Shown here: piece by piece, positions 1-64,000 of the stretch | How the letters are laid out: each line of letters starts with the position of its first letter | Numbering within the stretch: the stretch's first letter is position 1 | Assembly (NCBI RefSeq): GCF_001625445.1 | Contig: NZ_LWHG01000011.1 | Location: forward strand, 186,001-250,000 | Length of the DNA stretch: 64,000 nucleotides | Reading direction: 5' to 3' | Source: Haladaptatus sp. R4 | Lineage (GTDB): Archaea; Halobacteriota; Halobacteria; Halobacteriales; Haladaptataceae | The notes under the pieces: model-generated | What the model was told of the DNA's origin: nothing | What the model saw: only the letters and a program-made list of their open reading frames with translations | Databases searched by the model: none | Program-made: the position numbers and the translations under genes

Positions 1-964
1 CGTCCACTTCGACGTAGTCGGCTTCGTACACTCGAAGCGTCCCTTCGCCGCTCGGGTGGTCCGGCACCTCGTCGTCGAGCGGGTGGTCGTACTCCCAGCC
101 GACCAGTTCGTCGCCGGTCAGTTCGTCAACGACCTCGTAGTCGTCGTAGCGACCTTCCTTCAGGACTTCCTCGACCTTCGGTTCGCCGACGTACAGCGTC
201 TCGGTCTCACCGTCCTTCGTCGCTCGAACTTCGGCGTACTCTCCGTCGGCATCGACGGCGACGAACGTGTTCGCCGGGACGGTCCACGGCGTCGTCGTCC
301 ACGCGACGAGGCTTCCCTCTCGGTCCTTCAGGGGGAACTTGACGTATATCGACGGGTCGTCGACGTCCTCGTACTCGACTTCGTTGTTGGCGATGGCCGT
401 CTCACAGCGCGGACACTGGCTGATGGAGCGCATCCCCTGCTCCACGAGGCCGCGTTCGTGAGCGCGCTGGAAGCCCCACCACGCGGCTTCCATGTACTCG
501 GGACTCAGCGTCTTGTACGGGTTGTCCCAGTCCATCCAGACGCCGAAGGACTTGAAGTCCTCGTCCATCGCGTCGAGTTGGTCGTTGGCGAACTCCTTGC
601 ACTCCTCGATGAAGTTCTCCATCCCGAACTCCTCGATGTCCTTCTTGTTCTCGAAGCCCAGTCGCTCCTCGACTTTCGTCTCGATGGGCAGGCCGTGCAT
701 GTCGTAGCCCGGCCGGTCGGTGACGTCGTAGCCGCACATCCGTTTGTAGCGGATGTAGGTGTCCTTCAGCGACTTGTTCCACGTCGTCCCCATGTGCGCC
801 GCGCCGGAGGTGTACGGCGGACCGTCGACGAAGAAAAATCGCTCCGCGCCCTCCCGCGCCTGCTTCGTCTTCTCGTAGGCGTTCACGTCGTCCCAGTACT
901 CGAACACCCGGTCCTCCACCGAGTGCGGTTCGTACTGGTCGTCTACTTCGGCGAACCTGCTCAT
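1..964 (-). CDS. ileS: Isoleucyl-tRNA synthetase, N-terminal part (runs off the window)
   Basis: Class I aminoacyl-tRNA synthetase that charges tRNA-Ile. The minus-strand frame is open from an ATG at 964 to the window edge, about 321 codons of a protein that is normally over 1000 residues. The start of the protein (MSRFAEVDDQYEPHSVEDRV) and the segment PPYTSGAAHMGT, which carries the HMGT form of the class I HIGH motif, are typical of archaeal IleRS. The motif WTTTPWT, part of the editing domain of Ile/Val/Leu enzymes, is also present, as is a CPRC zinc-type pair. A TATA-like AATAAA at 987-992 sits about 25 bases upstream of the ATG, which supports this start and a leaderless mRNA. Confidence 0.95.
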   Translation of the reverse strand, partial: MSRFAEVDDQYEPHSVEDRVFEYWDDVNAYEKTKQAREGAERFFFVDGPPYTSGAAHMGTTWNKSLKDTYIRYKRMCGYDVTDRPGYDMHGLPIETKVEERLGFENKKDIEEFGMENFIEECKEFANDQLDAMDEDFKSFGVWMDWDNPYKTLSPEYMEAAWWGFQRAHERGLVEQGMRSISQCPRCETAIANNEVEYEDVDDPSIYVKFPLKDREGSLVAWTTTPWTVPANTFVAVDADGEYAEVRATKDGETETLYVGEPKVEEVLKEGRYDDYEVVDELTGDELVGWEYDHPLDDEVPDHPSGEGTLRVYEADYVEVD

Positions 965-986
965 GTGCGATGTGAGTGCTCCCGAC

Positions 987-992
987 AATAAA
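987..992 (-). promoter_or_regulatory. TATA box of ileS
   Basis: TTTATT on the minus strand, centred about 25 bases before the ileS ATG at 964, is the usual haloarchaeal spacing for a leaderless transcript. The divergent gene at 1124 has its own AT-rich stretch (AAAATACTT) about 28 bases before its ATG. Confidence 0.5.
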
Positions 993-1123
993 GTGGGTTC
1001 GGTTATGCAGTCGAGACAGTACGACCCGTCCGGAGGGGATTTCGAGCAGGTGCCAGACGGCGGCGCGCTCGCCATCGTGAATAGGCACAGAAAATACTTG
1101 TACTCCAACTCGAATCTATCATC

Positions 1124-1531
1124 ATGCTTCTCTTCGAAATCGTCTCTCTCACCGCCGTCCCTCTCCTACTGATAATTCTCTTTGGATTGGTGTCGTTCTT
1201 CTACTGGCTACGATGGGATGCGACCGCCCGCGGGAGTTCATCTCCGCTTTATTGGACAATTTTGGGACCGATAGTCTGGCCTGTCGCCCTCTACTACTTC
1301 CTCGTCGTTCGCCCGTCGCACGAGCGACGATATCCACCGACGCGACGGCAGGGTCTCGCGGGTATCTTCACCATCAGCTACATCGGCGCGATGGGTCTCG
1401 GGTTTGCATTCGGACCGCCCGACCCGTTCACGCAGGTTCTCTACACGCCTATCTACTTCGTGATTCTCCTTCTGATCACGTATCTCCTCGTTTACCGACG
1501 CCGATACGAACGGCTTCCGGAGGTCGCGTGA
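1124..1531 (+). CDS. Small hypothetical membrane protein
   Basis: 135 residues with about four hydrophobic segments: residues 5-29, 41-61, 80-98 and 105-123. Short positively charged loops (VVRPSHERRYPPTRR and the C-terminal YRRRYER) would face the cytoplasm. No catalytic motif or family is recognised. It stands alone, transcribed divergently from ileS. The upstream gap holds an AT-rich TATA-like stretch at about 1091-1099, 25-30 bases before the ATG. Function unknown; the composition is that of an integral membrane protein. Confidence 0.7.
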   Translation: MLLFEIVSLTAVPLLLIILFGLVSFFYWLRWDATARGSSSPLYWTILGPIVWPVALYYFLVVRPSHERRYPPTRRQGLAGIFTISYIGAMGLGFAFGPPDPFTQVLYTPIYFVILLLITYLLVYRRRYERLPEVA

Positions 1532-1668
1532 AGCGACCGACCGTCGAGTAGCGGATTTCGAGACCTTCCACTCTACGGTACAGGGTATCGTTACTAGCGA
1601 CTCTGCTTATCCCTCTTCACGTCGGAACCCGTAGTCAGGCACTCCGTGCCGCCCACACCCCATCCACC

Positions 1669-2469
1669 ATGTCAACCGTCCAATTCGACGACCTCTCGGA
1701 CCGACTCGAAAAGTCCCTCACCGATTTCAACGGCGAGTCTTCCGACGAACGAACGCGACTTTCGACCCGCCTCGAAACAGCACTGGAGCGGCTTCAAGAC
1801 GCCTTCTCGTCCGCCGAATCGTTCGAGGACGTGACCATAGCCGCCGAGAACCTCTGGACCGTCATCGACGAAGCCGAGGACGTGCTCGCCGGGTTCGACG
1901 CCGAGTCGTTCGGCAACACCGTCGATGTCGGCAAATTGCCCGACGCCATCGAGTTCGAAGACGTCCCGGACGCCGTCGAGGGCGGCGACCCGATGGCGGC
2001 CATCGACGCGAAGGAACTCGTGAAAGCCGTCAACTTCCGCGAGTTCTGGAGTTCCGACGAGATGCAGAACCTCTGGAAGGAGGGAACGGAACTGGCCGAC
2101 GCCATCGGCGTCCTCTCCGGTGATGATTCGAACGACGACGGCGAAAACGGCGACAACGACGGACTCGGCGAGATGGACGGCGACACGGCCGAAATCGCGT
2201 CGGAGGCGACCGAAGGGAAACTCCAGTCCGAACTGCAGGAGAACGCCGAGGAGTTCCGCGAACAGATCGAGACCGCCCGCGAGCGATTGAAAGGGCAAAT
2301 CGCCGAGAGCGAGTTGGGTTCCGGCGAAGGGTCTAACCGCGGCGACAGCAGCTCTTCCCCCGGAAATCGTCCGGACATGCAGGTCACGTTCTCGTACTCC
2401 ACGATGCCGGACGACCGTCCGGATATCGACGCCACGTCGCACTACTCGACGATGCCGAAACGCGAATGA
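1669..2469 (+). CDS. Acidic hypothetical protein with duplicated C-terminal YSTMP motif
   Basis: 266 residues, strongly acidic and mostly predicted helical, with no signal peptide or membrane segment. Residues 1-150 alternate short amphipathic helices. An Asp/Asn/Gly linker (about 151-170) leads to a coiled-coil-like stretch at about 180-215, and a Ser/Gly-rich tail follows. The tail ends in two near copies of a short motif, RPDMQVTFSYSTMP and RPDIDATSHYSTMP. Composition is haloarchaeal and the frame has good codon use, but I do not recognise a family. It is followed, tail to tail, by prf1. Confidence 0.7.
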   Translation: MSTVQFDDLSDRLEKSLTDFNGESSDERTRLSTRLETALERLQDAFSSAESFEDVTIAAENLWTVIDEAEDVLAGFDAESFGNTVDVGKLPDAIEFEDVPDAVEGGDPMAAIDAKELVKAVNFREFWSSDEMQNLWKEGTELADAIGVLSGDDSNDDGENGDNDGLGEMDGDTAEIASEATEGKLQSELQENAEEFREQIETARERLKGQIAESELGSGEGSNRGDSSSSPGNRPDMQVTFSYSTMPDDRPDIDATSHYSTMPKRE

Positions 2470-2526
2470 AAGGAGAACGGGATACAGAGAGAAATAGGAG
2501 ACAGAGAGAACAGGAAGCAGTCCGGC

Positions 2527-3768
2527 TTACACGCCGGTGGAGTACCGAAGGATGCCAGCGACGCCGCCGAAGGCGTTCAGCAGTTGTTCTCCCTTTTCGA
2601 AGTCCGTGCTGATGAACTTCGTCTCGGTGCCGCGCTGTTCGGCGATGTTCATCAGGTACTCGATGGCGTCCTCGCGTTCGGTCATCTCGGCCTCGGTCCC
2701 GTCCTCGCAGGTGTGGCTCGGGTCCTGTTTTCGGCGGTCGATGAACTCGTACTCCTCCTGGTCGCCACACTCGAAGACGGCGACGTCCTTGCGGAGGTCC
2801 TCGGAGAGGAGCAGGCGGTCCACCGACCCCATCACGAGGTTCTTGCGCGTCGGCTCGAACCCGTAGGTCGCGAGGTCGCCCTCGTGGAGTTCGCGGAAGA
2901 ACTCCTCCATCTCCTTTTTGTCCTTCATTACCTCCGCGTCGGCCAACACTTCCTGTGCGGCATCGACGAGGTCGTACAGTCCGGATTCGTCCGTGTAGGA
3001 GACGTCGAACTTTCCGAGCACCTTCTGGTCGAGTTCGTGGTGGAGGTAGTCACCGTCGAGGAACTCGTCCTTCGTCGGCGACGGACCGCCGACGAGAACA
3101 CCGTCTATCTCGTGTCGCTTCGGGACGAATAGGTCGTCGGCCATCCCCGCGACCTCCTGATAGAAGTTGTCGATGGCTTCGAGGCGCAGTCGGTGGAAAC
3201 GCTGGGCGGACTGACCACCTTTGCGCTGCTTGCCGGGGACGAGCGACGACGCTGACTTGACCGGTTCGACGCGCTTCCCTTTCAGCCACCCGACGTTCGC
3301 CTCGCGTCGGTCGAGAACGATGAGGCCGTACAGGCCCTTGTCGCCGAGCATCTCCTCCAACGGTTCCGTGAGGAACTGGGAGTCACAGTGGTAGCGGAAC
3401 GACTCGACGGGGTCCGGCGGGCTTTCGAGCACCTTCGTGACCATGTCGGTCTGGCCGCCGCCGGTGTCGATGGCACCGCTGAACATGACGATTCCGCGGT
3501 CCGGTGGGAAGGTGTCGTAGTAGCGCAGTCGGTCCTTGATGGACGTGAGTGCGTCCTGAACGTTGGTTCGTGTCTGCTTCGATTTGATGTTGCTCGCTTC
3601 GCTGTGCTCCTGGGTGACGTGCGCGACCACGTCGCTGACCTGCTTGTCCTCCGGAATGTAGATAGTGACGAGTTGGGTCCCCGAGCCTTCGTACTGTTTC
3701 AAGTCCTCGATGACCTTCTGGAACTCGTACTTTTTCCTGTCGGACTGTTCTCCTTCCTGCTGGCTCAT
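2527..3768 (-). CDS. prf1: Peptide chain release factor aRF1
   Basis: Archaeal class I release factor that reads all three stop codons in the ribosomal A site and triggers peptidyl-tRNA hydrolysis. 413 residues, the usual length. The NIKS stop-codon loop lies at residues 60-63, the YxCxxxF recognition motif (YHCDSQF) at 126-132, and the GGQ hydrolysis loop at 184-186 inside PGKQRKGGQSAQR. The C-terminal domain contains the CGDQEEYE and CEDG segments typical of the archaeal subunit-interaction domain. A weak TATA-like CTTACTTA is about 28 bases upstream of the ATG. Monocistronic. Confidence 0.97.
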   Translation of the reverse strand: MSQQEGEQSDRKKYEFQKVIEDLKQYEGSGTQLVTIYIPEDKQVSDVVAHVTQEHSEASNIKSKQTRTNVQDALTSIKDRLRYYDTFPPDRGIVMFSGAIDTGGGQTDMVTKVLESPPDPVESFRYHCDSQFLTEPLEEMLGDKGLYGLIVLDRREANVGWLKGKRVEPVKSASSLVPGKQRKGGQSAQRFHRLRLEAIDNFYQEVAGMADDLFVPKRHEIDGVLVGGPSPTKDEFLDGDYLHHELDQKVLGKFDVSYTDESGLYDLVDAAQEVLADAEVMKDKKEMEEFFRELHEGDLATYGFEPTRKNLVMGSVDRLLLSEDLRKDVAVFECGDQEEYEFIDRRKQDPSHTCEDGTEAEMTEREDAIEYLMNIAEQRGTETKFISTDFEKGEQLLNAFGGVAGILRYSTGV

Positions 3769-3853
3769 TACTCCCTTCTAGCCGCTCCAACTGGTAAGTA
3801 AGCTTTGACCTCGCTTGCGGCGTGCTACCGCGATTTCGTCCCCGCTTTGACTC

Positions 3854-4456
3854 TCAGGAGACTGCCGCCAGCAGGTCGTCGGTGTCCACGACGGTTGCGA
3901 ACTCGCCAGCGAGTTGCGCGAGCGCGACTCGGTGATTCGTTTCGGCGGAAATCTCGGTACCGTCGGGTGCCACACGGTCGAATGTCGCCGTCGCATCCGA
4001 GACGAGGAACGGTTGAAAGCCAAGATTGTCCGCCATTCGCGTCGTGGTCGAAACGCAGTGGTCGGTCGTCAGACCGACGACAACGACGGTTTCGTACCCG
4101 CCTTCGCGGAGCCACGACTCCAGTTCCGTGCCGATGAACCCGCTGTTGACGCGTTTTTCGAAGACCGGTTCGTCGTCCACTGGTGCCAGTTCCGGGATGA
4201 ATTCGAATCCCTCGGAGTCGCCCTGAAGCGGCGAACCCTCCTCAGTCGAGTTATGTCGAACGTGGACGACGGGGCGGTCGGTGCGCCGCCACGCGGTGAG
4301 CAGTTTTGCTGCTTTTTGCTCCGCGTCGGGATTGTTGCGCTCGCCCCACACGGGGGCGGAAAACCCCTGCTGGAAGTCGATGGTGAGCAAGACGGCGTCG
4401 TCCGGGAGTTCGAGTTCTGGTTCGGGTTCAGTTTCGGGTTCGTGTTCAGTGGTCAT
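3854..4456 (-). CDS. Isochorismatase-family cysteine hydrolase
   Basis: About 200 residues counted from the ATG at 4456; a longer upstream frame would only overlap the preceding gene. Fold and catalytic triad of the isochorismatase/nicotinamidase superfamily are visible: Asp in [10 protein letters not shown] (about residue 27), Lys in [10 protein letters not shown], and Cys in [13 protein letters not shown] with the preceding cis-peptide region. An acidic Glu/Pro repeat forms the N-terminus. The substrate cannot be told from sequence; nicotinamidase metal-ligand spacing is not obvious. The start codon overlaps the stop of the upstream YqcI-like gene (ATGA), so the two are translationally coupled. 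Confidence 0.88.
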
Positions 4457-5247
4457 GCGTCGATGAGTATCCTGCTTTTCGGGTGTTCGCGTGTCGTCCG
4501 AATCGGGCATTCGTCCGGTGCCTGCGCTTCGTCCTGCGAGAAGAGGTACTGGGGCCACTCGTGGTCGCCTTCGACGCCCCAGTCACCGAGTTGCGCGTGC
4601 GGGCAGACGCCGTCGTAGCTCTCCATCCGTTCCTGGATGATCTCCCGTGCTCGCCGTCCCTTCTCCGTGTCGGCCGTTACGCCGTCGAACAGGGACCGCG
4701 GTTGGAACGTTATCTCCAATCCGACCGGGCAGTAACGGCTCTTTCTGTCCTCGTAGAACGGCGCGCGACAGGTCGGGAACATCGGTTCCCCGTTGAAACA
4801 GAACTCCCACTCGTTGTCCTCCGGGTCAGTCGGGATTTCCTCCGGCCACGGTTCCGGGTCGTGAATGTGGAGGAACTGCAGGATGTGCCACATGGATTCG
4901 TGGTAGCCTGCCTCCGGGAGTTGCTCCTCCGGCGGCTTGAAGAACACCGTCAGTGGCGCACGCTTGCTGTAGTCTTCGTATATCTCGTGATACTCCGCGA
5001 TGGTTCCACCGAGCGAGAGGAGCGCGTCCTTGTCGGTCATCGACGGGCAGAACGTGTACAGCGCGTCGCCCTGCTGTTCGGTCTCGATGCCGAAGTAGCA
5101 CGGGAACGGCGTCCCGTTCCGCTCCCCCAACAGACCGTTTCGAAAGCTCTCGTAGTGTGCGGCGGCCCAGTCCGGTACCGCACCCGAGTCCACGCGGTGC
5201 TGGATGGTGGATTGATCCACCAGCACGTCGATACCCGGTTCGTTCAT
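4453..5247 (-). CDS. YqcI/YcgG family protein
   Basis: 264 residues from the ATG at 5247. The segments [21 protein letters not shown] and [18 protein letters not shown] match the conserved core of the YqcI/YcgG family, a group of uncharacterised proteins found in Bacillus, actinobacteria and haloarchaea. Several conserved Cys and His residues (also [10 protein letters not shown] near the C-terminus) suggest metal or redox binding, but this is inference. The gene ends in an ATGA overlap with the isochorismatase-family gene, so the two probably act in the same process. Confidence 0.75.
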
Positions 5248-5485
5248 GGAGGCCCTTTGGGAGCGAATCGTACTATGCGTTTTGACCTGCCGTTCGTCGT
5301 GGGATTCGAATGTCGAATTCAGGACAATTACGACACACGAGTCACCCAAGCCACGGCGGATGGAGTTCTTGCTCCGGATACGTCCCACGTCAGTACAAAC
5401 TCCTTCGTGTTGTTTATTCTAGGGTTCGGGCTAAACAACGGACTAGGTTTATGTACGTGCTGTTGTTCGGTTTGACATAACGACC

Positions 5486-7109
5486 ATGACTGGGACAGTA
5501 TTGGCGGTTGCAAGCGGCAAGGGAGGTGTGGGAAAGACGACGACCGCGATCAACCTCGGAGCGATGCTCGCGTCGGCGGAGTATTCGGTCGTCGTCGTGG
5601 ACACCGACCTCGGAATGGCGAACGTCGGCGGCTACCTCGATTTCGAGATCGACGGCGCGACGCTCCACGAGGTGCTTTCGGGCGATGCTGGCATCGAAGA
5701 CGCGATCTACAACGCCCCCGGCGAGATCGACGTCGTTCCGAGCAGTACCGACATCTACACGTTCGCACAGTCACAGACGGCGGGACTTCAGCAGGTCGTC
5801 GCCGACCTACGCGAACAGTACGAGTACGTCCTCCTCGACACGGGTGCCGGTATCAGCTACGACACCATCCTCCCGCTCTCGCTCGCGGACGACGTGCTGC
5901 TCGTCACCACTCCGGACGTCGCCGCAGTGCGCGATACGGCCAAAACGGCCGAACTCACGGCCCGCGTCGATGGATCGGTTCGCGGCGCGGTGCTCACCCA
6001 GCGCGGCAACGACGTCCTCAACGCCGACAACGTCGAGGGGACGCTCGATAACGACGTTCTCACCGTCGTCCCGGACGACGAAACCGTCCCGATGGGTCTC
6101 GACGCCGGACGACCGCTCGCCGTCTTCTCGCCGAACAGTCCGTCCGCGAAGGCCTACCGGGAACTCGCGGACATCGTCCACCGCCGCGACGGACACCCCC
6201 GAACTGTCCGGCGAACCCACCTCACGATCTAACTCCGCCCCTGTCTCCGATTCCCCACCCTCTCCCTCGCTCGCCGACGCCGAATTCGAACTCGGGGCCA
6301 GTGCCCCCGAAGAACCGCCAGTTACGGAGCCCAAGCCGACCCCCGAAGCGACCGACGATACCCCCTCCGAGAAGCCGGACGCGTCCCCCAGTCCCGATGA
6401 GCGACCGCTCGATCTCGAAGCCGCCGATGCGTTCGAATCTGCCAATGCCCCTTCCGAGCCTACCGATTCGCCGTCCGACCCCGCCGATGCTGTATTCGAG
6501 CCTACCGACCCACCGTCCGACTCGGTACCTTCGGACCAACCGACCGAGGACGCCGAAACGGAATCCGATTCCGCGTCGGACCCCGACCCAGTCCACGACC
6601 TCATCGACCGAAAGGTCATCAAAACCGGCGACGCGGACGGTTCCGAACCGAGCGCGGAAGCGGCCCCGCTCGAAGACGTGCCGGAATCCGTGGAGAGTGC
6701 CGCCACCTCCGATATTCCGACGGACGACGCTGATCTCTCGACGGACGACGCTGATATCCCGACGGACGACGCCGCCGCTCCCGAGCAGGCCGTCGATACC
6801 GCGACACCGCCAAGTGAGTCCGTAGCTGAAGCGGACGATACGGACGAGTTCGACACCGTTCTCTCCGATGTCGGTGATACGTCGGAATCGACCACGACAC
6901 CCGACACGGAAACGCCGACCGACCTTCCCGACGAAATCGTCGAAGCCGAACCCGAGGAGCGGAACGATGCGGACGAAATAGAGGCCGTCCCGTTTCAGGA
7001 CGACCCCGTCCGTCCGGATCCGAACGACGACGTGGATGGTGACGATGACGTGGATGGTGACGAGGAAACGGACGGACTGTTCGGCCGAATCGGTTCGCTG
7101 TTCCGGTAA
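5486..7109 (+). pseudogene. MinD-like ParA-family ATPase with long acidic C-terminal tail, frameshifted
   Basis: The N-terminal 240 residues are a deviant-Walker P-loop ATPase: KGGVGKTT, the switch segment VVDTDLGMANVG and LLDTGAGIS. One extra base in the CCCCC run at about 6194-6199 ends this frame at 6232. Removing it joins the ATPase to a second frame that runs to 7109, giving a 540-residue protein. The tail is Ser/Pro/Asp/Glu rich, holds three 21-base tandem repeats (6711-6773, protein motif PTDDAD) and ends in GLFGRIGSLFR, which resembles the amphipathic membrane-targeting helix of MinD proteins. A large C-terminal extension is known for Haloferax MinD4, which positions the motility and chemotaxis machinery, so that is the nearest described role. 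A TATA-like TTTATG lies at about 5447. Confidence 0.8.
6711..6773 (+). repeat. Three tandem 21-bp repeats in the MinD tail
   Basis: Units 6711-6731, 6732-6752 and 6753-6773 share the core CGACGGACGACGCY and encode DIPTDDA/DLSTDDA/DIPTDDA. A shorter duplication (GACGTGGATGGTGACGA) follows at about 7030-7061. Both lie in the acidic linker and probably change its length by slippage. Confidence 0.85.
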
Positions 7110-7232
7110 ACGGGCACGTGGTTTTCTCACCGCGAGCGGATGGACCGTTTTCGACTATCGACCGCAAAAAGTGGTGTGACGCGATTTCGAGCGGCTACTC
7201 CCCGGGAGTCCCGCGAGCGAACGCGACGGGAG

Positions 7233-8984
7233 TTACATCGACTCCGGCGCTTCGATGCCGATGACGCCCAGCGCGTTCGCGATGGTGTGCCTCGCGGCGG
7301 CGACGAGTGCGAGACGGGCGTCCCGAACGTTCTCGTCCTCGGCCGTCAGGACCGGGCATTCCCGGTAGAACGTGTTGAACGTCTCCGCGAACTCGCGGGT
7401 GTAGGTGGCGACGGCGTGGGGTTCCAGGTCCTCGGCGGCCTCCTCGATGACGTGCGGGAAGCGCGCGATGACCTCGATGAGTTCTTCCTCAGACTCCGAA
7501 TCGAGGATGGACGGGTCGATTTCCGCTGGAATTTCGCCTCCAGCCTCGTCGATGATCCCGCAACAGCGCGCGTGGACGTACTGGACGTACGGGGCGCTCT
7601 GGGCTTCGAAGTCCAAGGCGCGCTCCCATTCGAACGTGATGGTCTTCGTGGGTTGTTTCGAGATGATGTCGTAGCGAACCGCGCCGATGCCGACCTGTCG
7701 GGCGATGCGGTCGATGTCGGCTTGGGTGAGGTCGTCGTCGCGGATGCGGTCGTCCATGCGATTCTCTACTTCCTCGCGGGCGCGTTTCTCTGCCTCGTCG
7801 AGCAGGTCGTCCATATCGACGCCGGTTCCTTTCCTGGTGCTCATCCCACCCTCGGGGAGGTTGACCCACGAGAAGTGGAACGTGGTCAGTTTGTCGGTGT
7901 CGTTGCCGAGGATTTCGAGCGCTTGGGCGAGTTGATCGGCCTGTAGCTTGTGGTCCTCCCCGACGACCGTCACGGCGCGGTCGTAGTTGTCGAGTTTCCA
8001 CTCGTGGTGGGCCAGGTCGCGGGTCGTGTAGAGGCTGGTCCCGTCCGAGCGCAGGAAGACGAGGTTCTTCTCGAAGCCGAACTCGGAGAGGTCGAGTTGC
8101 CACGCCTCGTTCTCGTAGACGGCGTGTTCCGTCTCCTTCAGACGGGATACCACGTCGTCGGTGCTCCCGTCGAACATGAACCGCGTTTCCTTGACGAACT
8201 CGTCGAACTCGGCGGGAAGGCGATCCAGCGTGACGCACATTCCCGAGAGGACGGTATCGACCACTTCGCTGATGCGCTCGTACGTCGCCTCGTCGTGCTC
8301 TTCGAGACCCTGCAAAATCGACGCGATCTCCGTTTCGGCTTCGTCGACGTCCCCCGGGTCCGCCTCTTCGAGGTAGGCGTTGCCCTTGCGGTAGTAGCGC
8401 ACGAGGTCGTAGTCGGCGCGCTCGCGCTCGGGGCTCGGCAGGTCCTCCTCGTCGAACGTCTCGTAGGCCCACGTGAACACCGCGATCTGGCGGCCCGCGT
8501 CGTTGACGTAGTAGTGCCGGTCCACGTCGTTGCCCGCGAAATCCAGAATTCGGGCGATGGCGTCCCCGGTGATCGGGTTGCGCGCGCGGCCGACGTGCAC
8601 CGGACCGGTCGGGTTGGCGCTGGTGTGCTCGACCACGACGCTCTCGCCGGTCGGTTCGAGGCGACCGTACTCGTCGTCCTGTGCCGTCTCGACCGTCTCG
8701 TCGTAGTAGGCTCGGCTCGGCAGGAAGTTGACGTACGGTCCTTGACCGACGGCGGCAGCGATGTGGTCGTAGCCGTCGACGTCGATTTCGTCCGCGATGT
8801 CGGCCGCGATTTTCGGTGGCGGTGCGCCGACCTCTCCGGCGAGTCGGAACGCCGCGCTCGAAGCGAGGACGGCGTCCACACCCTCCGGGGGTGTCTCGAT
8901 TCCGAGGTCGTCAGTCGGAAGGTCGAGGCTAGAGAGTGCCGCGAGAAGGGCGTCCTCGACTTCTTCCCTGAACGTCAGGAACAT
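7233..8984 (-). CDS. argS: Arginyl-tRNA synthetase
   Basis: Class I synthetase that charges tRNA-Arg. 583 residues, full length. The HIGH-type motif is in [15 protein letters not shown]; the C-terminal active-site loop is [12 protein letters not shown] in place of KMSKS; and the anticodon-binding domain ends with the conserved LGIEAPESM-type terminus. The N-terminal tRNA-recognition domain (residues about 1-100) contains the typical VNFLPS segment. A TTTACT box on the minus strand about 27 bases before the ATG indicates a leaderless transcript. Confidence 0.96.
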
Positions 8985-9058
8985 ACCCGTTCGTTTCTGG
9001 TGGGCCAGTAAATGGGTTTCTGTCTTCGTAGGTCCGACGACCTATCGTCGATTTCGGC

Positions 9059-9415
9059 TCACACCAAACTACGAAGGACGATCTCGATACCCGCGAAAAG
9101 GCAGAGCAACAGGAGAATGACGGGAGTAATGACGATGAATCCCGGGTAGAACCCCTCGACTTCCGTTCCGTCGTCTCCCCGTATCAACGCCTCAGCGACG
9201 ATCACGACCAGCGCTATCGTCGGCAGAAAGAGGCCGAATCGCAACAGCAGATACGTCGGCAGCACCGTCAGCATGAAATACGCGACCCACACGACCAACA
9301 ATCCTCGTACCGACCCATTGGTCGTCCTCGTCGCGTGAAACGTACCGACGATTCCGACGAGTACCGAGAACAGTACCGCCGTGACCGCCGGTGGATAATT
9401 GCCCATCGGAACCAT
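9059..9415 (-). CDS. Small hypothetical membrane protein
   Basis: 118 residues, four hydrophobic segments (about residues 9-25, 38-58, 62-80 and 93-113), a short acidic loop between the third and fourth. A second in-frame ATG at 9406 is equally possible as start. No family recognised. It lies between argS and the TatC-like gene and may belong to neither transcription unit. Confidence 0.6.
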   Translation of the reverse strand: MVPMGNYPPAVTAVLFSVLVGIVGTFHATRTTNGSVRGLLVVWVAYFMLTVLPTYLLLRFGLFLPTIALVVIVAEALIRGDDGTEVEGFYPGFIVITPVILLLLCLFAGIEIVLRSLV

Positions 9416-9481
9416 TTATCATCCCCAACGAGTCCATCGTACAAATGTGTTCGCAACATGAAACGAACACGTACGCCGTCT

Positions 9482-11356
9482 TCACGTCGTCACGACACGC
9501 ATCAACCGGCTACCGAGTGAATTCAGCCACAGCACGGTCAACCCGACGCCGTACGCGACCATGATCGCCAGACCGATGAACAGCATCAACAGTAGCCCAC
9601 CCGGAAGCATGGCCGTGAGGACCAGCACGCCGATGGTGACCTCCCGCCACCGCCTCCGCATCGTCCGGTAGGGGACGACGTTTCCGTGATGGAACAACAG
9701 CATCGTCACCGGAATTTCGGCCAGCAGGCCGACGCCCGCGGTCAGCGCGAACACGAGCCAGAAGAACGCGCCCGTTCGGTAGGCGATTATCATGTCCGCC
9801 GCGTGTGCGTCCGCGACGAGGTAGGAGATGACCACCGGCGCGACGTACCCGTAGCCGACGAGACTTCCGCCGAGGAATCCCACCGCCAACGCGGCCCCCC
9901 ACAGCAGAAACACGTCGCGGTCGGCGCGAGCCTCGAACCGGGATTCGACCGCGGGCCACGCGTAGTACAGCACCATCGGGAGCACCGCGAGCGCCCCGGC
10001 GATGAAGCTCACCTTCATCTCGAACGCGAGCGCCTCGACCGGATGCAGGAGGACGATACGCAACGCTTCCGGGTTCACACCGGCCGGAAGCCGCGTCAGG
10101 AAATCACGCTTTATGGCGCCGATACCGCCCCCGTAGAGGAACGTGAACGTCAGTCCGACGACGGCCATGAACACCGCCGCGACGTGGAACGATTTACTCC
10201 GCAGACTCCCGAGGATGAACCTGATATCGTAGTAGTAGCCGCCGATGTCCTCCTCGGTCGTCCCGTCCTCGGCGAACACCGACGCCATCCGGGATGCGGT
10301 CCCCTCGACTGCTGTAGTCAGCCCATCCTTCTCGTCGCTCGTCCCCTCGGTACTCACTTCGTCGCCAGCGGATTCTCCGTCGCTAGCCGATTCGTCGTCG
10401 GACGATTCCACGCTTCCCGCATCCTTCCCGTCGAACCGGTCGAGGATGGCCGCCGCTCGCTCGTGGTCTCCCTCATCGAGGGCGTCGTCCGCTAATTTCA
10501 GCGCTTCGTGTTCGGTGAGCGATTCGAAGGCTTCGGCTGGCGCGGCGCGAATCCCAGCGGCGTCGAGTCCCCCGAGGTCGAGTTCCACGGGACGGCCGAA
10601 GTCGCCGCTCCGGTTTCCCGTTCTTTTCGTAACTAGCCGCGCACAGCCAACCCCGACGAAGTACAACGTCGTCATCGGAATCGCCACGAGCGACATGGAA
10701 AACGGGTCGGGCGACCCGTTCACCATCGAACTGAGAACGACGATGCCGAAGACCGCGTACCGCCAGCGGTTCCGCAGCAGGTCGTAGGAGACGATATCGG
10801 CGTACACCAACCCACCCATGATCAGCGGCAGCTCGGCCGTCAGTCCCAACACAACCGTCAACAGGAGGACGAACTGCGTCCAATCCACGATGGAGTATGT
10901 CGGCTGAAACCCGGCCTGAATCGCGTTGTTCACGAGGAAATCGAACAGCAACGGGAGGAAAACGAGGTAGGCGTAGGCCACACCCCCGAGGAACAAAACC
11001 ACTGCCAACGCGCCCACGAGAATTCGGGTTCGCCTCGTACCCGGTAGAGGAACCGATTCCCCACGCTCACTGTGGCGGGTCCGATAGACGACGAACAGCG
11101 CCGCGAGTAGCCCCCCCACGATGAGGCCGAGTTTCCCCTGGAGGAGGACGACGTCGAACGGCGTTACCGCGACGATTATCGCCTTCGACTCCAGCAGTCG
11201 CCGCTCCAGTGCGGGCCATATCCAGTACCGAAGCGCGTAGAACGTCGTCAGAAACCCGGCGACGAAGACGACGAACGCGACCCGTAGCTCCGAGCGTACC
11301 CGCCGAAGCGCGATACCCGCCACTCCCATCAGTCGATTGTATCCAGTTGCCCCCAC
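9482..11356 (-). CDS. tatC2: Double-module TatC protein (TatCt-like twin-arginine translocase subunit)
   Basis: Membrane component of the Sec-independent Tat pathway, which exports folded proteins. The 624 residues hold two TatC modules joined by an acidic linker (about 270-360), the arrangement known as TatCt in haloarchaea. Both modules keep the conserved Glu-Leu/Ile-Pro of the fourth helix (LTAELPLIM and LLAEIPVTM). The first keeps SPDPFS after the fifth helix, equivalent to bacterial TPPDVFSQ. The protein is shorter and more divergent than I expect for the main TatCt, so it may be a specialised paralogue. No TatA or TatCo gene is near. A start at 11329 (MGVAGIALRR) is an alternative. It follows the propeller/kinase gene by 79 bases in the same direction. 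Confidence 0.85.
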   Translation of the reverse strand: MGATGYNRLMGVAGIALRRVRSELRVAFVVFVAGFLTTFYALRYWIWPALERRLLESKAIIVAVTPFDVVLLQGKLGLIVGGLLAALFVVYRTRHSERGESVPLPGTRRTRILVGALAVVLFLGGVAYAYLVFLPLLFDFLVNNAIQAGFQPTYSIVDWTQFVLLLTVVLGLTAELPLIMGGLVYADIVSYDLLRNRWRYAVFGIVVLSSMVNGSPDPFSMSLVAIPMTTLYFVGVGCARLVTKRTGNRSGDFGRPVELDLGGLDAAGIRAAPAEAFESLTEHEALKLADDALDEGDHERAAAILDRFDGKDAGSVESSDDESASDGESAGDEVSTEGTSDEKDGLTTAVEGTASRMASVFAEDGTTEEDIGGYYYDIRFILGSLRSKSFHVAAVFMAVVGLTFTFLYGGGIGAIKRDFLTRLPAGVNPEALRIVLLHPVEALAFEMKVSFIAGALAVLPMVLYYAWPAVESRFEARADRDVFLLWGAALAVGFLGGSLVGYGYVAPVVISYLVADAHAADMIIAYRTGAFFWLVFALTAGVGLLAEIPVTMLLFHHGNVVPYRTMRRRWREVTIGVLVLTAMLPGGLLLMLFIGLAIMVAYGVGLTVLWLNSLGSRLMRVVTT

Positions 11357-11435
11357 GCAAATCTCCCCCCGCAGTCCCAGTCGTACTATCGTCTCGCATA
11401 ACTATCAACTTTGCTCGCAATCGCCGGACGGGCCG

Positions 11436-13376
11436 TCAGTTGCTCCGCATCGTCCAACGAAGCATGTCCGCGAATTCCAGCGCCGACTCGTAGCGCTCGT
11501 CGGGGTTCGAGGCAGTCGCCGTTTCGAGCACGTTCGCGAGCGGTTCAGATATCTCTGCGTCGTTTCGGGTCAGTAGCGACTCGGCAATGTTTCCGAGTCG
11601 AGAAACGATCTCTTCGTCGCTCACGCCCTCCGATTCGTCGGTTCCGGTAAATCTCCAATTCGTGACCGTGACGTCCGAATCCACCACGATATTCCCGGCT
11701 GTGAGGTCCTCGTGTCCGACTCCTTCCTTGGACGCTCGATGGACGATTTCCGCCGTTCGAGCGACCGTGGAGACGATATCTCGCTGATCGAACGAGCCGC
11801 CGACTTCCGCCAACGTTCGTCCCTCGACTCGTTCCACTGCGATCCACGGCTCCGGGTCGATACCCCAGTCGTGAACCAACTGTACGCCGTCGAAATCTAT
11901 CCTCGCCCACTCTTCCGCGGCCCGTTCGAAGTCTTCCGGTGCGTCGTGGAATCGCCGGAGGAGAACGCTCTCGCCCTTCGGTGTGTGAGCGAGATGGGTT
12001 TCGTCGTCCAGTCGGTCGCGGAGTTCGTAGCCGTTCCACGTCGGAACGGCGGGTTCGGTTGCCGACTCGCCTTCGTTGTCGTCCCTGCGATACAGATGAT
12101 AGCCGCCACCGAACAGCGCCGCACCGAGGAGTCCGCCGGTCGTCAACCCGAGAGGAGAGACGGCAGTGCGGAGCGTATCGTACAACTGAGACCTTCCGGG
12201 GTCGGTAATCGCTCGTATCTCCCCGGAAACGGTGCTAAAGTACACCGTTTTATTGGAGATGTGGTGGTTCCCTGTCGTCCGAGTCGAGTGGTCGTACTGC
12301 CACCGAACGTGGCCGTCGCGGAGGGAAAGCGCGTAGGTGGTCTCTCTCCCCTCTTCTCTCCCTTTCCTACTGAAGACGATGAGCGAATCCCGCGTCGTTC
12401 CTATCGGAAAGTGGTAGTGGTCGTCGGCGGTCGAAAACTGCCAGCGGTGGCTTCCGTCATCGGTCGAGAACGCGAACAGGCGTTCGTGCGTCCCGACGTA
12501 CAGCGTATTCCCGACCAGACGAAGTCGTCGGTAGGTGTCCGTGCCGATGTCGGCGTGCCAGAGCACGGTCCCGCTCGCCGCAAACAGTGCTCGGAGGGTT
12601 CCTCCATCGGTGAGATATACCGTGTCCCCTCCGATTACGCCGGGAAAATCGTACGTCTGGCTCTTAGAGCGGACCGACCACTGTTTGTTACCAGTATCAG
12701 CATCGACCGCATGGAGGAGCCCCGTTTCGTAATCGGTGGCGAACACGACCCCACCGGCGGACGAACGCGCCAGAATCCTCCTTCCCTCGGAAATGGTAGT
12801 GTTCCAATCGACGATGCCGTTTCGCGTGGAAATCGCGACGAGGCTCCCTTCGTCCGTCCCGGCGTAGACGTGCCCATCACTGGCGTCGGATAGGGAGACC
12901 CACTCACCGTTCGACGGCGTGACTGACCACTTCTCTTCGCCCGCTCCTCGCGAGAGAGCGACGATTGTCTCCCCTCTCGTGATGATCGAGGTCGACAACA
13001 GCGGACCGGTCGGTTTACCGCCGTTTCTGTGCCACCGTTCGCTTCCGTCCGTCGCCGAGAGCGCCGAGACGTTCTCCCCGTCACCGAGATACACCACGTC
13101 GGCCGTCGGAAAGAGGGTCGGAAAGTTTCCTTTCGTTTCGTAGCGCCACCGTTCGTTCCCGTAAATATCGACGGCATGAACGACGTTCTTCGTTTGTGCG
13201 TAGAACGCCCAGCCTACCGTTCTCGTGAGTCGTACGTACTGGTCGCCGAAACCGACGCTCCACACCGTCTTCGCTGTCGGCGCGTACGAACGAACCGGAT
13301 TCGAGAGGTTCCACAGCGGAACGGAGACTCCCGTGTTTCGTATGAATTCACGTCTGGTGGCTGTCCGCCGCTCCAT
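11436..13376 (-). CDS. Tat-signal, PQQ-type beta-propeller, transmembrane, protein-kinase-like receptor protein
   Basis: 646 residues in four parts. (1) The N-terminus contains TRREFIR (residues 7-13), a good twin-arginine motif, though the hydrophobic part that follows is short. (2) Residues about 40-410 are repeats of the type VYLGDGENVSALSATDGSERW, a PQQ-like quinoprotein propeller. (3) A single membrane segment, LTTGGLLGAALFGGGYHLYRR, lies at about 430-455. (4) The C-terminal 190 residues look like a protein kinase: the catalytic loop is HEDLTAGNIVV, keeping the Asp and Asn. The usual DFG is NWR, and the beta-3 Lys is probably Arg (SVLLRRF). The topology would be propeller outside, kinase-like domain inside. 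It may sense an extracellular ligand; activity is doubtful given the missing residues. Confidence 0.85.
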   Translation of the reverse strand: MERRTATRREFIRNTGVSVPLWNLSNPVRSYAPTAKTVWSVGFGDQYVRLTRTVGWAFYAQTKNVVHAVDIYGNERWRYETKGNFPTLFPTADVVYLGDGENVSALSATDGSERWHRNGGKPTGPLLSTSIITRGETIVALSRGAGEEKWSVTPSNGEWVSLSDASDGHVYAGTDEGSLVAISTRNGIVDWNTTISEGRRILARSSAGGVVFATDYETGLLHAVDADTGNKQWSVRSKSQTYDFPGVIGGDTVYLTDGGTLRALFAASGTVLWHADIGTDTYRRLRLVGNTLYVGTHERLFAFSTDDGSHRWQFSTADDHYHFPIGTTRDSLIVFSRKGREEGRETTYALSLRDGHVRWQYDHSTRTTGNHHISNKTVYFSTVSGEIRAITDPGRSQLYDTLRTAVSPLGLTTGGLLGAALFGGGYHLYRRDDNEGESATEPAVPTWNGYELRDRLDDETHLAHTPKGESVLLRRFHDAPEDFERAAEEWARIDFDGVQLVHDWGIDPEPWIAVERVEGRTLAEVGGSFDQRDIVSTVARTAEIVHRASKEGVGHEDLTAGNIVVDSDVTVTNWRFTGTDESEGVSDEEIVSRLGNIAESLLTRNDAEISEPLANVLETATASNPDERYESALEFADMLRWTMRSN

Positions 13377-13521
13377 TTCCCGAAGAATGTCGGTGAATGC
13401 AAATATGTTTTCTTATGCGACGTGCTCCCGTCACCCAACTCACCGTATCGCTCCTGTAATCTCCCCGATTTTGTGTTGTCCTCCTCCGAAAATTGCTTCA
13501 TCTTTGCCCGAACGGAGCGAA

Positions 13522-13531
13522 TCAATAATAT
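13522..13531 (+). promoter_or_regulatory. TATA-like element for the gene at 13555
   Basis: AATAATATAG lies 25-33 bases upstream of the ATG at 13555. This supports 13555 rather than the in-frame ATG at 13534 as translation start, with a leaderless mRNA. Confidence 0.45.
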
Positions 13532-13554
13532 AGTTGGAAAATCAACCACTTCGC

Positions 13555-14352
13555 ATGCATCTCCGCCCTCCTCGATTTCGGTCCCTCAGCGCCGTCCTCG
13601 GCCTCTTCATCGGATCGACCATCGCCCTCTCCCTGCCGTGGTTGTGGCCCGACGCCCCGGCGAACGCCGTGGAAATCGGAATCCTGTTCACGCTCCTCGG
13701 GTGGGTCGCCGTCGAGCAATTCGCGGCGGAGATCGACCGGGCAGTGGTCGCCCGACGGCACTGGTTACTCGCCGTCGTCGGCGTGCTCCCGTTCGTCGCC
13801 CTGCTCGTCACGCGAGCGCTCACGGGGAGTACGTCGAGCGGCGAAATCGTCCTGCATGCGTCCCTCTTCGGGATGGTCGCGTTCGTCGCGTTCGCGGCCT
13901 GTTCGTCACGGTACGCCACGATACGTCTCCAAACTGAATCGATTCGGGGGAACGTCGTCGGCGTCAAATCACGCCTGTACGACCTGCCGCTCACGATGGC
14001 CTCGTCCGCCATCGGCATGTTCGTCCTCCATCTCCTACTCCCCGGGACGTTCTCCCTCGACTTCCTTTCGGGGTCGGTCGTCGGATCGCTCATCGGTGCG
14101 GTCATCGGCGCTGCACTGGTCGGGAACCACACCGTCGAACTCGTCGCACTCGACGACGGCCTCGTCATCGCCTCGGACGGTCGTGGCGGCGGAAGCTTCG
14201 TCCCGTGGCGTCGAATCCGCGGCGTTCGCCTCGACGGCGACACGTTGCGGGTGGCCCGCGGCCTCCCATGGCCGATGGTGTACGAGGCCGACCTCTCGTC
14301 GGCCGTCCATCCCGATACGGTGGTGCACGAGTTCCGGTCCCGCGTTCACTGA
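13555..14352 (+). CDS. Hypothetical membrane protein with C-terminal PH-like strand-rich domain
   Basis: 265 residues from 13555 (272 from 13534). Six hydrophobic segments fill residues about 12-200: two pairs, then a pair rich in Gly/Ala (SGSVVGSLIGAVIGAALVG). The last 70 residues are strand-rich (ALDDGLVIASDGRGGGSFVPWRRIRGVRL...DTLRVARGLPW), the pattern of the PH-like domains attached to small archaeal membrane proteins. No enzyme motif. The ABC exporter genes start 88 bases downstream on the same strand, but they have their own TATA box. Confidence 0.65.
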   Translation: MHLRPPRFRSLSAVLGLFIGSTIALSLPWLWPDAPANAVEIGILFTLLGWVAVEQFAAEIDRAVVARRHWLLAVVGVLPFVALLVTRALTGSTSSGEIVLHASLFGMVAFVAFAACSSRYATIRLQTESIRGNVVGVKSRLYDLPLTMASSAIGMFVLHLLLPGTFSLDFLSGSVVGSLIGAVIGAALVGNHTVELVALDDGLVIASDGRGGGSFVPWRRIRGVRLDGDTLRVARGLPWPMVYEADLSSAVHPDTVVHEFRSRVH

Positions 14353-14440
14353 AAACGCCCAATCGCGTTCTCTCGGTTCGGGAACGCCCGATTATTCTCG
14401 ACCGAAGTGTTATTGTATCAACGAATAATTATTTCCGAAC

Positions 14441-15349
14441 ATGTTACGGTTGGACGATGTCGTCGCGGGCTACGGACGACATCGAATCTTGAACGGACTC
14501 TCGTTGGCGGCCGATGACGGTTGCACCGCTATTTTAGGCCCGAACGGAGCGGGGAAGACCACCCTGTTCCGCGTCGGTGCGGGCGTGCTCGAACCGAAAC
14601 AAGGCTCCGTCTCGATAGACGGTATCGACCCCTACGAGAACCCTGACATCAAGTCCGAAGTCGGCTACATTCCACACGTTCCGTCGCTGACGCCGAACCT
14701 ATCCGTTCGGAAAAACCTCGAATTCTGGGGCCGCGTCCTCGAACTCGACACCGAGTACGCGACCGGCCGGATCGACTCGCTGGCCGACTCCCTCGGCTTT
14801 CGTGACCTGCTCGAAACGGACGGTGGCGCGTTAAGCCGGGGACAGGCGCAGCGAATTGCACTCGCCCGGGGATTGCTCGCCGACCCGTCGCTCGTCTTCC
14901 TCGACGAACCGACGACGGGTCTCGACCCGTCCATCAGGTCGAAACTGCTCGACTTGCTTCGAACGCTCGCGGACTCCGAACGAACGCTCGTCTACACCAC
15001 TCACAACCTCCACGAGGCGAAGGTACTCGCCGACGACATCGTCCTGCTGAACGACGGCGGAATCGTCGCGTCAGGGTCGAAAGACGAAATCCTGAATCGG
15101 GAGGATGGCACTCGGGAAATTCGAGTGAAGCTGACCGTCGACGATGGAACGTCGATCCTCCGGGAGTTGGCGTACGAACCGGTTCAAGACGGGGAGTACC
15201 TCCAGTTCGAACTCGATGACGAGACGACAATCGAGGGCCTCATCGAACTGCTCGCCGACCGAGGCGTGGGGGTAATCGACGTGGAGACGGAGAGCGAGCC
15301 GCTCCAGACGTTCTTCGAGACGGTAACTGGAGGCGAAGAACGTGCGTAG
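14441..15349 (+). CDS. ABC transporter ATP-binding protein
   Basis: 302 residues. Walker A GPNGAGKTT at about 34-42, signature motif LSRGQAQR (a variant of LSGGQ), Walker B LVFLDEPTTGLD, and the switch histidine in TTHNLHEA. A C-terminal extension of about 80 residues is typical of ABC-2 type exporters of the CcmA/NatA kind. It overlaps the next gene, the permease, by 8 bases, so the two form one transporter. A TATA-like GTTATTGTA at about 14408-14416 stands 28 bases before the ATG. The substrate is unknown. Confidence 0.92.
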   Translation: MLRLDDVVAGYGRHRILNGLSLAADDGCTAILGPNGAGKTTLFRVGAGVLEPKQGSVSIDGIDPYENPDIKSEVGYIPHVPSLTPNLSVRKNLEFWGRVLELDTEYATGRIDSLADSLGFRDLLETDGGALSRGQAQRIALARGLLADPSLVFLDEPTTGLDPSIRSKLLDLLRTLADSERTLVYTTHNLHEAKVLADDIVLLNDGGIVASGSKDEILNREDGTREIRVKLTVDDGTSILRELAYEPVQDGEYLQFELDDETTIEGLIELLADRGVGVIDVETESEPLQTFFETVTGGEERA

Positions 15350-16148
15350 TTTCGACCGCTCGATCCACCTCAGCAAGGCGTTTCTGTGGCGGCAGTATCG
15401 CTCCCTCGGTGCACGGATGTTCCTCACGCCGATCGGGTACGGCGCGTTCTTCCTGCTGGTCGCACTCTTGGCCGCTCGCGCGCCGAACTTGTTGACCGGC
15501 ACGACGGAACGCTCGATTCAACTGTCCGCCAGTCGCTACTTCGTCGGCGTCGATGACGCCGATGCGAGCGTACTCGCGTTGGTGCTCATCCAAGGGCCGT
15601 ACATGCTGTCGATATTCGGCGCGGTTACGGGGCTTCGCGTCGGGAGGAAATTCGCTCAGCGCGAGATCGAGAGCGGCCGGTTCGAACTCGTCCTCGCCGC
15701 GCCCTACGAACCCGACGAGGTGTTTCGCGGGTTGCTCACCGGGTCGATACTCTTGACCCTCGCACAGTTGTTCGTCCTCGCGGTCATCGGTCTCGGCGGT
15801 GCGCTCGCCCTCCTCGTCTCCCTCGATGTTTCGTTAACGTCTCAGTTCGATCACCTCGCGTACGTCTCGTTTCTGACCCCGATTCCAGCGACGCTGTGGG
15901 CCGTCGTCGTCACCGTCGCCGTCTCATTCTTCTCGGGAACTGATCGGCTCATAAACAACGTCCGGAACGTCACGAACGTCGTCGCCGTCGCCCCCGCCCT
16001 CGGTACCCTGCTCGTCCTGAGTTTCTATCCCGACGTGGACCTGTTCACGGTCGCACTCGCCACCTTCGGACTCTGTGCCGTCGGGACGGTCGTCGCGTCC
16101 GTCGCCATCGATACGTGGTTTGCCGTCGAAACGGTGCTGTCGGGGTAA
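15342..16148 (+). CDS. ABC-2 type transporter permease
   Basis: 268 residues from a GTG start at 15342 that overlaps the end of the ATPase gene. Six hydrophobic segments: about 30-47, 80-100, 130-155, 165-190, 195-215 and 225-260. The segment GRKFAQREIESGRFELVLAAPYEPDEVFRGLLTG (residues about 104-138) is the conserved cytoplasmic coupling region of ABC-2 permeases. Partner of the preceding ATPase. Confidence 0.85.
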   Translation: MRSFDRSIHLSKAFLWRQYRSLGARMFLTPIGYGAFFLLVALLAARAPNLLTGTTERSIQLSASRYFVGVDDADASVLALVLIQGPYMLSIFGAVTGLRVGRKFAQREIESGRFELVLAAPYEPDEVFRGLLTGSILLTLAQLFVLAVIGLGGALALLVSLDVSLTSQFDHLAYVSFLTPIPATLWAVVVTVAVSFFSGTDRLINNVRNVTNVVAVAPALGTLLVLSFYPDVDLFTVALATFGLCAVGTVVASVAIDTWFAVETVLSG

Positions 16149-16160
16149 TCTTCCATCCCG

Positions 16161-16520
16161 CTACATCCCGCGTGCTTTGAGCACCGCACCCACGGCGAGG
16201 ACGACGACGACTGCGCCAAACCCGACCTCGATCGTGTTTCCGGAGAATTCCTGTGTGAGAAGGACGGCGTAGCCGAGCACGAGAACGCCGATGACCATCG
16301 AGACGCCGCCGATGAGGTCGCCGACTCGTTCCTCGTCGGCGACCGCTGCCATGTTGATTCCGTTGATGAGTCCGGTCATCCCCTGATATCGAATCAGGTA
16401 TCCAACGACGACTATGACGACTCCGACGGCGGCGACTACCGTCGGGTTCGATCCGCCGACGGCGAGCGGTATCTCGCTGTTCGTGCCGTCGACCAACCGG
16501 TATACGCTCACGGGAACCAT
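16161..16520 (-). CDS. Small membrane protein, DUF3784-like
   Basis: 119 residues when started at the ATG at 16520 (MVPVSVYRLVDG); a longer upstream frame is not supported by composition. Three hydrophobic segments, at about 28-45, 68-88 and 95-115. The segment GYLIRYQGMTGLINGINMAA followed by an Asp/Glu turn and another helix resembles the DUF3784 membrane family (an R-x-x-x-L-I-x-G-x-N pattern); this assignment is tentative. It is convergent with the ABC permease. Confidence 0.6.
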   Translation of the reverse strand: MVPVSVYRLVDGTNSEIPLAVGGSNPTVVAAVGVVIVVVGYLIRYQGMTGLINGINMAAVADEERVGDLIGGVSMVIGVLVLGYAVLLTQEFSGNTIEVGFGAVVVVLAVGAVLKARGM

Positions 16521-16630
16521 ATAGAACCGTTTTCGTCCAGATGTTTTCAAATTACCGAACTGTATTGATTTCGAATGAAACTGCAACAGATTTTCATCCG
16601 AGAAAATAGAAGGGATATCTAGGATTCCCC

Positions 16631-17065
16631 ATGAAAGTACGATCATTATCCCTCCTACTACTGGTACTACTAGCAGGGTGTAACGGTGGACTTATCGCTA
16701 ATAAACAACCCACAGACACGAAAGAACAGAAGCAGCAGCTACGATTCGTGGTTCAAAATGACGCATCATCGAACCAGCCTATCGATCTGACGTTTCAATC
16801 AAAGGACGGAAAGACCGTACTCAACCGGTCAAAAACACTCAAGCCAGGAGAAACGTGGGTCGTTACAACGTTCAACGTTTCCTCTCTGAATTCGCCGGTG
16901 AACGTCACCGCTACGCTGCCGAAGCGAGGATACACCACCGAGCTCGTTCCGATCCGGTCGACGGAGCGAGGAGCCCGTCTCCACACGATTACGGAAGATG
17001 GAATCGGTCTATACGAATGTGACTCAAATACGACGTGTTGGAAACAGGAAGCCAACAAACTCTAA
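16631..17065 (+). CDS. Secreted lipoprotein, hypothetical
   Basis: 144 residues. The N-terminus MKVRSLSLLLLVLLAGCNGG is a short Sec-type lipoprotein signal with lipobox LAGC, so Cys17 is the likely lipid anchor; there is no twin arginine, unlike most haloarchaeal lipoproteins. The mature part is a small strand-rich domain with several N-x-S/T sites and two Cys near the C-terminus (YECDSNTTCW) that could form a disulfide. Base composition is visibly more AT-rich, and the protein less acidic, than its neighbours, which suggests a transferred gene. Function unknown. Confidence 0.7.
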   Translation: MKVRSLSLLLLVLLAGCNGGLIANKQPTDTKEQKQQLRFVVQNDASSNQPIDLTFQSKDGKTVLNRSKTLKPGETWVVTTFNVSSLNSPVNVTATLPKRGYTTELVPIRSTERGARLHTITEDGIGLYECDSNTTCWKQEANKL

Positions 17066-17350
17066 AACTGTCTCCCATTCTCTCCGTCATAACTGCGGTT
17101 TCTATCGAGAGTGCCGAGAATGTGTGGCTGAGGGACACCAGGGGTAATACGAGTAGACAGATACTCTAGTTGTTTCGAGAACGGAGATCTGCACACAGGT
17201 GTTGAAGGGTTTGATAGAATTATAAAAATATGACAGAATCATCGCTCGGAACCGGAATCCTCCTTTGGGTTAGTTATGTATGCTCTCTGTGAACACGAGT
17301 GGGACAACAGAGGAAAGAACGTTTTAGCTTCGAACGACATTCTCCCCACA

Positions 17351-18390
17351 ATGAGCGACTCCGACACCGTCGAGGAACCCTCGACGAGCAACCGGAACTC
17401 TTCGGGTTCCGACGACGGACCCAAACAGGTGGACTCCCCGAACTACCATCACGAAAGCCACACCGCCGCCCAGACCTGCGGGTGGACGGCCAACGCCCTG
17501 CGCGGGGAGGGAAAATGTTACAAGAACATCTTCTATGGAATCGAGTCCCACCGCTGCATCCAGATGACGCCCGTCGTCAAATGCAACGAGCGCTGTGTCT
17601 TCTGCTGGCGGGACCACCGCGGCCACTCCTACGAACTGGGCGACGTGGAGTGGGACGACCCCGAAGCGGTCGTGGACGCGAGCATCCGCCTCCAGCGCAA
17701 ACTGCTATCCGGGTTCGGCGGCAACGACGACGTTCCGCGCGAGGTGTTCGAGGAGTCGATGGAACCGCGCCACGTCGCCATCTCGCTCGACGGCGAACGA
17801 CCCTCTACCCCTATCTGCCCGAACTCATCGAGGCGTTCCACGACCGGAACATCACGACGTTCCTCGTGAGCAACGGGACGAACCCGGAGATGCTGGAAAA
17901 ATGCGACCCGACGCAGTTGTACGTCAGCGTGGACGCCGCGGACCGCGCCACGTTCGACCACGTCGTCCGGGCCGTGGACGACGACGCGTGGGAGAACCTC
18001 ATCGACACGATGGACGTGCTGGCCGGAAAGGAGGACACGCGGACCGTGCTCCGGACCACGCTCGTCGGCGGGGAGAACGTCGCCAACCCGGACTGGTACG
18101 CCGCCTTCTACGAGCGCGCCGATCCGGACTTCGTCGAACTCAAGGCGTACATGCACGTCGGCCACTCGCGCGGCCGACTCGACCGCTCCGCGATGCTCCA
18201 CCACGAGGATGTCGTCGAGTTCACCGAGCAGGTGGGCGAACACATGCCCGAGCACGACGTGCTGAAGGACGTTCCCGCCTCGCGGGTCGCGTTGCTCTCG
18301 AAGACGGAGGACACGTGGGTGCCGAAGCTCAAGAAGGACAGCGAGTTCTGGGAGCGCGATTCGACGACATGGACGCCGCTGGGTGGGTGA
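17351..18390 (+). pseudogene. tyw1: tRNA-Phe 4-demethylwyosine synthase, frameshifted
   Basis: Radical SAM enzyme that makes the tricyclic wyosine base at G37 of tRNA-Phe. The first frame, from the ATG at 17351, carries the cluster motif CNERCVFC (Cys78, Cys82, Cys85) and ends at 17869. The second runs to 18390 with TLYPYLPELIEAFH, FLVSNGTNP and ELKAYMHVGHSRGRL. The family motif SLDGEPTLYP is split: the sequence at about 17797-17802 reads GAACGACC where GAACCGACC would restore the frame. One added C gives a full 346-residue enzyme. TTTTAG at about 17322 serves as TATA box for a leaderless start. The break sits in the substrate/SAM core, so if real it would abolish function. Confidence 0.9.
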
Positions 18391-18407
18391 GAATAGACGA
18401 CTGGATG

Positions 18408-18860
18408 TTAGTTCGGGTCGGTCTCGAAGGCGTCTCGAACGCTTTCGGGAAGGTCCGGCCGAGGTGCCGTTTCGTGTCGTTCGACTTTTTCGGATTTCCG
18501 GGTGTTGTCGTACACTGACCGAGCGACTGGCACGCCGCGAAGGTAGTTGTATTCGTAGAGGACGTTCACTCCGTAGTTCGTCAATCCGTAGAATTTTGAC
18601 GGGAGATCTCGTTTGTCCGCACTGGGTTCGTAGCGATACAAATCGAGAAGTTCAGCTTCGATGAGGTTGTCGAGTTGGTCACCGATTGCGGCCTTGCTTT
18701 TCGGAATCATGTAATCCAGTTCATCGAGTGAGACGAGGTGGTCCGGATGGCCAAGAATATTCTGAAGAATGAGGTGGCGCGTCTCTTGGGAGAGCAACTC
18801 GAAGAGTTGGCGTTGCTCCTCGAACGGCCCTGCCTCGTTGACTGACGAACTATCGCTCAT
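18408..18860 (-). CDS. Winged-helix transcriptional regulator
   Basis: 150 residues. Residues about 15-85 form an ArsR-like winged helix (EEQRQLFELLSQETRHLILQ, then LDELDYMIPKSKAAIGDQLD as recognition region, and a wing ending KFYGLTNYGVNVL). The rest is a short basic linker and an acidic tail; no ligand or metal motif is visible. The gene is divergent from 18976 and has its own TATA-like TATTAT about 30 bases before the ATG. An inverted repeat on the other gene's transcription start makes it the obvious candidate repressor of that gene. Confidence 0.8.
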   Translation of the reverse strand: MSDSSSVNEAGPFEEQRQLFELLSQETRHLILQNILGHPDHLVSLDELDYMIPKSKAAIGDQLDNLIEAELLDLYRYEPSADKRDLPSKFYGLTNYGVNVLYEYNYLRGVPVARSVYDNTRKSEKVERHETAPRPDLPESVRDAFETDPN

Positions 18861-18917
18861 CCGTTGTTACTTCGGAGGGGAGGCAGATAATACTTCGGTT
18901 GAACCAATCTGGTCAAA

Positions 18918-18951
18918 TTTCTATAAACCTAATTAGTTAGAAAGACCTAAC
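18918..18951 (+). promoter_or_regulatory. Promoter with operator-like inverted repeat for the gene at 18976
   Basis: TATA box TTTCTATAAACC at 18918-18929. An inverted repeat, GTTAG (18936-18940) and CTAAC (18947-18951) separated by six bases, overlaps the predicted transcription start near 18950, next to the palindrome CTAATTAG (18929-18936). A GGAG ribosome site at about 18961-18965 lies about 11 bases before the ATG, so this mRNA is leadered. Position and symmetry suggest a repressor site, most simply for the divergent winged-helix protein. Confidence 0.5.
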
Positions 18952-18975
18952 CGATTCGAATGGAGAAATAGCACG

Positions 18976-19737
18976 ATGGACGAGGTATCGATACCACCAA
19001 ACGCGAACGAAATCGAAGCGGCTGTCGATGAAGCCGTTCACGGCCTCGAATTGGACCCCCACGAAGCAGCACGAATTTTCGGATTCATAAACGAGGAACT
19101 ACCATATCTCCAAACACCGGAGACGACGTATTTCGTTCTCGGGAGCTACTGGGAACCCTACATTCGTCGGCTTCGAATCGTGGAAAACGAACTGAACAAA
19201 CGGATCGGTGCCTATGCGTTCGTGATGGGTGATGTTCGGGAAATCGGTCTCGACCGACTTCCCGAATTTCGGATTCGATTCCATCTCCTTGCCACCTACG
19301 CGGATGCCCTCGTTGGAGTCTATGAACAGGACGCTGGCGGAGAAATGACCGAACTGGGGAAAATCAGCGAAACACCGTACTTCGAGAAATCCCATGCTCT
19401 TCCGCGCGACTATTCGTGGATGTCTGGTGAACGGATAGCTGACGAACGAGATGTCGTGGCTGCTGGAGTCGCCATTTACGAGAACGACGAGCTATCCGAC
19501 GACGAAACGGGGAGGGAACTCACATCACTCCTCGAAACGGCTCACAAAAACGGAATCGAAGTCGAACGGGAGGAACTCGAACACACGATTCAAAAGCGCC
19601 TTGAAGACGGCACTGATCCCGCAAACTACAGCTGGGTACACATCAACGAGTTCCGTCTGTTCGAACTACACGACCGTTGTTATCCGTGGATAGACGAAGG
19701 TGACCTACGGGATTGTGTGAAAAACGTCCCAAAGTAA
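18976..19737 (+). CDS. Hypothetical protein with nucleoside deoxyribosyltransferase/TIR-like Rossmann core
   Basis: 253 residues, no signal or membrane segment. The middle part (about 45-150) reads TTYFVLGSYWEPYIRRL, then AYAFVMGDVREI, then LLATYADALVGVYEQDAGGEMTELGKISETPYF. A first strand ending in GSY, and a D-x-GG-x-x-x-ELG block after ADALVGVYE, is the pattern of nucleoside 2-deoxyribosyltransferase-like and some TIR-like nucleotide-cleaving proteins. This is a motif-level inference. The N-terminal 40 and C-terminal 90 residues are helical and unassigned. It is expressed from a promoter with an operator-like repeat and faces a winged-helix regulator. A role in NAD or nucleotide metabolism, or in stress or phage defence, is possible but unproven. 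Confidence 0.7.
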   Translation: MDEVSIPPNANEIEAAVDEAVHGLELDPHEAARIFGFINEELPYLQTPETTYFVLGSYWEPYIRRLRIVENELNKRIGAYAFVMGDVREIGLDRLPEFRIRFHLLATYADALVGVYEQDAGGEMTELGKISETPYFEKSHALPRDYSWMSGERIADERDVVAAGVAIYENDELSDDETGRELTSLLETAHKNGIEVEREELEHTIQKRLEDGTDPANYSWVHINEFRLFELHDRCYPWIDEGDLRDCVKNVPK

Positions 19738-19752
19738 CCCCGCTCGGTCCGC

Positions 19753-20115
19753 CTACACCCGTTCGAGGTCCGTCTTCGTCAACTCGCTCTCCGCGTTCCC
19801 CGTGTTCGTCGTCCCCGATGGTTCGAACAGCAACGCTTCGACTTCCTCTTCGGCAACCGGCCGGTGTTCGACGCCTCGCGGGACGACGACCAGTTCGCCT
19901 TCGTCCAGCACCACGTCGTCTTCCTCCCGAAACTCGATGCGGAGCTGACCGCTCGTCACGAGGAACAACTCGTCCGCGTCGTCGTGCTGATGCCAGACGA
20001 ACTCGCCGTCCAGTTTGGCGAGTTTGACCGCCTGCCCGTTCAGTTCGGCCGCGAGACGAGGGGACCAGTGTTCGTCGAAGCTTCCGAACGCGTCGTCGAG
20101 GTTCACCTTCTCCAT
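19753..20115 (-). CDS. Cupin domain protein
   Basis: 120 residues from the ATG at 20115 (MEKVNLDDAF). Single conserved cupin barrel: WHQHDDADELFLVTSGQLRI carries the H-x-H-x(4-5)-E metal ligands, and VVPRGVEHRPVAE the second motif with the last histidine. Members of this group are small metal-binding proteins of varied or unknown function. It is convergent with the gene at 18976, with only 15 bases between them. Confidence 0.88.
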   Translation of the reverse strand: MEKVNLDDAFGSFDEHWSPRLAAELNGQAVKLAKLDGEFVWHQHDDADELFLVTSGQLRIEFREEDDVVLDEGELVVVPRGVEHRPVAEEEVEALLFEPSGTTNTGNAESELTKTDLERV

Positions 20116-20169
20116 GCGTGTCGGTCGGTTTTGGCGGAAAAAGCTCTGTGGGTCACGGAATTCCAACTC

Positions 20170-21555
20170 TCAGTTCGGCGCGTAGAACACCCATCCTTCC
20201 GACGGAACCGTGATGTCAACCCATCCGTCGCTCCCCGTCGTCACGTTGCCTGCCGTACCGCTGTAGTCGTGGAGGGTGGTGTTCGTCCACGAGGTGTACA
20301 CCGACTGGGTTCGGCTACTGCCGCCGTTGTTGATGCCGACGAGGAGGTTGTTGTACCGTTCGTACACCGCGAGGTCGCTGTCGGCGTGCCGCCAGTAGGT
20401 CTCGCCGCCAGCGAGGTTCTTCTTCACCCAAACCATGTTGTTGATGGCGCTGTCGTCCAGAATCTCGTTCGGGTAGAGGTTGTAGATCATCGGTACCCCT
20501 TCGCTGGTGAGGACGAACGCGTGGGCGAGGTGGTACTGCGTCGGCGAGTCCACGTCGTGGTTGTAGACGAACGGATGGGCGTGGTACGGGTCCTGTTCGA
20601 CGACGCCCGCGCCCTGTAGTTGACTGATATCGCCGTTCGAAAACGCGTCACTGAGGACGTAGTACAGCGGGTAGTCGAACGCGTCCATCCCCGTGTCGAT
20701 GTAGCCCTGCACGTAGTCGATACTGCCGTCGTACACTTCGCCGATGCGGGCCAATCCGAGGTCGTCCGCCTTCGGGTTGGCGTAGTCGTTCCAGTATTTC
20801 TCCTCGACGTGTTTGACCGCGTCGTAGCGGTAGCCGTCCGCGCCGACGTCGGCGATTTTCTCCATGTAGTTCATCAACTCGCCTCGAACGTACCCCGAGG
20901 TGGACGATTCGTACTGCGCGAGGTCGGGGAGTCCGAGCAACTCGCCGTGTTCGACCTGATGATCGTCGCTCCAGTCGTCGATTGAGCCGACGTCGTGGTG
21001 GAAGTCGTTGTAGGAAAAGCGCGGGAAGTCGTAGTCGTGTCCCGACGCCATGTGGTTCATCACGCAATCGACGTACACTTCGAGACCCTGGTCGTGCGCT
21101 TCGCTGATGAGCGACCGGAGTTCGGACTCCGTCCCGAACTCGCTGTCGAACACCGTGTAATCGACCGGTTGATAGCCGAGCGGCGGGTCGTTGCGCCCGC
21201 TCTGGTCGCTCCACGTCAGGTCGCTCTTCTGCGGTGCCTGTATCCAAACCGCGTCGTAACCCCTGTCCGCGACTTTCGACAGGTTGTCGGTGATGGTCGA
21301 CCACGTCTCGTGGAAGTACTGGAAGTGAACCGGTTCTCCCGCGGCCGTCACCTTCCCTGCGAGCGCCGGGAGTCCGGCACCGAGGCCGACGACCGAAAGC
21401 CCGCCGACGAACGCTCGCCGCGTCAGATTCGCCCGCCTCGATTCCGTGCGTTTCGCCTCTTCGCTCCCTCGTTTCGACTCCCGTCGTTCGTTGCCTGCCT
21501 CTGATTGCCGTTCTCGACCGTCCTCGATATGGGTCGTGTTATCTTCTGCCACCAT
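20170..21555 (-). CDS. Secreted alpha-amylase, GH13
   Basis: 461 residues from the ATG at 21555; a further upstream ATG adds only a poor extension. A charged N-terminus leads to the twin-arginine signal LTRRAFVGGLSVVGLGAG, so the folded enzyme leaves by the Tat route. GH13 conserved regions are present in order: VDCVMNH (I), GYRYDAVKHV with the Asp nucleophile (II), IGEVYDG with the general acid Glu (III) and FVYNHD with the transition-state Asp (IV). A C-terminal all-beta domain closes the protein. It hydrolyses internal alpha-1,4 bonds of starch-like glucans outside the cell. TAGTTTAAAG at about 21586-21595 is the probable TATA box. The MFS transporter gene lies upstream on the same strand but 150 bases away, with a separate promoter. 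Confidence 0.94.
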   Translation of the reverse strand: MVAEDNTTHIEDGRERQSEAGNERRESKRGSEEAKRTESRRANLTRRAFVGGLSVVGLGAGLPALAGKVTAAGEPVHFQYFHETWSTITDNLSKVADRGYDAVWIQAPQKSDLTWSDQSGRNDPPLGYQPVDYTVFDSEFGTESELRSLISEAHDQGLEVYVDCVMNHMASGHDYDFPRFSYNDFHHDVGSIDDWSDDHQVEHGELLGLPDLAQYESSTSGYVRGELMNYMEKIADVGADGYRYDAVKHVEEKYWNDYANPKADDLGLARIGEVYDGSIDYVQGYIDTGMDAFDYPLYYVLSDAFSNGDISQLQGAGVVEQDPYHAHPFVYNHDVDSPTQYHLAHAFVLTSEGVPMIYNLYPNEILDDSAINNMVWVKKNLAGGETYWRHADSDLAVYERYNNLLVGINNGGSSRTQSVYTSWTNTTLHDYSGTAGNVTTGSDGWVDITVPSEGWVFYAPN

Positions 21556-21706
21556 GCATCTGTTACGTATTATCACAACACACTTTAAACTAGCCACTGT
21601 TCGGTTAAATTTCAATTATCGTGTTTTGTATCCATCTTCTCGGACGAATTCGAAGGACGGTACGTGCCGTCAGAAAATTGGGTTCGAACGTCGCTCGAAC
21701 GGGCAG

Positions 21707-23209
21707 TTAGTCGTCGGAGTTTCCCGGACTCGGACGACTGCCGCTTTCGTTAGAGTCGGAGACGAACGCCGAAACCGGCGTACTGACCTCCTCCAGGGAT
21801 TTCTGTGCGGCGTCGATTCCCCAGAACCATTCGACGATGGCTCCCAGTAGCATGAGTCCGGCAGCGATACAGTAGCCGTAAAACACGTTTATCGGCTCGC
21901 CGCTGCCGATGAGGTTCCCGAACAGTGCCGGAGCGACGACCCCGCCTGCTGCCTGTCCGATGGCGAAGAAGATGGCGATCGCTTGGGCGCGGACCTCCAT
22001 CGGGAATATCTCGCTGACCGTCAAGTACGCCGCACTCGCCGCCGCCGTGGCGAAGAAGAACACCACACACCAGAGTATCGTCTGTGTGAGCGCTGTGAGC
22101 ATCCCGTTTAGGAACAGGAAGCCGGTGATAGCCAACAGTATCCCCGAAACGCTGTAGGTCCCGGAAATCATCGGCCGACGACCGACCGTGTCGAAGAACC
22201 GACCGAGGGCGATAGCGCCGATGAAGTTGGCAGCGGCGAAGGCGATTCCGTAGTACGCCGTATCGGGCTTCGGGATGCTGTAGAACTGATGTAAAATCAG
22301 ACCGTACGTGAAGTAGATGGCGTTGTAGAGGAACGCTTGCGTGATGAACAGGATACAACAGAGGACTGCACGTCGGAAGTTGTCCACGAATACCGTTTTG
22401 ACGATGTTTCCGAGGGAGATACTCCCAATCGGTTCGATGGTCATGGAGTCGTCCTCGTCCGGTTCCTCCAACTCCTCGTCCGTGCTCTCTTCGACCCGCT
22501 CTTCGACGTCCTCGACGACCTCTTCCGCCGCGTCCGGCTGCTCGTGAATCATGAGCCAGCGTGGACTCTCGGGGACGTACCGTCGGAGAACGAGAATGAG
22601 CAACGCCAACGCCGCGCCGAAGCCGAACACGTACCGCCAATTGGCTCCGGAGGTAACGACGCCCGAATTCAGGAAGAACAACGTGATCACCGACGCGACG
22701 GCTGCACCGATCCAGTAACTACCGCTGATGGCCAAGTCGGCGTGCCCGCGGTAGTCGGCCGGAATCAATTCGTCGATGGCCGAGTAGACGGCCGAGTACT
22801 CTCCACCGATGCCGAGACCGGCGAGAAAACGGAAGAACGCGAAGCTGTAGAACCCGATGGAGAGTGCCGTCAGTGCGACACCGCTGAGATAGACACCCAT
22901 CGTGATGAAGAACAGCTTCTGGCGACCGTATCGGTCGGTAAGCCACCCGAACCCTATCGCTCCACAGACTTCCCCTATCAAGTAGACGGACGCCGCGTAA
23001 CCCACCTGTGCGCTCGTCAACCCCAGCGTCGATTTACTCGTGAGCATCGGTCCGATGGCTCCGACGAGGCCGATCTCCAGACCGTCGAGCAGCCACGTCG
23101 CACCGAGTGCAATGATTATCAGCCAGTGAAAACGAGACCAGGGTAGTCGATCCATCCGAGCCGGTATCTTCGTTTCGTACTGCTCCGCTTCGGTATCGTT
23201 CTGTGACAT
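21707..23209 (-). CDS. MFS transporter, sugar-porter-like
   Basis: 500 residues, 12 predicted membrane helices with a long acidic loop (about 230-265) between helices 6 and 7. Family motifs: GFGWLTDRYGRQKLF between helices 2 and 3, RFLAGLGIGGEYSAVYSAIDELIPADYRG at helices 4-5, VPESPRWL after helix 6 and FFDTVGRRPMI between 8 and 9. These are signs of the sugar/organic acid proton symporter group of MFS. The substrate is not fixed; closeness to the alpha-amylase gene hints at a sugar, but the two have separate promoters. Confidence 0.85.
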   Translation of the reverse strand: MSQNDTEAEQYETKIPARMDRLPWSRFHWLIIIALGATWLLDGLEIGLVGAIGPMLTSKSTLGLTSAQVGYAASVYLIGEVCGAIGFGWLTDRYGRQKLFFITMGVYLSGVALTALSIGFYSFAFFRFLAGLGIGGEYSAVYSAIDELIPADYRGHADLAISGSYWIGAAVASVITLFFLNSGVVTSGANWRYVFGFGAALALLILVLRRYVPESPRWLMIHEQPDAAEEVVEDVEERVEESTDEELEEPDEDDSMTIEPIGSISLGNIVKTVFVDNFRRAVLCCILFITQAFLYNAIYFTYGLILHQFYSIPKPDTAYYGIAFAAANFIGAIALGRFFDTVGRRPMISGTYSVSGILLAITGFLFLNGMLTALTQTILWCVVFFFATAAASAAYLTVSEIFPMEVRAQAIAIFFAIGQAAGGVVAPALFGNLIGSGEPINVFYGYCIAAGLMLLGAIVEWFWGIDAAQKSLEEVSTPVSAFVSDSNESGSRPSPGNSDD

Positions 23210-23518
23210 TGTGGTACACGGACAACCGTCGGGAGATATCTCTCATCGCGAGGTGACACCCTCCCAATCCCTCAGGGTTGTCGAGTTACTTTTCGTCGTT
23301 TTCGCGGTTAAGGTGGATGGCTTCTAGTGCCGACAGTTTAAACGACAACGCCATCCCCGTTTGCGATTAGTCGAAGCCGGACCGGGAACCACCACACTTA
23401 GATGTCGTCGCTGGCTACGTAACACCCGGAACAGTGATATCGAGTCTCACTGCGTAACGTTTCTGTTACGCATCCCATTTTCGGCACGCTTAAACGAACG
23501 AAGCACGGAGTATCGTGT
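23210..23518. other. 309-base intergenic region before ribK
   Basis: No convincing coding frame. It holds the divergent promoters of the MFS gene (23209) and ribK (23519), the ribK palindrome at 23451-23472 and a further half-site, TACGTAAC, at about 23416-23423. The middle part (23270-23400) has no structure that I can identify. Confidence 0.6.
23451..23472. promoter_or_regulatory. Palindromic operator upstream of ribK (candidate RbkR autoregulatory site)
   Basis: TGCGTAAC (23451-23458) and GTTACGCA (23465-23472) form a perfect 8-bp inverted repeat with a 6-base spacer. It lies about 17 bases upstream of the TATA-like TTAAAC (23490-23495) of ribK. Archaeal RbkR proteins, which join a helix-turn-helix to riboflavin kinase, are known to bind palindromes at riboflavin genes. 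The gene it precedes encodes exactly that architecture. Confidence 0.6.
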
Positions 23519-24223
23519 ATGCCAGCGACATCGCTCGTGGTCGGGTACGACGAACTCGCCGCGCTGAAGCTTCTCGCGCTCGACGGAGCACTCGAAAGCG
23601 AGGTCAAAGTGTCGTGTGCCGACCTCGCCGACCGCCTCGACGCGTCCAATCAGACGGCCTCCCGTCGCCTCCAGCGGTTGGACGACGCGGGCCTCATCAC
23701 GCGTGAAATCGTCAGCAACGGCCAGTGGGTCGCCATCACTGACGACGGCGAATGGGAACTGAAACGCGAATACGAGGATTACCGTCGCATCTTCGAGAAC
23801 CTCTCGGGCGTCGATCTCTCGGGAACCGTCACGGGTGGGATGGGCGAAGGGAAACATTACATCTCGCTGTCGGGGTACATGGAGCAGTTCATCGAACGAC
23901 TGGGCTACGAACCCTATCCGGGAACGTTGAACGTCGAACTCACGGACGAAAGCGTCCGCGCCCGCTCGGCGATGAACGCGCTCGACCCCGTTCCGATCGA
24001 CGCGTGGGAAGACGGCGACCGAACGTACGGTCCCGCGGTTTGCTACCCCGCCGCCATCGAGACGACGAACGGTGATTCCTACGAACCGGTGCACGTCATC
24101 TCCCCCGAACGAACCCATCACGACGAGGACCAGTTGGAACTCATCGCGGAATCGAAACTCCGCGACGAACTCGAACTGGACGACGGCGAACACGTCACGG
24201 TCCACATCGAGGAGGTCCAATGA
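23519..24223 (+). CDS. ribK: CTP-dependent riboflavin kinase with N-terminal HTH (RbkR type)
   Basis: Makes FMN from riboflavin using CTP. 234 residues in two domains. Residues about 1-90 are a MarR-like winged helix ([20 protein letters not shown] and a wing [14 protein letters not shown]). Residues about 95-234 are the archaeal riboflavin kinase fold, with [14 protein letters not shown] and [10 protein letters not shown] as signature segments. The fusion makes it both enzyme and probable regulator of riboflavin genes. TTAAAC 27 bases before the ATG gives a leaderless mRNA. It overlaps ribB by 4 bases (ATGA). Confidence 0.95.
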
Positions 24224-24879
24224 GCCACCCCGTCGCCACGTCGGTCAAGCAGGCGGTCGCCGCGTTCCGCGACGGTTCCCCCGTTCTCGTCCACGACGCG
24301 GCCGACCGCGAAGGTGAAACGGATCTCATCTATCCCGCCGGTGCGGTCACGCCGGAAGCGGTCTCTCGCCTCCGCAACGACGCCGGTGGACTGATTTGTG
24401 TCGCCCTCTCCCACGATGTCGCCGAACGGTTCGACCTCGACTACATGGACGAAATCATCGAGCACCCGGCGAGCGAGGGTCACGACCTCGGTTACGACTC
24501 CCGCTCTTCCTTCTCGTTGACCGTCAACCACCGCGACACCTACACCGGTATCACGGACGACGACCGCTCGCTGACGATTCGAGAACTCGCGGCCGCGGCG
24601 GCGACACCCGAGGATATCGACTTCGCGGCCGAGTTCCGCGCTCCGGGGCACGTCCACCTGCTCAAGGCCGCTCCTGACCTGCTCGCCGAACGACAGGGCC
24701 ACACCGAACTCGGAATCGTCCTCGGCGCGGCCGCCGACCGGTCCCCTGCCGTCGTCGTCTGTGAGATGCTCGACGACGAAACCGGCAGTGCGCTCTCCCC
24801 CGACGACGCCCGCGCCTACGCCGAACGCCACGACTTCCCGTATCTCGAAGGGGCGGAGATTGTCGAATCGCTCGGCTGA
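24220..24879 (+). CDS. ribB: 3,4-dihydroxy-2-butanone-4-phosphate synthase
   Basis: Converts ribulose 5-phosphate to the four-carbon precursor of riboflavin. 219 residues. Active-site loop [15 protein letters not shown] near residues 25-40, then [22 protein letters not shown] and the metal-binding histidine region [35 protein letters not shown] is also typical. Translationally coupled to ribK (ATGA overlap), so precursor synthesis and the FMN-forming step share one mRNA and, probably, one operator. Confidence 0.95.
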
Positions 24880-25017
24880 CCATTTCGCGCACGTCTCGGG
24901 ATGTGACCGTAATTCTTCATCTCGTAACGAAATTTCTTCCCTCTCGTTGCGGTAATCTCGAAACAGGTATGTCAATTATGAAAAATGTTAATCTCCTTGT
25001 AAGTCGATATCCTTTGT

Positions 25018-25419
25018 ATGGACTTCAAAGTAAGAGCAATCGTGTACGGAATCGTCGCGACCATCATCGTCGGCCTCCTCAGTGGGGCAGTCGTCCCGTT
25101 CACGGACATGACACTTCCCATCGTGGGCGCTGGACTGACCGGCATCATCGGTGGTCTCGTGGCTGGCTACGTGTCCGGAACGAAACTCGATGACGGCGCG
25201 CTCAACGGCGGCGTCGCAACCGCCGCCGGGGCCATCGTCGCCCTCGTCGTCCTGACCGTCGCCGGATTGTTGGCCGCCGGTCTCATCACGACCATGGGTC
25301 TGTTCGCCTTCGGCGTGATGTACGTGATCGTCGCCGCGATCCCCGGTGCCGTCGGTGGCGCACTCGGGTCCTGGCTGAAGGGTCGCTCGGACGAACGCAC
25401 CGCCGCACGGCCCGCCTGA
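25018..25419 (+). CDS. DUF5518-type membrane protein
   Basis: 133 residues, four Gly/Ala/Val-rich membrane segments (about 6-25, 32-52, 64-88 and 92-118), and a short basic tail GRSDERTAARPA. The Gly-rich helices LPIVGAGLTGIIGGLVAGYVSGT and NGGVATAAGAIVALVV fit the haloarchaeal DUF5518 family of unknown function. The upstream gap is AT-rich (around 24968-25005), which would serve as promoter. Confidence 0.8.
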   Translation: MDFKVRAIVYGIVATIIVGLLSGAVVPFTDMTLPIVGAGLTGIIGGLVAGYVSGTKLDDGALNGGVATAAGAIVALVVLTVAGLLAAGLITTMGLFAFGVMYVIVAAIPGAVGGALGSWLKGRSDERTAARPA

Positions 25420-25781
25420 TACCGAATCGAACGGTCCGTCGGACGCGAACCGCCTGAACCACTCGTTTTTCGACCGATTCGAACGCGTTTCATCGTCGAG
25501 TCCGCTCCGTTCATACTTGAATAGTTGAACAACCGTTCATCTATCTTCGTGCAACCGAAACGCAGCGATTTCGATCCCGTTCCGACTTCGCTTCCATCTT
25601 GACTTCGGTTTCGTCCAACTTCGCTTTCGTCCTAACTCCGCTTTCGTCCCGACTTCGCTTCCATCCCGACTTCATCACACTCGTGGTACTCGAACCGTTC
25701 ACCCCACCGCGAGTAATTCCACACAATCGTCCGAAGACAATCGCCAAAACTCATTACTGTGGCCTCCAATGGGTCGTACGT
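25420..25781. other. 362-base intergenic region before ilvE
   Basis: No convincing gene. It contains a small inverted repeat (TGAAC-AACC-GTTCA near 25523-25536), the tandem repeat at 25585-25674, and, just before ilvE, the likely promoter (CATTACTG at about 25752-25759). An open frame that runs from the repeat into ilvE owes its N-terminal part only to the repeat. Confidence 0.6.
25585..25674. repeat. Imperfect 16-17 bp tandem repeat upstream of ilvE
   Basis: Units start at 25585, 25602, 25618, 25635, 25652 and (partial) 25669. The consensus is ACTTCGCTTTCGTCCCG, with CGTCC replaced by CATCC/CATCT in two units. Five full units and one partial. The array lies about 110 bases before the ilvE start and is not coding. 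Confidence 0.85.
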
Positions 25782-26714
25782 ATGAGCTTTGACGAAATGG
25801 ACGTGGACACGATCTGGATGGACGGCGAGTTCGTCGATTGGGACGACGCACAAATCCACGTTCTCACGCACGGACTGCACTACGGGACGGGTGTTTTCGA
25901 AGGGGTCCGTTGTTACGACACCGAAAACGGTCCCGCGATCTTCCGCTGGGAGGACCACCTCCAGCGCCTCTACGATTCGTGTAAACCCTACAACCTCGAA
26001 ATCGACTTCAGCCCCGAGGAACTCACGGAGGCGACCCTCGAACTCGTCGACCGCCAGGACCTCGCTTCCTGTTACATTCGACCCATCGCCTACTACGGCT
26101 ACGACAGCCTCGGCGTCAGTCCCGGCGACTGCCCGACCGAAGTGACAATCGCGGCGTGGCCGTGGGGCGCGTACCTCGGCGAAGACGCCCTCGAAAACGG
26201 CGTCGAGGTCATGATCTCCTCGTGGCGCAAACACGCCTCCAGCCAGATCCCGACGAACGCCAAGACGACCGGCCTGTACGTCAACAGCCTCCTCGCAGGT
26301 GAGGAAGCCCGACGCAACGGCTACGTCGAAGCCATCGTCCTGAACAAGGAAGGCAACGTCGCGGAAGGTCCCGGCGAGAACATCTTCATGGTCCGCGACG
26401 GCGAGATTTTCACCCCCGGACTCTCCGAGAGCATCCTCGACGGCATCACCCGCAACAGCGTCATCACGCTGGCCGAGGAGATGGGCTACGAGGTCCACGA
26501 CGACGCGACCATCAGTCGCGGCGAACTCAACACCGCCGACGAACTGTTCTTCACCGGCAGCGCGGCGGAGGTCACGCCCATCCGGCAGGTGGACAACGTC
26601 GAAATCGGAAACGGTAGCCGCGGTCCCGTGACCGAGGAACTCCAGACCGCCTTCTTCGACCTCGTGAACCGTCGCACCGACGACCACGACGAGTGGTTCA
26701 CGTACGTCGAATAA
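25782..26714 (+). CDS. ilvE: Branched-chain amino acid aminotransferase
   Basis: PLP enzyme (fold type IV) for the last step of Leu, Ile and Val synthesis. 310 residues from the ATG at 25782. GLHYGTGVFEGVRCY, SCYIRP and PTNAKTTGLYVNS are family motifs; Lys161 in the last binds PLP. EAIVLNKEGNVAEGPGENIF and ELFFTGSAAEVTPIRQVD complete the active site. The start was chosen because the upstream part of the open frame is a DNA repeat. Monocistronic. Confidence 0.95.
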   Translation: MSFDEMDVDTIWMDGEFVDWDDAQIHVLTHGLHYGTGVFEGVRCYDTENGPAIFRWEDHLQRLYDSCKPYNLEIDFSPEELTEATLELVDRQDLASCYIRPIAYYGYDSLGVSPGDCPTEVTIAAWPWGAYLGEDALENGVEVMISSWRKHASSQIPTNAKTTGLYVNSLLAGEEARRNGYVEAIVLNKEGNVAEGPGENIFMVRDGEIFTPGLSESILDGITRNSVITLAEEMGYEVHDDATISRGELNTADELFFTGSAAEVTPIRQVDNVEIGNGSRGPVTEELQTAFFDLVNRRTDDHDEWFTYVE

Positions 26715-26932
26715 TCGATTTCAGTTTTTACGGTTTCGTCCGTCGTCAGAGAGACACGGAAGGCGCGATAGAGACGGCGACTGGACATCCCGAGCGACGA
26801 AACGGACGGCTATCGAAAGGCCTCTATTTCGGATGGAAACCCGATGACTGAAGCGCCTTTTCGGTCCACTTCATCGACCTGAAACGCACCGCTGATCGGC
26901 CGGAACACACTGCAGAAAGATAGATCGCGGAG

Positions 26933-27625
26933 TTAGCTCGTGACGGCGACTTCGCCTTCCGCTCGCTCCGGTTCGCGGGCCTGCTGTTCTTCCTTCTCGC
27001 TCTCTTCTTTCTTGGCCTTGATCTTCTTCATTCGGAAGATCTCCTCGCGCTCTTGCTCCTCGAGTTTCTGCTCGATGTAGCTCTCGGACTCGTAGAGGTC
27101 CGGCAGGAGCTTGAATTCTAGCGCGTTGACACGACGCTTCGTCTTCTCGATCTCGTCCAGCATCTTCTTCATCGCCGTCTCGATTTCGGCGGCGAGGATG
27201 ATGCTTTCGAGCAGGTCCTCGTAGGCGTCCGCGGTCTCGTCGATACGGGCGCTCGTCCCGAGGACACCGTACCCACGCTCGTCCAGCGACTTCTTGACTT
27301 TCGAAGACTCGATCTGCGGGACGACGACGCCCATGATGTTCTTCGACTCCGTCGTGATTTCGGGATGCTCACGGAGTGCCGCGGCGGCCCCACGAACTGC
27401 GACGTCCCCTTCCATCGCACGAGCCATGTTGATGGTCTGCTGTGCGCTCTCGTAATCCTCGTCCAGACCGGACCGTACGTCCTGTGCTTGGTCGAGGATG
27501 TCCATAAACTCCATAATGAGTCCGTCACGCTTCTGCTCCAGCGTGTCGTGACCCCGTTCGGAGAGATCGATGCGATCCTCGATCGCCATGAGGTTCTTCC
27601 GAGTGGGTTTGACGTCCGTGGCCAT
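26933..27625 (-). CDS. atpD: A-type ATP synthase subunit D (central stalk)
   Basis: 230 residues, two long helices that form the rotor shaft ([25 protein letters not shown] at the start, [24 protein letters not shown] near the end of the core). The C-terminus is an acidic, Lys/Glu-rich tail. It lies 144 bases beyond atpB. That gap holds a terminator-like element after atpB and an AT-rich stretch (GAATTAT on the minus strand at about 27655) before atpD, so atpD may have its own promoter as well as read-through. Confidence 0.95.
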
Positions 27626-27745
27626 GTTGGTTGATCATAAAAACTCGAACGGGATAATTCTTTACAGTCGAAAGCCGCTCCGCGGCGATATCCGCGACAC
27701 GGAACTGGATATCTCTCCGTCGCTCGACACCATGTTTACCGCCGT

Positions 27746-27785
27746 AAAGAAAAAACCGCGTAGCCGCGTTTAGTCCGCCGCGACT
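27746..27785 (-). terminator. Terminator-like element after atpB
   Basis: On the minus strand, GCCGCG and CGCGGC flank the atpB stop region, and a T-tract (complement of AAAGAAAAAA at 27747-27756) follows about a dozen bases later. The stem is short, so termination may be partial. Confidence 0.4.
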
Positions 27786-29176
27786 TCTTCCGCTTCTTCC
27801 TCGACGTAGTGCTCCTCGATTTCGTCTTCGCTCACGCGATTGAGCTTCGTCTTCGGAAGCATCGAGATGAGTTCCCAGCCGATGTCCAGCGTCTCTTCGA
27901 TGTCACGGCTCGTGTGGAAGCCCTGATTGAGGAACTCGTCCTCGAAGCGGTCGGCGAAGTCGAGGTACCTGTTGTCGTCCTCGCTCAGCGCTTCACGACC
28001 GACGATGTTCACGAGGTCGCGCAGGTCCTCACCTTCCGCGTACGCCGCGAACATCTGGTCGGAGAGACCGGAGTGGTCTCCACGGGTGAGCCCCTCGCCG
28101 ATACCGTCGTCCATCAGCCGCGAGAGGGACGGAAGCGGGTTGATCGGCGGTTTGACACCCTGCGAGTTCAGGTCGCGGTCGAGCATGATCTGCCCTTCCG
28201 TGATGTACCCGGTCAGGTCGGGAATCGGATGCGTGTCGTCGTCGCCCGGCATCGTGAGGATGGGAATCTGCGTGACGGACCCCTTGCGTCCCTCGATACG
28301 GCCCGCACGCTCGTAGAGCTGTGCAAGGTCCGTGTACATGTATCCGGGGTAGCCACGTCGACCCGGAACCTCTTCGCGGGCGGCACCGATCTCACGGAGC
28401 GCCTCACAGTAGTTCGTCATGTCCGTCAGGATAACCAGCACGTGGTAGTCCTTGTCGAACGCGAGATACTCCGCCGTGGTGAGCGCCATTCGCGGCGTGA
28501 CCGTCCGCTCGACTGCGGGGTCGTCCGCGAGGTTCATGAAGACGACCGAGCGTTCCAGCGCACCGGTCCGCTCGAAGTCCTCCATGAACTCGTTCGCCTC
28601 TTCGGCCGTGATGCCCATCGCGCCGAACACCACTGCGAACTCGCTCTCTTCGCCTTCCTCCTCGTCTTCGAGCACGCTCGCCTGTCGTGCGATCTGAAGC
28701 GCGAGGTCGTTGTGCGGCAGACCGGATGCCGAGAAGATGGGTAGCTTCTGTCCGCGAACCAGCGTGTTCATGCCGTCGATGGCCGACACGCCGGTCTGGA
28801 TGAACTCCTCGGGATACTCCCGTGCGTACGGGTTGATCGCCGCGCCGACGATGTCACGCCGCTCGTCCGGAACGATTTCCGGACCGCCGTCGATTGGCTG
28901 TCCGGACCCGTCGAGGACGCGTCCGAGCAGGTCCTCGGTGACAGGCATCTTCAACGTCTCACCGAGGAATCGAACTGACGATTGGCGGTCGATACCTTCG
29001 GTGCCTTCGAACACCTGAATCGAGACGAGTCCCTCGCTCGATTCGAGCACCTGTCCGCGCAGCGTTTCGCCGGCCGGTGTCTCGATTTCGACCATCTCGT
29101 CGTATCCGATGGGCTCATCGACCTCGGCGAACACCAGCGGACCGCTGATTTCGGTAATTGTCTGGTATTCTTTCAT
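27770..29176 (-). CDS. atpB: A-type ATP synthase subunit B (regulatory, non-catalytic)
   Basis: 468 residues. The nucleotide-binding domain lacks the standard Walker A lysine motif: the P-loop position reads [18 protein letters not shown], as in all B subunits. Other signs are [18 protein letters not shown] and the [23 protein letters not shown] segment. It alternates with subunit A in the A1 hexamer. Its ATG lies next to the end of atpA (1-base overlap). Confidence 0.97.
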
Positions 29177-30936
29177 TAGTATTTCTCCCTGAGCTCTTCG
29201 GTGATGTCCTCTTCGATCTCTTCGACGAAGTCCTCCCAGTCCTCGGTCACGCCGATACGGTTCAGGCGTGGGGCGGCCTCGATGGACGTGATTTCGTCAA
29301 TCGGCACGCCAGCTTCGAGCGCTGCGAACGCTTCGTCGTTGAACGTCTCGATGGCTTCGAGCATCCGGTAGGTCTTCTCCGGCGAACAGAAGGCGTCCGT
29401 GTCGTTGAACGCGTTCTGCTGGAGCCATCCTTCACGGAGGTAGCGTGCGACTTCGAGCGTCAACTGCTGGTCTTCCGGCAGCGCGTCCTTTCCGACGAGC
29501 TGAACGATCTCCTGCAGTTCGCCCTCCTCGTCGAGAACGTCGGTCGCCCACTGGCGTTTCTCGGGGAAGTCCTGCCGGACGTTCTGTTCGTACCACGGAT
29601 CGAGTTGATCCTTGTACAGCGAGTAGGATTCCTCCCAGTTGATCGCCGGGAAGTGCCGACGTTCCGCGAGGTCGGCGTCAAGCGCCCAGAACGTCTTCAC
29701 GATACGCAGGGTGTTCTGCGTGACGGGCTCGGAGAAGTCTCCCCCTGGGGGACTAACTGCACCGATGGCCGTCACCGAACCTTCCGTACCGTTGATGTTG
29801 TCGAACTTGCCTGCGCGCTCGTAGAACTGGGCGAGTCGGGCGGCGAGGTACGCCGGGTATCCCTCTTCGCCGGGCATCTCTTCGAGACGCGAGGAAATCT
29901 CGCGCATCGCCTCCGCCCACCGCGAGGTGGAGTCGGCCATGAGTGCGACGTCGTATCCCATGTCGCGGTAGTACTCCGCGATGGTGATTCCCGTGTAGAT
30001 GCACGACTCGCGTGCTGCCACGGGCATGTTCGACGTGTTCGCGATGAGGCACGTCCGCGACATGAGCGGTTTGCCCGTTCGCGGGTCTTCGAGTTCCGGG
30101 AAGTCCTCGATGACTTCCGTCATCTCGTTTCCGCGCTCGCCACAGCCGACGTAGACGACGATGTCCGCGTCGGCCCACTTGGCCAGCGAGTGCTGAGTGA
30201 CCGTCTTTCCGGACCCGAACGGTCCCGGAATCGCGGCCGTCCCACCTTTGGCGATGGGGAACAAACCATCAAGAATTCGCTGCCCGGACACCAGCGGTGT
30301 CAGGGGCGTCTTCTTGTCGACGCTCGGTCGCGCCTCACGAACCGGCCACTCCTGTTGCATCGAGACTTCTTCGCCGTTGTCGAGTTCGACGATGGCCTCG
30401 TTGACGTCGTAGTTGCCGCTCTTCACGCTGACGACTTCGCCGCCCTCGTAGTCCGGCGGCACCATCACCTTGTGTTCGATGCTCTCGGTCTCGGGAACGG
30501 TTCCGACGATGTCGCCGGGTTCGACCGTGTCACCTTCGTTGACGGTTGCGGTGAACTCCCACGTCTTCTCCTGGTCGATACCCGGAGCGTCGACACCACG
30601 GTCGAGGAACGCGCCCATCTTGCTTTCGAGAACGTCGAGCGGGCGTTGCACTCCGTCGTAGATGGAGTAGAGCATTCCCGGTCCGAGTTCGACCGACAGC
30701 GGTTCGCCCGTGTTCTCGACGGGTTCACCGGGTGCGACGTTCGAGGTCTCCTCGTACACCTGAATCGTGGTTACGTTTCCTTCGATTTCGATGACCTCTC
30801 CCATCAGCCCTTCCTCACCGACGTACACGACGTCGTTCATCCGGGCACCGAGGTCCGTGGCGGTAACGACCGGTCCGCTCACGCTCTGAATGACGCCGTC
30901 CTCACGGACGACGTCGCTGTCTGTTGCCTGGCTCAT
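29176..30936 (-). CDS. atpA: A-type ATP synthase subunit A (catalytic)
   Basis: 586 residues, normal length with no intein. Walker A GPFGSGKT at 238-245, the non-homologous insertion typical of A subunits at about 115-190, and the arm [22 protein letters not shown]. It makes or hydrolyses ATP in the A1 head. Its stop overlaps atpB and its ATG overlaps the end of atpF by 4 bases. Confidence 0.98.
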
Positions 30937-31274
30937 TCGTTATCACCTTGTTCGTCTTCGTCCATAAGGTCGATACCGATCGCACGCTTGATCTTGTCGC
31001 GGAGTCCGCTGCTTCCCGCGCCACCGCCCAGCGCTACGAGGGTGGGCTCGATACTCGTCTCGACGTCGTTCCGGACGTTCCGAGAGAGATGTTCGAGGTC
31101 GTCGTCGTGCATCACGATGATGCCCACGTCGTCGTCCGTCAGTACGCGAGAAACTGCGTCGTCCAAGCTCTCCGCTTTCTCGTCATCCGGAACGTTTTCG
31201 AACTTCCGGACGCCTGCGAGGCGAAATCCGGTCGTGAAGTCCGGGCTCCCGATGACGGCTATCTCTTGGCTCAT
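30933..31274 (-). CDS. atpF: A-type ATP synthase subunit F
   Basis: 113 residues, small Rossmann-like subunit of the central stalk: [20 protein letters not shown] at the start and [14 protein letters not shown] in the core. It couples the stalk to the catalytic head. Overlaps atpC and atpA by 4 bases on either side. Confidence 0.95.
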
Positions 31275-32329
31275 AGTAGTACCAGTTCCTCTTCGATTTG
31301 GTCCTCTGACAGTCCCGCTTCGCGCCCTCGTGCGATCGCACGGATGTTATCGACTTCACGCTGTTTGGCGAGAACGTAAGCGAACACTGGACACACGGAT
31401 AACGGAAACACGTGTGAAAGGTGGTCCGAGTATTCGAGCAACGCCTTATCTAGAGCGTGCTCGAATCCAATCAGACTGTCGGCTCGCTCAAGCTCGTCCA
31501 GCGCTTCGTCCAGTTTATCCCCGTAACGGCTGTCACGAAGCCGGGCGATCAGTTCGTCGGGATTGCCTGCGAGTTGTGCCAGTGTCGATGCGTCGAACAG
31601 CCGTCCCCCGGAGATGTAGTACTTCGCGGGGTCGATGTCGGCGCCGCTTCGGCTGGCACGAAGGACGTTCCGGATGTTCCGGAAGTCGATTTCCGCTTGC
31701 AAGAAATCGACGTACATGTCCGTTGCGCGGTCCGGACCGACGATGATTCCGTCCATCAGCGCTTCGTAATACGCCCGATCGATGGCGTTTTCGAGCGGGA
31801 TCAACAGCCCGGTCTCCTCGTGATCCTGATACGCTTCTTCGACGGCGTCGCCGAACATCGTATCGGACAGGAGATCGACGACTTCCTCGATGGTGGTCGC
31901 GTCGAGCATCCGGTCGAGGAAGCGGTTGGAGAACTCACCGGCGCGGATCAGGTCCGCCTCGACGAGTTCTCGATCCGCGTCGGAGTAGATGCCACGGATC
32001 ACGGTCTTGATGTTCCAGTCGTCGAACTTCCGGAGATAGCGGGCGATGAGGTCGTAAAGTTTCCCGTCGGCCCACTGCAACAGGTCGTCGAAGTGCTTGG
32101 CGAGGTTGGCGTGGAGCGCGTACTCCACGAGGTTGACGCCATCGTAGCGTGCGCCGAGTGCGTTCACTTCCTCCTCGTACTCCGTCTCCTCCATGTACCG
32201 GGCGATTTCTCCCGGGCCCATTCGAATGAGCTTGCGGTAGTCCTCCTCGGAGAAGAGAGTGGCGCGGCGCGTCTTGACGCGCGCGTTGACGTACTCGTAG
32301 TTTGATGCGTCGCTGCTAATAACCTTCAT
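31271..32329 (-). CDS. atpC: A-type ATP synthase subunit C (rotor cap)
   Basis: 352 residues, all helical, a three-fold repeated funnel that sits on the membrane ring and holds the D/F stalk. It starts with YEYVNARVKTRRATLFSEED and ends with AKQREVDNIRAIARGREAGL, the two most conserved parts of the family. Overlaps atpE and atpF by 4 bases on either side. Confidence 0.95.
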   Translation of the reverse strand: MKVISSDASNYEYVNARVKTRRATLFSEEDYRKLIRMGPGEIARYMEETEYEEEVNALGARYDGVNLVEYALHANLAKHFDDLLQWADGKLYDLIARYLRKFDDWNIKTVIRGIYSDADRELVEADLIRAGEFSNRFLDRMLDATTIEEVVDLLSDTMFGDAVEEAYQDHEETGLLIPLENAIDRAYYEALMDGIIVGPDRATDMYVDFLQAEIDFRNIRNVLRASRSGADIDPAKYYISGGRLFDASTLAQLAGNPDELIARLRDSRYGDKLDEALDELERADSLIGFEHALDKALLEYSDHLSHVFPLSVCPVFAYVLAKQREVDNIRAIARGREAGLSEDQIEEELVLL

Positions 32330-32910
32330 TGGTCGTCAAACAGCTTCGAGCTGATGTCTTTTAGCTGATCGTCCCAGACGGTTTCGAGGATCGAGTCGAA
32401 CGTGTTGTTCACTCTGACTCTCGACGCGTCGCCTTCGACGACGACGCCGCCGAGACAGTCGTACTCACCGGCGTGCTCGAAGTTTTCGTAGTCGTCCAGG
32501 ATCTCGGTGACGAGTTCCTCGTCGGACGGACACGAGTAGACGCGGACCGATTCCTCGTCCTCGAACTCGGTCGCTGCGGCGTCGAGCAGTTCGCGCGTCA
32601 GCTCCTCGCGCTCGTCGCCGCCGAGCTCCGAGAGACGGTCCTCGACCGCATCGCGAACGTCCTGGATGACGTCACGACGGGCGCTCAGGCGCTTCTGTTT
32701 GGCTTCGAGCTTGGCACCCGAGAGGCGCTGGTCGCGTTCCTGTTCGATCTGGTTCTCGATCTCTCGTTCTTTCGCCGCTACGATTTCATCGGCGTCCGCT
32801 TCGGCCGCCTCGACGATCTCGGCGGCGCGGTCGTCGGCCTCTGCGCGGATTTCGTCCGCGCGCGTGCTGGCTTCGTCCCGAATGTCCTCAACTACTGTTT
32901 CCAAACTCAT
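32326..32910 (-). CDS. atpE: A-type ATP synthase subunit E (peripheral stalk)
   Basis: 194 residues. The N-terminal 100 residues are a long acidic coiled coil (heptads in EIRAEADDRAAEIVEAAEAD); the C-terminal part is the globular domain that holds the catalytic head (GGVVVEGDASRVRVNNTFDS). Pairs with subunit H to form the stator. Confidence 0.94.
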   Translation of the reverse strand: MSLETVVEDIRDEASTRADEIRAEADDRAAEIVEAAEADADEIVAAKEREIENQIEQERDQRLSGAKLEAKQKRLSARRDVIQDVRDAVEDRLSELGGDEREELTRELLDAAATEFEDEESVRVYSCPSDEELVTEILDDYENFEHAGEYDCLGGVVVEGDASRVRVNNTFDSILETVWDDQLKDISSKLFDDQ

Positions 32911-32931
32911 AGGTGGAAATGAAATTGGTCG

Positions 32932-33204
32932 TTATTGTACGATGAACACGACGACCAGCGCCAGAATGACGAGGGTCTCCGGGAGCACCGTCATGATCAG
33001 TCCGAGACCGAAGAAGTCGCGGTCCTCGGCGATTGCGCCGACGGCGGCGGCACCGATGCCACCCTCCGCGACGCCTGCGCCGAGTGCGGCGAGACCGACA
33101 CCGAGCGTAGCACCTGCCTTCGGAGGGAAGGCCGGGGTAGTGTTTGCAGCGTCCTGTGCGAGCAGTACCGCGGTCTGTGTGAATGCGAGTATGAATTCGT
33201 ACAT
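32932..33204 (-). CDS. atpK: A-type ATP synthase subunit K (membrane ring, c-type)
   Basis: 90 residues. After an N-terminal hydrophobic stretch come two membrane helices: GATLGVGLAALGAGVAEGG and the ion-binding helix GLIMTVLPETLVILALVV with the essential Glu76. The ion is probably H+, as in other haloarchaea; the sequence alone does not prove it. It is a single-hairpin subunit. Confidence 0.94.
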   Translation of the reverse strand: MYEFILAFTQTAVLLAQDAANTTPAFPPKAGATLGVGLAALGAGVAEGGIGAAAVGAIAEDRDFFGLGLIMTVLPETLVILALVVVFIVQ

Positions 33205-33211
33205 GGTTTAC

Positions 33212-35296
33212 TTAGTCCTCTGTGGTGTAGGATCTGTCGTAGCCGAACGGTTGGAACTTCTCCCCACCGCCCTCATAAAACTTCCCAAAGAATTCCACGT
33301 ATTCCAGTCGCAGGGCCTGTAGACCTGCGCTGACGATGCCGAGCGCTAGCACGACAAGGTGGCCCAGGATCAGCAGGACGATTCCGAAGAGTACCCCGAT
33401 GATACCCATGTGGAACAGCCCAGGGAAGACTACCTCGCCGTGGCTGACGGCGGACGGGGCCGTATCGATGAGGTAGTGGTAGCTCTCTCCATCGAAGGAG
33501 GCGCCGAACACGAGTAGGTTGACGACGAGCGCGATACCCGCCTCTGCGATGATCTCTGCGGTCAGCCGTGCGTAGGAGAGCACGTGCGTGACGACTTCCA
33601 GGCCATCTACGAGTGCGATGATCAGTCCTTCGCTGACGACGAGCGCGATCATGCCGACGAGGGCGATCGCTAAGCCCACCATCCCGGTCTCGGGTGAGAA
33701 GCCGGTAAAGCCGAGCGGAACAGGCTCCCCGTTGAACACCGTGAATAGGAACTCCGGTTTCGAACCCTTGGTGCTCGTACTGAGAATCCAGAGCCAGAGC
33801 CCGTTCATCAGCAGTATCCAGGAGCCTGCCTCCATGAAGGCGTGCTTGATCCCGTGGTCCAACTTCTCGCGGAAGTCGAAGATGAATCCCACGTTGATGT
33901 GGAGCAACCCGACGAGGATGCTCATGACTAGCCAGAGGTACGCCCACTCGACGGCCGACGGTGTCAGCCCCTTTTCCATCGGTGGACCGCCAGCCCCGTA
34001 GAGGGCGTGAGCGAAGTGGAAGCCGAAGAACTCGGCGAAGATGATACCGAAGACGATGGTGACTCCGCCGGACCAGAGCGCGATGCCGCCGAGGCTCTTG
34101 AACCCGCCGTCGAATCGGGTGAAGAGGTACCACCCCACCGTAAGGTAGATCAAGCCGTACCCCACGTCGCCGATCATGAATCCGAAGAAGATCGGGAGCG
34201 TGAGGAACAGCACGATGGTTGGATCGATCTCGAAGTATCGCGGCCTGTTGATGGTTTCGACCAACAGTTCGAACGGCCGAGTCGGGTCAGGGTTGTCCTG
34301 GACGACCGGCGGGTTCTCCTCCGTACCGCCGTCCATGGCGACGTGGTGTTCCTCCGTTGGGTTGCGATAGGCGGCGCGTTCGAGTTCGTCGACATCGGCG
34401 CGGTCGCCGACCGCCGACCGAATGGCGGTCACAAGGTCGTCGTAGCGGTCGGACGGGATCCACCCTTCGGCGATGAAGGCGTTCTCCGTCGTTGCAAACT
34501 GAAGCGGCGCTTCCTCTTTCTGTACCTCGATAGCGAGTTTTTCCTCGGCCGCCAACAGGAAGCCAGCAGCATCGAGTTTCACGTCGTTTAGCTCGCTCTC
34601 GACGCCGTTGAGCTTCGATTCGTGCTTCTGATAGTCGTGTTCGAGCTCCGCGACGTACTCCTCGGGGCTTCCCGAGGCCTCCGGAACGTCGTACGTCGTA
34701 AACTCGATACCGACCAATGCCTCGCCGAGTGCGTCTTCCGCCCCGTCTTCCGGGTAGACGAAGACGGCGACCGTCCGCTCCTCGGAGAACAGTTCGTACT
34801 CCTGAACGTCGCTCGACTCGGCGAGCGCGCGTTCGATTTCGTTCGCGTCCCCTTCGCCAACGGCGACCTGTAGATGGTCGTATCCCGACAACAGATCGAG
34901 GTCGATGCCGAGGGTGGCGAACGGCTTCATCGCGTCTATCCGTTCTTCGACGCTCTGTAGTTCTGCTTCGAGTTCGTTTCGTCGGGCGTCCAGGCGGTTG
35001 ACCTGTGCTCGAATCTCTTCGAGTTCCTCTTCGAGGGCTTCGCCGGTAACGATTCGCTGCGGACCGGCGTCCTCCCCACTCACCTCAAGAATACTTTCGA
35101 TCGAACGAACGGTGACGAGTTTGTCGGATGCCTCGTCCGCGCCAGTGACGGGGTTGCCCGGGTCGAATCCTTCCCACGACCCATCGTAATCCGACAGATG
35201 TACGAGATTCAGTTCGTGAATCGCTTCGATGACGTCGGGCATGACCATCCGCGACCCTGCCACCGAGACCTTGCTCATCCGTTCAGGTCTGAGCAT
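33212..35296 (-). CDS. atpI: A-type ATP synthase subunit I (membrane stator, a-type)
   Basis: 694 residues. The N-terminal 380 residues form the cytoplasmic collar with coiled coils (EEELEEIRAQVNRLDARRNE). The C-terminal part has seven or eight membrane helices; the ion half-channel region is LSYARLTAEIIAEAGIALVVNLL, whose Arg is the conserved stator arginine. The start MLRPERMSKVSV overlaps the end of atpH by 14 bases; the internal Met at 35278 is an alternative, but the MLRPE beginning is usual in haloarchaea. Confidence 0.95.
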   Translation of the reverse strand: MLRPERMSKVSVAGSRMVMPDVIEAIHELNLVHLSDYDGSWEGFDPGNPVTGADEASDKLVTVRSIESILEVSGEDAGPQRIVTGEALEEELEEIRAQVNRLDARRNELEAELQSVEERIDAMKPFATLGIDLDLLSGYDHLQVAVGEGDANEIERALAESSDVQEYELFSEERTVAVFVYPEDGAEDALGEALVGIEFTTYDVPEASGSPEEYVAELEHDYQKHESKLNGVESELNDVKLDAAGFLLAAEEKLAIEVQKEEAPLQFATTENAFIAEGWIPSDRYDDLVTAIRSAVGDRADVDELERAAYRNPTEEHHVAMDGGTEENPPVVQDNPDPTRPFELLVETINRPRYFEIDPTIVLFLTLPIFFGFMIGDVGYGLIYLTVGWYLFTRFDGGFKSLGGIALWSGGVTIVFGIIFAEFFGFHFAHALYGAGGPPMEKGLTPSAVEWAYLWLVMSILVGLLHINVGFIFDFREKLDHGIKHAFMEAGSWILLMNGLWLWILSTSTKGSKPEFLFTVFNGEPVPLGFTGFSPETGMVGLAIALVGMIALVVSEGLIIALVDGLEVVTHVLSYARLTAEIIAEAGIALVVNLLVFGASFDGESYHYLIDTAPSAVSHGEVVFPGLFHMGIIGVLFGIVLLILGHLVVLALGIVSAGLQALRLEYVEFFGKFYEGGGEKFQPFGYDRSYTTED

Positions 35297-35615
35297 GCAC
35301 CGCCTCCCTGAATCTGTCGATGACTAATTCTATCGCCTCCTCTTTGTTCTCTTCGGCACGAGTTTCGAGCTCTTCTCGCTCTTTCTCGCCCTCTGCGAGG
35401 ATCTGTTTGCGCTCGGATTCGATATCTTCACGCGCATTTTCGAGTCGTTTCTCTTCCATCTCGTTGGCCTCTTCTTGAGCTTCCGAGCGGATCTCCTCCG
35501 CCTTCGTGTGCGCCTCCGAAATCCGCTCTTCGCGGTCCTCCTCGGCTTGCGCGACGATGCCGTCAGCCTCCGTTTCGGCCTCTTTTATTCGTTCTAGAAC
35601 GTCCGGTCTCGGCAT
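35283..35615 (-). CDS. atpH: A-type ATP synthase subunit H (peripheral stalk)
   Basis: 110 residues, almost entirely a right-handed coiled coil of Glu, Lys, Arg and Ala, e.g. EEANEMEEKRLENARED. It is the partner of subunit E in the stator and the first gene of the operon atpH-I-K-E-C-F-A-B. A TATA-like TTTATAG on the minus strand at about 35648-35656 suggests transcription begins about 10 bases before the ATG. Confidence 0.9.
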   Translation of the reverse strand: MPRPDVLERIKEAETEADGIVAQAEEDREERISEAHTKAEEIRSEAQEEANEMEEKRLENAREDIESERKQILAEGEKEREELETRAEENKEEAIELVIDRFREAVHAQT

Positions 35616-35739
35616 ATGTGGTAATCACGCGAATGGTTGCGCCAGAGGCTATAAACTACTTGCGGAACCATTTGGCTCCCCGTCGGGCGAAAATGGTGGG
35701 GATTCATCATCGTTCGGTCCCAACCGCAACGCAATTACA

Positions 35740-36363
35740 ATGGGCATTCTCGAAGACAAACGTCGAGCACGAATCTTTTACAAATACCTCTCGAAGGTGT
35801 ACGATCAGGTCAACCCGTTCATCTGGAACGAGGAAATGCGCGACGAAGCGCTGTCGATGCTCGACATCGAATCTGACGACCGAGTGCTCGATGTCGGTTG
35901 CGGGACCGGGTTCGGAACCGAAGGACTCCTCGAACATACCGACAACGTCCACGGTCTCGATCAGAGCGTCCACCAACTTGGAAAGGCGTGGGCAAAAATC
36001 GGAAAATATGACCCCGTCAGCTTCTACCGAGGGGACGCCGAGCGACTGCCGTTCAAGGACGATTCGTTCGATGTCGTCTGGTCGTCCGGTTCCATCGAAT
36101 ACTGGCCCGACCCGGTCGAAACCCTCCGTGATATCCGCCGTGTTACCAAACCCGGCGGCGAGGTTCTGATCGTCGGTCCGAACTACCCCGGAACGGGCGT
36201 CATGCAGAAAGTCGCCGATACGATCATGCTCTTTTACGACCGCGACGAGGCGGATCGAATGTTCCACGAAGCGGGCTACGAGGACATTCGTCACCGGGAG
36301 ATGGGTCCGAGTTACGACCCCGATATCGCCATCACGACTGTCGCGCGCGTTCCTGAAGAATAG
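35740..36363 (+). CDS. Prenylquinone-type SAM methyltransferase (VTE3/MPBQ-like)
   Basis: 207 residues. SAM-binding motif LDVGCGTGFGTEGL, then GLDQSVHQLGKA, GDAERLPFKDDSFDVVWSSG and SIEYWPDPVETL. The beginning IFYKYLSKVYDQVNPFIWNEEMRDEAL and the SIEYWPDP block match the 2-methyl-6-phytyl-benzoquinone methyltransferase (VTE3) of plants, a family known to resemble archaeal proteins more than the cyanobacterial enzyme. In a haloarchaeon the natural substrate would be a menaquinone precursor; that step is inferred. Divergent from the ATP synthase operon. Confidence 0.75.
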   Translation: MGILEDKRRARIFYKYLSKVYDQVNPFIWNEEMRDEALSMLDIESDDRVLDVGCGTGFGTEGLLEHTDNVHGLDQSVHQLGKAWAKIGKYDPVSFYRGDAERLPFKDDSFDVVWSSGSIEYWPDPVETLRDIRRVTKPGGEVLIVGPNYPGTGVMQKVADTIMLFYDRDEADRMFHEAGYEDIRHREMGPSYDPDIAITTVARVPEE

Positions 36364-36400
36364 GTACTGTTCGAGGATTATAGAAGACGTTCGAGGATTT

Positions 36401-36865
36401 TCAGCGTGCAGTCGCTTCGATTTCGTTGACGAGCGTTCCGTTTTCGACGATCCGAACGGTGACTTCGTCCCCTCGTTCGAGTAACGGTGCGTTGGTTTCG
36501 GCGAGCGTGAAACTCGCCGTTTCTCCCACGTGCCACGTCGGATCGGATGCGCTGTTGAACGGTCCTGTCGGCCCGGCACGAAACCCGTCCGCCGAAAAGA
36601 ACGGAACTGGCGGTTGATGGGCGAGCGGTTCTCCGTTCACACGCACTTCGATCTCGATCGAATCGACGTCGAGCGAATCTCCTGCCCGGTGTGTAAACGC
36701 TATCCGGTTTGTTGCCGCAGTAGCCGAAACCCCGATGACGGCGTGTTTCGGTTCCCGTACCGACATCGAATGTACCGCCACTGCCCCGATGGTTCCGCCG
36801 ATGACGAGCGTGACGACGAGTAAAAGGACGACCCCGACGACGGGCGAGACGGCGCGTTTCGACAC
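36401..36865 (-). CDS. Archaeal type IV pilin-like protein
   Basis: 154 residues. The N-terminus MSKRAVSPVVGVVLLLVVTL has the class III signal cut by the prepilin peptidase PibD (basic stretch, then A-V-S-P before a hydrophobic helix) and is the standard haloarchaeal pilin/DUF1628 start. The rest is a strand-rich domain with one membrane anchor only. No pilus assembly ATPase is near, so it may be an adhesion pilin used by a machinery encoded elsewhere. Confidence 0.85.
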   Translation of the reverse strand: MSKRAVSPVVGVVLLLVVTLVIGGTIGAVAVHSMSVREPKHAVIGVSATAATNRIAFTHRAGDSLDVDSIEIEVRVNGEPLAHQPPVPFFSADGFRAGPTGPFNSASDPTWHVGETASFTLAETNAPLLERGDEVTVRIVENGTLVNEIEATAR

Positions 36866-36898
36866 GCCAGTCAGTGGTTCCGTATTGCTATTTCAACC

Positions 36899-38155
36899 TT
36901 AGGCCGATCCACCAGCATTCCGTGGCGTTTCACCATTGGAACTCCCGTTCGTTACTCCGTACGGGGTGAGTGTCACTTTCACCGTCTCGGAGTCGTGTGT
37001 CGCGGTGACGGTGAACTCCCGACTCGGTGATACCGTGTATATCGTTCCAGTCGGTCCGGTATCCCCGAGTTCCGTCTCCCCGATTTCGATATGACCGTCG
37101 ACCGGATCACCCTCCGAATCGGTCAGGTTTATTCGGAGCGGTCCGCCGGAGTACGTTCGATTGACGACGAGATGCAGATTCGTGCTGTTGTTTTGGAACG
37201 TGGTTCCGTACGGTACGTGGTCGTCGCCAGCCAGGACCTTATACTGTATCTCTCGGTATATCTTCTTCGTGCCGCTGTCGAGATACGCTCTGATGAGCCC
37301 CTGTGGGTGAACGATTCTCGTTTTCGTCACTTTGTCGTACACCTGGTATGTGCTTGGTGGATCCCCATTAGCCGACGCCCAGGGATATTGACTGACCGTG
37401 ACGTTACGGGCTTTTTGAACCGATAAAAATCCGTTTACGCTTCTATTTCGATAGTCATCTCGATACGCTTCACGGATGTATTGGTCGTTGATCACTGTCG
37501 CGAGGACGACACCTGATTGGCTTGTTGCCACGTAGAGGGGCTTCGAACTCGTCCCGTAGCGGATACTACTGACTGCCGATTCACGTACTCGGCTACGCAG
37601 CGGTATCAAATCAGATTGAAATTCCCGCTCGTGAGGTGAGAACTTGACGACATTTTCCCCTTCGGACGTCATATACTTCATCGAACGTTCCAGGTCGTCA
37701 GCTTCCGTCTGAAGTATCGCGAGTTCTTTTACGTATTCGTCCGTATCGATCTCTTGACCGTTGAACTGCTGGCTCGCCGTCCGCTCGTGGGTCTGGAGGG
37801 ATGAGAGTTTCCGTTCGAGTTTTCCCCTGAATCGAAGCAGTATCTGTCTCTTCTCTCCGCTCGTGCTCACTTTCGATAATTGCTCGTCGAGCGTGTACAT
37901 CCGCTTCTCTGTTTTTAGCGTGTTCCTGTCCATCTCGAGCGCAGTGCTAAGACTCAGCGAAGGGGTAGCCGTATCACTTCTACCTGCCGTTCCGAGACTT
38001 AGGTGGGCGGACGTGTTGTTGAATCCCGATGGATGTGTCGGATTCTTCGCACTCGGTGTCGTCGTTGTCGGTGACGACGCCCCGACTCCAAACACTGCCG
38101 CAGGCGAACAGAGGATGAGAAGGACTGTAACTAAAACGGGGAACGCCCGATTCAT
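36899..38155 (-). CDS. Secreted surface protein, hypothetical (DUF7096-like)
   Basis: 418 residues from the ATG at 38155; a longer upstream frame adds a Cys/Lys-rich extension without support. A Sec signal (MNRAFPVLVTVLLILC...AAVFG) is followed by a Thr/Ser/Pro linker, a coiled coil at about 75-160 (GKLERKLSSLQTHERTASQQ) and strand-rich C-terminal domains with several N-x-S/T sites. No membrane anchor is seen at the C-terminus. The layout resembles haloarchaeal proteins named DUF7096, a label I am not sure of. It faces the membrane-anchored regulator at 38303 across 147 bases. Confidence 0.65.
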   Translation of the reverse strand: MNRAFPVLVTVLLILCSPAAVFGVGASSPTTTTPSAKNPTHPSGFNNTSAHLSLGTAGRSDTATPSLSLSTALEMDRNTLKTEKRMYTLDEQLSKVSTSGEKRQILLRFRGKLERKLSSLQTHERTASQQFNGQEIDTDEYVKELAILQTEADDLERSMKYMTSEGENVVKFSPHEREFQSDLIPLRSRVRESAVSSIRYGTSSKPLYVATSQSGVVLATVINDQYIREAYRDDYRNRSVNGFLSVQKARNVTVSQYPWASANGDPPSTYQVYDKVTKTRIVHPQGLIRAYLDSGTKKIYREIQYKVLAGDDHVPYGTTFQNNSTNLHLVVNRTYSGGPLRINLTDSEGDPVDGHIEIGETELGDTGPTGTIYTVSPSREFTVTATHDSETVKVTLTPYGVTNGSSNGETPRNAGGSA

Positions 38156-38302
38156 ATAGTTGGTTACGCAACTACTCATTAAAATACGTACGGGATTTCT
38201 TTGCCCTTGGATAAACTCCAGAGATTTACGTAAATCTTGTAAGTCAGTTGCTGATGTTTTATCGCACGGATGGAAAGTATTTTCTTGCCTGCTTGACCAC
38301 AC

Positions 38303-39412
38303 ATGGATATGCGGTCACACTTCGCCCTCCTCGTGGTCCTCCTATCCCTCCTCATTGCGGGTACCACCGTTGTCGCGGGTGATATCAACTCACATTCGAC
38401 CAGCAGTCATGTGGTACAAGACCGTACCGCGAAGAACGCGACGCAAACCAACGGGACGACGATGCGGATCAAACCCCGCTCCGATGGTGACGCCAGGTGG
38501 AACGTTTCGATGCAGTTCGCACTTACCGACGAGAACGAAACGGCAGCGTTCGAACGAATGGGTGAGGATTTCGAGAACGGTAACCTCAACAGCGGAAGCG
38601 TCAGTCTTTCTGCGAAGACGTTTCGAGCGATCGCTAGACAGGAACAGGCTGCGACGGGGCGTCAGATGCAGATTCGGAACCCGCAACGGAACTACTTCGT
38701 CAGCAACGACACCGGAACGCTATCGCTCACCTTCATTTGGACGAATTTTACGCGGGTGAACGGTGATCGGCTCTATCTCCACGACGTATTTCTGTATAAC
38801 GACGGTGAATCGACGTGGCTTCGTTCGCTTTCCGAAAAGCAGACTCTCGTCATCGAGGACCCCGACGGGTATCGGATTCTCGACTCTAACATCGGACACA
38901 ACAACGGAACCATTTCCGTGTCTGGAAGCTCCGAAAGCGCTCGTCCCCTTCCGGAACTCCTCGACGTCACATACACCGAAAAAGACACGTCGGGTCCGAC
39001 GGAGAACTCTTTCCCTTACGAGTATGCCGCCGGATTCTTGGCCCTCGTCGGTCTCACCGGTGCCGGTGTCTACGCATTCCTCCAGCGCGATGACGACGAT
39101 GATGAACTCGTCGTCGATTCCGACCCCGTCGATGGACAACCCGTACCGCCGGAACCCGATCCGGACGACGACCCTGAACCGGACCTCGACTTGCTGTCCG
39201 ACGAGGAGCGCGTCGAACACCTGTTGAAACAGAACGGCGGTCGAATGAAACAGGCGACCATCGTCAAGGAGACGAACTGGTCGAACGCCAAAGTCTCCCA
39301 GTTGCTCTCGGCGATGAACGAGAGCGGGCGTGTGGACAAACTTCGAATCGGTCGGGAGAACCTCATCACGCTCCCCGGCGAGGACATCACCGATTTCGAT
39401 ACCGACGAGTAG
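38303..39412 (+). CDS. Membrane-anchored winged-helix protein with extracellular sensor domain
   Basis: 369 residues. Signal peptide/anchor at 4-25; an extracellular strand-rich domain (about 30-230) with many N-x-T sites, e.g. WNVSMQFALTDENETAAFERMG; one membrane helix (EYAAGFLALVGLTGAGVYAFL); an acidic Pro/Asp linker; and a C-terminal winged helix EERVEHLLKQNGGRMKQATI...WSNAKVSQLLSAMNESG. This is a one-component signalling design: sensor outside, DNA-binding domain inside. The domains look like haloarchaeal DUF7345 and DUF7343. The nearest target is the divergent surface gene at 38155. Confidence 0.8.
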   Translation: MDMRSHFALLVVLLSLLIAGTTVVAGDINSHSTSSHVVQDRTAKNATQTNGTTMRIKPRSDGDARWNVSMQFALTDENETAAFERMGEDFENGNLNSGSVSLSAKTFRAIARQEQAATGRQMQIRNPQRNYFVSNDTGTLSLTFIWTNFTRVNGDRLYLHDVFLYNDGESTWLRSLSEKQTLVIEDPDGYRILDSNIGHNNGTISVSGSSESARPLPELLDVTYTEKDTSGPTENSFPYEYAAGFLALVGLTGAGVYAFLQRDDDDDELVVDSDPVDGQPVPPEPDPDDDPEPDLDLLSDEERVEHLLKQNGGRMKQATIVKETNWSNAKVSQLLSAMNESGRVDKLRIGRENLITLPGEDITDFDTDE

Positions 39413-39516
39413 CCGCCCGATCTCCCCCGCCAATAGGTAACAAATCCGATTAGTACGGCGTGTGCATTGTCAGCCGTTTCGAAAACGTTTACCCGCTACC
39501 CGGAAAGGAATTGATT

Positions 39517-40307
39517 ATGAAGGTCCTTGTAACGGTGAAAGAAGTCGCCGAACTCGCGGATGACTTCGAGGTGGAAGGGACGAGGTAGACGACCGCTACC
39601 TCGAATATGACCTGAACGAGTGGGATGACTACGCCGTCGAGGAGGGTGTCCAGCTGAACGAGGCGGGCATCGCCGACGAAGTCGTAACCGTCACTATCGG
39701 CCCGGAACGCGCCGAAGAGACGATCCGGATGGCTCTCGCCAAAGGGGCGGACCGTTCGATCCGCGTCTGGGACGAAGCACTCGAAGACGCCGGACTGCTC
39801 GACGTGGAGACCAAAACCGAAATCCTCTCCGCCGTTGTCGCGGAAGAGGAACCCGACCTCGTGTTGACCGGCGTGCAAGCCGGTGACGACGCGTTCGGCG
39901 CGACCGGTGTCGCACTCGCCGACGAGATCGACTTCGAGTGGGGTGCGGTCGTCAACGGCCTCGACGTGGATGCCGACGATGGCGTCGCACATGTCCACCG
40001 CGAACTGGAGGGCGGCGTCGAGGAACTGACGGACATCGAAATCCCGGCCGTACTGACCATCCAGACGGGTATCAACGAACCGCGCTACGCGAGTCTGCGC
40101 GGAATCCGACAGGCACAGTCCAAGGAAATCGCACCGAAGACGCTCGGCGACCTCGGTCTGAACGCCGACGCGGTGGGGAGCGATTTGACACTGACCGACA
40201 TGTACGAACCCGAGAGCGAGAGCGACGCGGAGATTTTCGAGGGAAGCACCGATGAGACGGCGGCGAAACTTGCTGACGTGCTCCGCGAGAAGGGGGTCGT
40301 CCAATGA
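39517..40307 (+). pseudogene. etfB: Electron transfer flavoprotein beta subunit, frameshifted
   Basis: With its alpha partner it carries electrons from acyl-CoA and other dehydrogenases to the quinone pool. The ATG at 39517 gives MKVLVTVKEVAELADDFEVEG and then an early TAG. One G is missing from the GGG at about 39578-39580; with GGGG the frame continues as DEVDDRYLEYDLNEWDDYAV to a 263-residue protein. Later motifs are VTVTIGPERAEETIRMALAKGADR and VLTGVQAGDDAFGATGVALA (AMP/FAD binding). The break is only 21 codons in, so the gene would be null if the shift is real. It overlaps etfA by 4 bases. Confidence 0.92.
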
Positions 40308-41257
40308 GCGACGTGCTCGCCATCACGGAACACCGACGCGGTGACCTCCGCGACGAGAGTTTCGAAATCATCTCCGCAGGCCGTGAACTCGCCGACGACG
40401 CGGGTGGCGACCTGCACCTCGCCGTCATCAGCGGCGACGTGGATTCCTACGCGGACACGCTGAACCGCACCGGCGTCGATGCGATCCACACCGTCGAATA
40501 CGGCGAGGAGTTCAACCACGACGTGTACGTACAGGCCATCGAGGCGCTGGTCGGCGACCTCGAACCGACGTTCGTCCTCATGCCGAACAGCGTGAACGGA
40601 CTGGACTACGCGCCCGCCGTCGCCAACCGTCTCGACCTGCCGCTCGTCACCGACGTCATCGGCTTCGAGTACGGCGACACGCTCACGACGACGCGTGAGA
40701 TGTACGGTTCGAAAGTCGAGACGACGGTGGAAGTCGAGGGCGACCAGTTCGCCCTGACGACCCGTGGTGCCGAGTGGCCGGAAGCGGAAGGCGTCGGCGA
40801 CGCCGACGTCTCCGCGTTCGACTTCGAACCCGACGAGGACGCCATCCGCTCGACCGTCACCGGATTCGAGGAAGTCGGCGCTGGCGACGTGGACATCAGC
40901 GAGGCGGAGTTCCTCGTCAGTATCGGCCGCGGTATCGAGGAGGAGGACAACCTCCCGCTCATCGAGGACCTCGTGGAAGCCACCGGCGCGACGCTCTCCT
41001 CGTCACGTCCCATCGTGGACAACGGTTGGCTCCCGAAGAATCGGCAGGTCGGCCAGTCCGGTTCGCAGGTGACGCCGAAGGTCTACCTCGCGATCGGTAT
41101 CTCCGGTGCGGTCCAGCACGTCGCCGGGATGAAGGGTTCAGACACCATCATCGCGGTCAACACGGACCCGAACGCACCCATCTTCGACATCGCCGACTAC
41201 GGTATCGTCGGCGACCTGTTCGAAGTAGTGCCGGAACTGATCGAGCAGTTTAGCTAA
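40304..41257 (+). CDS. etfA: Electron transfer flavoprotein alpha subunit
   Basis: 317 residues, intact. The C-terminal FAD domain has SSRPIVDNGWLPKNRQVGQSG, TPKVYLAIGISGAVQHVAGM and IIAVNTDPNAPIFDIADYGIVGDLFEVVPEL, the classic ETF-alpha sequence. It is translated with etfB through an ATGA overlap. The last 13 codons and the T-rich region just downstream are duplicated 103 bases further on. Confidence 0.96.
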   Translation: MSDVLAITEHRRGDLRDESFEIISAGRELADDAGGDLHLAVISGDVDSYADTLNRTGVDAIHTVEYGEEFNHDVYVQAIEALVGDLEPTFVLMPNSVNGLDYAPAVANRLDLPLVTDVIGFEYGDTLTTTREMYGSKVETTVEVEGDQFALTTRGAEWPEAEGVGDADVSAFDFEPDEDAIRSTVTGFEEVGAGDVDISEAEFLVSIGRGIEEEDNLPLIEDLVEATGATLSSSRPIVDNGWLPKNRQVGQSGSQVTPKVYLAIGISGAVQHVAGMKGSDTIIAVNTDPNAPIFDIADYGIVGDLFEVVPELIEQFS

Positions 41258-41278
41258 GGATTTCGCGGTTTTTTGGTC
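41220..41278 (+). repeat. Direct repeat, copy 1 (3' end of etfA)
   Basis: The segment from TCGAAGTAGTGCCGG through the etfA stop codon to TTTCGCGGTTTTTTGGTC recurs at 41323-41382. The two copies differ by one inserted C and one A/T change. The T-run in the copy is the likely etfA termination signal. Confidence 0.9.
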
Positions 41279-41282
41279 CAGA

Positions 41283-41317
41283 TTTTTGCCGCTCGAACGG
41301 AGTGAGAGCGGGAAAAA
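41283..41317. repeat. Imperfect hairpin between the etfA end copies
   Basis: TTTTTGCCGCTC (41283-41294) pairs with GAGCGGGAAAAA (41306-41317) with one mismatch and an 11-base loop. It occupies nearly all of the spacer between the two direct repeats. Confidence 0.7.
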
Positions 41318-41322
41318 GGTGG

Positions 41323-41382
41323 TCGAAGTAGTGCCGGAACTGATCGAGCAGTTTCAGCTAAGGTTTTCGCGGTTTTTTGGTC
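41323..41382 (+). repeat. Direct repeat, copy 2 (non-coding copy of the etfA 3' end)
   Basis: Near-identical to 41220-41278. The added C in TTTCAGC shifts the frame before the stop, so this is a dead copy. It is followed by a small stem CTTCG-TGAG-CGAAG at about 41384-41397. Confidence 0.9.
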
Positions 41383-41466
41383 TCTTCGTGAGCGAAGCTC
41401 TGACGGTGCAGAATTTTGCCGTTCGTCGTTGACCGTTGACCGACGGGAATCGGTCGTTATTCTCCG

Positions 41467-42972
41467 CTACTGCGAATCGGTCAGTCGCCCCGAATCCGCG
41501 TCAGAATCCGGTCCTTCCGTCGAATCGGCTTCGAGGACGTCCTCCAGCCATCGGCCACGGAAGAAAAAGAACGCGCCAGCGACGGCCGCCGTCACGTTCG
41601 ATACTGCGATGGCGTACCACGCGCCGGTGGCGCCGACGCTGAAGACGAGGATGGCGACAACTGCGATGACAGCACGGACTCCCCACAACGACGTCACGGC
41701 GATTCCCATCGCCATCCGGGTGGACCCCGACCCGTAGAACGCTCCGTTCATCATGTGGTAGGCGGCCATGATGATCCACGTCGGCGCGACGATTCGGAGG
41801 AACGTCGCACCCTGATCGATTATCGCGTCGGAGCCTGCCCCCGTGATAAACAGGCCGACGATGGGTCGAGCGTACCAAAACGTCAGCACGCCAGCGACGA
41901 GGAAGGCCACCCCGAGGATTGCGACGGCGATGTACACCGTGCGTCGAGCGCGATCCCGCCGCCTGTTTCCGAGGTTTTGCCCGACCACGGTCTCGACGGA
42001 CATCCCCATCGCCACAGTCGGAAGCCAAACGAGGGAGATGAATCGGGTGCCGATACCGTACGCCGCGACGGCGTCGGTGCTGACGGTAGCGAGGAGCGCC
42101 GTCATGACGATGACCGCGATGGATTGGGTGCTCTGGTCGATAGCTCCGGGAACCCCGATTCGAAGTATCTTCCCGACGGTCTCGGATTTCAACCGGAGGT
42201 CGTCCAGCGCGAGATGCAGACCGACGCGGCCGCCGAACAACAACCAGAATCCGATGACGGCCGCGATTCCCCGCGAGAGAACGGTCGCTACCGCGGCGCC
42301 TGCGACTCCAAACCCGCCGAAGCCAGTGGTGGTAAACAGCGAACGCTGGAGTCCACCGAGACCGAACCATCCGAACAGCGGATTGCCAGTAAATCCGAGG
42401 ACGAAAAACGGGTCGAGTACGATGTTGAGGCCGACGCTGAGGACCATCAGATACATTGGCGTCTTCGTGTCTCCCCAGCCACGGAGTAGGGCCATGAACA
42501 CGTAAAAGCCGAAGGTGAACGGCATGCCGAGGACGACGATTCGCGTGTAGGTGACGGCCAATTCGTGGACCTTCGTTCCCGGCGTGGTCCCGATGGCGTG
42601 GAGCAATTCCGGGGCGAAGACGACGCCAAGCATCGAAACGGCAACCGAGAGCAATCCGACGAAGCCGACCGTTTGTCCGGCGACGTGCCCGAGTCGATCG
42701 TCGTTGCCTGCGCCCGTGTTCTGCGCGATGAGGATGGTTCCCGCGTTCGTCATCCCGCCGCCGACGCTTACGAGCAGGAATATCGGCGGCCACGAGAACG
42801 ACAGCGCCGCCACCGCATCGGCACCAAGCCGTCCGACCCAGAACGTGTCCGTCAGATTGTACGCCACTTGCAGCAACTGCGTGGCGGTGAGCGGGAGAGC
42901 CAACGCGAGAAGCGGCCACAGTATCGACCCGTGGGTGAACCGTGTGGACTTCCCGTTCGAAGCGTCGCTCAT
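41467..42972 (-). CDS. MATE family efflux transporter
   Basis: 501 residues from the ATG at 42972; the long open frame upstream of it overlaps another gene and is not real. Two halves of six helices each: LALPLTATQLLQVAYNLTDTFWVGRLGADAVAALSFSWP at the start of the first, and IGVPGAIDQSTQSIAVIVM plus the VGQNLGNRRRDRARR loop at the start of the second. These are MATE signatures. It exports organic cations or metabolites against H+ or Na+; substrate unknown. The acidic tail is usual for the organism. Confidence 0.92.
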   Translation of the reverse strand: MSDASNGKSTRFTHGSILWPLLALALPLTATQLLQVAYNLTDTFWVGRLGADAVAALSFSWPPIFLLVSVGGGMTNAGTILIAQNTGAGNDDRLGHVAGQTVGFVGLLSVAVSMLGVVFAPELLHAIGTTPGTKVHELAVTYTRIVVLGMPFTFGFYVFMALLRGWGDTKTPMYLMVLSVGLNIVLDPFFVLGFTGNPLFGWFGLGGLQRSLFTTTGFGGFGVAGAAVATVLSRGIAAVIGFWLLFGGRVGLHLALDDLRLKSETVGKILRIGVPGAIDQSTQSIAVIVMTALLATVSTDAVAAYGIGTRFISLVWLPTVAMGMSVETVVGQNLGNRRRDRARRTVYIAVAILGVAFLVAGVLTFWYARPIVGLFITGAGSDAIIDQGATFLRIVAPTWIIMAAYHMMNGAFYGSGSTRMAMGIAVTSLWGVRAVIAVVAILVFSVGATGAWYAIAVSNVTAAVAGAFFFFRGRWLEDVLEADSTEGPDSDADSGRLTDSQ

Positions 42973-43110
42973 GCTCGAATTTTGTATGGTGTACCCACCC
43001 GAATAATTCCTCGCGATAGCTGTTAACGTATGACATGAACGATACGACTTGTCAATTCGAATCGTCGTTCCGACCAGCGAACTTTTCACCTCACTCGCGG
43101 AGGAACGGGT

Positions 43111-43833
43111 ATGACCGACGAGCGAGAACGACCGTTGGCCCTTCCCACGTACGAGAAACTGGCCGACGAGTACGCCAAACGGGCACCGACGAAGCCGTTC
43201 AACGCCGACCTCGAACGCCCGACGACGCTGGGATTGCTCCCCGACATCGAGGGCTTCGACGTACTGGACGCTGGTTGTGGTCCGGGTATCACGGCGGAGC
43301 ATCTGCTCGAACGGGGAGCGAGCGTCACCGGAATCGACGTGAGTGCCAAAATGCTCGCTCACGCACGGGAGCGTGCCCCCGCGGGGCGATTTCTCCGAGC
43401 GGATTTCGGCGAACCCCTTCCCTTCGAGTCGAACCACTTCGACCTCGTGTACAGTTCGTTGGCGTTCGACTACGTCGGGGATTGGGAGTCGCTGTTTTCC
43501 GAACTGGGTCGCGTCCTCCGACCCCACGGAATTCTCGTGTTCTCGTGTGGGCATCCGGTCGCGGACACGCTGTACTTCGACCCGGACGATTACTTCGAGA
43601 CCGAGATGGTGAGCGACGAGTGGACGAGTTTCGGCGACCCGGTGGAGGTTTCCACGTACCGCAGACCGTTAGCGGCGATACTGAACCCCCTGCTGAACGC
43701 CCGCTTTCGTCTCGACGGTATCGCGGAGAGTCAACCGACGGAGAAATTCCGTGAGAAATCCCCCGAAACGTTCGAACGGGTGTCCCGCGAACCGACGTTT
43801 TTGTCGATCCGTGCCGTGATGACAGCCGACTGA
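43111..43833 (+). CDS. SAM-dependent methyltransferase
   Basis: 240 residues, class I methyltransferase. SAM-binding LDAGCGPGITAEHLLERG, acidic ligand in VTGIDVSAKMLA, then ADFGEPLPFESNHFDLVYSSLAFDYV and VLRPHGILVFSCGHP. The C-terminal 70 residues form a substrate lid of unknown specificity. It lies just before the prenyl synthase gene, same strand, 42 bases apart. Confidence 0.85.
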   Translation: MTDERERPLALPTYEKLADEYAKRAPTKPFNADLERPTTLGLLPDIEGFDVLDAGCGPGITAEHLLERGASVTGIDVSAKMLAHARERAPAGRFLRADFGEPLPFESNHFDLVYSSLAFDYVGDWESLFSELGRVLRPHGILVFSCGHPVADTLYFDPDDYFETEMVSDEWTSFGDPVEVSTYRRPLAAILNPLLNARFRLDGIAESQPTEKFREKSPETFERVSREPTFLSIRAVMTAD

Positions 43834-43875
43834 ACCCGTCACGTATTTGCGTCCCCCGTCCTGAAGCACAGATGA

Positions 43876-44717
43876 ATGGAGTACCTGATGGCCCGCAGGA
43901 CGCTCGTCGAAGACCGGTTGGAGGAGGTCGTAGAGCGGGTCGAACCACGTGAACTGTCGGAGCAATTGGCCCACACGGCACTCTCGGGGGGAAAACGGGT
44001 CCGGCCGACCGTCGCCATGCTCGTCTGTGAAGCGGCGGGTGGCGACGCCGAGGACGCCGTCGATTTCGGTGTCGGTATCGAACTCGTCCACGACGCGTCG
44101 CTCGTCGTGGAGACATCATCGACCGCTCGGACGTGCGCCGCGGCACCGAAAGCGCATGGGCGGAGTACGGCTACGGCCCGGCCATCATCGCCAGTGACGG
44201 GATGCTCGGCGAAGCGTTCGAGTTGTTCTCCTCCGATCCACGCGCCATGGAGGTCGTCGCCGAATCGATGATCGAACTCGGCATGGGCGAAGCCTCGGAA
44301 CTCGTCGCCACGCCGTCGAACCAGCCCGAATACATGGAACTCGCCCGCCGAAAGACCGGTGCGTTGTTCCGCGCCGCCGCCGCGCTCGGAGCCTTGGCGG
44401 CCGACACCGACCCCGAAACGGTCGATGCGTTCGGCGAATACGCGGAACGCGTCGGTATCGCCTTCCAGATCCGCGATGACGTGCTCGACGCGACGGCCGA
44501 CCCCGACGACCTCGGCAAGCCGACCGGACAGGACGAGGAAATCGGTCGCCCGTCCATCGTGCAGGTGACCGACCTCAGCGCCGACGAGGCGAACGAACTC
44601 GCCCACGAGCAGTCCGAAGCCGCATTGGCCGCCCTCGACAGGGTCGACGCGCCCGATTCTGCCGCGCTGGACTACCTCCGCGATTTCGCGCAGTTCGTCG
44701 TCACACGGGAACACTGA
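43876..44717 (+). pseudogene. Polyprenyl/geranylgeranyl diphosphate synthase family protein, frameshifted
   Basis: Trans-isoprenyl diphosphate synthase family. The start MEYLMARRTLVEDR is followed by SGGKRVRP (diphosphate-binding) and LVHDASLVV. There a C is missing: GTGGAGACATC at about 44108-44118 should read GTGGACGACATC, which gives the first Asp-rich motif DDIID. The second frame has the second Asp motif QIRDDVLD and ends at 44717; the restored protein is 280 residues. The frame break lies exactly in the first catalytic motif. Its role would be in lipid or quinone side chains. CGTATTTG at about 43849 may be the TATA box. Confidence 0.88.
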
Positions 44718-44831
44718 GACGGCTTTTCTCTCCGAGTCGAATGTACGCACCCGCTTTCAGGATGCGCGACGAGTGTGCCCGAGCCATTTCGGCGAGGACA
44801 CACGAGCATCGGGGAGGGATGGGGGCGTCAA

Positions 44832-44864
44832 GGAGCGTCGTGCCAGCGGTCGGCACGACGCTCC
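44832..44864. repeat. Perfect 13-bp hairpin in a gene-free gap
   Basis: GGAGCGTCGTGCC (44832-44844) and GGCACGACGCTCC (44852-44864) are exact inverse complements around a 7-base loop. The gap from 44718 to 44982 has no convincing coding frame. No T-tract follows on either strand, so it does not look like a simple terminator. It ends about 85 bases before the TATA-like CCATAAACG of the next gene. Confidence 0.8.
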
Positions 44865-44982
44865 GCATGCGGTCGCGGTCATTTTCCCTAGCAACTGTCG
44901 TCGTCTTCGTCGTTGTAGTTGTCCACTCCTGAACTCACAGACACCCATAAACGAATTGTTGGCACTGTTCGAACTGACGGAT

Positions 44983-45597
44983 ATGAAGTCAGTATCGATC
45001 GACGAAGCGGATGAATCGGGTGATTCCGAAATTTCACGTCACGAACTGACCGAACCGCTCGGAACGACCCACGTTGCAATCAACTACTATCGCCTTGCTC
45101 CTGAAGAAGGACTCCCCGGAGGTCTCCACACGCACATGGACCAAGAGGAGGTATTCGTCGTAATCGAAGGAAAAGCGGCCTTCGAGATGTACCCGTCAAT
45201 CGACGCTGAAAACGAGGAGGGCAAAACCGTGACCATCAATGCAGGTGAAGCGATCAGATTCGCGCCCGGCGAATTCCGGTCGGGAAAGAACGAATCCGAT
45301 GACGAACTCGTGATACTCGCGTTGGGCGCACCGCGCGACAGCAATGAGGTGCGTTTCCCCGTGGACTGTCCCGACTGCGGTCTCGGTGAGTTGGGATTCG
45401 AGATGACCGACGACGGACCGCTGTTCGTCTGTCCCGAATGTGATACCGAGCGTCTCCCTGACCCGTGTCCCGATTGCGGCGAAGACGGCTTACACGTCGA
45501 ACTCAGCGATGAAAACCGATCAATCGTCGTCTGTGGCGAATGTGGTGCCGAGTTCGACACGCCCCCGACGACACGCTTATCCGGCGGAACCGAATAG
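44983..45597 (+). CDS. Cupin protein with C-terminal double zinc ribbon
   Basis: 204 residues from the ATG at 44983. Residues about 30-120 are a cupin barrel with the metal motif GLHTHMDQEEVFVVIEG. Residues 128-195 hold two zinc-ribbon units: CPDCGLGELG...FVCPEC and CPDCGEDGLH...VVCGEC. A cupin fused to two zinc ribbons suggests a binding or regulatory role rather than a classic enzyme; this is inference. CCATAAACG at about 44946-44954 is a TATA candidate. The next gene starts 12 bases downstream. Confidence 0.8.
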   Translation: MKSVSIDEADESGDSEISRHELTEPLGTTHVAINYYRLAPEEGLPGGLHTHMDQEEVFVVIEGKAAFEMYPSIDAENEEGKTVTINAGEAIRFAPGEFRSGKNESDDELVILALGAPRDSNEVRFPVDCPDCGLGELGFEMTDDGPLFVCPECDTERLPDPCPDCGEDGLHVELSDENRSIVVCGECGAEFDTPPTTRLSGGTE

Positions 45598-45609
45598 TTC
45601 CCGACAAGC

Positions 45610-46065
45610 GTGGCTATCACGGACAAAATCTACGTCAAAAATCACCGCCAGATCTCCTCGCAGTTGGACACGAACATCCCGAAAGGGGCGTTCAAGGGCG
45701 CGACCCTCGATATTCTGTTCCAGGGCGAGGGCCTCCAGAAACTCGACGAGGCGACGCGGGACCGTGTGCTCGACTTCGCCGAGGACTTCCTGGACTGTGA
45801 CTGCCAGAGCAATCCGTACTGTGGCTGTCCGGAGCGGAAGTTCATGCAGTACCTGCTCGAACTGCGCGAGGGTGGCCTCGGACCGGACGCCATCGTTGAC
45901 GTGATGACCGACGATTATCTGGTGTACGCGTATCCGGGCGACGTGCTGTCCTTCTTGGACGATTCGGTCCGGACACTCGAAGCCATCGAGGAACTCGCCA
46001 ACGTGGAGGGCGACGGCTCGATGTCGGAGCGCTCGCGCCAGAAGAAACGGTCGCTGTCGGGCTAA
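45610..46065 (+). CDS. DUF5814-like conserved haloarchaeal protein
   Basis: 151 residues from a GTG start at 45610, only 12 bases after the cupin gene. The start VAITDKIYVKNHRQISSQLD and the cluster LDCDCQSNPYCGCPERKF (Cys63, 65, 71 and 73) are highly regular and probably bind a metal; the label DUF5814 is from memory of haloarchaeal relatives. The C-terminus is a Ser/Arg/Lys-rich tail, unusual in this acidic proteome, perhaps binding nucleic acid. Function unknown. Confidence 0.7.
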   Translation: MAITDKIYVKNHRQISSQLDTNIPKGAFKGATLDILFQGEGLQKLDEATRDRVLDFAEDFLDCDCQSNPYCGCPERKFMQYLLELREGGLGPDAIVDVMTDDYLVYAYPGDVLSFLDDSVRTLEAIEELANVEGDGSMSERSRQKKRSLSG

Positions 46066-46071
46066 TCCCGG

Positions 46072-46476
46072 TTATCCCAATCGAAACGGTTCGTCGTTCT
46101 CCATCTCGTCGTCCAACTCTTCGAGTTGAATGACCTCCTCTTCCTCGACGTCCACCATCGTCTGGAGATGGCGGACGTACTCCTTGTGTTCCTGAAGTTG
46201 CTCGCGGAGGTGTTCCGCCTCCAGTTCGAGGCGTTCGTGTTCCCGAACGAAGCTCTTCGGGACCTCGATTTTCGGCGGGAACGACTCCTCGTTGGTCGTC
46301 TCGCCGATCTGGTTTTCGGGAACGACTTTGACTTTTCCGTCATGGGCGACCAGCAGGTCCACGTAATCACGGAACACTGCCGACAGCGAGATGTCGCGCT
46401 TTTCGGCGATTTCCCGCAGGGTCTCGAACGCGTCCTCGTTGACCCTGAAGGAAATCGTCTTGTTTTTGTTGCCCAT
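46072..46476 (-). CDS. Ribbon-helix-helix DNA-binding protein with coiled coil
   Basis: 134 residues from the ATG at 46476. Residues 1-45 (NKTISFRVNEDAFETLREIAEKRDISLSAVFRDYVD) are a ribbon-helix-helix DNA-binding unit. Residues 80-115 (RLELEAEHLREQLQEHKEYV) form a coiled coil, followed by an acidic tail. Probably a dimeric or tetrameric transcription factor. GTTAAATA on the minus strand at 46503-46510 lies about 30 bases before the ATG. The TATA box supports this start over the longer upstream frame. Confidence 0.82.
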   Translation of the reverse strand: MGNKNKTISFRVNEDAFETLREIAEKRDISLSAVFRDYVDLLVAHDGKVKVVPENQIGETTNEESFPPKIEVPKSFVREHERLELEAEHLREQLQEHKEYVRHLQTMVDVEEEEVIQLEELDDEMENDEPFRLG

Positions 46477-46502
46477 CTCAGTGTAGATTAGTGTTGTAAG
46501 GG

Positions 46503-46510
46503 TATTTAAC
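46503..46510 (-). promoter_or_regulatory. TATA box of the RHH gene
   Basis: GTTAAATA on the minus strand, centred 30 bases before the ATG at 46476: a standard haloarchaeal leaderless promoter, and the best TATA match in this part of the window. Confidence 0.6.
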
Positions 46511-46571
46511 CTTTTGTCAGACATCCACACGGCCGTAACCATGAGATAAGCGCCGTTCCTCATGACCCGAT

Positions 46572-47405
46572 ATGCCGGAACATCCCGTCGGTCAATTGGG
46601 TGGACCAGTGGGGAAGACCCTCGATAACGCGGCCTTACTGGATAGACTTCCGCAGTACTTCTGGGGTGCCGTGATTTTCTCCATCTCGCTCGCCATCTTT
46701 TACCTCGTCGGTCGGTTCGTGTTGGAACCGGCCGTCGAACGAGCGCTCCGAATTCGGAGCGTCAATCGCACCATCCGTGGTGCGATACTGCGCGTCGTTC
46801 GTGCGGTGATCTGGTTCGCAGGGATACTCCTCGCGCTCGACCTCGCGGGTGTGGACGTTTTCGGTGCATCCGCGACGCTCGCGGCCGCACTGACCATCGC
46901 GGTCGGGTTTGCAACCCGCGATATCGCCGCGAACTTCGTCGGTGGCGTCTTCATCGTCACTGACCCACGATTCAACATCGGTGATTGGATAGCGTGGTCC
47001 GAAAACGAAGGCGTTATCGAGGATATCACCTTTCGAGTGACCCGCGTGCGTACCTTCGACAACGAACTCATCACGGTGCCGAACTCCGTCCTCACGACCA
47101 ACGCCGTGAAGAACCCCGTCGCGGGTGACACGCTTCGCGTTCACCACGAGTTCCCCCTCGCCTACGACGTGGACGTCGATGCGGTGGATGCCATTCTCTT
47201 GGAGGAAGCCGACCGTCACGACGACATCATGGACGACCCGGCACCCTCCGTCCACGTCACGGATATGAACGACTCACGGCTCACCGTCGAAGTCTCGTTC
47301 TGGATAGACGACCCGACACACGCGGAGTTCGTGGCGGCCCGTTCGAAGTTTTTCCGTCGGGTCAATCGGCGGTTCGACGAGGCGGGAATCGCGCTGGCGG
47401 GGTGA
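46572..47405 (+). CDS. MscS-family mechanosensitive channel
   Basis: 277 residues. Membrane helices at about 30-50 and 75-95; the pore-lining helix is ASATLAAALTIAVGFATRDIAANFVGG (Gly/Ala pattern of MscS TM3). A cytoplasmic beta domain follows, with GDWIAWSENEGVIEDITFRVTRVRTFDNELITVPNS and a C-terminal alpha/beta part. It opens at high membrane tension and releases solutes during osmotic downshift. Single gene, divergent from the RHH regulator. Confidence 0.92.
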   Translation: MPEHPVGQLGGPVGKTLDNAALLDRLPQYFWGAVIFSISLAIFYLVGRFVLEPAVERALRIRSVNRTIRGAILRVVRAVIWFAGILLALDLAGVDVFGASATLAAALTIAVGFATRDIAANFVGGVFIVTDPRFNIGDWIAWSENEGVIEDITFRVTRVRTFDNELITVPNSVLTTNAVKNPVAGDTLRVHHEFPLAYDVDVDAVDAILLEEADRHDDIMDDPAPSVHVTDMNDSRLTVEVSFWIDDPTHAEFVAARSKFFRRVNRRFDEAGIALAG

Positions 47406-47409
47406 GAAC

Positions 47410-48054
47410 TCAGTAGAACGACGCCATTCCGCCGATGAGTTTGTTTTCCGCCCGTCGAAGGTGCTCCTCCAGCGTCCGCCGTTCCACGCCCATCTCGTCC
47501 GCGATTTCGGCCGTCGTCGTTTCGCGTGGAATCCGGTAGTATCCCATTTCGACCGCCAGTATCAGTGCCTCCTGCTGACGGGTTGAGAGGCTCGGAAGCG
47601 ACGTTTCGGGCGTGAGAAGCGGCCGCTCGGCCGACACCGCCGTGATTTCGCGCTTGGCTTCGATGGTCACGGAAAACTCGGTCACGAGGTCACGATACAG
47701 CGCGGTCAGGTTCGACGAATCGAGCGACAGGATCCGACACCACTTCTCGCCGTCGAGGTACCGAAGCGGCGGGACGAGCAGGCAGTTGTGGCGAGCGAGA
47801 AACGATTCGACGGTATCCCGCTCGCGGTCTTTCAGACACGTCTCGGTCATCGCCAGTCGTTCGTCACCTTCGACCAGTAGCTCTTGGACCTCGACGAGTC
47901 GCTCGATGTGATCCAACGTGGCTTCTCCGTCGGGACCGCTGACGTGCAACAGGTCGCAGTGGTCGTTGCACCACAACTCGACGGTCGTCTCGGTTCCGGC
48001 GGTGGCTTCCGCCGGAACGCTCGGTTGTTCGATCCGCATCGTCACCTCGTGCAT
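47410..48054 (-). CDS. Bat-type HTH transcriptional regulator, probable hut regulator
   Basis: 214 residues from the ATG at 48054 (an ATG at 48039 is an alternative). The C-terminal 55 residues (LSTRQQEALILAVEMGYYRIPRETTTAEIADEMGVERRTLEEHLRRAENKLI) are the HTH_10/bat DNA-binding domain. The N-terminal 150 residues resemble the bacterio-opsin-activator-like sensory part and contain several Cys/His, e.g. WCNDHCDLLHVSG. A TTTAAGTAT box on the minus strand at about 48077-48085 is its promoter. It is divergent from hutU with 89 bases between, which makes it the likely regulator of histidine use. Confidence 0.85.
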   Translation of the reverse strand: MHEVTMRIEQPSVPAEATAGTETTVELWCNDHCDLLHVSGPDGEATLDHIERLVEVQELLVEGDERLAMTETCLKDRERDTVESFLARHNCLLVPPLRYLDGEKWCRILSLDSSNLTALYRDLVTEFSVTIEAKREITAVSAERPLLTPETSLPSLSTRQQEALILAVEMGYYRIPRETTTAEIADEMGVERRTLEEHLRRAENKLIGGMASFY

Positions 48055-48143
48055 CACCGCCAATTTTCGCCGAATATACTTAAAGAACCCTCCGTAAGCG
48101 GGGGCTTGGGTATTTGCGCCTCGCGTGCATACTACAATACATA

Positions 48144-49874
48144 ATGAACGAAGGAACGGAAGCCGACCACGACATCGGCGAACCGAGCGCACAGTGGCGC
48201 GAGTATCAGGGCGCGCCGACCGGAACGGACATCGAATGCAGGGGATGGCGACAGGAGGCGGCCCTCCGCATGCTGAACAACAACCTCGACCCGGACGTCG
48301 GCGAGAAACCGGAGGAACTCGTCGTCTACGGCGGGACGGGGCGGGCGGCCCGGTCGTGGGACGCCTACGACGCCATCATGGCCGAACTGCGCGAACTGGA
48401 CGACGACGAAACCCTGCTGGTTCAGTCGGGCAAACCCGTCGGACGGTTCACGACGCACGAACGCGCGCCGCGCGTTCTCATCGCCAACTCCAACATCGTC
48501 GGCAAGTGGGACGACTGGGAGCACTTCCACGAACTCGAAGCCAAGGGCCTCATCATGTACGGCCAGATGACCGCCGGGTCGTGGGCGTACATCGGCACGC
48601 AGGGCATCATTCAGGGCACCTACGAGACGTTGGCCGCGCTCGCGGACGAACACTACGACGGCGACCTCACCGGTAAAATCGTCGTCACGGGCGGACTCGG
48701 CGGCATGGGCGGTGCCCAACCGCTCGCCGTGACGATGAACCACGGCGTCTGCATCGCCGCCGAAGTGGACGAGAGACGAATCGACCGTCGCATCGAGACC
48801 GGCTATTGCATGGAGAAGACGGACGATTTGGACGAAGCCATCGAGAAAGCAAAGGAGGCCGCGGAGGCCGGGGAACCGTACTCCATCGGCGTTCACATCA
48901 ACGCGGCCGACATGCTGGAGGGAATGTTGGAACGGGAGTTCGTCCCCGACGTCATCACCGACCAGACGAGCGCACACGACGAACTGGAGGGCTACTACCC
49001 GTCCGGATACACCGTCGCGGAGGCCGACGAACTCCGCGAGGAGGATGCCGAAAAGTACGTCGAGGAGAGTCTCGACACGATGGCCCGTCACGTGCAGGGT
49101 ATCCTCGACATTCAGGACGCGGGTGCGGTCGCCTTCGAGTACGGCAACAACATCCGCGGCCAGGTGAAAGAACACCGGAACATGCAGCACGCGTTCGACT
49201 TCCCTGGCTTCGTTCCGGCGTACATCCGTCCCTTGTTCTGCCAGGGCAAGGGGCCGTTCCGTTGGGCCGCGCTCTCGGGCAATCCGGACGACATCCACCG
49301 AACCGACGAGGCCGTCGTGGAACTGTTCCCCGAGAAGGAGCAACTCCACCGCTGGATCGACCTCGCACAGGAGCAGGTCGAGTTTCAGGGGCTTCCCTCG
49401 CGGGTTTGTTGGCTCGGATATTCTACTGATGACGACGGCCTTACCGAGCGCGCCCGCTTCGCGCTCCGCATCAACGAACTCGTCGCGGACGGTGAAATCG
49501 AGGCCCCCATCGTCGTCACCCGCGACCACCTCGACGCGGGGTCGGTCGCCAGTCCCAACCGCGAAACCGAGGCCATGCGCGACGGCTCCGACGCCGTCGC
49601 CGACTGGCCGATTCTGAACGCCCTCCTGAACTGCGCGGCGGGCGCTGACATCGTCTCCGTCCACGACGGCGGCGGCGTCGGCATCGGCAACGCGCTCCAC
49701 GCGAACAACCACGTCGTGCTCGACGGCACGGACCTCGCGGCCGAAAAGGCCCGTCGCGTCTTCACGACCGACCCCGGAATGGGCGTCATTCGCCACGCCG
49801 ACGCGGGCTACGACGAAGCGCTCGAACAGGCCGAGAAATCGAACGTCGCGGTTCCGATGCGTGATCGGACATGA
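48144..49874 (+). CDS. hutU: Urocanate hydratase
   Basis: Second step of histidine breakdown: urocanate to imidazolonepropionate, with tightly bound NAD. 576 residues from the ATG at 48144. [33 protein letters not shown] and the NAD loop [17 protein letters not shown] mark the family. DYFPG-type ends are replaced by haloarchaeal [17 protein letters not shown] at the C-terminus. First gene of the operon hutU-hutG-hutI-hutH; overlaps hutG by 4 bases. Confidence 0.97.
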
Positions 49875-50821
49875 CCGGATTGAATCCACCGTCCGAATGG
49901 CGCGGGACTTCCGGCGACCCGAACGACGAGCAGTTCGGCGACATCGTGGAACCCATCGAAGAACTGGACGACGACGTGCTCGCCCAGTTCGACGCGGTAC
50001 TGCTCGGCGAACCGTTCGACCACGCCGTCATCGGTCGCAAAGGCGCGGTGGACGGCCCGGCGGCGCTCCGCGAGACTCTCGCGGGCGTGAAAACCCACCA
50101 CTTCGATGCCGGACCGGTCGAGTCGGTCGGCGACGTTGGCGACGTGATGCTCATGCTCGACGACGAGGGTGAGAAAGTCACCACCGAGTTGCTTCAGCGA
50201 AAGGCTGGCGTCCTCGCGAAGCGACTCCACGACGCCGATACGTTGCCCGTCTTCCTCGGCGGGGACAACTCGTTCACGTATCCGAACGCCGCACCGCTCC
50301 TCGAAGACTGCTCGCTCGGCGTCATCAACTTCGACGCGCACCTCGACGTGCGCGAGGTGCGCGACGACCCGACCAGCGGCACTCCGTACCGCCAGTTGTT
50401 CGAGGCAGGTCTCGATTCCTACGCCTGTGTCGGCGCGCGGCATTTCGAGACGAGTTCGGCGTACGCCGATTACGTCCGCGAAAACGAGGGAGCAATCGTC
50501 ACGGCCGAAGAGGTCGGCGACGATTCGGTTTCCGCCATCGACACCGCACTGGATTCGATGAGCGACGTGGACGCCATCTACGTCAGCGTCGATGTGGACG
50601 TGCTCGACGCCGCGTTCGCACCCGGCGTCAGCGCCCCGACGCCCGGCGGGATTTCCACCCGAGAACTGTTCCGGATGCTCCGCCTCGTCGCGGCCGACGA
50701 CCGGGTCGCCGGATTCGAAGTCGTGGAATGTGCCCCGTCGCTCGACCACGACGAACTGACGGTGAAGGCCGGTGCACGAGCGATCGCACACTTCCTTTCA
50801 ACGTACGGAGGTGGCAAATGA
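49871..50821 (+). CDS. hutG: Formimidoylglutamase
   Basis: Last step of the hut pathway: formiminoglutamate to glutamate and formamide. 316 residues, arginase fold with a two-Mn site: [10 protein letters not shown] (Asn in place of the more common His), [10 protein letters not shown] and [26 protein letters not shown] overlaps on both sides give translational coupling with hutU and hutI. Confidence 0.95.
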
Positions 50822-52065
50822 CCGACTCATCACGATCCGACGAAAACGAGGTAACAGCGGTCGTCCACGACGCGAAACAGATAGTCACCGTCGAGGAGGA
50901 CGGTTCCCTCGGGATTTACGAGGACGCCGCACTCGCCGCGATAGACGGCGAAGTCGCACGCATCGGTGCGAACGGGCCGGTCACCCGCGAATACCCGCCG
51001 GAGAACGCGACCCATTCCGTCGATGGGAGCGGCAAAACCGTGATTCCGGGATTCGTCGACCCCCACACACACGCGCTGTTTGCCGGTGACCGCTCCGACG
51101 AATTCGAGGCGAAACTACAGGGCAAGACGTATCAAGAAATCCTCGCGGACGGCGGCGGTATCCTGCGAACCGTCCGAGCCACGCGCGAGGCCAGCGACGA
51201 GCGACTGCTGTCGAACCTGCTCTCGCATCTCGACACGATGCTCGCCCACGGGACGACGACCGTCGAGGTGAAATCCGGGTACGGACTCGACACGAAAACC
51301 GAACTTCGAATGCTCGACGTCATCGCACAGGCCGACGACCGCCACCCCGTCGACGTCGTCCCGACGTTCATGGGCGCACACGCGATTCCGGAAGGCCGGG
51401 ACGCGGACGACTACGTGGACGAAGTCGTGGACGAACAGATTCCGGCCGTCGTGGAACAGGGCATCGCGGAGTTCTGCGACGTGTTCTGCGAGGAAGGCGT
51501 CTTCACCGTCCCGCAGTCCCGCCGCGTGCTGAAAACCGGCGAGGAATACGGCCTGACGCCGAAAATCCACGCCGAGGAACTCGCGCACATCGGCGGGTCG
51601 CAACTCGGCGCGAAACTCGGCGCGACGAGCGCGGACCACCTCCTGTACGCGACGCAGGAGGACATCGACGCGCTGACGGCAGCGGGCGTGGTTCCCGTCC
51701 TGCTTCCCGGTACCGCGTTCGGTCTCGGTGCCGAGTTCGCCGACGCGAGGGCATTCCTCGATGCGGGCGCACCCGTCGCAATCGCGACCGACTTCAACCC
51801 GAACTGCCACTCCCAGAGCATGGGCTTTGCAACCTCGCTGGCCTGCGTCGAGATGGGCATGACGCCCGCCGAAGCGTTGGTGGCGGGGACGAAACACGCC
51901 GCGATGGCGCTCGACATGCAGGACGGAGCGGGCACGCTCCAACCCGGAACGCCCGCCGACATCGCCGTTATCGACGCGCCGAGCTACGTACACGTCCCTT
52001 ACAACTACGGCGTGAACACCGTCGAAACGGTGCTGAAGGGCGGCGAGGTGGTCCATCGTGAGTAA
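50818..52065 (+). CDS. hutI: Imidazolonepropionase
   Basis: Third step: imidazolonepropionate to formiminoglutamate. 415 residues from the ATG at 50818, a metal-dependent amidohydrolase: DPHTHALFAGDR (first metal histidines), VEVKSGYGLD, HAEELAHIGG and TDFNPNCHSQSM. All key residues are present. It overlaps hutG by 4 bases and the GTG start of hutH by 8. Confidence 0.96.
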   Translation: MTDSSRSDENEVTAVVHDAKQIVTVEEDGSLGIYEDAALAAIDGEVARIGANGPVTREYPPENATHSVDGSGKTVIPGFVDPHTHALFAGDRSDEFEAKLQGKTYQEILADGGGILRTVRATREASDERLLSNLLSHLDTMLAHGTTTVEVKSGYGLDTKTELRMLDVIAQADDRHPVDVVPTFMGAHAIPEGRDADDYVDEVVDEQIPAVVEQGIAEFCDVFCEEGVFTVPQSRRVLKTGEEYGLTPKIHAEELAHIGGSQLGAKLGATSADHLLYATQEDIDALTAAGVVPVLLPGTAFGLGAEFADARAFLDAGAPVAIATDFNPNCHSQSMGFATSLACVEMGMTPAEALVAGTKHAAMALDMQDGAGTLQPGTPADIAVIDAPSYVHVPYNYGVNTVETVLKGGEVVHRE

Positions 52066-53628
52066 AATCGAAATCGACGGCGAATCGCTGACGCCCGAGG
52101 ACGTGGAACGTGTCGCACGCGACGACGCGACCGTACTCGTCCCCGAAGACGCGAGAGAACGAGTTCGAACCGCACGAAAACGAGTCGAAGAGGTCGTCGA
52201 GAGCGGCGAAGCCGTCTACGGCGTCAACACCGGTTTCGGCGAACTCGTGGACGAGCGGATTCCCCCGGAAGACATCGAAACGCTCCAGACGAACCTCATT
52301 CGAAGCCACGCCGCCGGAGCGGGCCGCGAACTGACCCGCGAGGAAGTCCGCGCCATGATGCTCGGACGGGTCAACGCGCTCGTCAAGGGCTACTCCGGCA
52401 TCCGTGAAGTCGTCGTGGACCAACTCGTCACGATGTTGAACGAGGGGATTCACCCGGTCGTCAAATCCCGCGGAAGCCTCGGCGCGAGCGCGACCTAGCG
52501 CCGCTCGCGCACCTCGCGTTGGTCATCATGGGCGAGGGAACTGCGACCATCGATGGCGAGAAACTGGACGGCGCGGACGCGCTCGAAACCGCCGAACTGG
52601 AGCCCATAACTCTCGCGGCGAAGGAAGGGTTGGCGCTCATCAACGGTACCCAGCTTTCGGTCGGCCTCGCCGCGCTCGCCGTGCTCGACACCGAACGGGC
52701 GATTCGTGCGGCGGACGTCGCCGGGGCACTCACGACCGAGGTGACGATGGGAACGACCGCCTCCGCGGACCACGTCATCGCCGACGTTCGCCCGCACGAC
52801 GGCCACGCGAAGACGGCACGGAACATCAAGCGCCTCACCGAGGATTCCGAAATCGTCGAATCCCACCGAAACTGCGACCGGGTGCAGGACGCCTACTCGA
52901 TTCGCTGTATGCCGCAGGTTCACGGCGCGGTTCGGGACGCTGTCGCCCATCTGCGGTCGGCCGTCGAAGTCGAACTCAACAGCGCGACGGACAACCCGCT
53001 CATCTTCCCGGCCGACAGCGTGCACAGTCGCGCGAGCGGTGCGGGCGACGCCGCGGTCCTCTCGGGTGGGAACTTCCACGGCGACCCACTCGCGCTCCCG
53101 CTCGACTACCTGACGAACGCCGTCACGGAACTCGCGGCCATCTCGGAGCGGCGGGTGGACCGCATGCTCAATCCGAACGTTCAGGAACCGCACCTCCCGC
53201 CGTTCCTCACCGAACACAGCGGCCTGCGTTCGGGCTACATGATCGCCCAGTACACCGCCGCCGCGCTGTTGAACGAGAACCGCTCCATCGGCCGCGCGTC
53301 GATGGACAACACGCCCGTCAGCGGCAATCAGGAGGACCACGTCAGCATGAGCGCCCAGAGCGCGTACAACGCGCGCCGCGCCGTGGCGAACACGCTCTCC
53401 ATCGTCGGCATCGAACTCGTCTGCGGCGCGCAGGCGTCGGAATTCGTCTCGGACGACCTCTCCCACGGCGTCGGAACCGGCGCGGCCTACGATGCCGTTC
53501 GTGAAGTCGTGCCGCCGCTCACCGAAGACCGACCCATCCACGAGGATATTGCCGCCGCCGAGACGCTGATCTGGTCCGGGTTGCTCGACGAGCGCGTGGA
53601 CGACGCGCTCCCCGACCCGCTGGATTAA
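52058..53628 (+). pseudogene. hutH: Histidine ammonia-lyase, frameshifted at the MIO motif
   Basis: First step: histidine to urocanate and ammonia. GTG start at 52058 overlapping hutI. The first frame has VYGVNTGFGEL and reaches SRGSLGAS, then reads a stop at 52498; the second continues DLAPLAHLALVIMGEG to 53628 with the rest of the enzyme (NSATDNPLIF, SGNQEDHVSM). At about 52484-52491 the sequence reads AGCGCGACC where AGCGGCGACC gives Ala-Ser-Gly (143-145), the residues that cyclise to the MIO cofactor. One missing G thus breaks the catalytic group itself. Restored length is 523 residues, normal for the family. The other three hut genes are intact. Confidence 0.94.
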
Positions 53629-53890
53629 TCGGCCGTCGTTCCGCCCGAATCTCTTTCCGTCCCTTCCGCTCGATTCGGGCTTCCGTCTTGGTCCCGTGAC
53701 GGGGATTCCCCTCCTTATCGAGCGTCCAGACTCCGTGTTCCTCACATTCGAACACGCGACGAAAGACGGGCGTCGATTCTCGCCGACAGTTGGGGCACGG
53801 GTGGACCGGTCCCTCCGCCGAGGTGTCCGCTCCCATCTCCGCGTACACCTCCTGCCAATCCCCGCTGGGTGAAGTTCGCTCGTCAGGCAT
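53519..53890 (-). CDS. Small zinc-ribbon hypothetical protein
   Basis: 123 residues from the ATG at 53890 (MPDERTSPSGDWQEVYAEMG). A CPNC...CEEHG pair (residues about 33-56) looks like a treble-clef or zinc ribbon. After residue about 88 the frame becomes Arg-rich and runs 110 bases into the 3' end of hutH on the other strand. Such overlap is rare here. A +1/+2 change near 53640 would meet a stop (TAA) at once and give a shorter, normal-looking tail. The C-terminus is therefore doubtful. Confidence 0.5.
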   Translation of the reverse strand: MPDERTSPSGDWQEVYAEMGADTSAEGPVHPCPNCRRESTPVFRRVFECEEHGVWTLDKEGNPRHGTKTEARIERKGRKEIRAERRPINPAGRGARRPRARRATRTRSASRRRQYPRGWVGLR

Positions 53891-54014
53891 GATTTGATTC
53901 CGTGTGCGTGTCGCCAATATCGATACCCGGCGCTGTTCGACTGTATCTGCACGACCGACGACCGCTGAAATATTGATACTGTCCGCGTTGTTTCGATGAG
54001 GGTTCCCCGCCGCG

Positions 54015-54680
54015 CTACTGCATCGGCGGTTCGTTGTCGTCCGCCACCTCACCGGCGTCATCGCTGGTGCTTCCATCGTTGGCACCGTCGTCGTTTCCGC
54101 CACTCGCGCCGCCGGTATCCAGGCTTTCGAGCGCCTGAATCGCGTTGTCGCGGTACGTGTCGATGGGTCGCTCGTACTGCTCTTTCGCCATCGTCGCGTA
54201 GCGGTTCGTCTCGTCGTCGAACGTTTCGATGCGTTCGAGCGTCCGCTCGGCGGTTTCGACCACCCAGCGGTCCCGCGTCGATTCGTCCACCACGGTGATG
54301 GATTCGGGGCGAAGCGAGACGTTCACCGTTCCGTCGTCCATCTCGAACGTCCGGGGCTTCCCGGCGATGGCGACGTAGGCCGGTGCTTCGAGTTCTCGAA
54401 GCATGGCCGCGGCGTCGGGTTGGTACTGCCCTGCGTAGACGAAGAATGTGTCCCCGTTCGGGTCCACGACTCGTCCACGCCAGTATTCGCTGTCCTCGCC
54501 GACGTCCTCTTTTTCGGTGAGGGTCCCGACGACGAAGACTCGGTTCGCTCGCTCGCCCGTGGGGAGGAGCAAGTAGACCGGTGCGCGCTCGTCGTCCGAT
54601 TCCTTGAACGTGTAATTCGCGTCGTTGAACTCCGCCGCGAAGGTGCGGCGTGCGACTTCTCGTGTTGGTGCGCCACTCAT
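54015..54680 (-). CDS. rpap3: RPA-associated protein (Rpap type)
   Basis: 221 residues from the ATG at 54680. It starts with REVARRTFAAEFNDANYTFK and contains an OB-fold-like domain (RVFVVGTLTEKEDVG...WRGRVVDPNGDTFFVYAGQYQPDA). The tail is acidic, Asp/Asn/Ser-rich. In haloarchaea such a gene always accompanies an RPA gene and is needed for its function. It follows rpa by one base. Confidence 0.88.
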   Translation of the reverse strand: MSGAPTREVARRTFAAEFNDANYTFKESDDERAPVYLLLPTGERANRVFVVGTLTEKEDVGEDSEYWRGRVVDPNGDTFFVYAGQYQPDAAAMLRELEAPAYVAIAGKPRTFEMDDGTVNVSLRPESITVVDESTRDRWVVETAERTLERIETFDDETNRYATMAKEQYERPIDTYRDNAIQALESLDTGGASGGNDDGANDGSTSDDAGEVADDNEPPMQ

Positions 54681-54681
54681 G

Positions 54682-55611
54682 TTACATCGACCTCGCTTTG
54701 GTAAGCGCCGCTTCCGCATCCACTGGTCCGGAGAGCAGTTCGACGTCGTTCGCCAACAGGTACCGACCCATCGTCGGTCCCGTCACGCGGTAGTAGTGGC
54801 CGAGCGTCATCTCACGCATTTCGTCGGCCACGACGGTCGTGTCGAGTGCGTCCATCGCCATCTGCTTGGCTTCCTCCAGTTCGATGCCGGTCAGGTTCTC
54901 GGTCGCCTCCTCGTTGAAGATGACCTCGTGAACGTCGAGGCCATCGTCCAAGACGCCCTTGATTCGGAGGTCGAACTCGCCGTCCTGTTCGCCGTGTTCC
55001 GAACAACGGCCGTTCTGGAGGACGCGCGTGCAGTCCTCTTTGGGACAGCGCTTGATGAGGCCACTGCCGGACTGGATGTCCACCAGTGCACCCTCCATCT
55101 CGGTGCTGTTGTCGCCGACTTCGATGTCGGTGTCGAGTTCCTCGATGGTGGTCGTACGGTTGAGTTTCACCGAGTAACGGCCCTGGTACTCGTCCGTGAC
55201 CATGTTGCCGAGTTTGTAGACCTTTCCCTCTTCGAGTTCGGGGAGGTCGGATTTAGCCCACTTGGTGAACTTGATGGTGCCCGTCTCGTCGCCGAGGAGT
55301 CCGACTTGGCCCACGGAATCGCTCCGGGGGTCCCAGAGGTCGACGACCTTCGCGGTGAGGTCCACCCACTGCTCGTCGGTTTCGATGTCCTCGACGTGCA
55401 CGTCGCTGGTGCCGCCGGTTCGAATCTCGTCGCGTTCGAGGCCAGCCTCGTCCAGATAGTGGCTGGTGACGCTTCGCCGTGCCTCTTCCATGGGCACTTT
55501 GTACTCGTTGACGAGGCTGTCGAGACGCGAGGCTACGTCGTCAACGGTTACGTCCAGATGGTCGGAGAACTGTTCGTGAATTTCTTCTGCGTGCTGTCGC
55601 ACATCGGTCAT
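54682..55611 (-). CDS. rpa3: Single-stranded DNA-binding protein, replication factor A
   Basis: 309 residues from the ATG at 55611. An OB fold at about 70-165 (VDLTAKVVDLWDPRSDSVGQVGLLGDETGTIKFTKWA) precedes a zinc-finger region CPKEDCTRVLQNGRCSEHG. Size, single OB fold plus zinc finger, and the adjoining rpap gene match haloarchaeal RPA3 rather than the longer RPA1. It coats single-stranded DNA in replication and repair. The TATA-rich stretch at 55671-55678 lies between it and the divergent regulator. Confidence 0.92.
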   Translation of the reverse strand: MTDVRQHAEEIHEQFSDHLDVTVDDVASRLDSLVNEYKVPMEEARRSVTSHYLDEAGLERDEIRTGGTSDVHVEDIETDEQWVDLTAKVVDLWDPRSDSVGQVGLLGDETGTIKFTKWAKSDLPELEEGKVYKLGNMVTDEYQGRYSVKLNRTTTIEELDTDIEVGDNSTEMEGALVDIQSGSGLIKRCPKEDCTRVLQNGRCSEHGEQDGEFDLRIKGVLDDGLDVHEVIFNEEATENLTGIELEEAKQMAMDALDTTVVADEMREMTLGHYYRVTGPTMGRYLLANDVELLSGPVDAEAALTKARSM

Positions 55612-55670
55612 GGTTGCTCCGTCTCCACTTCTTTTTCTATGGGAGACATACCGTGGTTGGTGCGGGATGA

Positions 55671-55678
55671 TATAAAAG
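55671..55678 (+). promoter_or_regulatory. TATA box of the regulator at 55705
   Basis: ATATAAAA, 27-34 bases before the ATG at 55705, supports that start rather than the internal Met at 55750. Confidence 0.55.
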
Positions 55679-55704
55679 GTTACGCGGGCAGAGCGGAAGT
55701 GAAA

Positions 55705-56628
55705 ATGGACACCCAAACGACCTTATTTCGTGTCGCCAATTCTGAACGTATGGACGACGTTATCGTGAAGCGACTCCCACGGGAGGAAGCGTTCGAAGTG
55801 CTGGCTCACGAGACGAGACTCGGTGTTCTCGATGCGCTGAACGAAGCGGACGAACCGCTTCCGTTCGAGGAACTCCGGACGCGCGTCGGCGTCGATGACC
55901 CCGGCCAGTTCAACTACCATCTCGGAAAACTCGTCGGACACTTCGTCGAAAAAGGCGACGACGGCTACGAACTGTCGGAGGCCGGTCTCCGTGTCGTCGG
56001 TGCTGTATTGTCCGGCGGCTATACGAGCACGCTCGACGCCGAACCGATTCCCATGGATACCGCCTGCATGAACTGTGGTGCACCGATGGAGGCCCGTTTT
56101 CGCGATGCCGGTATCACCATCGGGTGTACCGACTGCACGATGGATTTCATGAACGCCAATGTTCCAGCAGGTGCGCTTGAAGGATGGTCTCGGGAGGACG
56201 TTCCGTCCGTCGTTGACCGGTGGATGAAACGATATCTCGCCGCCCTCGATCACGGTTTCTGTGACTTCTGTGATGGTCGTATCGAACGGAACGTCTACAC
56301 GCCGGACGACGAAATCGCGCCGGAATGGGTCCAAGGTAATAGATTCGAAGCGCGAGTAATATTCTCCTGCCATCGATGCACCCATCAGGCTGATTCGATG
56401 ATTCCCTATCTAATTCCCATCCATCCCGCCATCGATAGCTTTCATTTCGAACACGGAATCAACGTTCGAGAGACGCCGATGTGGGAACTCGACTGGCTTC
56501 ATCCCGGTATCACGACTCTCACGAGCGAGGACCCAATTCGTCTCGAAATACCGGTAACGCTCGATTCGGAAACGAGAACGTTCGTCTTCGACGCCGACCT
56601 CGATTTCGTCACGACGCGCGAAAAATGA
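55705..56628 (+). CDS. ArsR-like winged-helix regulator with zinc-binding C-terminal domain
   Basis: 307 residues. The winged helix at about 28-105 (EEAFEVLAHETRLGVLDALNEADEPLPFEELRTRVGVDDPGQFNYHLGKLVG) is of the ArsR type common in haloarchaea. The C-terminal 200 residues have paired cysteines: CMNCGAPM, CTDC, CDFC and CHRC. These could hold two zinc ions and resemble the DUF7351-type domain; the label is tentative. Ligand and targets are unknown; the MFS pump that follows 92 bases downstream is a possible target. Confidence 0.8.
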   Translation: MDTQTTLFRVANSERMDDVIVKRLPREEAFEVLAHETRLGVLDALNEADEPLPFEELRTRVGVDDPGQFNYHLGKLVGHFVEKGDDGYELSEAGLRVVGAVLSGGYTSTLDAEPIPMDTACMNCGAPMEARFRDAGITIGCTDCTMDFMNANVPAGALEGWSREDVPSVVDRWMKRYLAALDHGFCDFCDGRIERNVYTPDDEIAPEWVQGNRFEARVIFSCHRCTHQADSMIPYLIPIHPAIDSFHFEHGINVRETPMWELDWLHPGITTLTSEDPIRLEIPVTLDSETRTFVFDADLDFVTTREK

Positions 56629-56719
56629 CAACTTTCCTTTAGAACTCCGTTTCTGCAACTCACTTCACAGAAATGTATTTCTAATAACAATTAATGGCGG
56701 GGAGCGGCTGTTCTCATCC

Positions 56720-58027
56720 ATGTCGAAACTCCGCTCGAACAGGTCGTTCGTGTTGCTGTTTCTCGGTCGGTTCGTGACGAACGCCGGGGACAGCCTCTAC
56801 TTCATCGGTGCGATGTGGCTCGTCTACTCACTCACTGGATCGTCGTTTTACAGCGGTCTCGCCGGATTTCTCGTTCATTTGCCGAGCGTGTTCCGATTCC
56901 TCATCGGGCCGCTCGTCGACCGATGGAAACTACGGCCCATCCTCGTGAGGACGCAGTTCCTCCAATGTATTTGCGTCCTCATCGTTCCGCTCGCCGCCGC
57001 GACTGGACATCTTTCGGTTTGGCTCGTCCTCCTCGTCATGCCGCTGTTGACGCTCATCAATCAATTCGTCTATCCGGCACAGACCGCGATACTTCCTCGA
57101 ATCGTCGAAGGGGAACAACTCGTTCGCGCGAACTCGCTGTTCTCGACCGTTTATCAGGGAACCGAAGTCGTTCTCAACGCCGCAAGTGGAATCGTACTCG
57201 CAGTTATCGGTGCGACTACGTTGTTCGTCGTGGACTCGGCGACGTTCGCCATCACTACCGTCCTTTTCCTCGGCGTATCGGTTCCGTCCACGGATTCGGA
57301 ATCGGACGAGGATGATACGAACGACGCGGACGACGCGAATAACGCAAACGACGACGGTACGTACGTCGTCGAACTCCGGGAAGGAATCGAGTATCTGCGT
57401 GGATCGGTTCTCATATCGATGCTCCTCGGCGCGATGGTCGTCAACGTTGGTGGCGGCGCGATGACTGCTGTTCTACCCGCATTCGCCGATTCGATGGGCG
57501 GTCCGGAAACGTACGGCCTCCTCATGGCAACCATCGCCGGTGGATCGTTGGCCGGAACGGGCGTCGTGTCGTTGATCGAAGACCGTCCGTACGGTCGCCT
57601 CTCGATGGTCATATTCCCCGTATCGGCTCTCGGTTTGGCTGCGGCCTCGGTTGTCCCCGGCTTGCCCGCGACTCTCGCTTTCCTCTTCGTCGCGTTCGTT
57701 CCCATGGGCGTTTTCAACGTGTTGTTCTCGTCGCTGCTCCAATCGTCGGTCGACCCGGCGTTTCTCGGCCGCGTTAGTTCCGTCGTCTCCAGCATCAGCA
57801 TGGGGATGCTCCCACTCGGTACCCTTCTCGGTGGTGTCGCGGGTGACGTGTATGGTCCCGTGTCGATGTTGTATCTCCTCTCGGGACTGCTCGTACTGCT
57901 CGCCCTCTACTTCCTTTCCCACCCACGAATACGGTCGCTTCCGTCCGTTAGTGAAACCGACGAGGCGACGCTTGGACTACGGTCATCGGTTAACCGAGCT
58001 TCAATTTCGAACGTCAATACTGACTAA
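56720..58027 (+). CDS. MFS efflux transporter (macrolide-efflux-like)
   Basis: 435 residues, 12 helices. LLFLGRFVTNAGDSLYFIGAMWLVYSLTGS at the start, LVDRWKLRPILVRTQ after helix 2 and a poly-Asp/Asn loop (DEDDTNDADDANNANDD) in the centre. The layout is that of the MefA/ENTS-like exporter branch of MFS. Expression may be linked to the upstream ArsR-type regulator. Confidence 0.85.
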   Translation: MSKLRSNRSFVLLFLGRFVTNAGDSLYFIGAMWLVYSLTGSSFYSGLAGFLVHLPSVFRFLIGPLVDRWKLRPILVRTQFLQCICVLIVPLAAATGHLSVWLVLLVMPLLTLINQFVYPAQTAILPRIVEGEQLVRANSLFSTVYQGTEVVLNAASGIVLAVIGATTLFVVDSATFAITTVLFLGVSVPSTDSESDEDDTNDADDANNANDDGTYVVELREGIEYLRGSVLISMLLGAMVVNVGGGAMTAVLPAFADSMGGPETYGLLMATIAGGSLAGTGVVSLIEDRPYGRLSMVIFPVSALGLAAASVVPGLPATLAFLFVAFVPMGVFNVLFSSLLQSSVDPAFLGRVSSVVSSISMGMLPLGTLLGGVAGDVYGPVSMLYLLSGLLVLLALYFLSHPRIRSLPSVSETDEATLGLRSSVNRASISNVNTD

Positions 58028-58121
58028 TGACGAACGACCGTTGTCGAGACGACGAAAGCGCCCATGGTCGGTCGTCCACTCCACCAATCAACATTTGAAC
58101 CCGCTTGTCCAAATGGAATAT

Positions 58122-58421
58122 ATGGACGACCGCTTCGACCGTTTCCTCCGAAACGTCGGCAAGAAGTACGCCGAGGCCCGCCAATCCGCGGACCACCAAC
58201 TGAGCCAGGCCAAGGAAGCGTACCGAAACGCCCACGATACCGTTCTCGCCGACCTGCCGCGGGACGAACACGGGCGAGCGAAAATCGTCTGCCGACGACA
58301 CGTCGATAAACGGGCCACACCGATCGACAAGGAGGGACGACCGAAGTGCTTCGACCCCGACCACCCCGCGTGTCGGGGTTGTCTTGAGGACATCCGCGAA
58401 GGAACCGTCGAAACGTGGTGA
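58122..58421 (+). CDS. DUF7091-like zinc-binding conserved haloarchaeal protein
   Basis: 99 residues from 58122; ATG 58113 is an alternative in frame. A helical N-terminus is followed by ADLPRDEHGRAKIVCRRHVDKR and CFDPDHPACRGCLEDIREG, with Cys/His spaced for one zinc. Short, basic for a haloarchaeon, and of unknown function; the DUF7091 label rests on my memory of relatives. Confidence 0.7.
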   Translation: MDDRFDRFLRNVGKKYAEARQSADHQLSQAKEAYRNAHDTVLADLPRDEHGRAKIVCRRHVDKRATPIDKEGRPKCFDPDHPACRGCLEDIREGTVETW

Positions 58422-58710
58422 TGGTGTCGGAACGTGGTGACGGTCGAACGTCAAATTTCTCGCTCTTTTACACTATCCTGACGGAAATCTAGCCTGTTAG
58501 TCCGAAAAAACGGCCAGTCCGAGGCTCAGTACAATGGGATGATTGTCGTACAAATATGATGTCTGTTATGTTCTCCAAAATCCGACTTCGCCTTCTGAAC
58601 GGCTCTAACTCTTTAAATCTCGGAAAAACGGTCTGACTCTTGGAATTTCCTTCAAATAACCAACACAACTTATATCCTTGGCTGACGAATACGTGATTGG
58701 TGAAAATCAA

Positions 58711-59313
58711 ATGAGCACAGAAGTACAAAGCGGTGGGGAGATAGTTTCGGACACCACCAAGCGATCGTGGCGTGCTTCGATGGGGGCAGGGGCGATTATT
58801 GCTGTAATCGGTGTCCTCGCCATCTTAGCGCCGTTCGCGGCTGGGGTTTCGTTGTCGATTCTGCTCGGGGCGTTGCTGGTTGTCGGAGCGCTCGTGCACG
58901 TCGCTCACGCCTTCTCGGGAGGGTGGAGACGGTTCTTCGTGCAGGGAGTCCTCGCGGTCATCTACGCCGTTGCGGGCATTTCGCTCTTAGCGAATCCGCT
59001 CATCGGACTGACGACGCTGACCATCCTGCTGGCCGCGTTCCTGGTCGTCGATGGCGTCCTCGAAATCGTCATGGCGTTCCAGTCCCGCGGTGACCGCGGA
59101 TGGGGAGCACTCGTCGTGAGCGGCATCTGCGCCCTGATCATCGCCGCGATCATCTGGGTTGGATGGCCTGCTACCGCGGCGTGGGCGCTCGGCCTCCTCT
59201 TCGGCGTGAACCTGCTCATCACCGGCATCTCGATGATGTTCATGGCGCAGGGAACCCGAACCGAGACGCGCGAGGGAGCGTCTCCGGAGACCGAACCCCG
59301 CGGCGCGGCCTGA
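58711..59313 (+). CDS. HdeD-family membrane protein
   Basis: 200 residues from the ATG at 58711. Six membrane segments in three pairs, with the family pattern VSLSILLGALLVVGALVHVAHAF and LTTLTILLAAFLVVDGVLEIVMAF. HdeD proteins are linked to acid stress in enterobacteria; the archaeal role is unknown. The TATA-like TTATATC at about 58669-58675 and a short leader with GGTG precede the start. The gap from 58425 to 58710 holds nothing else that I can recognise. Confidence 0.85.
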   Translation: MSTEVQSGGEIVSDTTKRSWRASMGAGAIIAVIGVLAILAPFAAGVSLSILLGALLVVGALVHVAHAFSGGWRRFFVQGVLAVIYAVAGISLLANPLIGLTTLTILLAAFLVVDGVLEIVMAFQSRGDRGWGALVVSGICALIIAAIIWVGWPATAAWALGLLFGVNLLITGISMMFMAQGTRTETREGASPETEPRGAA

Positions 59314-59379
59314 ACACACTCTTTTAACCACGCGTTTTCGATAGGACGATTTTAGACACAAGCGAGCGATGCTCGGAAC

Positions 59380-60369
59380 ATGGACCGCCCGCTCGTCGCG
59401 CTCATCATGGCCGGAGGAACCGGGACGCGACTGTACCCCGCGAGTCGAAGTGATCGACCGAAACAGTTTCTCCCCCTTCTCGGAGACGATTCACTCCTCT
59501 CTCAAACCGTGAGTAGGGCAGGCTTCGCCGACGAAATCTTCGTTTGCACCGCCGAGGAACACGCCAACCTCGTGCGAAAACACGCACCCGAAGCCGGGAT
59601 TTTGATCGAACCGGAACCGAAGGATACTGGGCCAGCACTCGTCTATGCCGCACATCGAATCCGCGAACAGGTCGGCGACTGCGTTCTTCTCTGCTTGCCG
59701 AGCGACCACCACATCACCGGTGACTTCGAGACGACCGCTCGTCGTGCCGCGTCGGTTGCAGTCGAAACGGAGGGGGTAGTTACGGTCGGAATCGAACCTA
59801 CTCGCCCGGCAACAGGCTACGGCTACATCGAACCCGGGAACGATCACGACGGGTATTTCGACGTCGCTCAATTTCGTGAGAAACCCGACGAATCGACGGC
59901 GAATCGGTTCGTCGATGACGGTTTCTACTGGAACGCGGGTCTGTTCGCGTGGACCCCGGACACCTTTCTCCAAGCCGCACGTGACTCGCCGCTCGAACCC
60001 CTGGTCACCGCACTCGAAGACGGTAACCCGGCGGGTGGATTCGACCGTATCGAATCCACGAGCGTCGATTACGCCGTGATGGAACGAACCGACGAGGCGT
60101 ACGTCGTCCCCGCCGGATTCGAGTGGGACGACCTCGGGTCGTGGGACGCGTTCGACCGGTTCGGCGACGGGGACAACGTCGTTCTCGGCGACGCGCTCAC
60201 CATCGACGCGACGGGGAACGTCGTCGCCGGGGACAAGCACGTTAGCCTCGTCGGCGTGGACGACCTCGTCGTCGCGGCATACGACGACCGCGTGTTGGTC
60301 GTCCCGAAGTCGGATGCCCAACGCGTCCGCGAAGTCGTGGCGAAACTGCGGGAAGAAGACCGATTTTAA
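59380..60369 (+). CDS. Mannose-1-phosphate guanylyltransferase/NDP-sugar pyrophosphorylase
   Basis: 329 residues. Nucleotidyltransferase start ALIMAGGTGTRLYPASRSDRPKQFLPLLGDDSLL, then VCTAEEHANLV, EPKDTGPALVYA, LPSDHHI and EKPDESTA...FYWNAGLFAW, which fit GDP-mannose pyrophosphorylase. There is no C-terminal isomerase domain. It supplies activated mannose for protein or lipid glycosylation. Confidence 0.9.
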   Translation: MDRPLVALIMAGGTGTRLYPASRSDRPKQFLPLLGDDSLLSQTVSRAGFADEIFVCTAEEHANLVRKHAPEAGILIEPEPKDTGPALVYAAHRIREQVGDCVLLCLPSDHHITGDFETTARRAASVAVETEGVVTVGIEPTRPATGYGYIEPGNDHDGYFDVAQFREKPDESTANRFVDDGFYWNAGLFAWTPDTFLQAARDSPLEPLVTALEDGNPAGGFDRIESTSVDYAVMERTDEAYVVPAGFEWDDLGSWDAFDRFGDGDNVVLGDALTIDATGNVVAGDKHVSLVGVDDLVVAAYDDRVLVVPKSDAQRVREVVAKLREEDRF

Positions 60370-60414
60370 ACCGGCCGTCAGGTTTCTGCCGGTCCGTCTC
60401 GTACCCGGGACGCT

Positions 60415-60684
60415 ATGGCTGACGTACCATCGATCAAGTCGGTCGAAACGGCGGACGAGTACATCCACGTCCGATTCCGCGACCCGGACGTGTTCGATAC
60501 GATTCGCACGCCCGACTGGGCCGCCAACGCCGCACGGGACATCTCCGAGGGAGCGGAGGTCCGCACCGGAAAACGAAGCGGAAGCGACGACTGGGAGATC
60601 CAAAGCGTCCTCATCAAAAAGCAAGCGGGGAAGGAGAAAGCCCGCGACGAAGCGAAGGAAATCGCCGAGAAGATCGAATCCTAA
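60415..60684 (+). CDS. Small conserved haloarchaeal protein
   Basis: 89 residues. A strand-rich half (SIKSVETADEYIHVRFRDPD) and a Lys/Glu-rich C-terminal helix (KKQAGKEKARDEAKEIAEKIES). No signal, membrane segment or known motif. It lies 45 bases after the sugar pyrophosphorylase and may be cotranscribed. Confidence 0.7.
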   Translation: MADVPSIKSVETADEYIHVRFRDPDVFDTIRTPDWAANAARDISEGAEVRTGKRSGSDDWEIQSVLIKKQAGKEKARDEAKEIAEKIES

Positions 60685-60725
60685 CGCGGGTTCGAGTCGG
60701 CGCCCTCGCTTGACCAATCCATCGC

Positions 60726-61511
60726 TTAACTCCGCAGTTTTCCGCCGTCTATCGGCAACGCGACGCCGTTCACGAAACTCGCCCGGTCGCTGGAGAGGAA
60801 GGCCACGACGTCCCCGAGTTCCTTCGGGTCTCCCACTCTCTCCATCGGAATACCGTCCGCCCAGTCGGCGAGTCCCTCCTCGTAGTTGTCGTACTCGCCA
60901 CGTTCGAGGGATTGTTCCACGAGTTCCCGAATCCGCGGGGTTTCGTGCGAACCGGGAAGCACCGCGTTGACCCGAATATCCGGCGCGAACTCGCGCGCTT
61001 GCGTTTGCATCAACCCGATAACCCCGCGTCGAACCGCGTTCGAAAGCACGAGGCCGTCTATCGCTTCCCGTACGCTCGTGGACGTGATGTTGACGACGGT
61101 TCCCGCGTCGCTGTCCACGAGATACGGATGTGCTTGCTTCGTCAACCAGACGACGCTCATGACCAGCAAGTCGTAGGCGGCGTACCAGTCGCGCTCCGTT
61201 ATGTCGAGAAACGGTCCGCTCGGCGGCCCTCCAGCCGACGTGACGAGGTGATCGAGACCGCCGAACTCGTCCACGGTCAGTTCGATCAGCGCCTCGATTT
61301 CGTCTGGATCGGTGATATCCGTCGGAACCGCGAGCACGTCTCCGCCTCCGAGTTCCTCGATTTCGGCTTTCGCCTCCTCCAGTCCCTCTTCACTTCGAGC
61401 GCAGATGACGACGTTGGCTCCTTCCCGCGCTAACGCCTTCGCGCTCGCCAAGCCGAGGCCGCTCGAACTCGCCGTTACCAGTGCCGTGTTTTCCTCCAGT
61501 CCGAGGTCCAT
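60726..61511 (-). CDS. Short-chain dehydrogenase/reductase family protein
   Basis: 261 residues. Rossmann loop TASSSGLGLA (about 13-22), NADP-type NVVICARSEEGL, LVTSAGGPPSGPF in the place of NNAG, and RVNAVLPGS. At the catalytic position the sequence is TSTSVREAIDGLVLSNAVRRGV: the Ser is present, but there is no Tyr-x-x-x-Lys. This pattern occurs in a subset of SDR proteins. Activity and substrate are uncertain. Confidence 0.85.
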   Translation of the reverse strand: MDLGLEENTALVTASSSGLGLASAKALAREGANVVICARSEEGLEEAKAEIEELGGGDVLAVPTDITDPDEIEALIELTVDEFGGLDHLVTSAGGPPSGPFLDITERDWYAAYDLLVMSVVWLTKQAHPYLVDSDAGTVVNITSTSVREAIDGLVLSNAVRRGVIGLMQTQAREFAPDIRVNAVLPGSHETPRIRELVEQSLERGEYDNYEEGLADWADGIPMERVGDPKELGDVVAFLSSDRASFVNGVALPIDGGKLRS

Positions 61512-61533
61512 ATTTTCGAATCCGCACGAACCG

Positions 61534-62010
61534 CTAAAACTCCTCGGGAGCGGATTTCCGAACCGTCACTTCCCCGTCGTGTGTCACGCCGATGAGGAGG
61601 GCCGTTCGAACCGTCCGACCCTTGACCGCTTCCCCCGCTTCGTCGCTCACCCGTTTCATGAGTTCCGGGGCCGCCTGGTTCACCTTCACTCCCGCTTCGT
61701 CGCAAGCCTCGTACACCCACGACGGAACGTCGTACAGGTCGCTCTCCGGTTCGACTTCGATCCGGACCGGCGCGCGGAGCGCTTCGGCGAACGCCACCGT
61801 CTCGCGTGCCTTGCTGATGTTCTCCCGTGCACTCCCCTCGATGCTCGAAACGTTCGCACGCGAGGTACCGAGTCGCTCAGCGATGGTCGATTGTGCCGTG
61901 CCCCGCTCACGGAACGCCAGCACTTCCGCTTGTCGTCGTGTCAGGACACTCGTCTCCGCGTCGAATCCCGCCCGTCGGAGAATCTCATCGACGTCCAGTC
62001 GCTCACTCAT
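61534..62010 (-). CDS. Tfx family DNA-binding protein
   Basis: 158 residues. The N-terminal helix-turn-helix (LTRRQAEVLAFRERGTAQSTIAERLGTSRANVSSIEGSARENI) is the Tfx type, related to sigma region 4. The archaeal C-terminal domain reads APVRIEVEPESDLYDVPSWVYEACDEAGVKVNQAAPELM. Tfx was described as an activator of the fmd operon in methanogens; the haloarchaeal target is unknown. Confidence 0.9.
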   Translation of the reverse strand: MSERLDVDEILRRAGFDAETSVLTRRQAEVLAFRERGTAQSTIAERLGTSRANVSSIEGSARENISKARETVAFAEALRAPVRIEVEPESDLYDVPSWVYEACDEAGVKVNQAAPELMKRVSDEAGEAVKGRTVRTALLIGVTHDGEVTVRKSAPEEF

Positions 62011-62070
62011 TGTTCCCCCGACATGGTACGGCGTACGCCCCCCACCCGCAAAGGACTGTCCACCCGTGGG

Positions 62071-62526
62071 TTATCCGCCGCCCCAGAAGTTGTCCCGACT
62101 TCCAAGGCGTTCCCGCTCACGTCGACTCTTCCGACGGTCGTCTTTGGCGCTCGGTCTTTCCTCCTCGTCCCCTTCTTCTTCCTCTTCCGGGTCCATCGGC
62201 AACCGTTCGATCGGGTCCGCGAGCGCGTGGTTCCCCTTCACGTTCGTGATCTTCACCTTGGCGCGTGCATCGGGGAGGATGCCATCGACGAGAACGATGA
62301 AGCCATCCTCCGTTCGACCCACACCCGACCCGCTCTCGTGAATGTCGTCGATTTCCACGACGACTTCCTCGCCCGGTTGCACGGGCGCGGTTTTCAGTTC
62401 CCGAATCGGTTGGTTGTAGTGATTGCACCACTCCGCGCCCCCGCGGTCCCCGTAATGGTGGCACCCCATTCCGTTGATTCGCTCTTCGAAACTGGGGCAG
62501 TGGTCGGCGAGTGGACAGTCCGGCAT
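62071..62526 (-). CDS. TRAM domain protein
   Basis: 151 residues. The N-terminal Cys/His-rich part (CPLADHCPSFEERINGMGCHHYG...WCNHYN) may bind zinc. The TRAM domain (PVQPGEEVVVEIDDIHESGSGVGRTEDGFIVLVDGILPDARAKVKI) binds RNA. The tail is a mixed charged stretch. Likely an RNA chaperone or an RNA-modification accessory protein. Confidence 0.88.
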   Translation of the reverse strand: MPDCPLADHCPSFEERINGMGCHHYGDRGGAEWCNHYNQPIRELKTAPVQPGEEVVVEIDDIHESGSGVGRTEDGFIVLVDGILPDARAKVKITNVKGNHALADPIERLPMDPEEEEEGDEEERPSAKDDRRKSRRERERLGSRDNFWGGG

Positions 62527-62563
62527 GCTTCAGGCTATAGCGGCGCGTGCCTAAACACTTCCG

Positions 62564-62751
62564 CAACCTTTTGCCGCGGTCGGTAGGCCGAAGGCGCGCG
62601 ATTTGCGCGCCTTCGGCCAGCCTCCCTGGCAAAAGGTTGATCGAAAGCCTTCTTCCTCCCACCGGAAGACCTCCGGTCTTCCGTGCTCCCACTCGCTTCG
62701 CTCGCGGGAACGATGGTCGGTCGTCGGCCCGGAAAATCTTCGATTTTCCGG
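62564..62751. repeat. Array of perfect inverted repeats (nested and short-loop hairpins)
   Basis: In a 293-base gap without genes: CAACCTTTTGCC (62564-62575) pairs with GGCAAAAGGTTG (62628-62639) and encloses GGCCGAAGGCGCGC (62586-62599) paired with GCGCGCCTTCGGCC (62605-62618). Then follow CGGAAGACC/GGTCTTCCG (62663-62671/62675-62683) and CCGGAAAATC/GATTTTCCGG (62729-62738/62742-62751). All four stems are exact; loops of the inner ones are 3 to 5 bases. Confidence 0.85.
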
Positions 62752-62787
62752 AGAAACACCGGCGACTGGCGGCTCTGTCACCGGTCG

Positions 62788-62793
62788 ATTTAA
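62788..62793 (+). promoter_or_regulatory. TATA-like box of the acetyltransferase gene
   Basis: ATTTAA about 29 bases before the GTG start at 62820. An ATG two bases earlier is followed at once by TGA in its frame, so GTG is the likely start. Confidence 0.45.
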
Positions 62794-62819
62794 TGTGGGT
62801 GTAGCCCAGTGAAGAGCAT

Positions 62820-63287
62820 GTGAACCCGTCCATTCGAAGCGCAAGGGAGGGTGATGCCCCGCAGTTGGTCGAACTGTATCGCCGGTCGTACGCGGAGAAC
62901 GCGAAGATTGGTTTTCCGTCGAGTATCCTCGATTGTGACGAGGGAACCATCGAACAGTGGATTCGGAACCGAACGGTGTTCGTCGCCACTCACGACGAGG
63001 AATTCATCGGCGCTGTCCAACTGATTCCCCGTCCCGAGTGGGAACTTCCCGAAATCGGTCGCCTCGCCGTCAACCCCGACTGGCAGGAGCAGGGAATCGG
63101 CAGGACCCTGCTCGAATCGGCGGAAGAACACGTGAAGTCGGAGGGATGGGGAACGGTTCGTCTTCGAACGCTCTCGGACCACCCCTTCCTCGAAGACTGG
63201 TATCGTCGATGTGGCTACGAACGAGTCGGCGTGCAACGACTCGATAACCGTCCGTACGACGCTCCGATACTGGAGAAGAAACTGTAA
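62820..63287 (+). CDS. GNAT family N-acetyltransferase
   Basis: 155 residues from a GTG start at 62820. Acetyl-CoA site VNPDWQEQGIGRTLLESA (the Q-x-x-G-x-G/A motif) followed by GTVRLRTLSDHPFLEDWYRRCGYERVG. General acetyltransferase fold; substrate unknown. Isolated between two hairpin-rich gaps. Confidence 0.88.
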   Translation: MNPSIRSAREGDAPQLVELYRRSYAENAKIGFPSSILDCDEGTIEQWIRNRTVFVATHDEEFIGAVQLIPRPEWELPEIGRLAVNPDWQEQGIGRTLLESAEEHVKSEGWGTVRLRTLSDHPFLEDWYRRCGYERVGVQRLDNRPYDAPILEKKL

Positions 63288-63297
63288 CACCTTCTGG

Positions 63298-63335
63298 CGA
63301 AATCACGCCAACGGCGTCCGCTCCACGACCTGCCA
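63298..63335 (-). repeat. Copy of the 3' end of the gene at 63539 (direct repeat)
   Basis: The minus strand here reads QVVERTPLA followed by a stop, as does the real gene end at 63533-63571. In those nine codons only three bases differ, each at a synonymous third position. The flanking bases are also similar (GAAATCACGCC against GAAACTCAGGCC). Confidence 0.8.
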
Positions 63336-63357
63336 CATCCACCTTTTTACTTCGTCG

Positions 63358-63522
63358 GGTCAGCAAAGCTGACCACTCCTCGCAAAAATCTGCGCCTGGA
63401 GAGCTTTGCTCTCCCGAGCCATCCGTTCGCTCCTTCGTCGCTCACGGAGAGACCAAAAACTCCCCGCTCGCTCACGACTCACTGCGTTCGCCGTTCGTCT
63501 TGCGAGGCGCTTTGCGCCTCGC
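63358..63522. repeat. Short-loop hairpin array
   Basis: GGTCAGC-AAA-GCTGACC (63358-63374), GGAGAGC-TTT-GCTCTCC (63398-63414) and GCGAGGCGC-TTT-GCGCCTCGC (63502-63522), all exact, all with a 3-base A or T loop. The DNA between them has Ser/Arg-type low-complexity sequence (TTCGCTCC, CTCGCTCACG). No coding frame is convincing here. Confidence 0.85.
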
Positions 63523-63538
63523 GTCGCTCGCGGGAAAC

Positions 63539-64000
63539 TCAGGCCAACGGCGTCCGTTCCACGACTTGACCATCGTACGTCGGATACTGCTCCACGATTT
63601 CGCCCTTCTCCACGTCGCCTTCCTCTATCATCTCTTCGAGCAACCACCACGCGACTTCGATGTGCTCGGATTTGACGGTGTAGAACTCCTCGGGGACGCC
63701 GAGTGCTGCGAACTCTCCTTCGTCCGCCCACGTCTTTCCGTAAATCAGGGTACCGTCGTCGGTCACGTCGTCGAACTCGCGGCGAATCTGACGGGCCATT
63801 CGCTTGAGGCGGTTGCGGTGCTGAGCGGCGTCCTTGAACACCGAAGTGCAAAAGTACGTCCGCGGGTGGTCACCCATCACGTCGAGGATTTTCTCCTTGG
63901 AGCCATCGACGGCGGACATGTGGCCCTCCTGCAGTTCGAACCCTTCGGCCTGCATTCTGCGGTAGTTGCCTTGGGACATCTCGAACTCGTTGACGTTGCA
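63539..64000 (-). CDS. C-terminal part of a probable radical SAM protein (COG2108-like), runs off the window
   Basis: The minus-strand frame is open from the window edge to a stop at 63539, 153 codons; the Met at 63979 is internal, since CNVNEFE lies before it. NYRRMQAEGFELQEGHMSAVDG, HPRTYFCTSVFKDAAQHRNRLKRMARQIRREFDDV and VKSEHIEVAWWLLEEMIEEG recall the C-terminal part of the archaeal radical SAM family related to pyruvate formate-lyase activase. The cluster motif itself would be outside the window, so the family is not proved here. Confidence 0.6.
   Translation of the reverse strand, partial: CNVNEFEMSQGNYRRMQAEGFELQEGHMSAVDGSKEKILDVMGDHPRTYFCTSVFKDAAQHRNRLKRMARQIRREFDDVTDDGTLIYGKTWADEGEFAALGVPEEFYTVKSEHIEVAWWLLEEMIEEGDVEKGEIVEQYPTYDGQVVERTPLA

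Follow-up and report, generated by a model that had tools for sequence, protein, structure and literature searches.

A probable surface receptor with an exported propeller and a cytosolic pseudokinase, and its independent double TatC neighbour, in Haladaptatus

In the ActPs1 pseudokinases of actinobacteria, a PQQ_2 propeller lies C-terminal to the pseudokinase, from which helix G is often missing (PMC12599244), and kinases with PQQ repeats have been reported in Deinococcus and Streptomyces (PMC1262709). Pseudokinase families have already been reviewed for bacteria and eukaryotes, and no description of an archaeal counterpart, or of a receptor-like archaeal pseudokinase, was found in the searchable literature, which is no proof of absence. 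Kinases of the AfsK and DqkA type place the kinase first and are active. We analysed a stretch of 64,000 nucleotides (the window) from a species of Haladaptatus, a genus to which H. salinisoli and Haladaptatus sp. DYF46 also belong and which shares its family with one other large genus, Halorussus. The best explanation of the locus, to which we give a probability of roughly 0.6, is a single-pass surface receptor with a Tat-exported propeller and a dead cytosolic kinase, lying beside an independent double TatC gene, tatCt2.

Both open reading frames were recovered on the minus strand, where the receptor gene is followed after 79 nt by tatCt2 and, further on, by argS (Table 1). Between tatCt2 and argS sits a 118-aa membrane ORF (9059-9415, minus strand), for which searches of Pfam and NCBIfam gave no match. 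The tatCt2-argS gap in G004, the second genome to carry both receptor and tatCt2, is only ~70 nt, and hence this ORF looks recently inserted.

Table 1. Features of the receptor-tatCt2-argS locus, in window coordinates
Feature	Position	Strand	Evidence
Receptor-like protein, 646 aa, comprising the four parts listed next	11436..13376	-	
Twin-arginine start, residues 1-35	13272..13376	-	Both arginines kept in all 14 aligned proteins; cleavage putative
8-bladed BamB/YxaL-like propeller, residues 36-391	12204..13271	-	Pfam PQQ_2 2.1e-28; AlphaFold; Foldseek BamB 9.1e-24
Putative membrane helix, residues 404-427	12096..12167	-	Model helix 408-427; hydropathy 1.33; weak
Predicted pseudokinase domain, residues 444-646	11439..12047	-	Predicted structure, fold matches, catalytic-residue alignment
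Conserved tatCt2 upstream element, core CGAGSAAVGTTGATR, promoter-like	11382..11418	-	10/10 tatCt2 genomes
tatCt2, extra double TatC, 624 aa	9482..11356	-	PF00902 x2, TIGR01912
argS, syntenic anchor for receptor and tatCt2	7233..8984	-	Pfam tRNA-synt_1d 2.7e-38; synteny, 20 loci

The motifs from which the original prediction had drawn an exported receptor with a kinase-like domain are all present: TRREFIR at residues 7-13, HEDLTAGN at 555-562 and NWR at 573-575. The Tat-type start is borne out by the invariance of its twin arginines across the aligned family, and TRREFIR is followed by 15 uncharged residues (14-28), the end of the signal being placed putatively; in the receptor pseudogene of H. 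salinisoli the twin arginines have decayed to GR. Judged from sequence, export is probably by the general Tat system. The predicted PQQ-type propeller likewise stands, being matched by Pfam and modelled as strands. An AlphaFold model of the full receptor, built with 14 aligned family members (mean pLDDT 81), passes from strands at residues 36-391, with eight G..W blade motifs, through a helix at 408-427 to the kinase-like C-terminal part; the closest propeller folds found by Foldseek are BamB and YxaL (3.2e-18 for the latter), which are not quinoproteins. The proposed single membrane segment is supported as well, but the helix is weak in the window copy, which counts against the receptor reading: its most hydrophobic 19-residue stretch, residues 404-422, averages 1.33 in hydropathy, and pLDDT is below 50 across residues 418-443 of the full-length model. 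Several relatives have a stronger membrane helix at the equivalent place.

The C-terminal part does have the kinase fold that was proposed for it, with a pLDDT of 90.6 when residues 444-646 were folded alone. At the sequence level it is missed by Pfam, which sees only PQQ_2 in the receptor, and is matched weakly by NCBIfam (PknB_PASTA, 2.4e-6); the NCBIfam AfsK match (8.1e-13) covers the propeller part only. The predicted structure resembles Ser/Thr kinases of bacteria and matches Mycobacterium tuberculosis PknA both in Foldseek (6e-11) and in VIA-align (Z 21.5, rmsd 2.5, 202 residues), and by this modelled two-lobed fold the domain is a member of the protein kinase superfamily. The catalytic residues run against a working kinase. 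In the window copy the beta-3 Lys is replaced by R474 and the DFG Asp by N573, with the catalytic Asp, D557, kept. Across 14 aligned family members the first of these positions holds K, R, E, T, A, M or H, the catalytic Asp position D, S, A, R, H or G, and the DFG Asp position N, D, G or E, and the K/D/D triad is complete in none (0/14). The domain also lacks the activation segment and helix G that the intact haloarchaeal kinases L122, L123 and L128 possess. On these residue comparisons the window's domain is a pseudokinase, and the receptor kinase of the original prediction gives way to a receptor pseudokinase; with the triad broken and both elements deleted, HEDLTAGN is a partial survival and no sign of activity.

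For the family as a whole, an active kinase is rejected on the catalytic triad. That the window's own domain might be an active atypical kinase, or another nucleotidyl transferase, gains something from the survival of D557 and N562, which sits awkwardly with a dead domain, from a fold that is complete around the cleft, and from an intact kinase (PF00069, 3.3e-35) in the propeller-first relative L123. Set against the substituted Lys and DFG Asp, the missing activation segment and triad positions of which none is conserved family-wide, we judge such activity improbable, and a pseudokinase is retained below.

The order of the domains, propeller before kinase fold, had been presented as unusual, a claim which does not hold. 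In a survey that was seeded with the receptor family's own domain, and whose counts are therefore biased, propeller-first proteins with an RR start are found across both Haladaptatus and Halorussus, and two other families of haloarchaea have them too; this recurrence rules out an exceptional domain order. Kinase-first haloarchaeal proteins coexist with them (L122, L133 and L135). L123 (family f4; G075:C1, ~1466 kb) is propeller-first with an RR start and a full Pkinase match, its K/D/D residues intact, and could be an active counterpart of the architecture; in its genome, G075, the domain is matched eight times, mostly at clustered positions. The window's own genome encodes a second propeller-first pseudokinase (L065 3757-5955; G000:C11:418 kb), which has kept an APE-like activation segment and lost its catalytic residues.

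The receptor evolves quickly. In Halorussus pairs, NG86 dN/dS is about 0.37-0.58 for both receptor domains, against about 0.1-0.14 for argS, values which point to purifying selection that is weak but present on both domains, with fast evolution below neutrality. Between the window and G004 the cytosolic domain is 60% identical (dS 0.83, NG86 dN/dS about 0.38), and the propeller is 24-28% identical with a saturated dS of ~3.0, where dS is 0.43 for argS and 0.62 for tatCt2. A receptor stub in a third species, G007, matches the start of the window propeller at 51% over 73 aa, versus 29% over 139 aa for G004. The difference points to a replacement of the propeller in G004, and so of the ectodomain in one lineage. 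No donor was found in 28 genomes, the best match being 34%, from Halorussus, and hence replacement and fast divergence both stand as explanations. In Halorussus G014, tandem receptors (L070 7989-9995 and 10856-12868) are near identical at their C-terminal ends and differ in the rest of the domain, which suggests gene conversion by local exchange. A generalisation that we offer tentatively, and hold to be somewhat doubtful, is that haloarchaea possess a family of receptor pseudokinases which Tat exports in folded form and which combine a constant cytosolic output with an ectodomain open to exchange.

Given its repeated loss in Haladaptatus, the receptor gene of the window might also be decaying and non-functional, as in its genus mates. 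The receptor is lost or reduced to a stub in 7/9 Haladaptatus, it diverges fast, and its GC3 of 0.715 is below that of tatCt2 (0.809), which in turn is below that of argS (0.854). Yet the window copy is a full-length open frame with all eight blade motifs, and the identity and dN/dS of its cytosolic domain relative to G004 speak against decay. Decay in the window genome is on this evidence unlikely.

The tempting link between the receptor and the TatC gene was that of a sensor and its dedicated exporter, and it is this link that the comparison removes. Across 28 genomes of the family (9 Haladaptatus, 18 Halorussus and one of another genus), tatCt2 is present in 10, namely 9/9 Haladaptatus and the other genus, with 0/18 in Halorussus. 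The receptor is present in 12/28, of which two are Haladaptatus (2/9) and ten Halorussus (10/18, the receptor pieces of the fragmentary G025 falling below the cut-off). The two genes occur together in 2/28. A Fisher test on this co-occurrence does not reach significance (p = 0.11), and the genomes share ancestry, hence the counts show an absence of linkage and not avoidance. All ten Halorussus carriers have the receptor upstream of argS and in the same orientation, within 200 nt in 7/10, and none of these ten loci has a tatCt2-like gene beside it. Four Haladaptatus genomes retain receptor stubs, all upstream of an intact tatCt2: G003 has a C-terminal stub of 38 residues, G007 keeps both an N-terminal and a C-terminal stub, and the FAD(M/I)LRW tail is left in G001 and, as a weak case, in G008. 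The conserved adjacency looked for thus holds in that both genes adjoin argS, and fails in that they are seldom together. On the favoured reading, the receptor adjoins tatCt2 because both settled beside argS, and not because one exports the other.

The region upstream of tatCt2 carries a mark of its own. The 15-base CGAGSAAVGTTGATR lies upstream of the gene in 10/10 carrier genomes, whether the receptor is present or absent. The pattern was derived from the ten upstream sequences and must therefore occur in them, so that the test lies in its rarity elsewhere: each carrier genome has a single site, apart from H. salinisoli with two, and none was found in 18 Halorussus genomes. A scan for bacterial-type promoters gave no match, as expected for an archaeal host. 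In several species the tail of the otherwise decayed receptor gene (FADMLRW) persists directly before tatCt2 (corresponding to 11357-11438 in the window), and perhaps survives only because it borders the conserved element.

As to tatCt2 itself, the predicted double TatC is confirmed by PF00902 (7e-61, two stretches) and TIGR01912, with a GTG putatively taken as its start codon. The canonical divergent tatCo/tatCt pair lies elsewhere in the genome (G000:C11:375-379 kb), which has one tatCo only and two tatA genes, both on other contigs. In the tree tatCt2 forms a separate clade (support 1.000) with G010 basal, apart from the canonical TatCt sequences of the three genera, and it has no adjoining tatCo partner, so that it is not an orthologue of canonical TatCt; such a clade, with G010 at its base, indicates that tatCt2 is old in the family. 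The branching inside it mirrors that of the canonical gene, as vertical inheritance predicts. The TatC glutamates E15 and E103 (E. coli numbering), which we take to bind signal peptides, are kept in TatCo and missing from both halves of TatCt and tatCt2, as far as the alignment allows. By this residue pattern tatCt2 is a TatCt-like subunit and no signal-peptide receptor in its own right. A third double TatC is found on another contig in two Haladaptatus genomes (L096, G001:C2; L099, G003:C24), in a separate clade near canonical TatCt and with no tatCo ORF called alongside. A literature search found nothing relevant on TatC paralogues in Haladaptatus.

A functional unit of receptor and dedicated exporter would fit the shared strand and the 79 nt spacing, found in both the window and G004, and the stubs, which show the adjacency to be ancestral in Haladaptatus. 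Several observations oppose it. Firstly, each gene usually occurs without the other, and tatCt2 stays intact after receptor loss. Secondly, tatCt2 resembles TatCt in lacking the signal-binding glutamates. Thirdly, it has its own upstream element. Fourthly, there is a single tatCo and no tatA nearby. Phyletic pattern, synteny, upstream element and residue comparison together led us to reject the dedicated exporter, which we consider scarcely credible. What the comparison defines instead is an extra TatCt lineage, whose role is testable independently of the receptor.

Under the favoured reading of a surface receptor beside an independent tatCt2, the general Tat pathway would send the eight-bladed propeller out folded, and one membrane helix would hold it in an N-out/C-in topology, the C-terminal domain staying inside as a kinase fold that computed structure and residue loss predict to be catalytically dead. 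Outside, the propeller may bind a ligand or a partner protein, and this binding could change the protein contact of the pseudokinase inside, an allosteric or scaffold output without phosphorylation. tatCt2 would be an independent, vertically inherited TatCt-type subunit under its own upstream element. A Tat-exported single-pass receptor poses the question of how a folded propeller is passed across and the helix then released together with a cytosolic domain of 200 residues.

Set beside the known systems, tatCt2 shares with haloarchaeal TatCt the two fused TatC domains and the absence of the same glutamates, but differs from the canonical protein in its second clade, its lack of an adjoining tatCo and its length, ~120 aa shorter. 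The receptor has a propeller fold in common with BamB and YxaL, whose propellers are free-standing and untethered to a kinase fold. With the AfsK- and DqkA-type Ser/Thr kinases of Streptomyces and Deinococcus it shares the combination of kinase fold and PQQ-repeat propeller, but it is propeller-first and, as predicted from its residues, catalytically dead. It is like ActPs1 in joining a kinase fold without catalytic residues to a PQQ_2 propeller in one chain, and in the loss of helix G; however, the propeller of the actinobacterial proteins is C-terminal, whereas that of the receptor is N-terminal, following a twin-arginine start in an archaeal host. The receptor is a mirror image of the bacterial ActPs1 pseudokinases, and its relatives are apparently a haloarchaeal pseudokinase family new to description.
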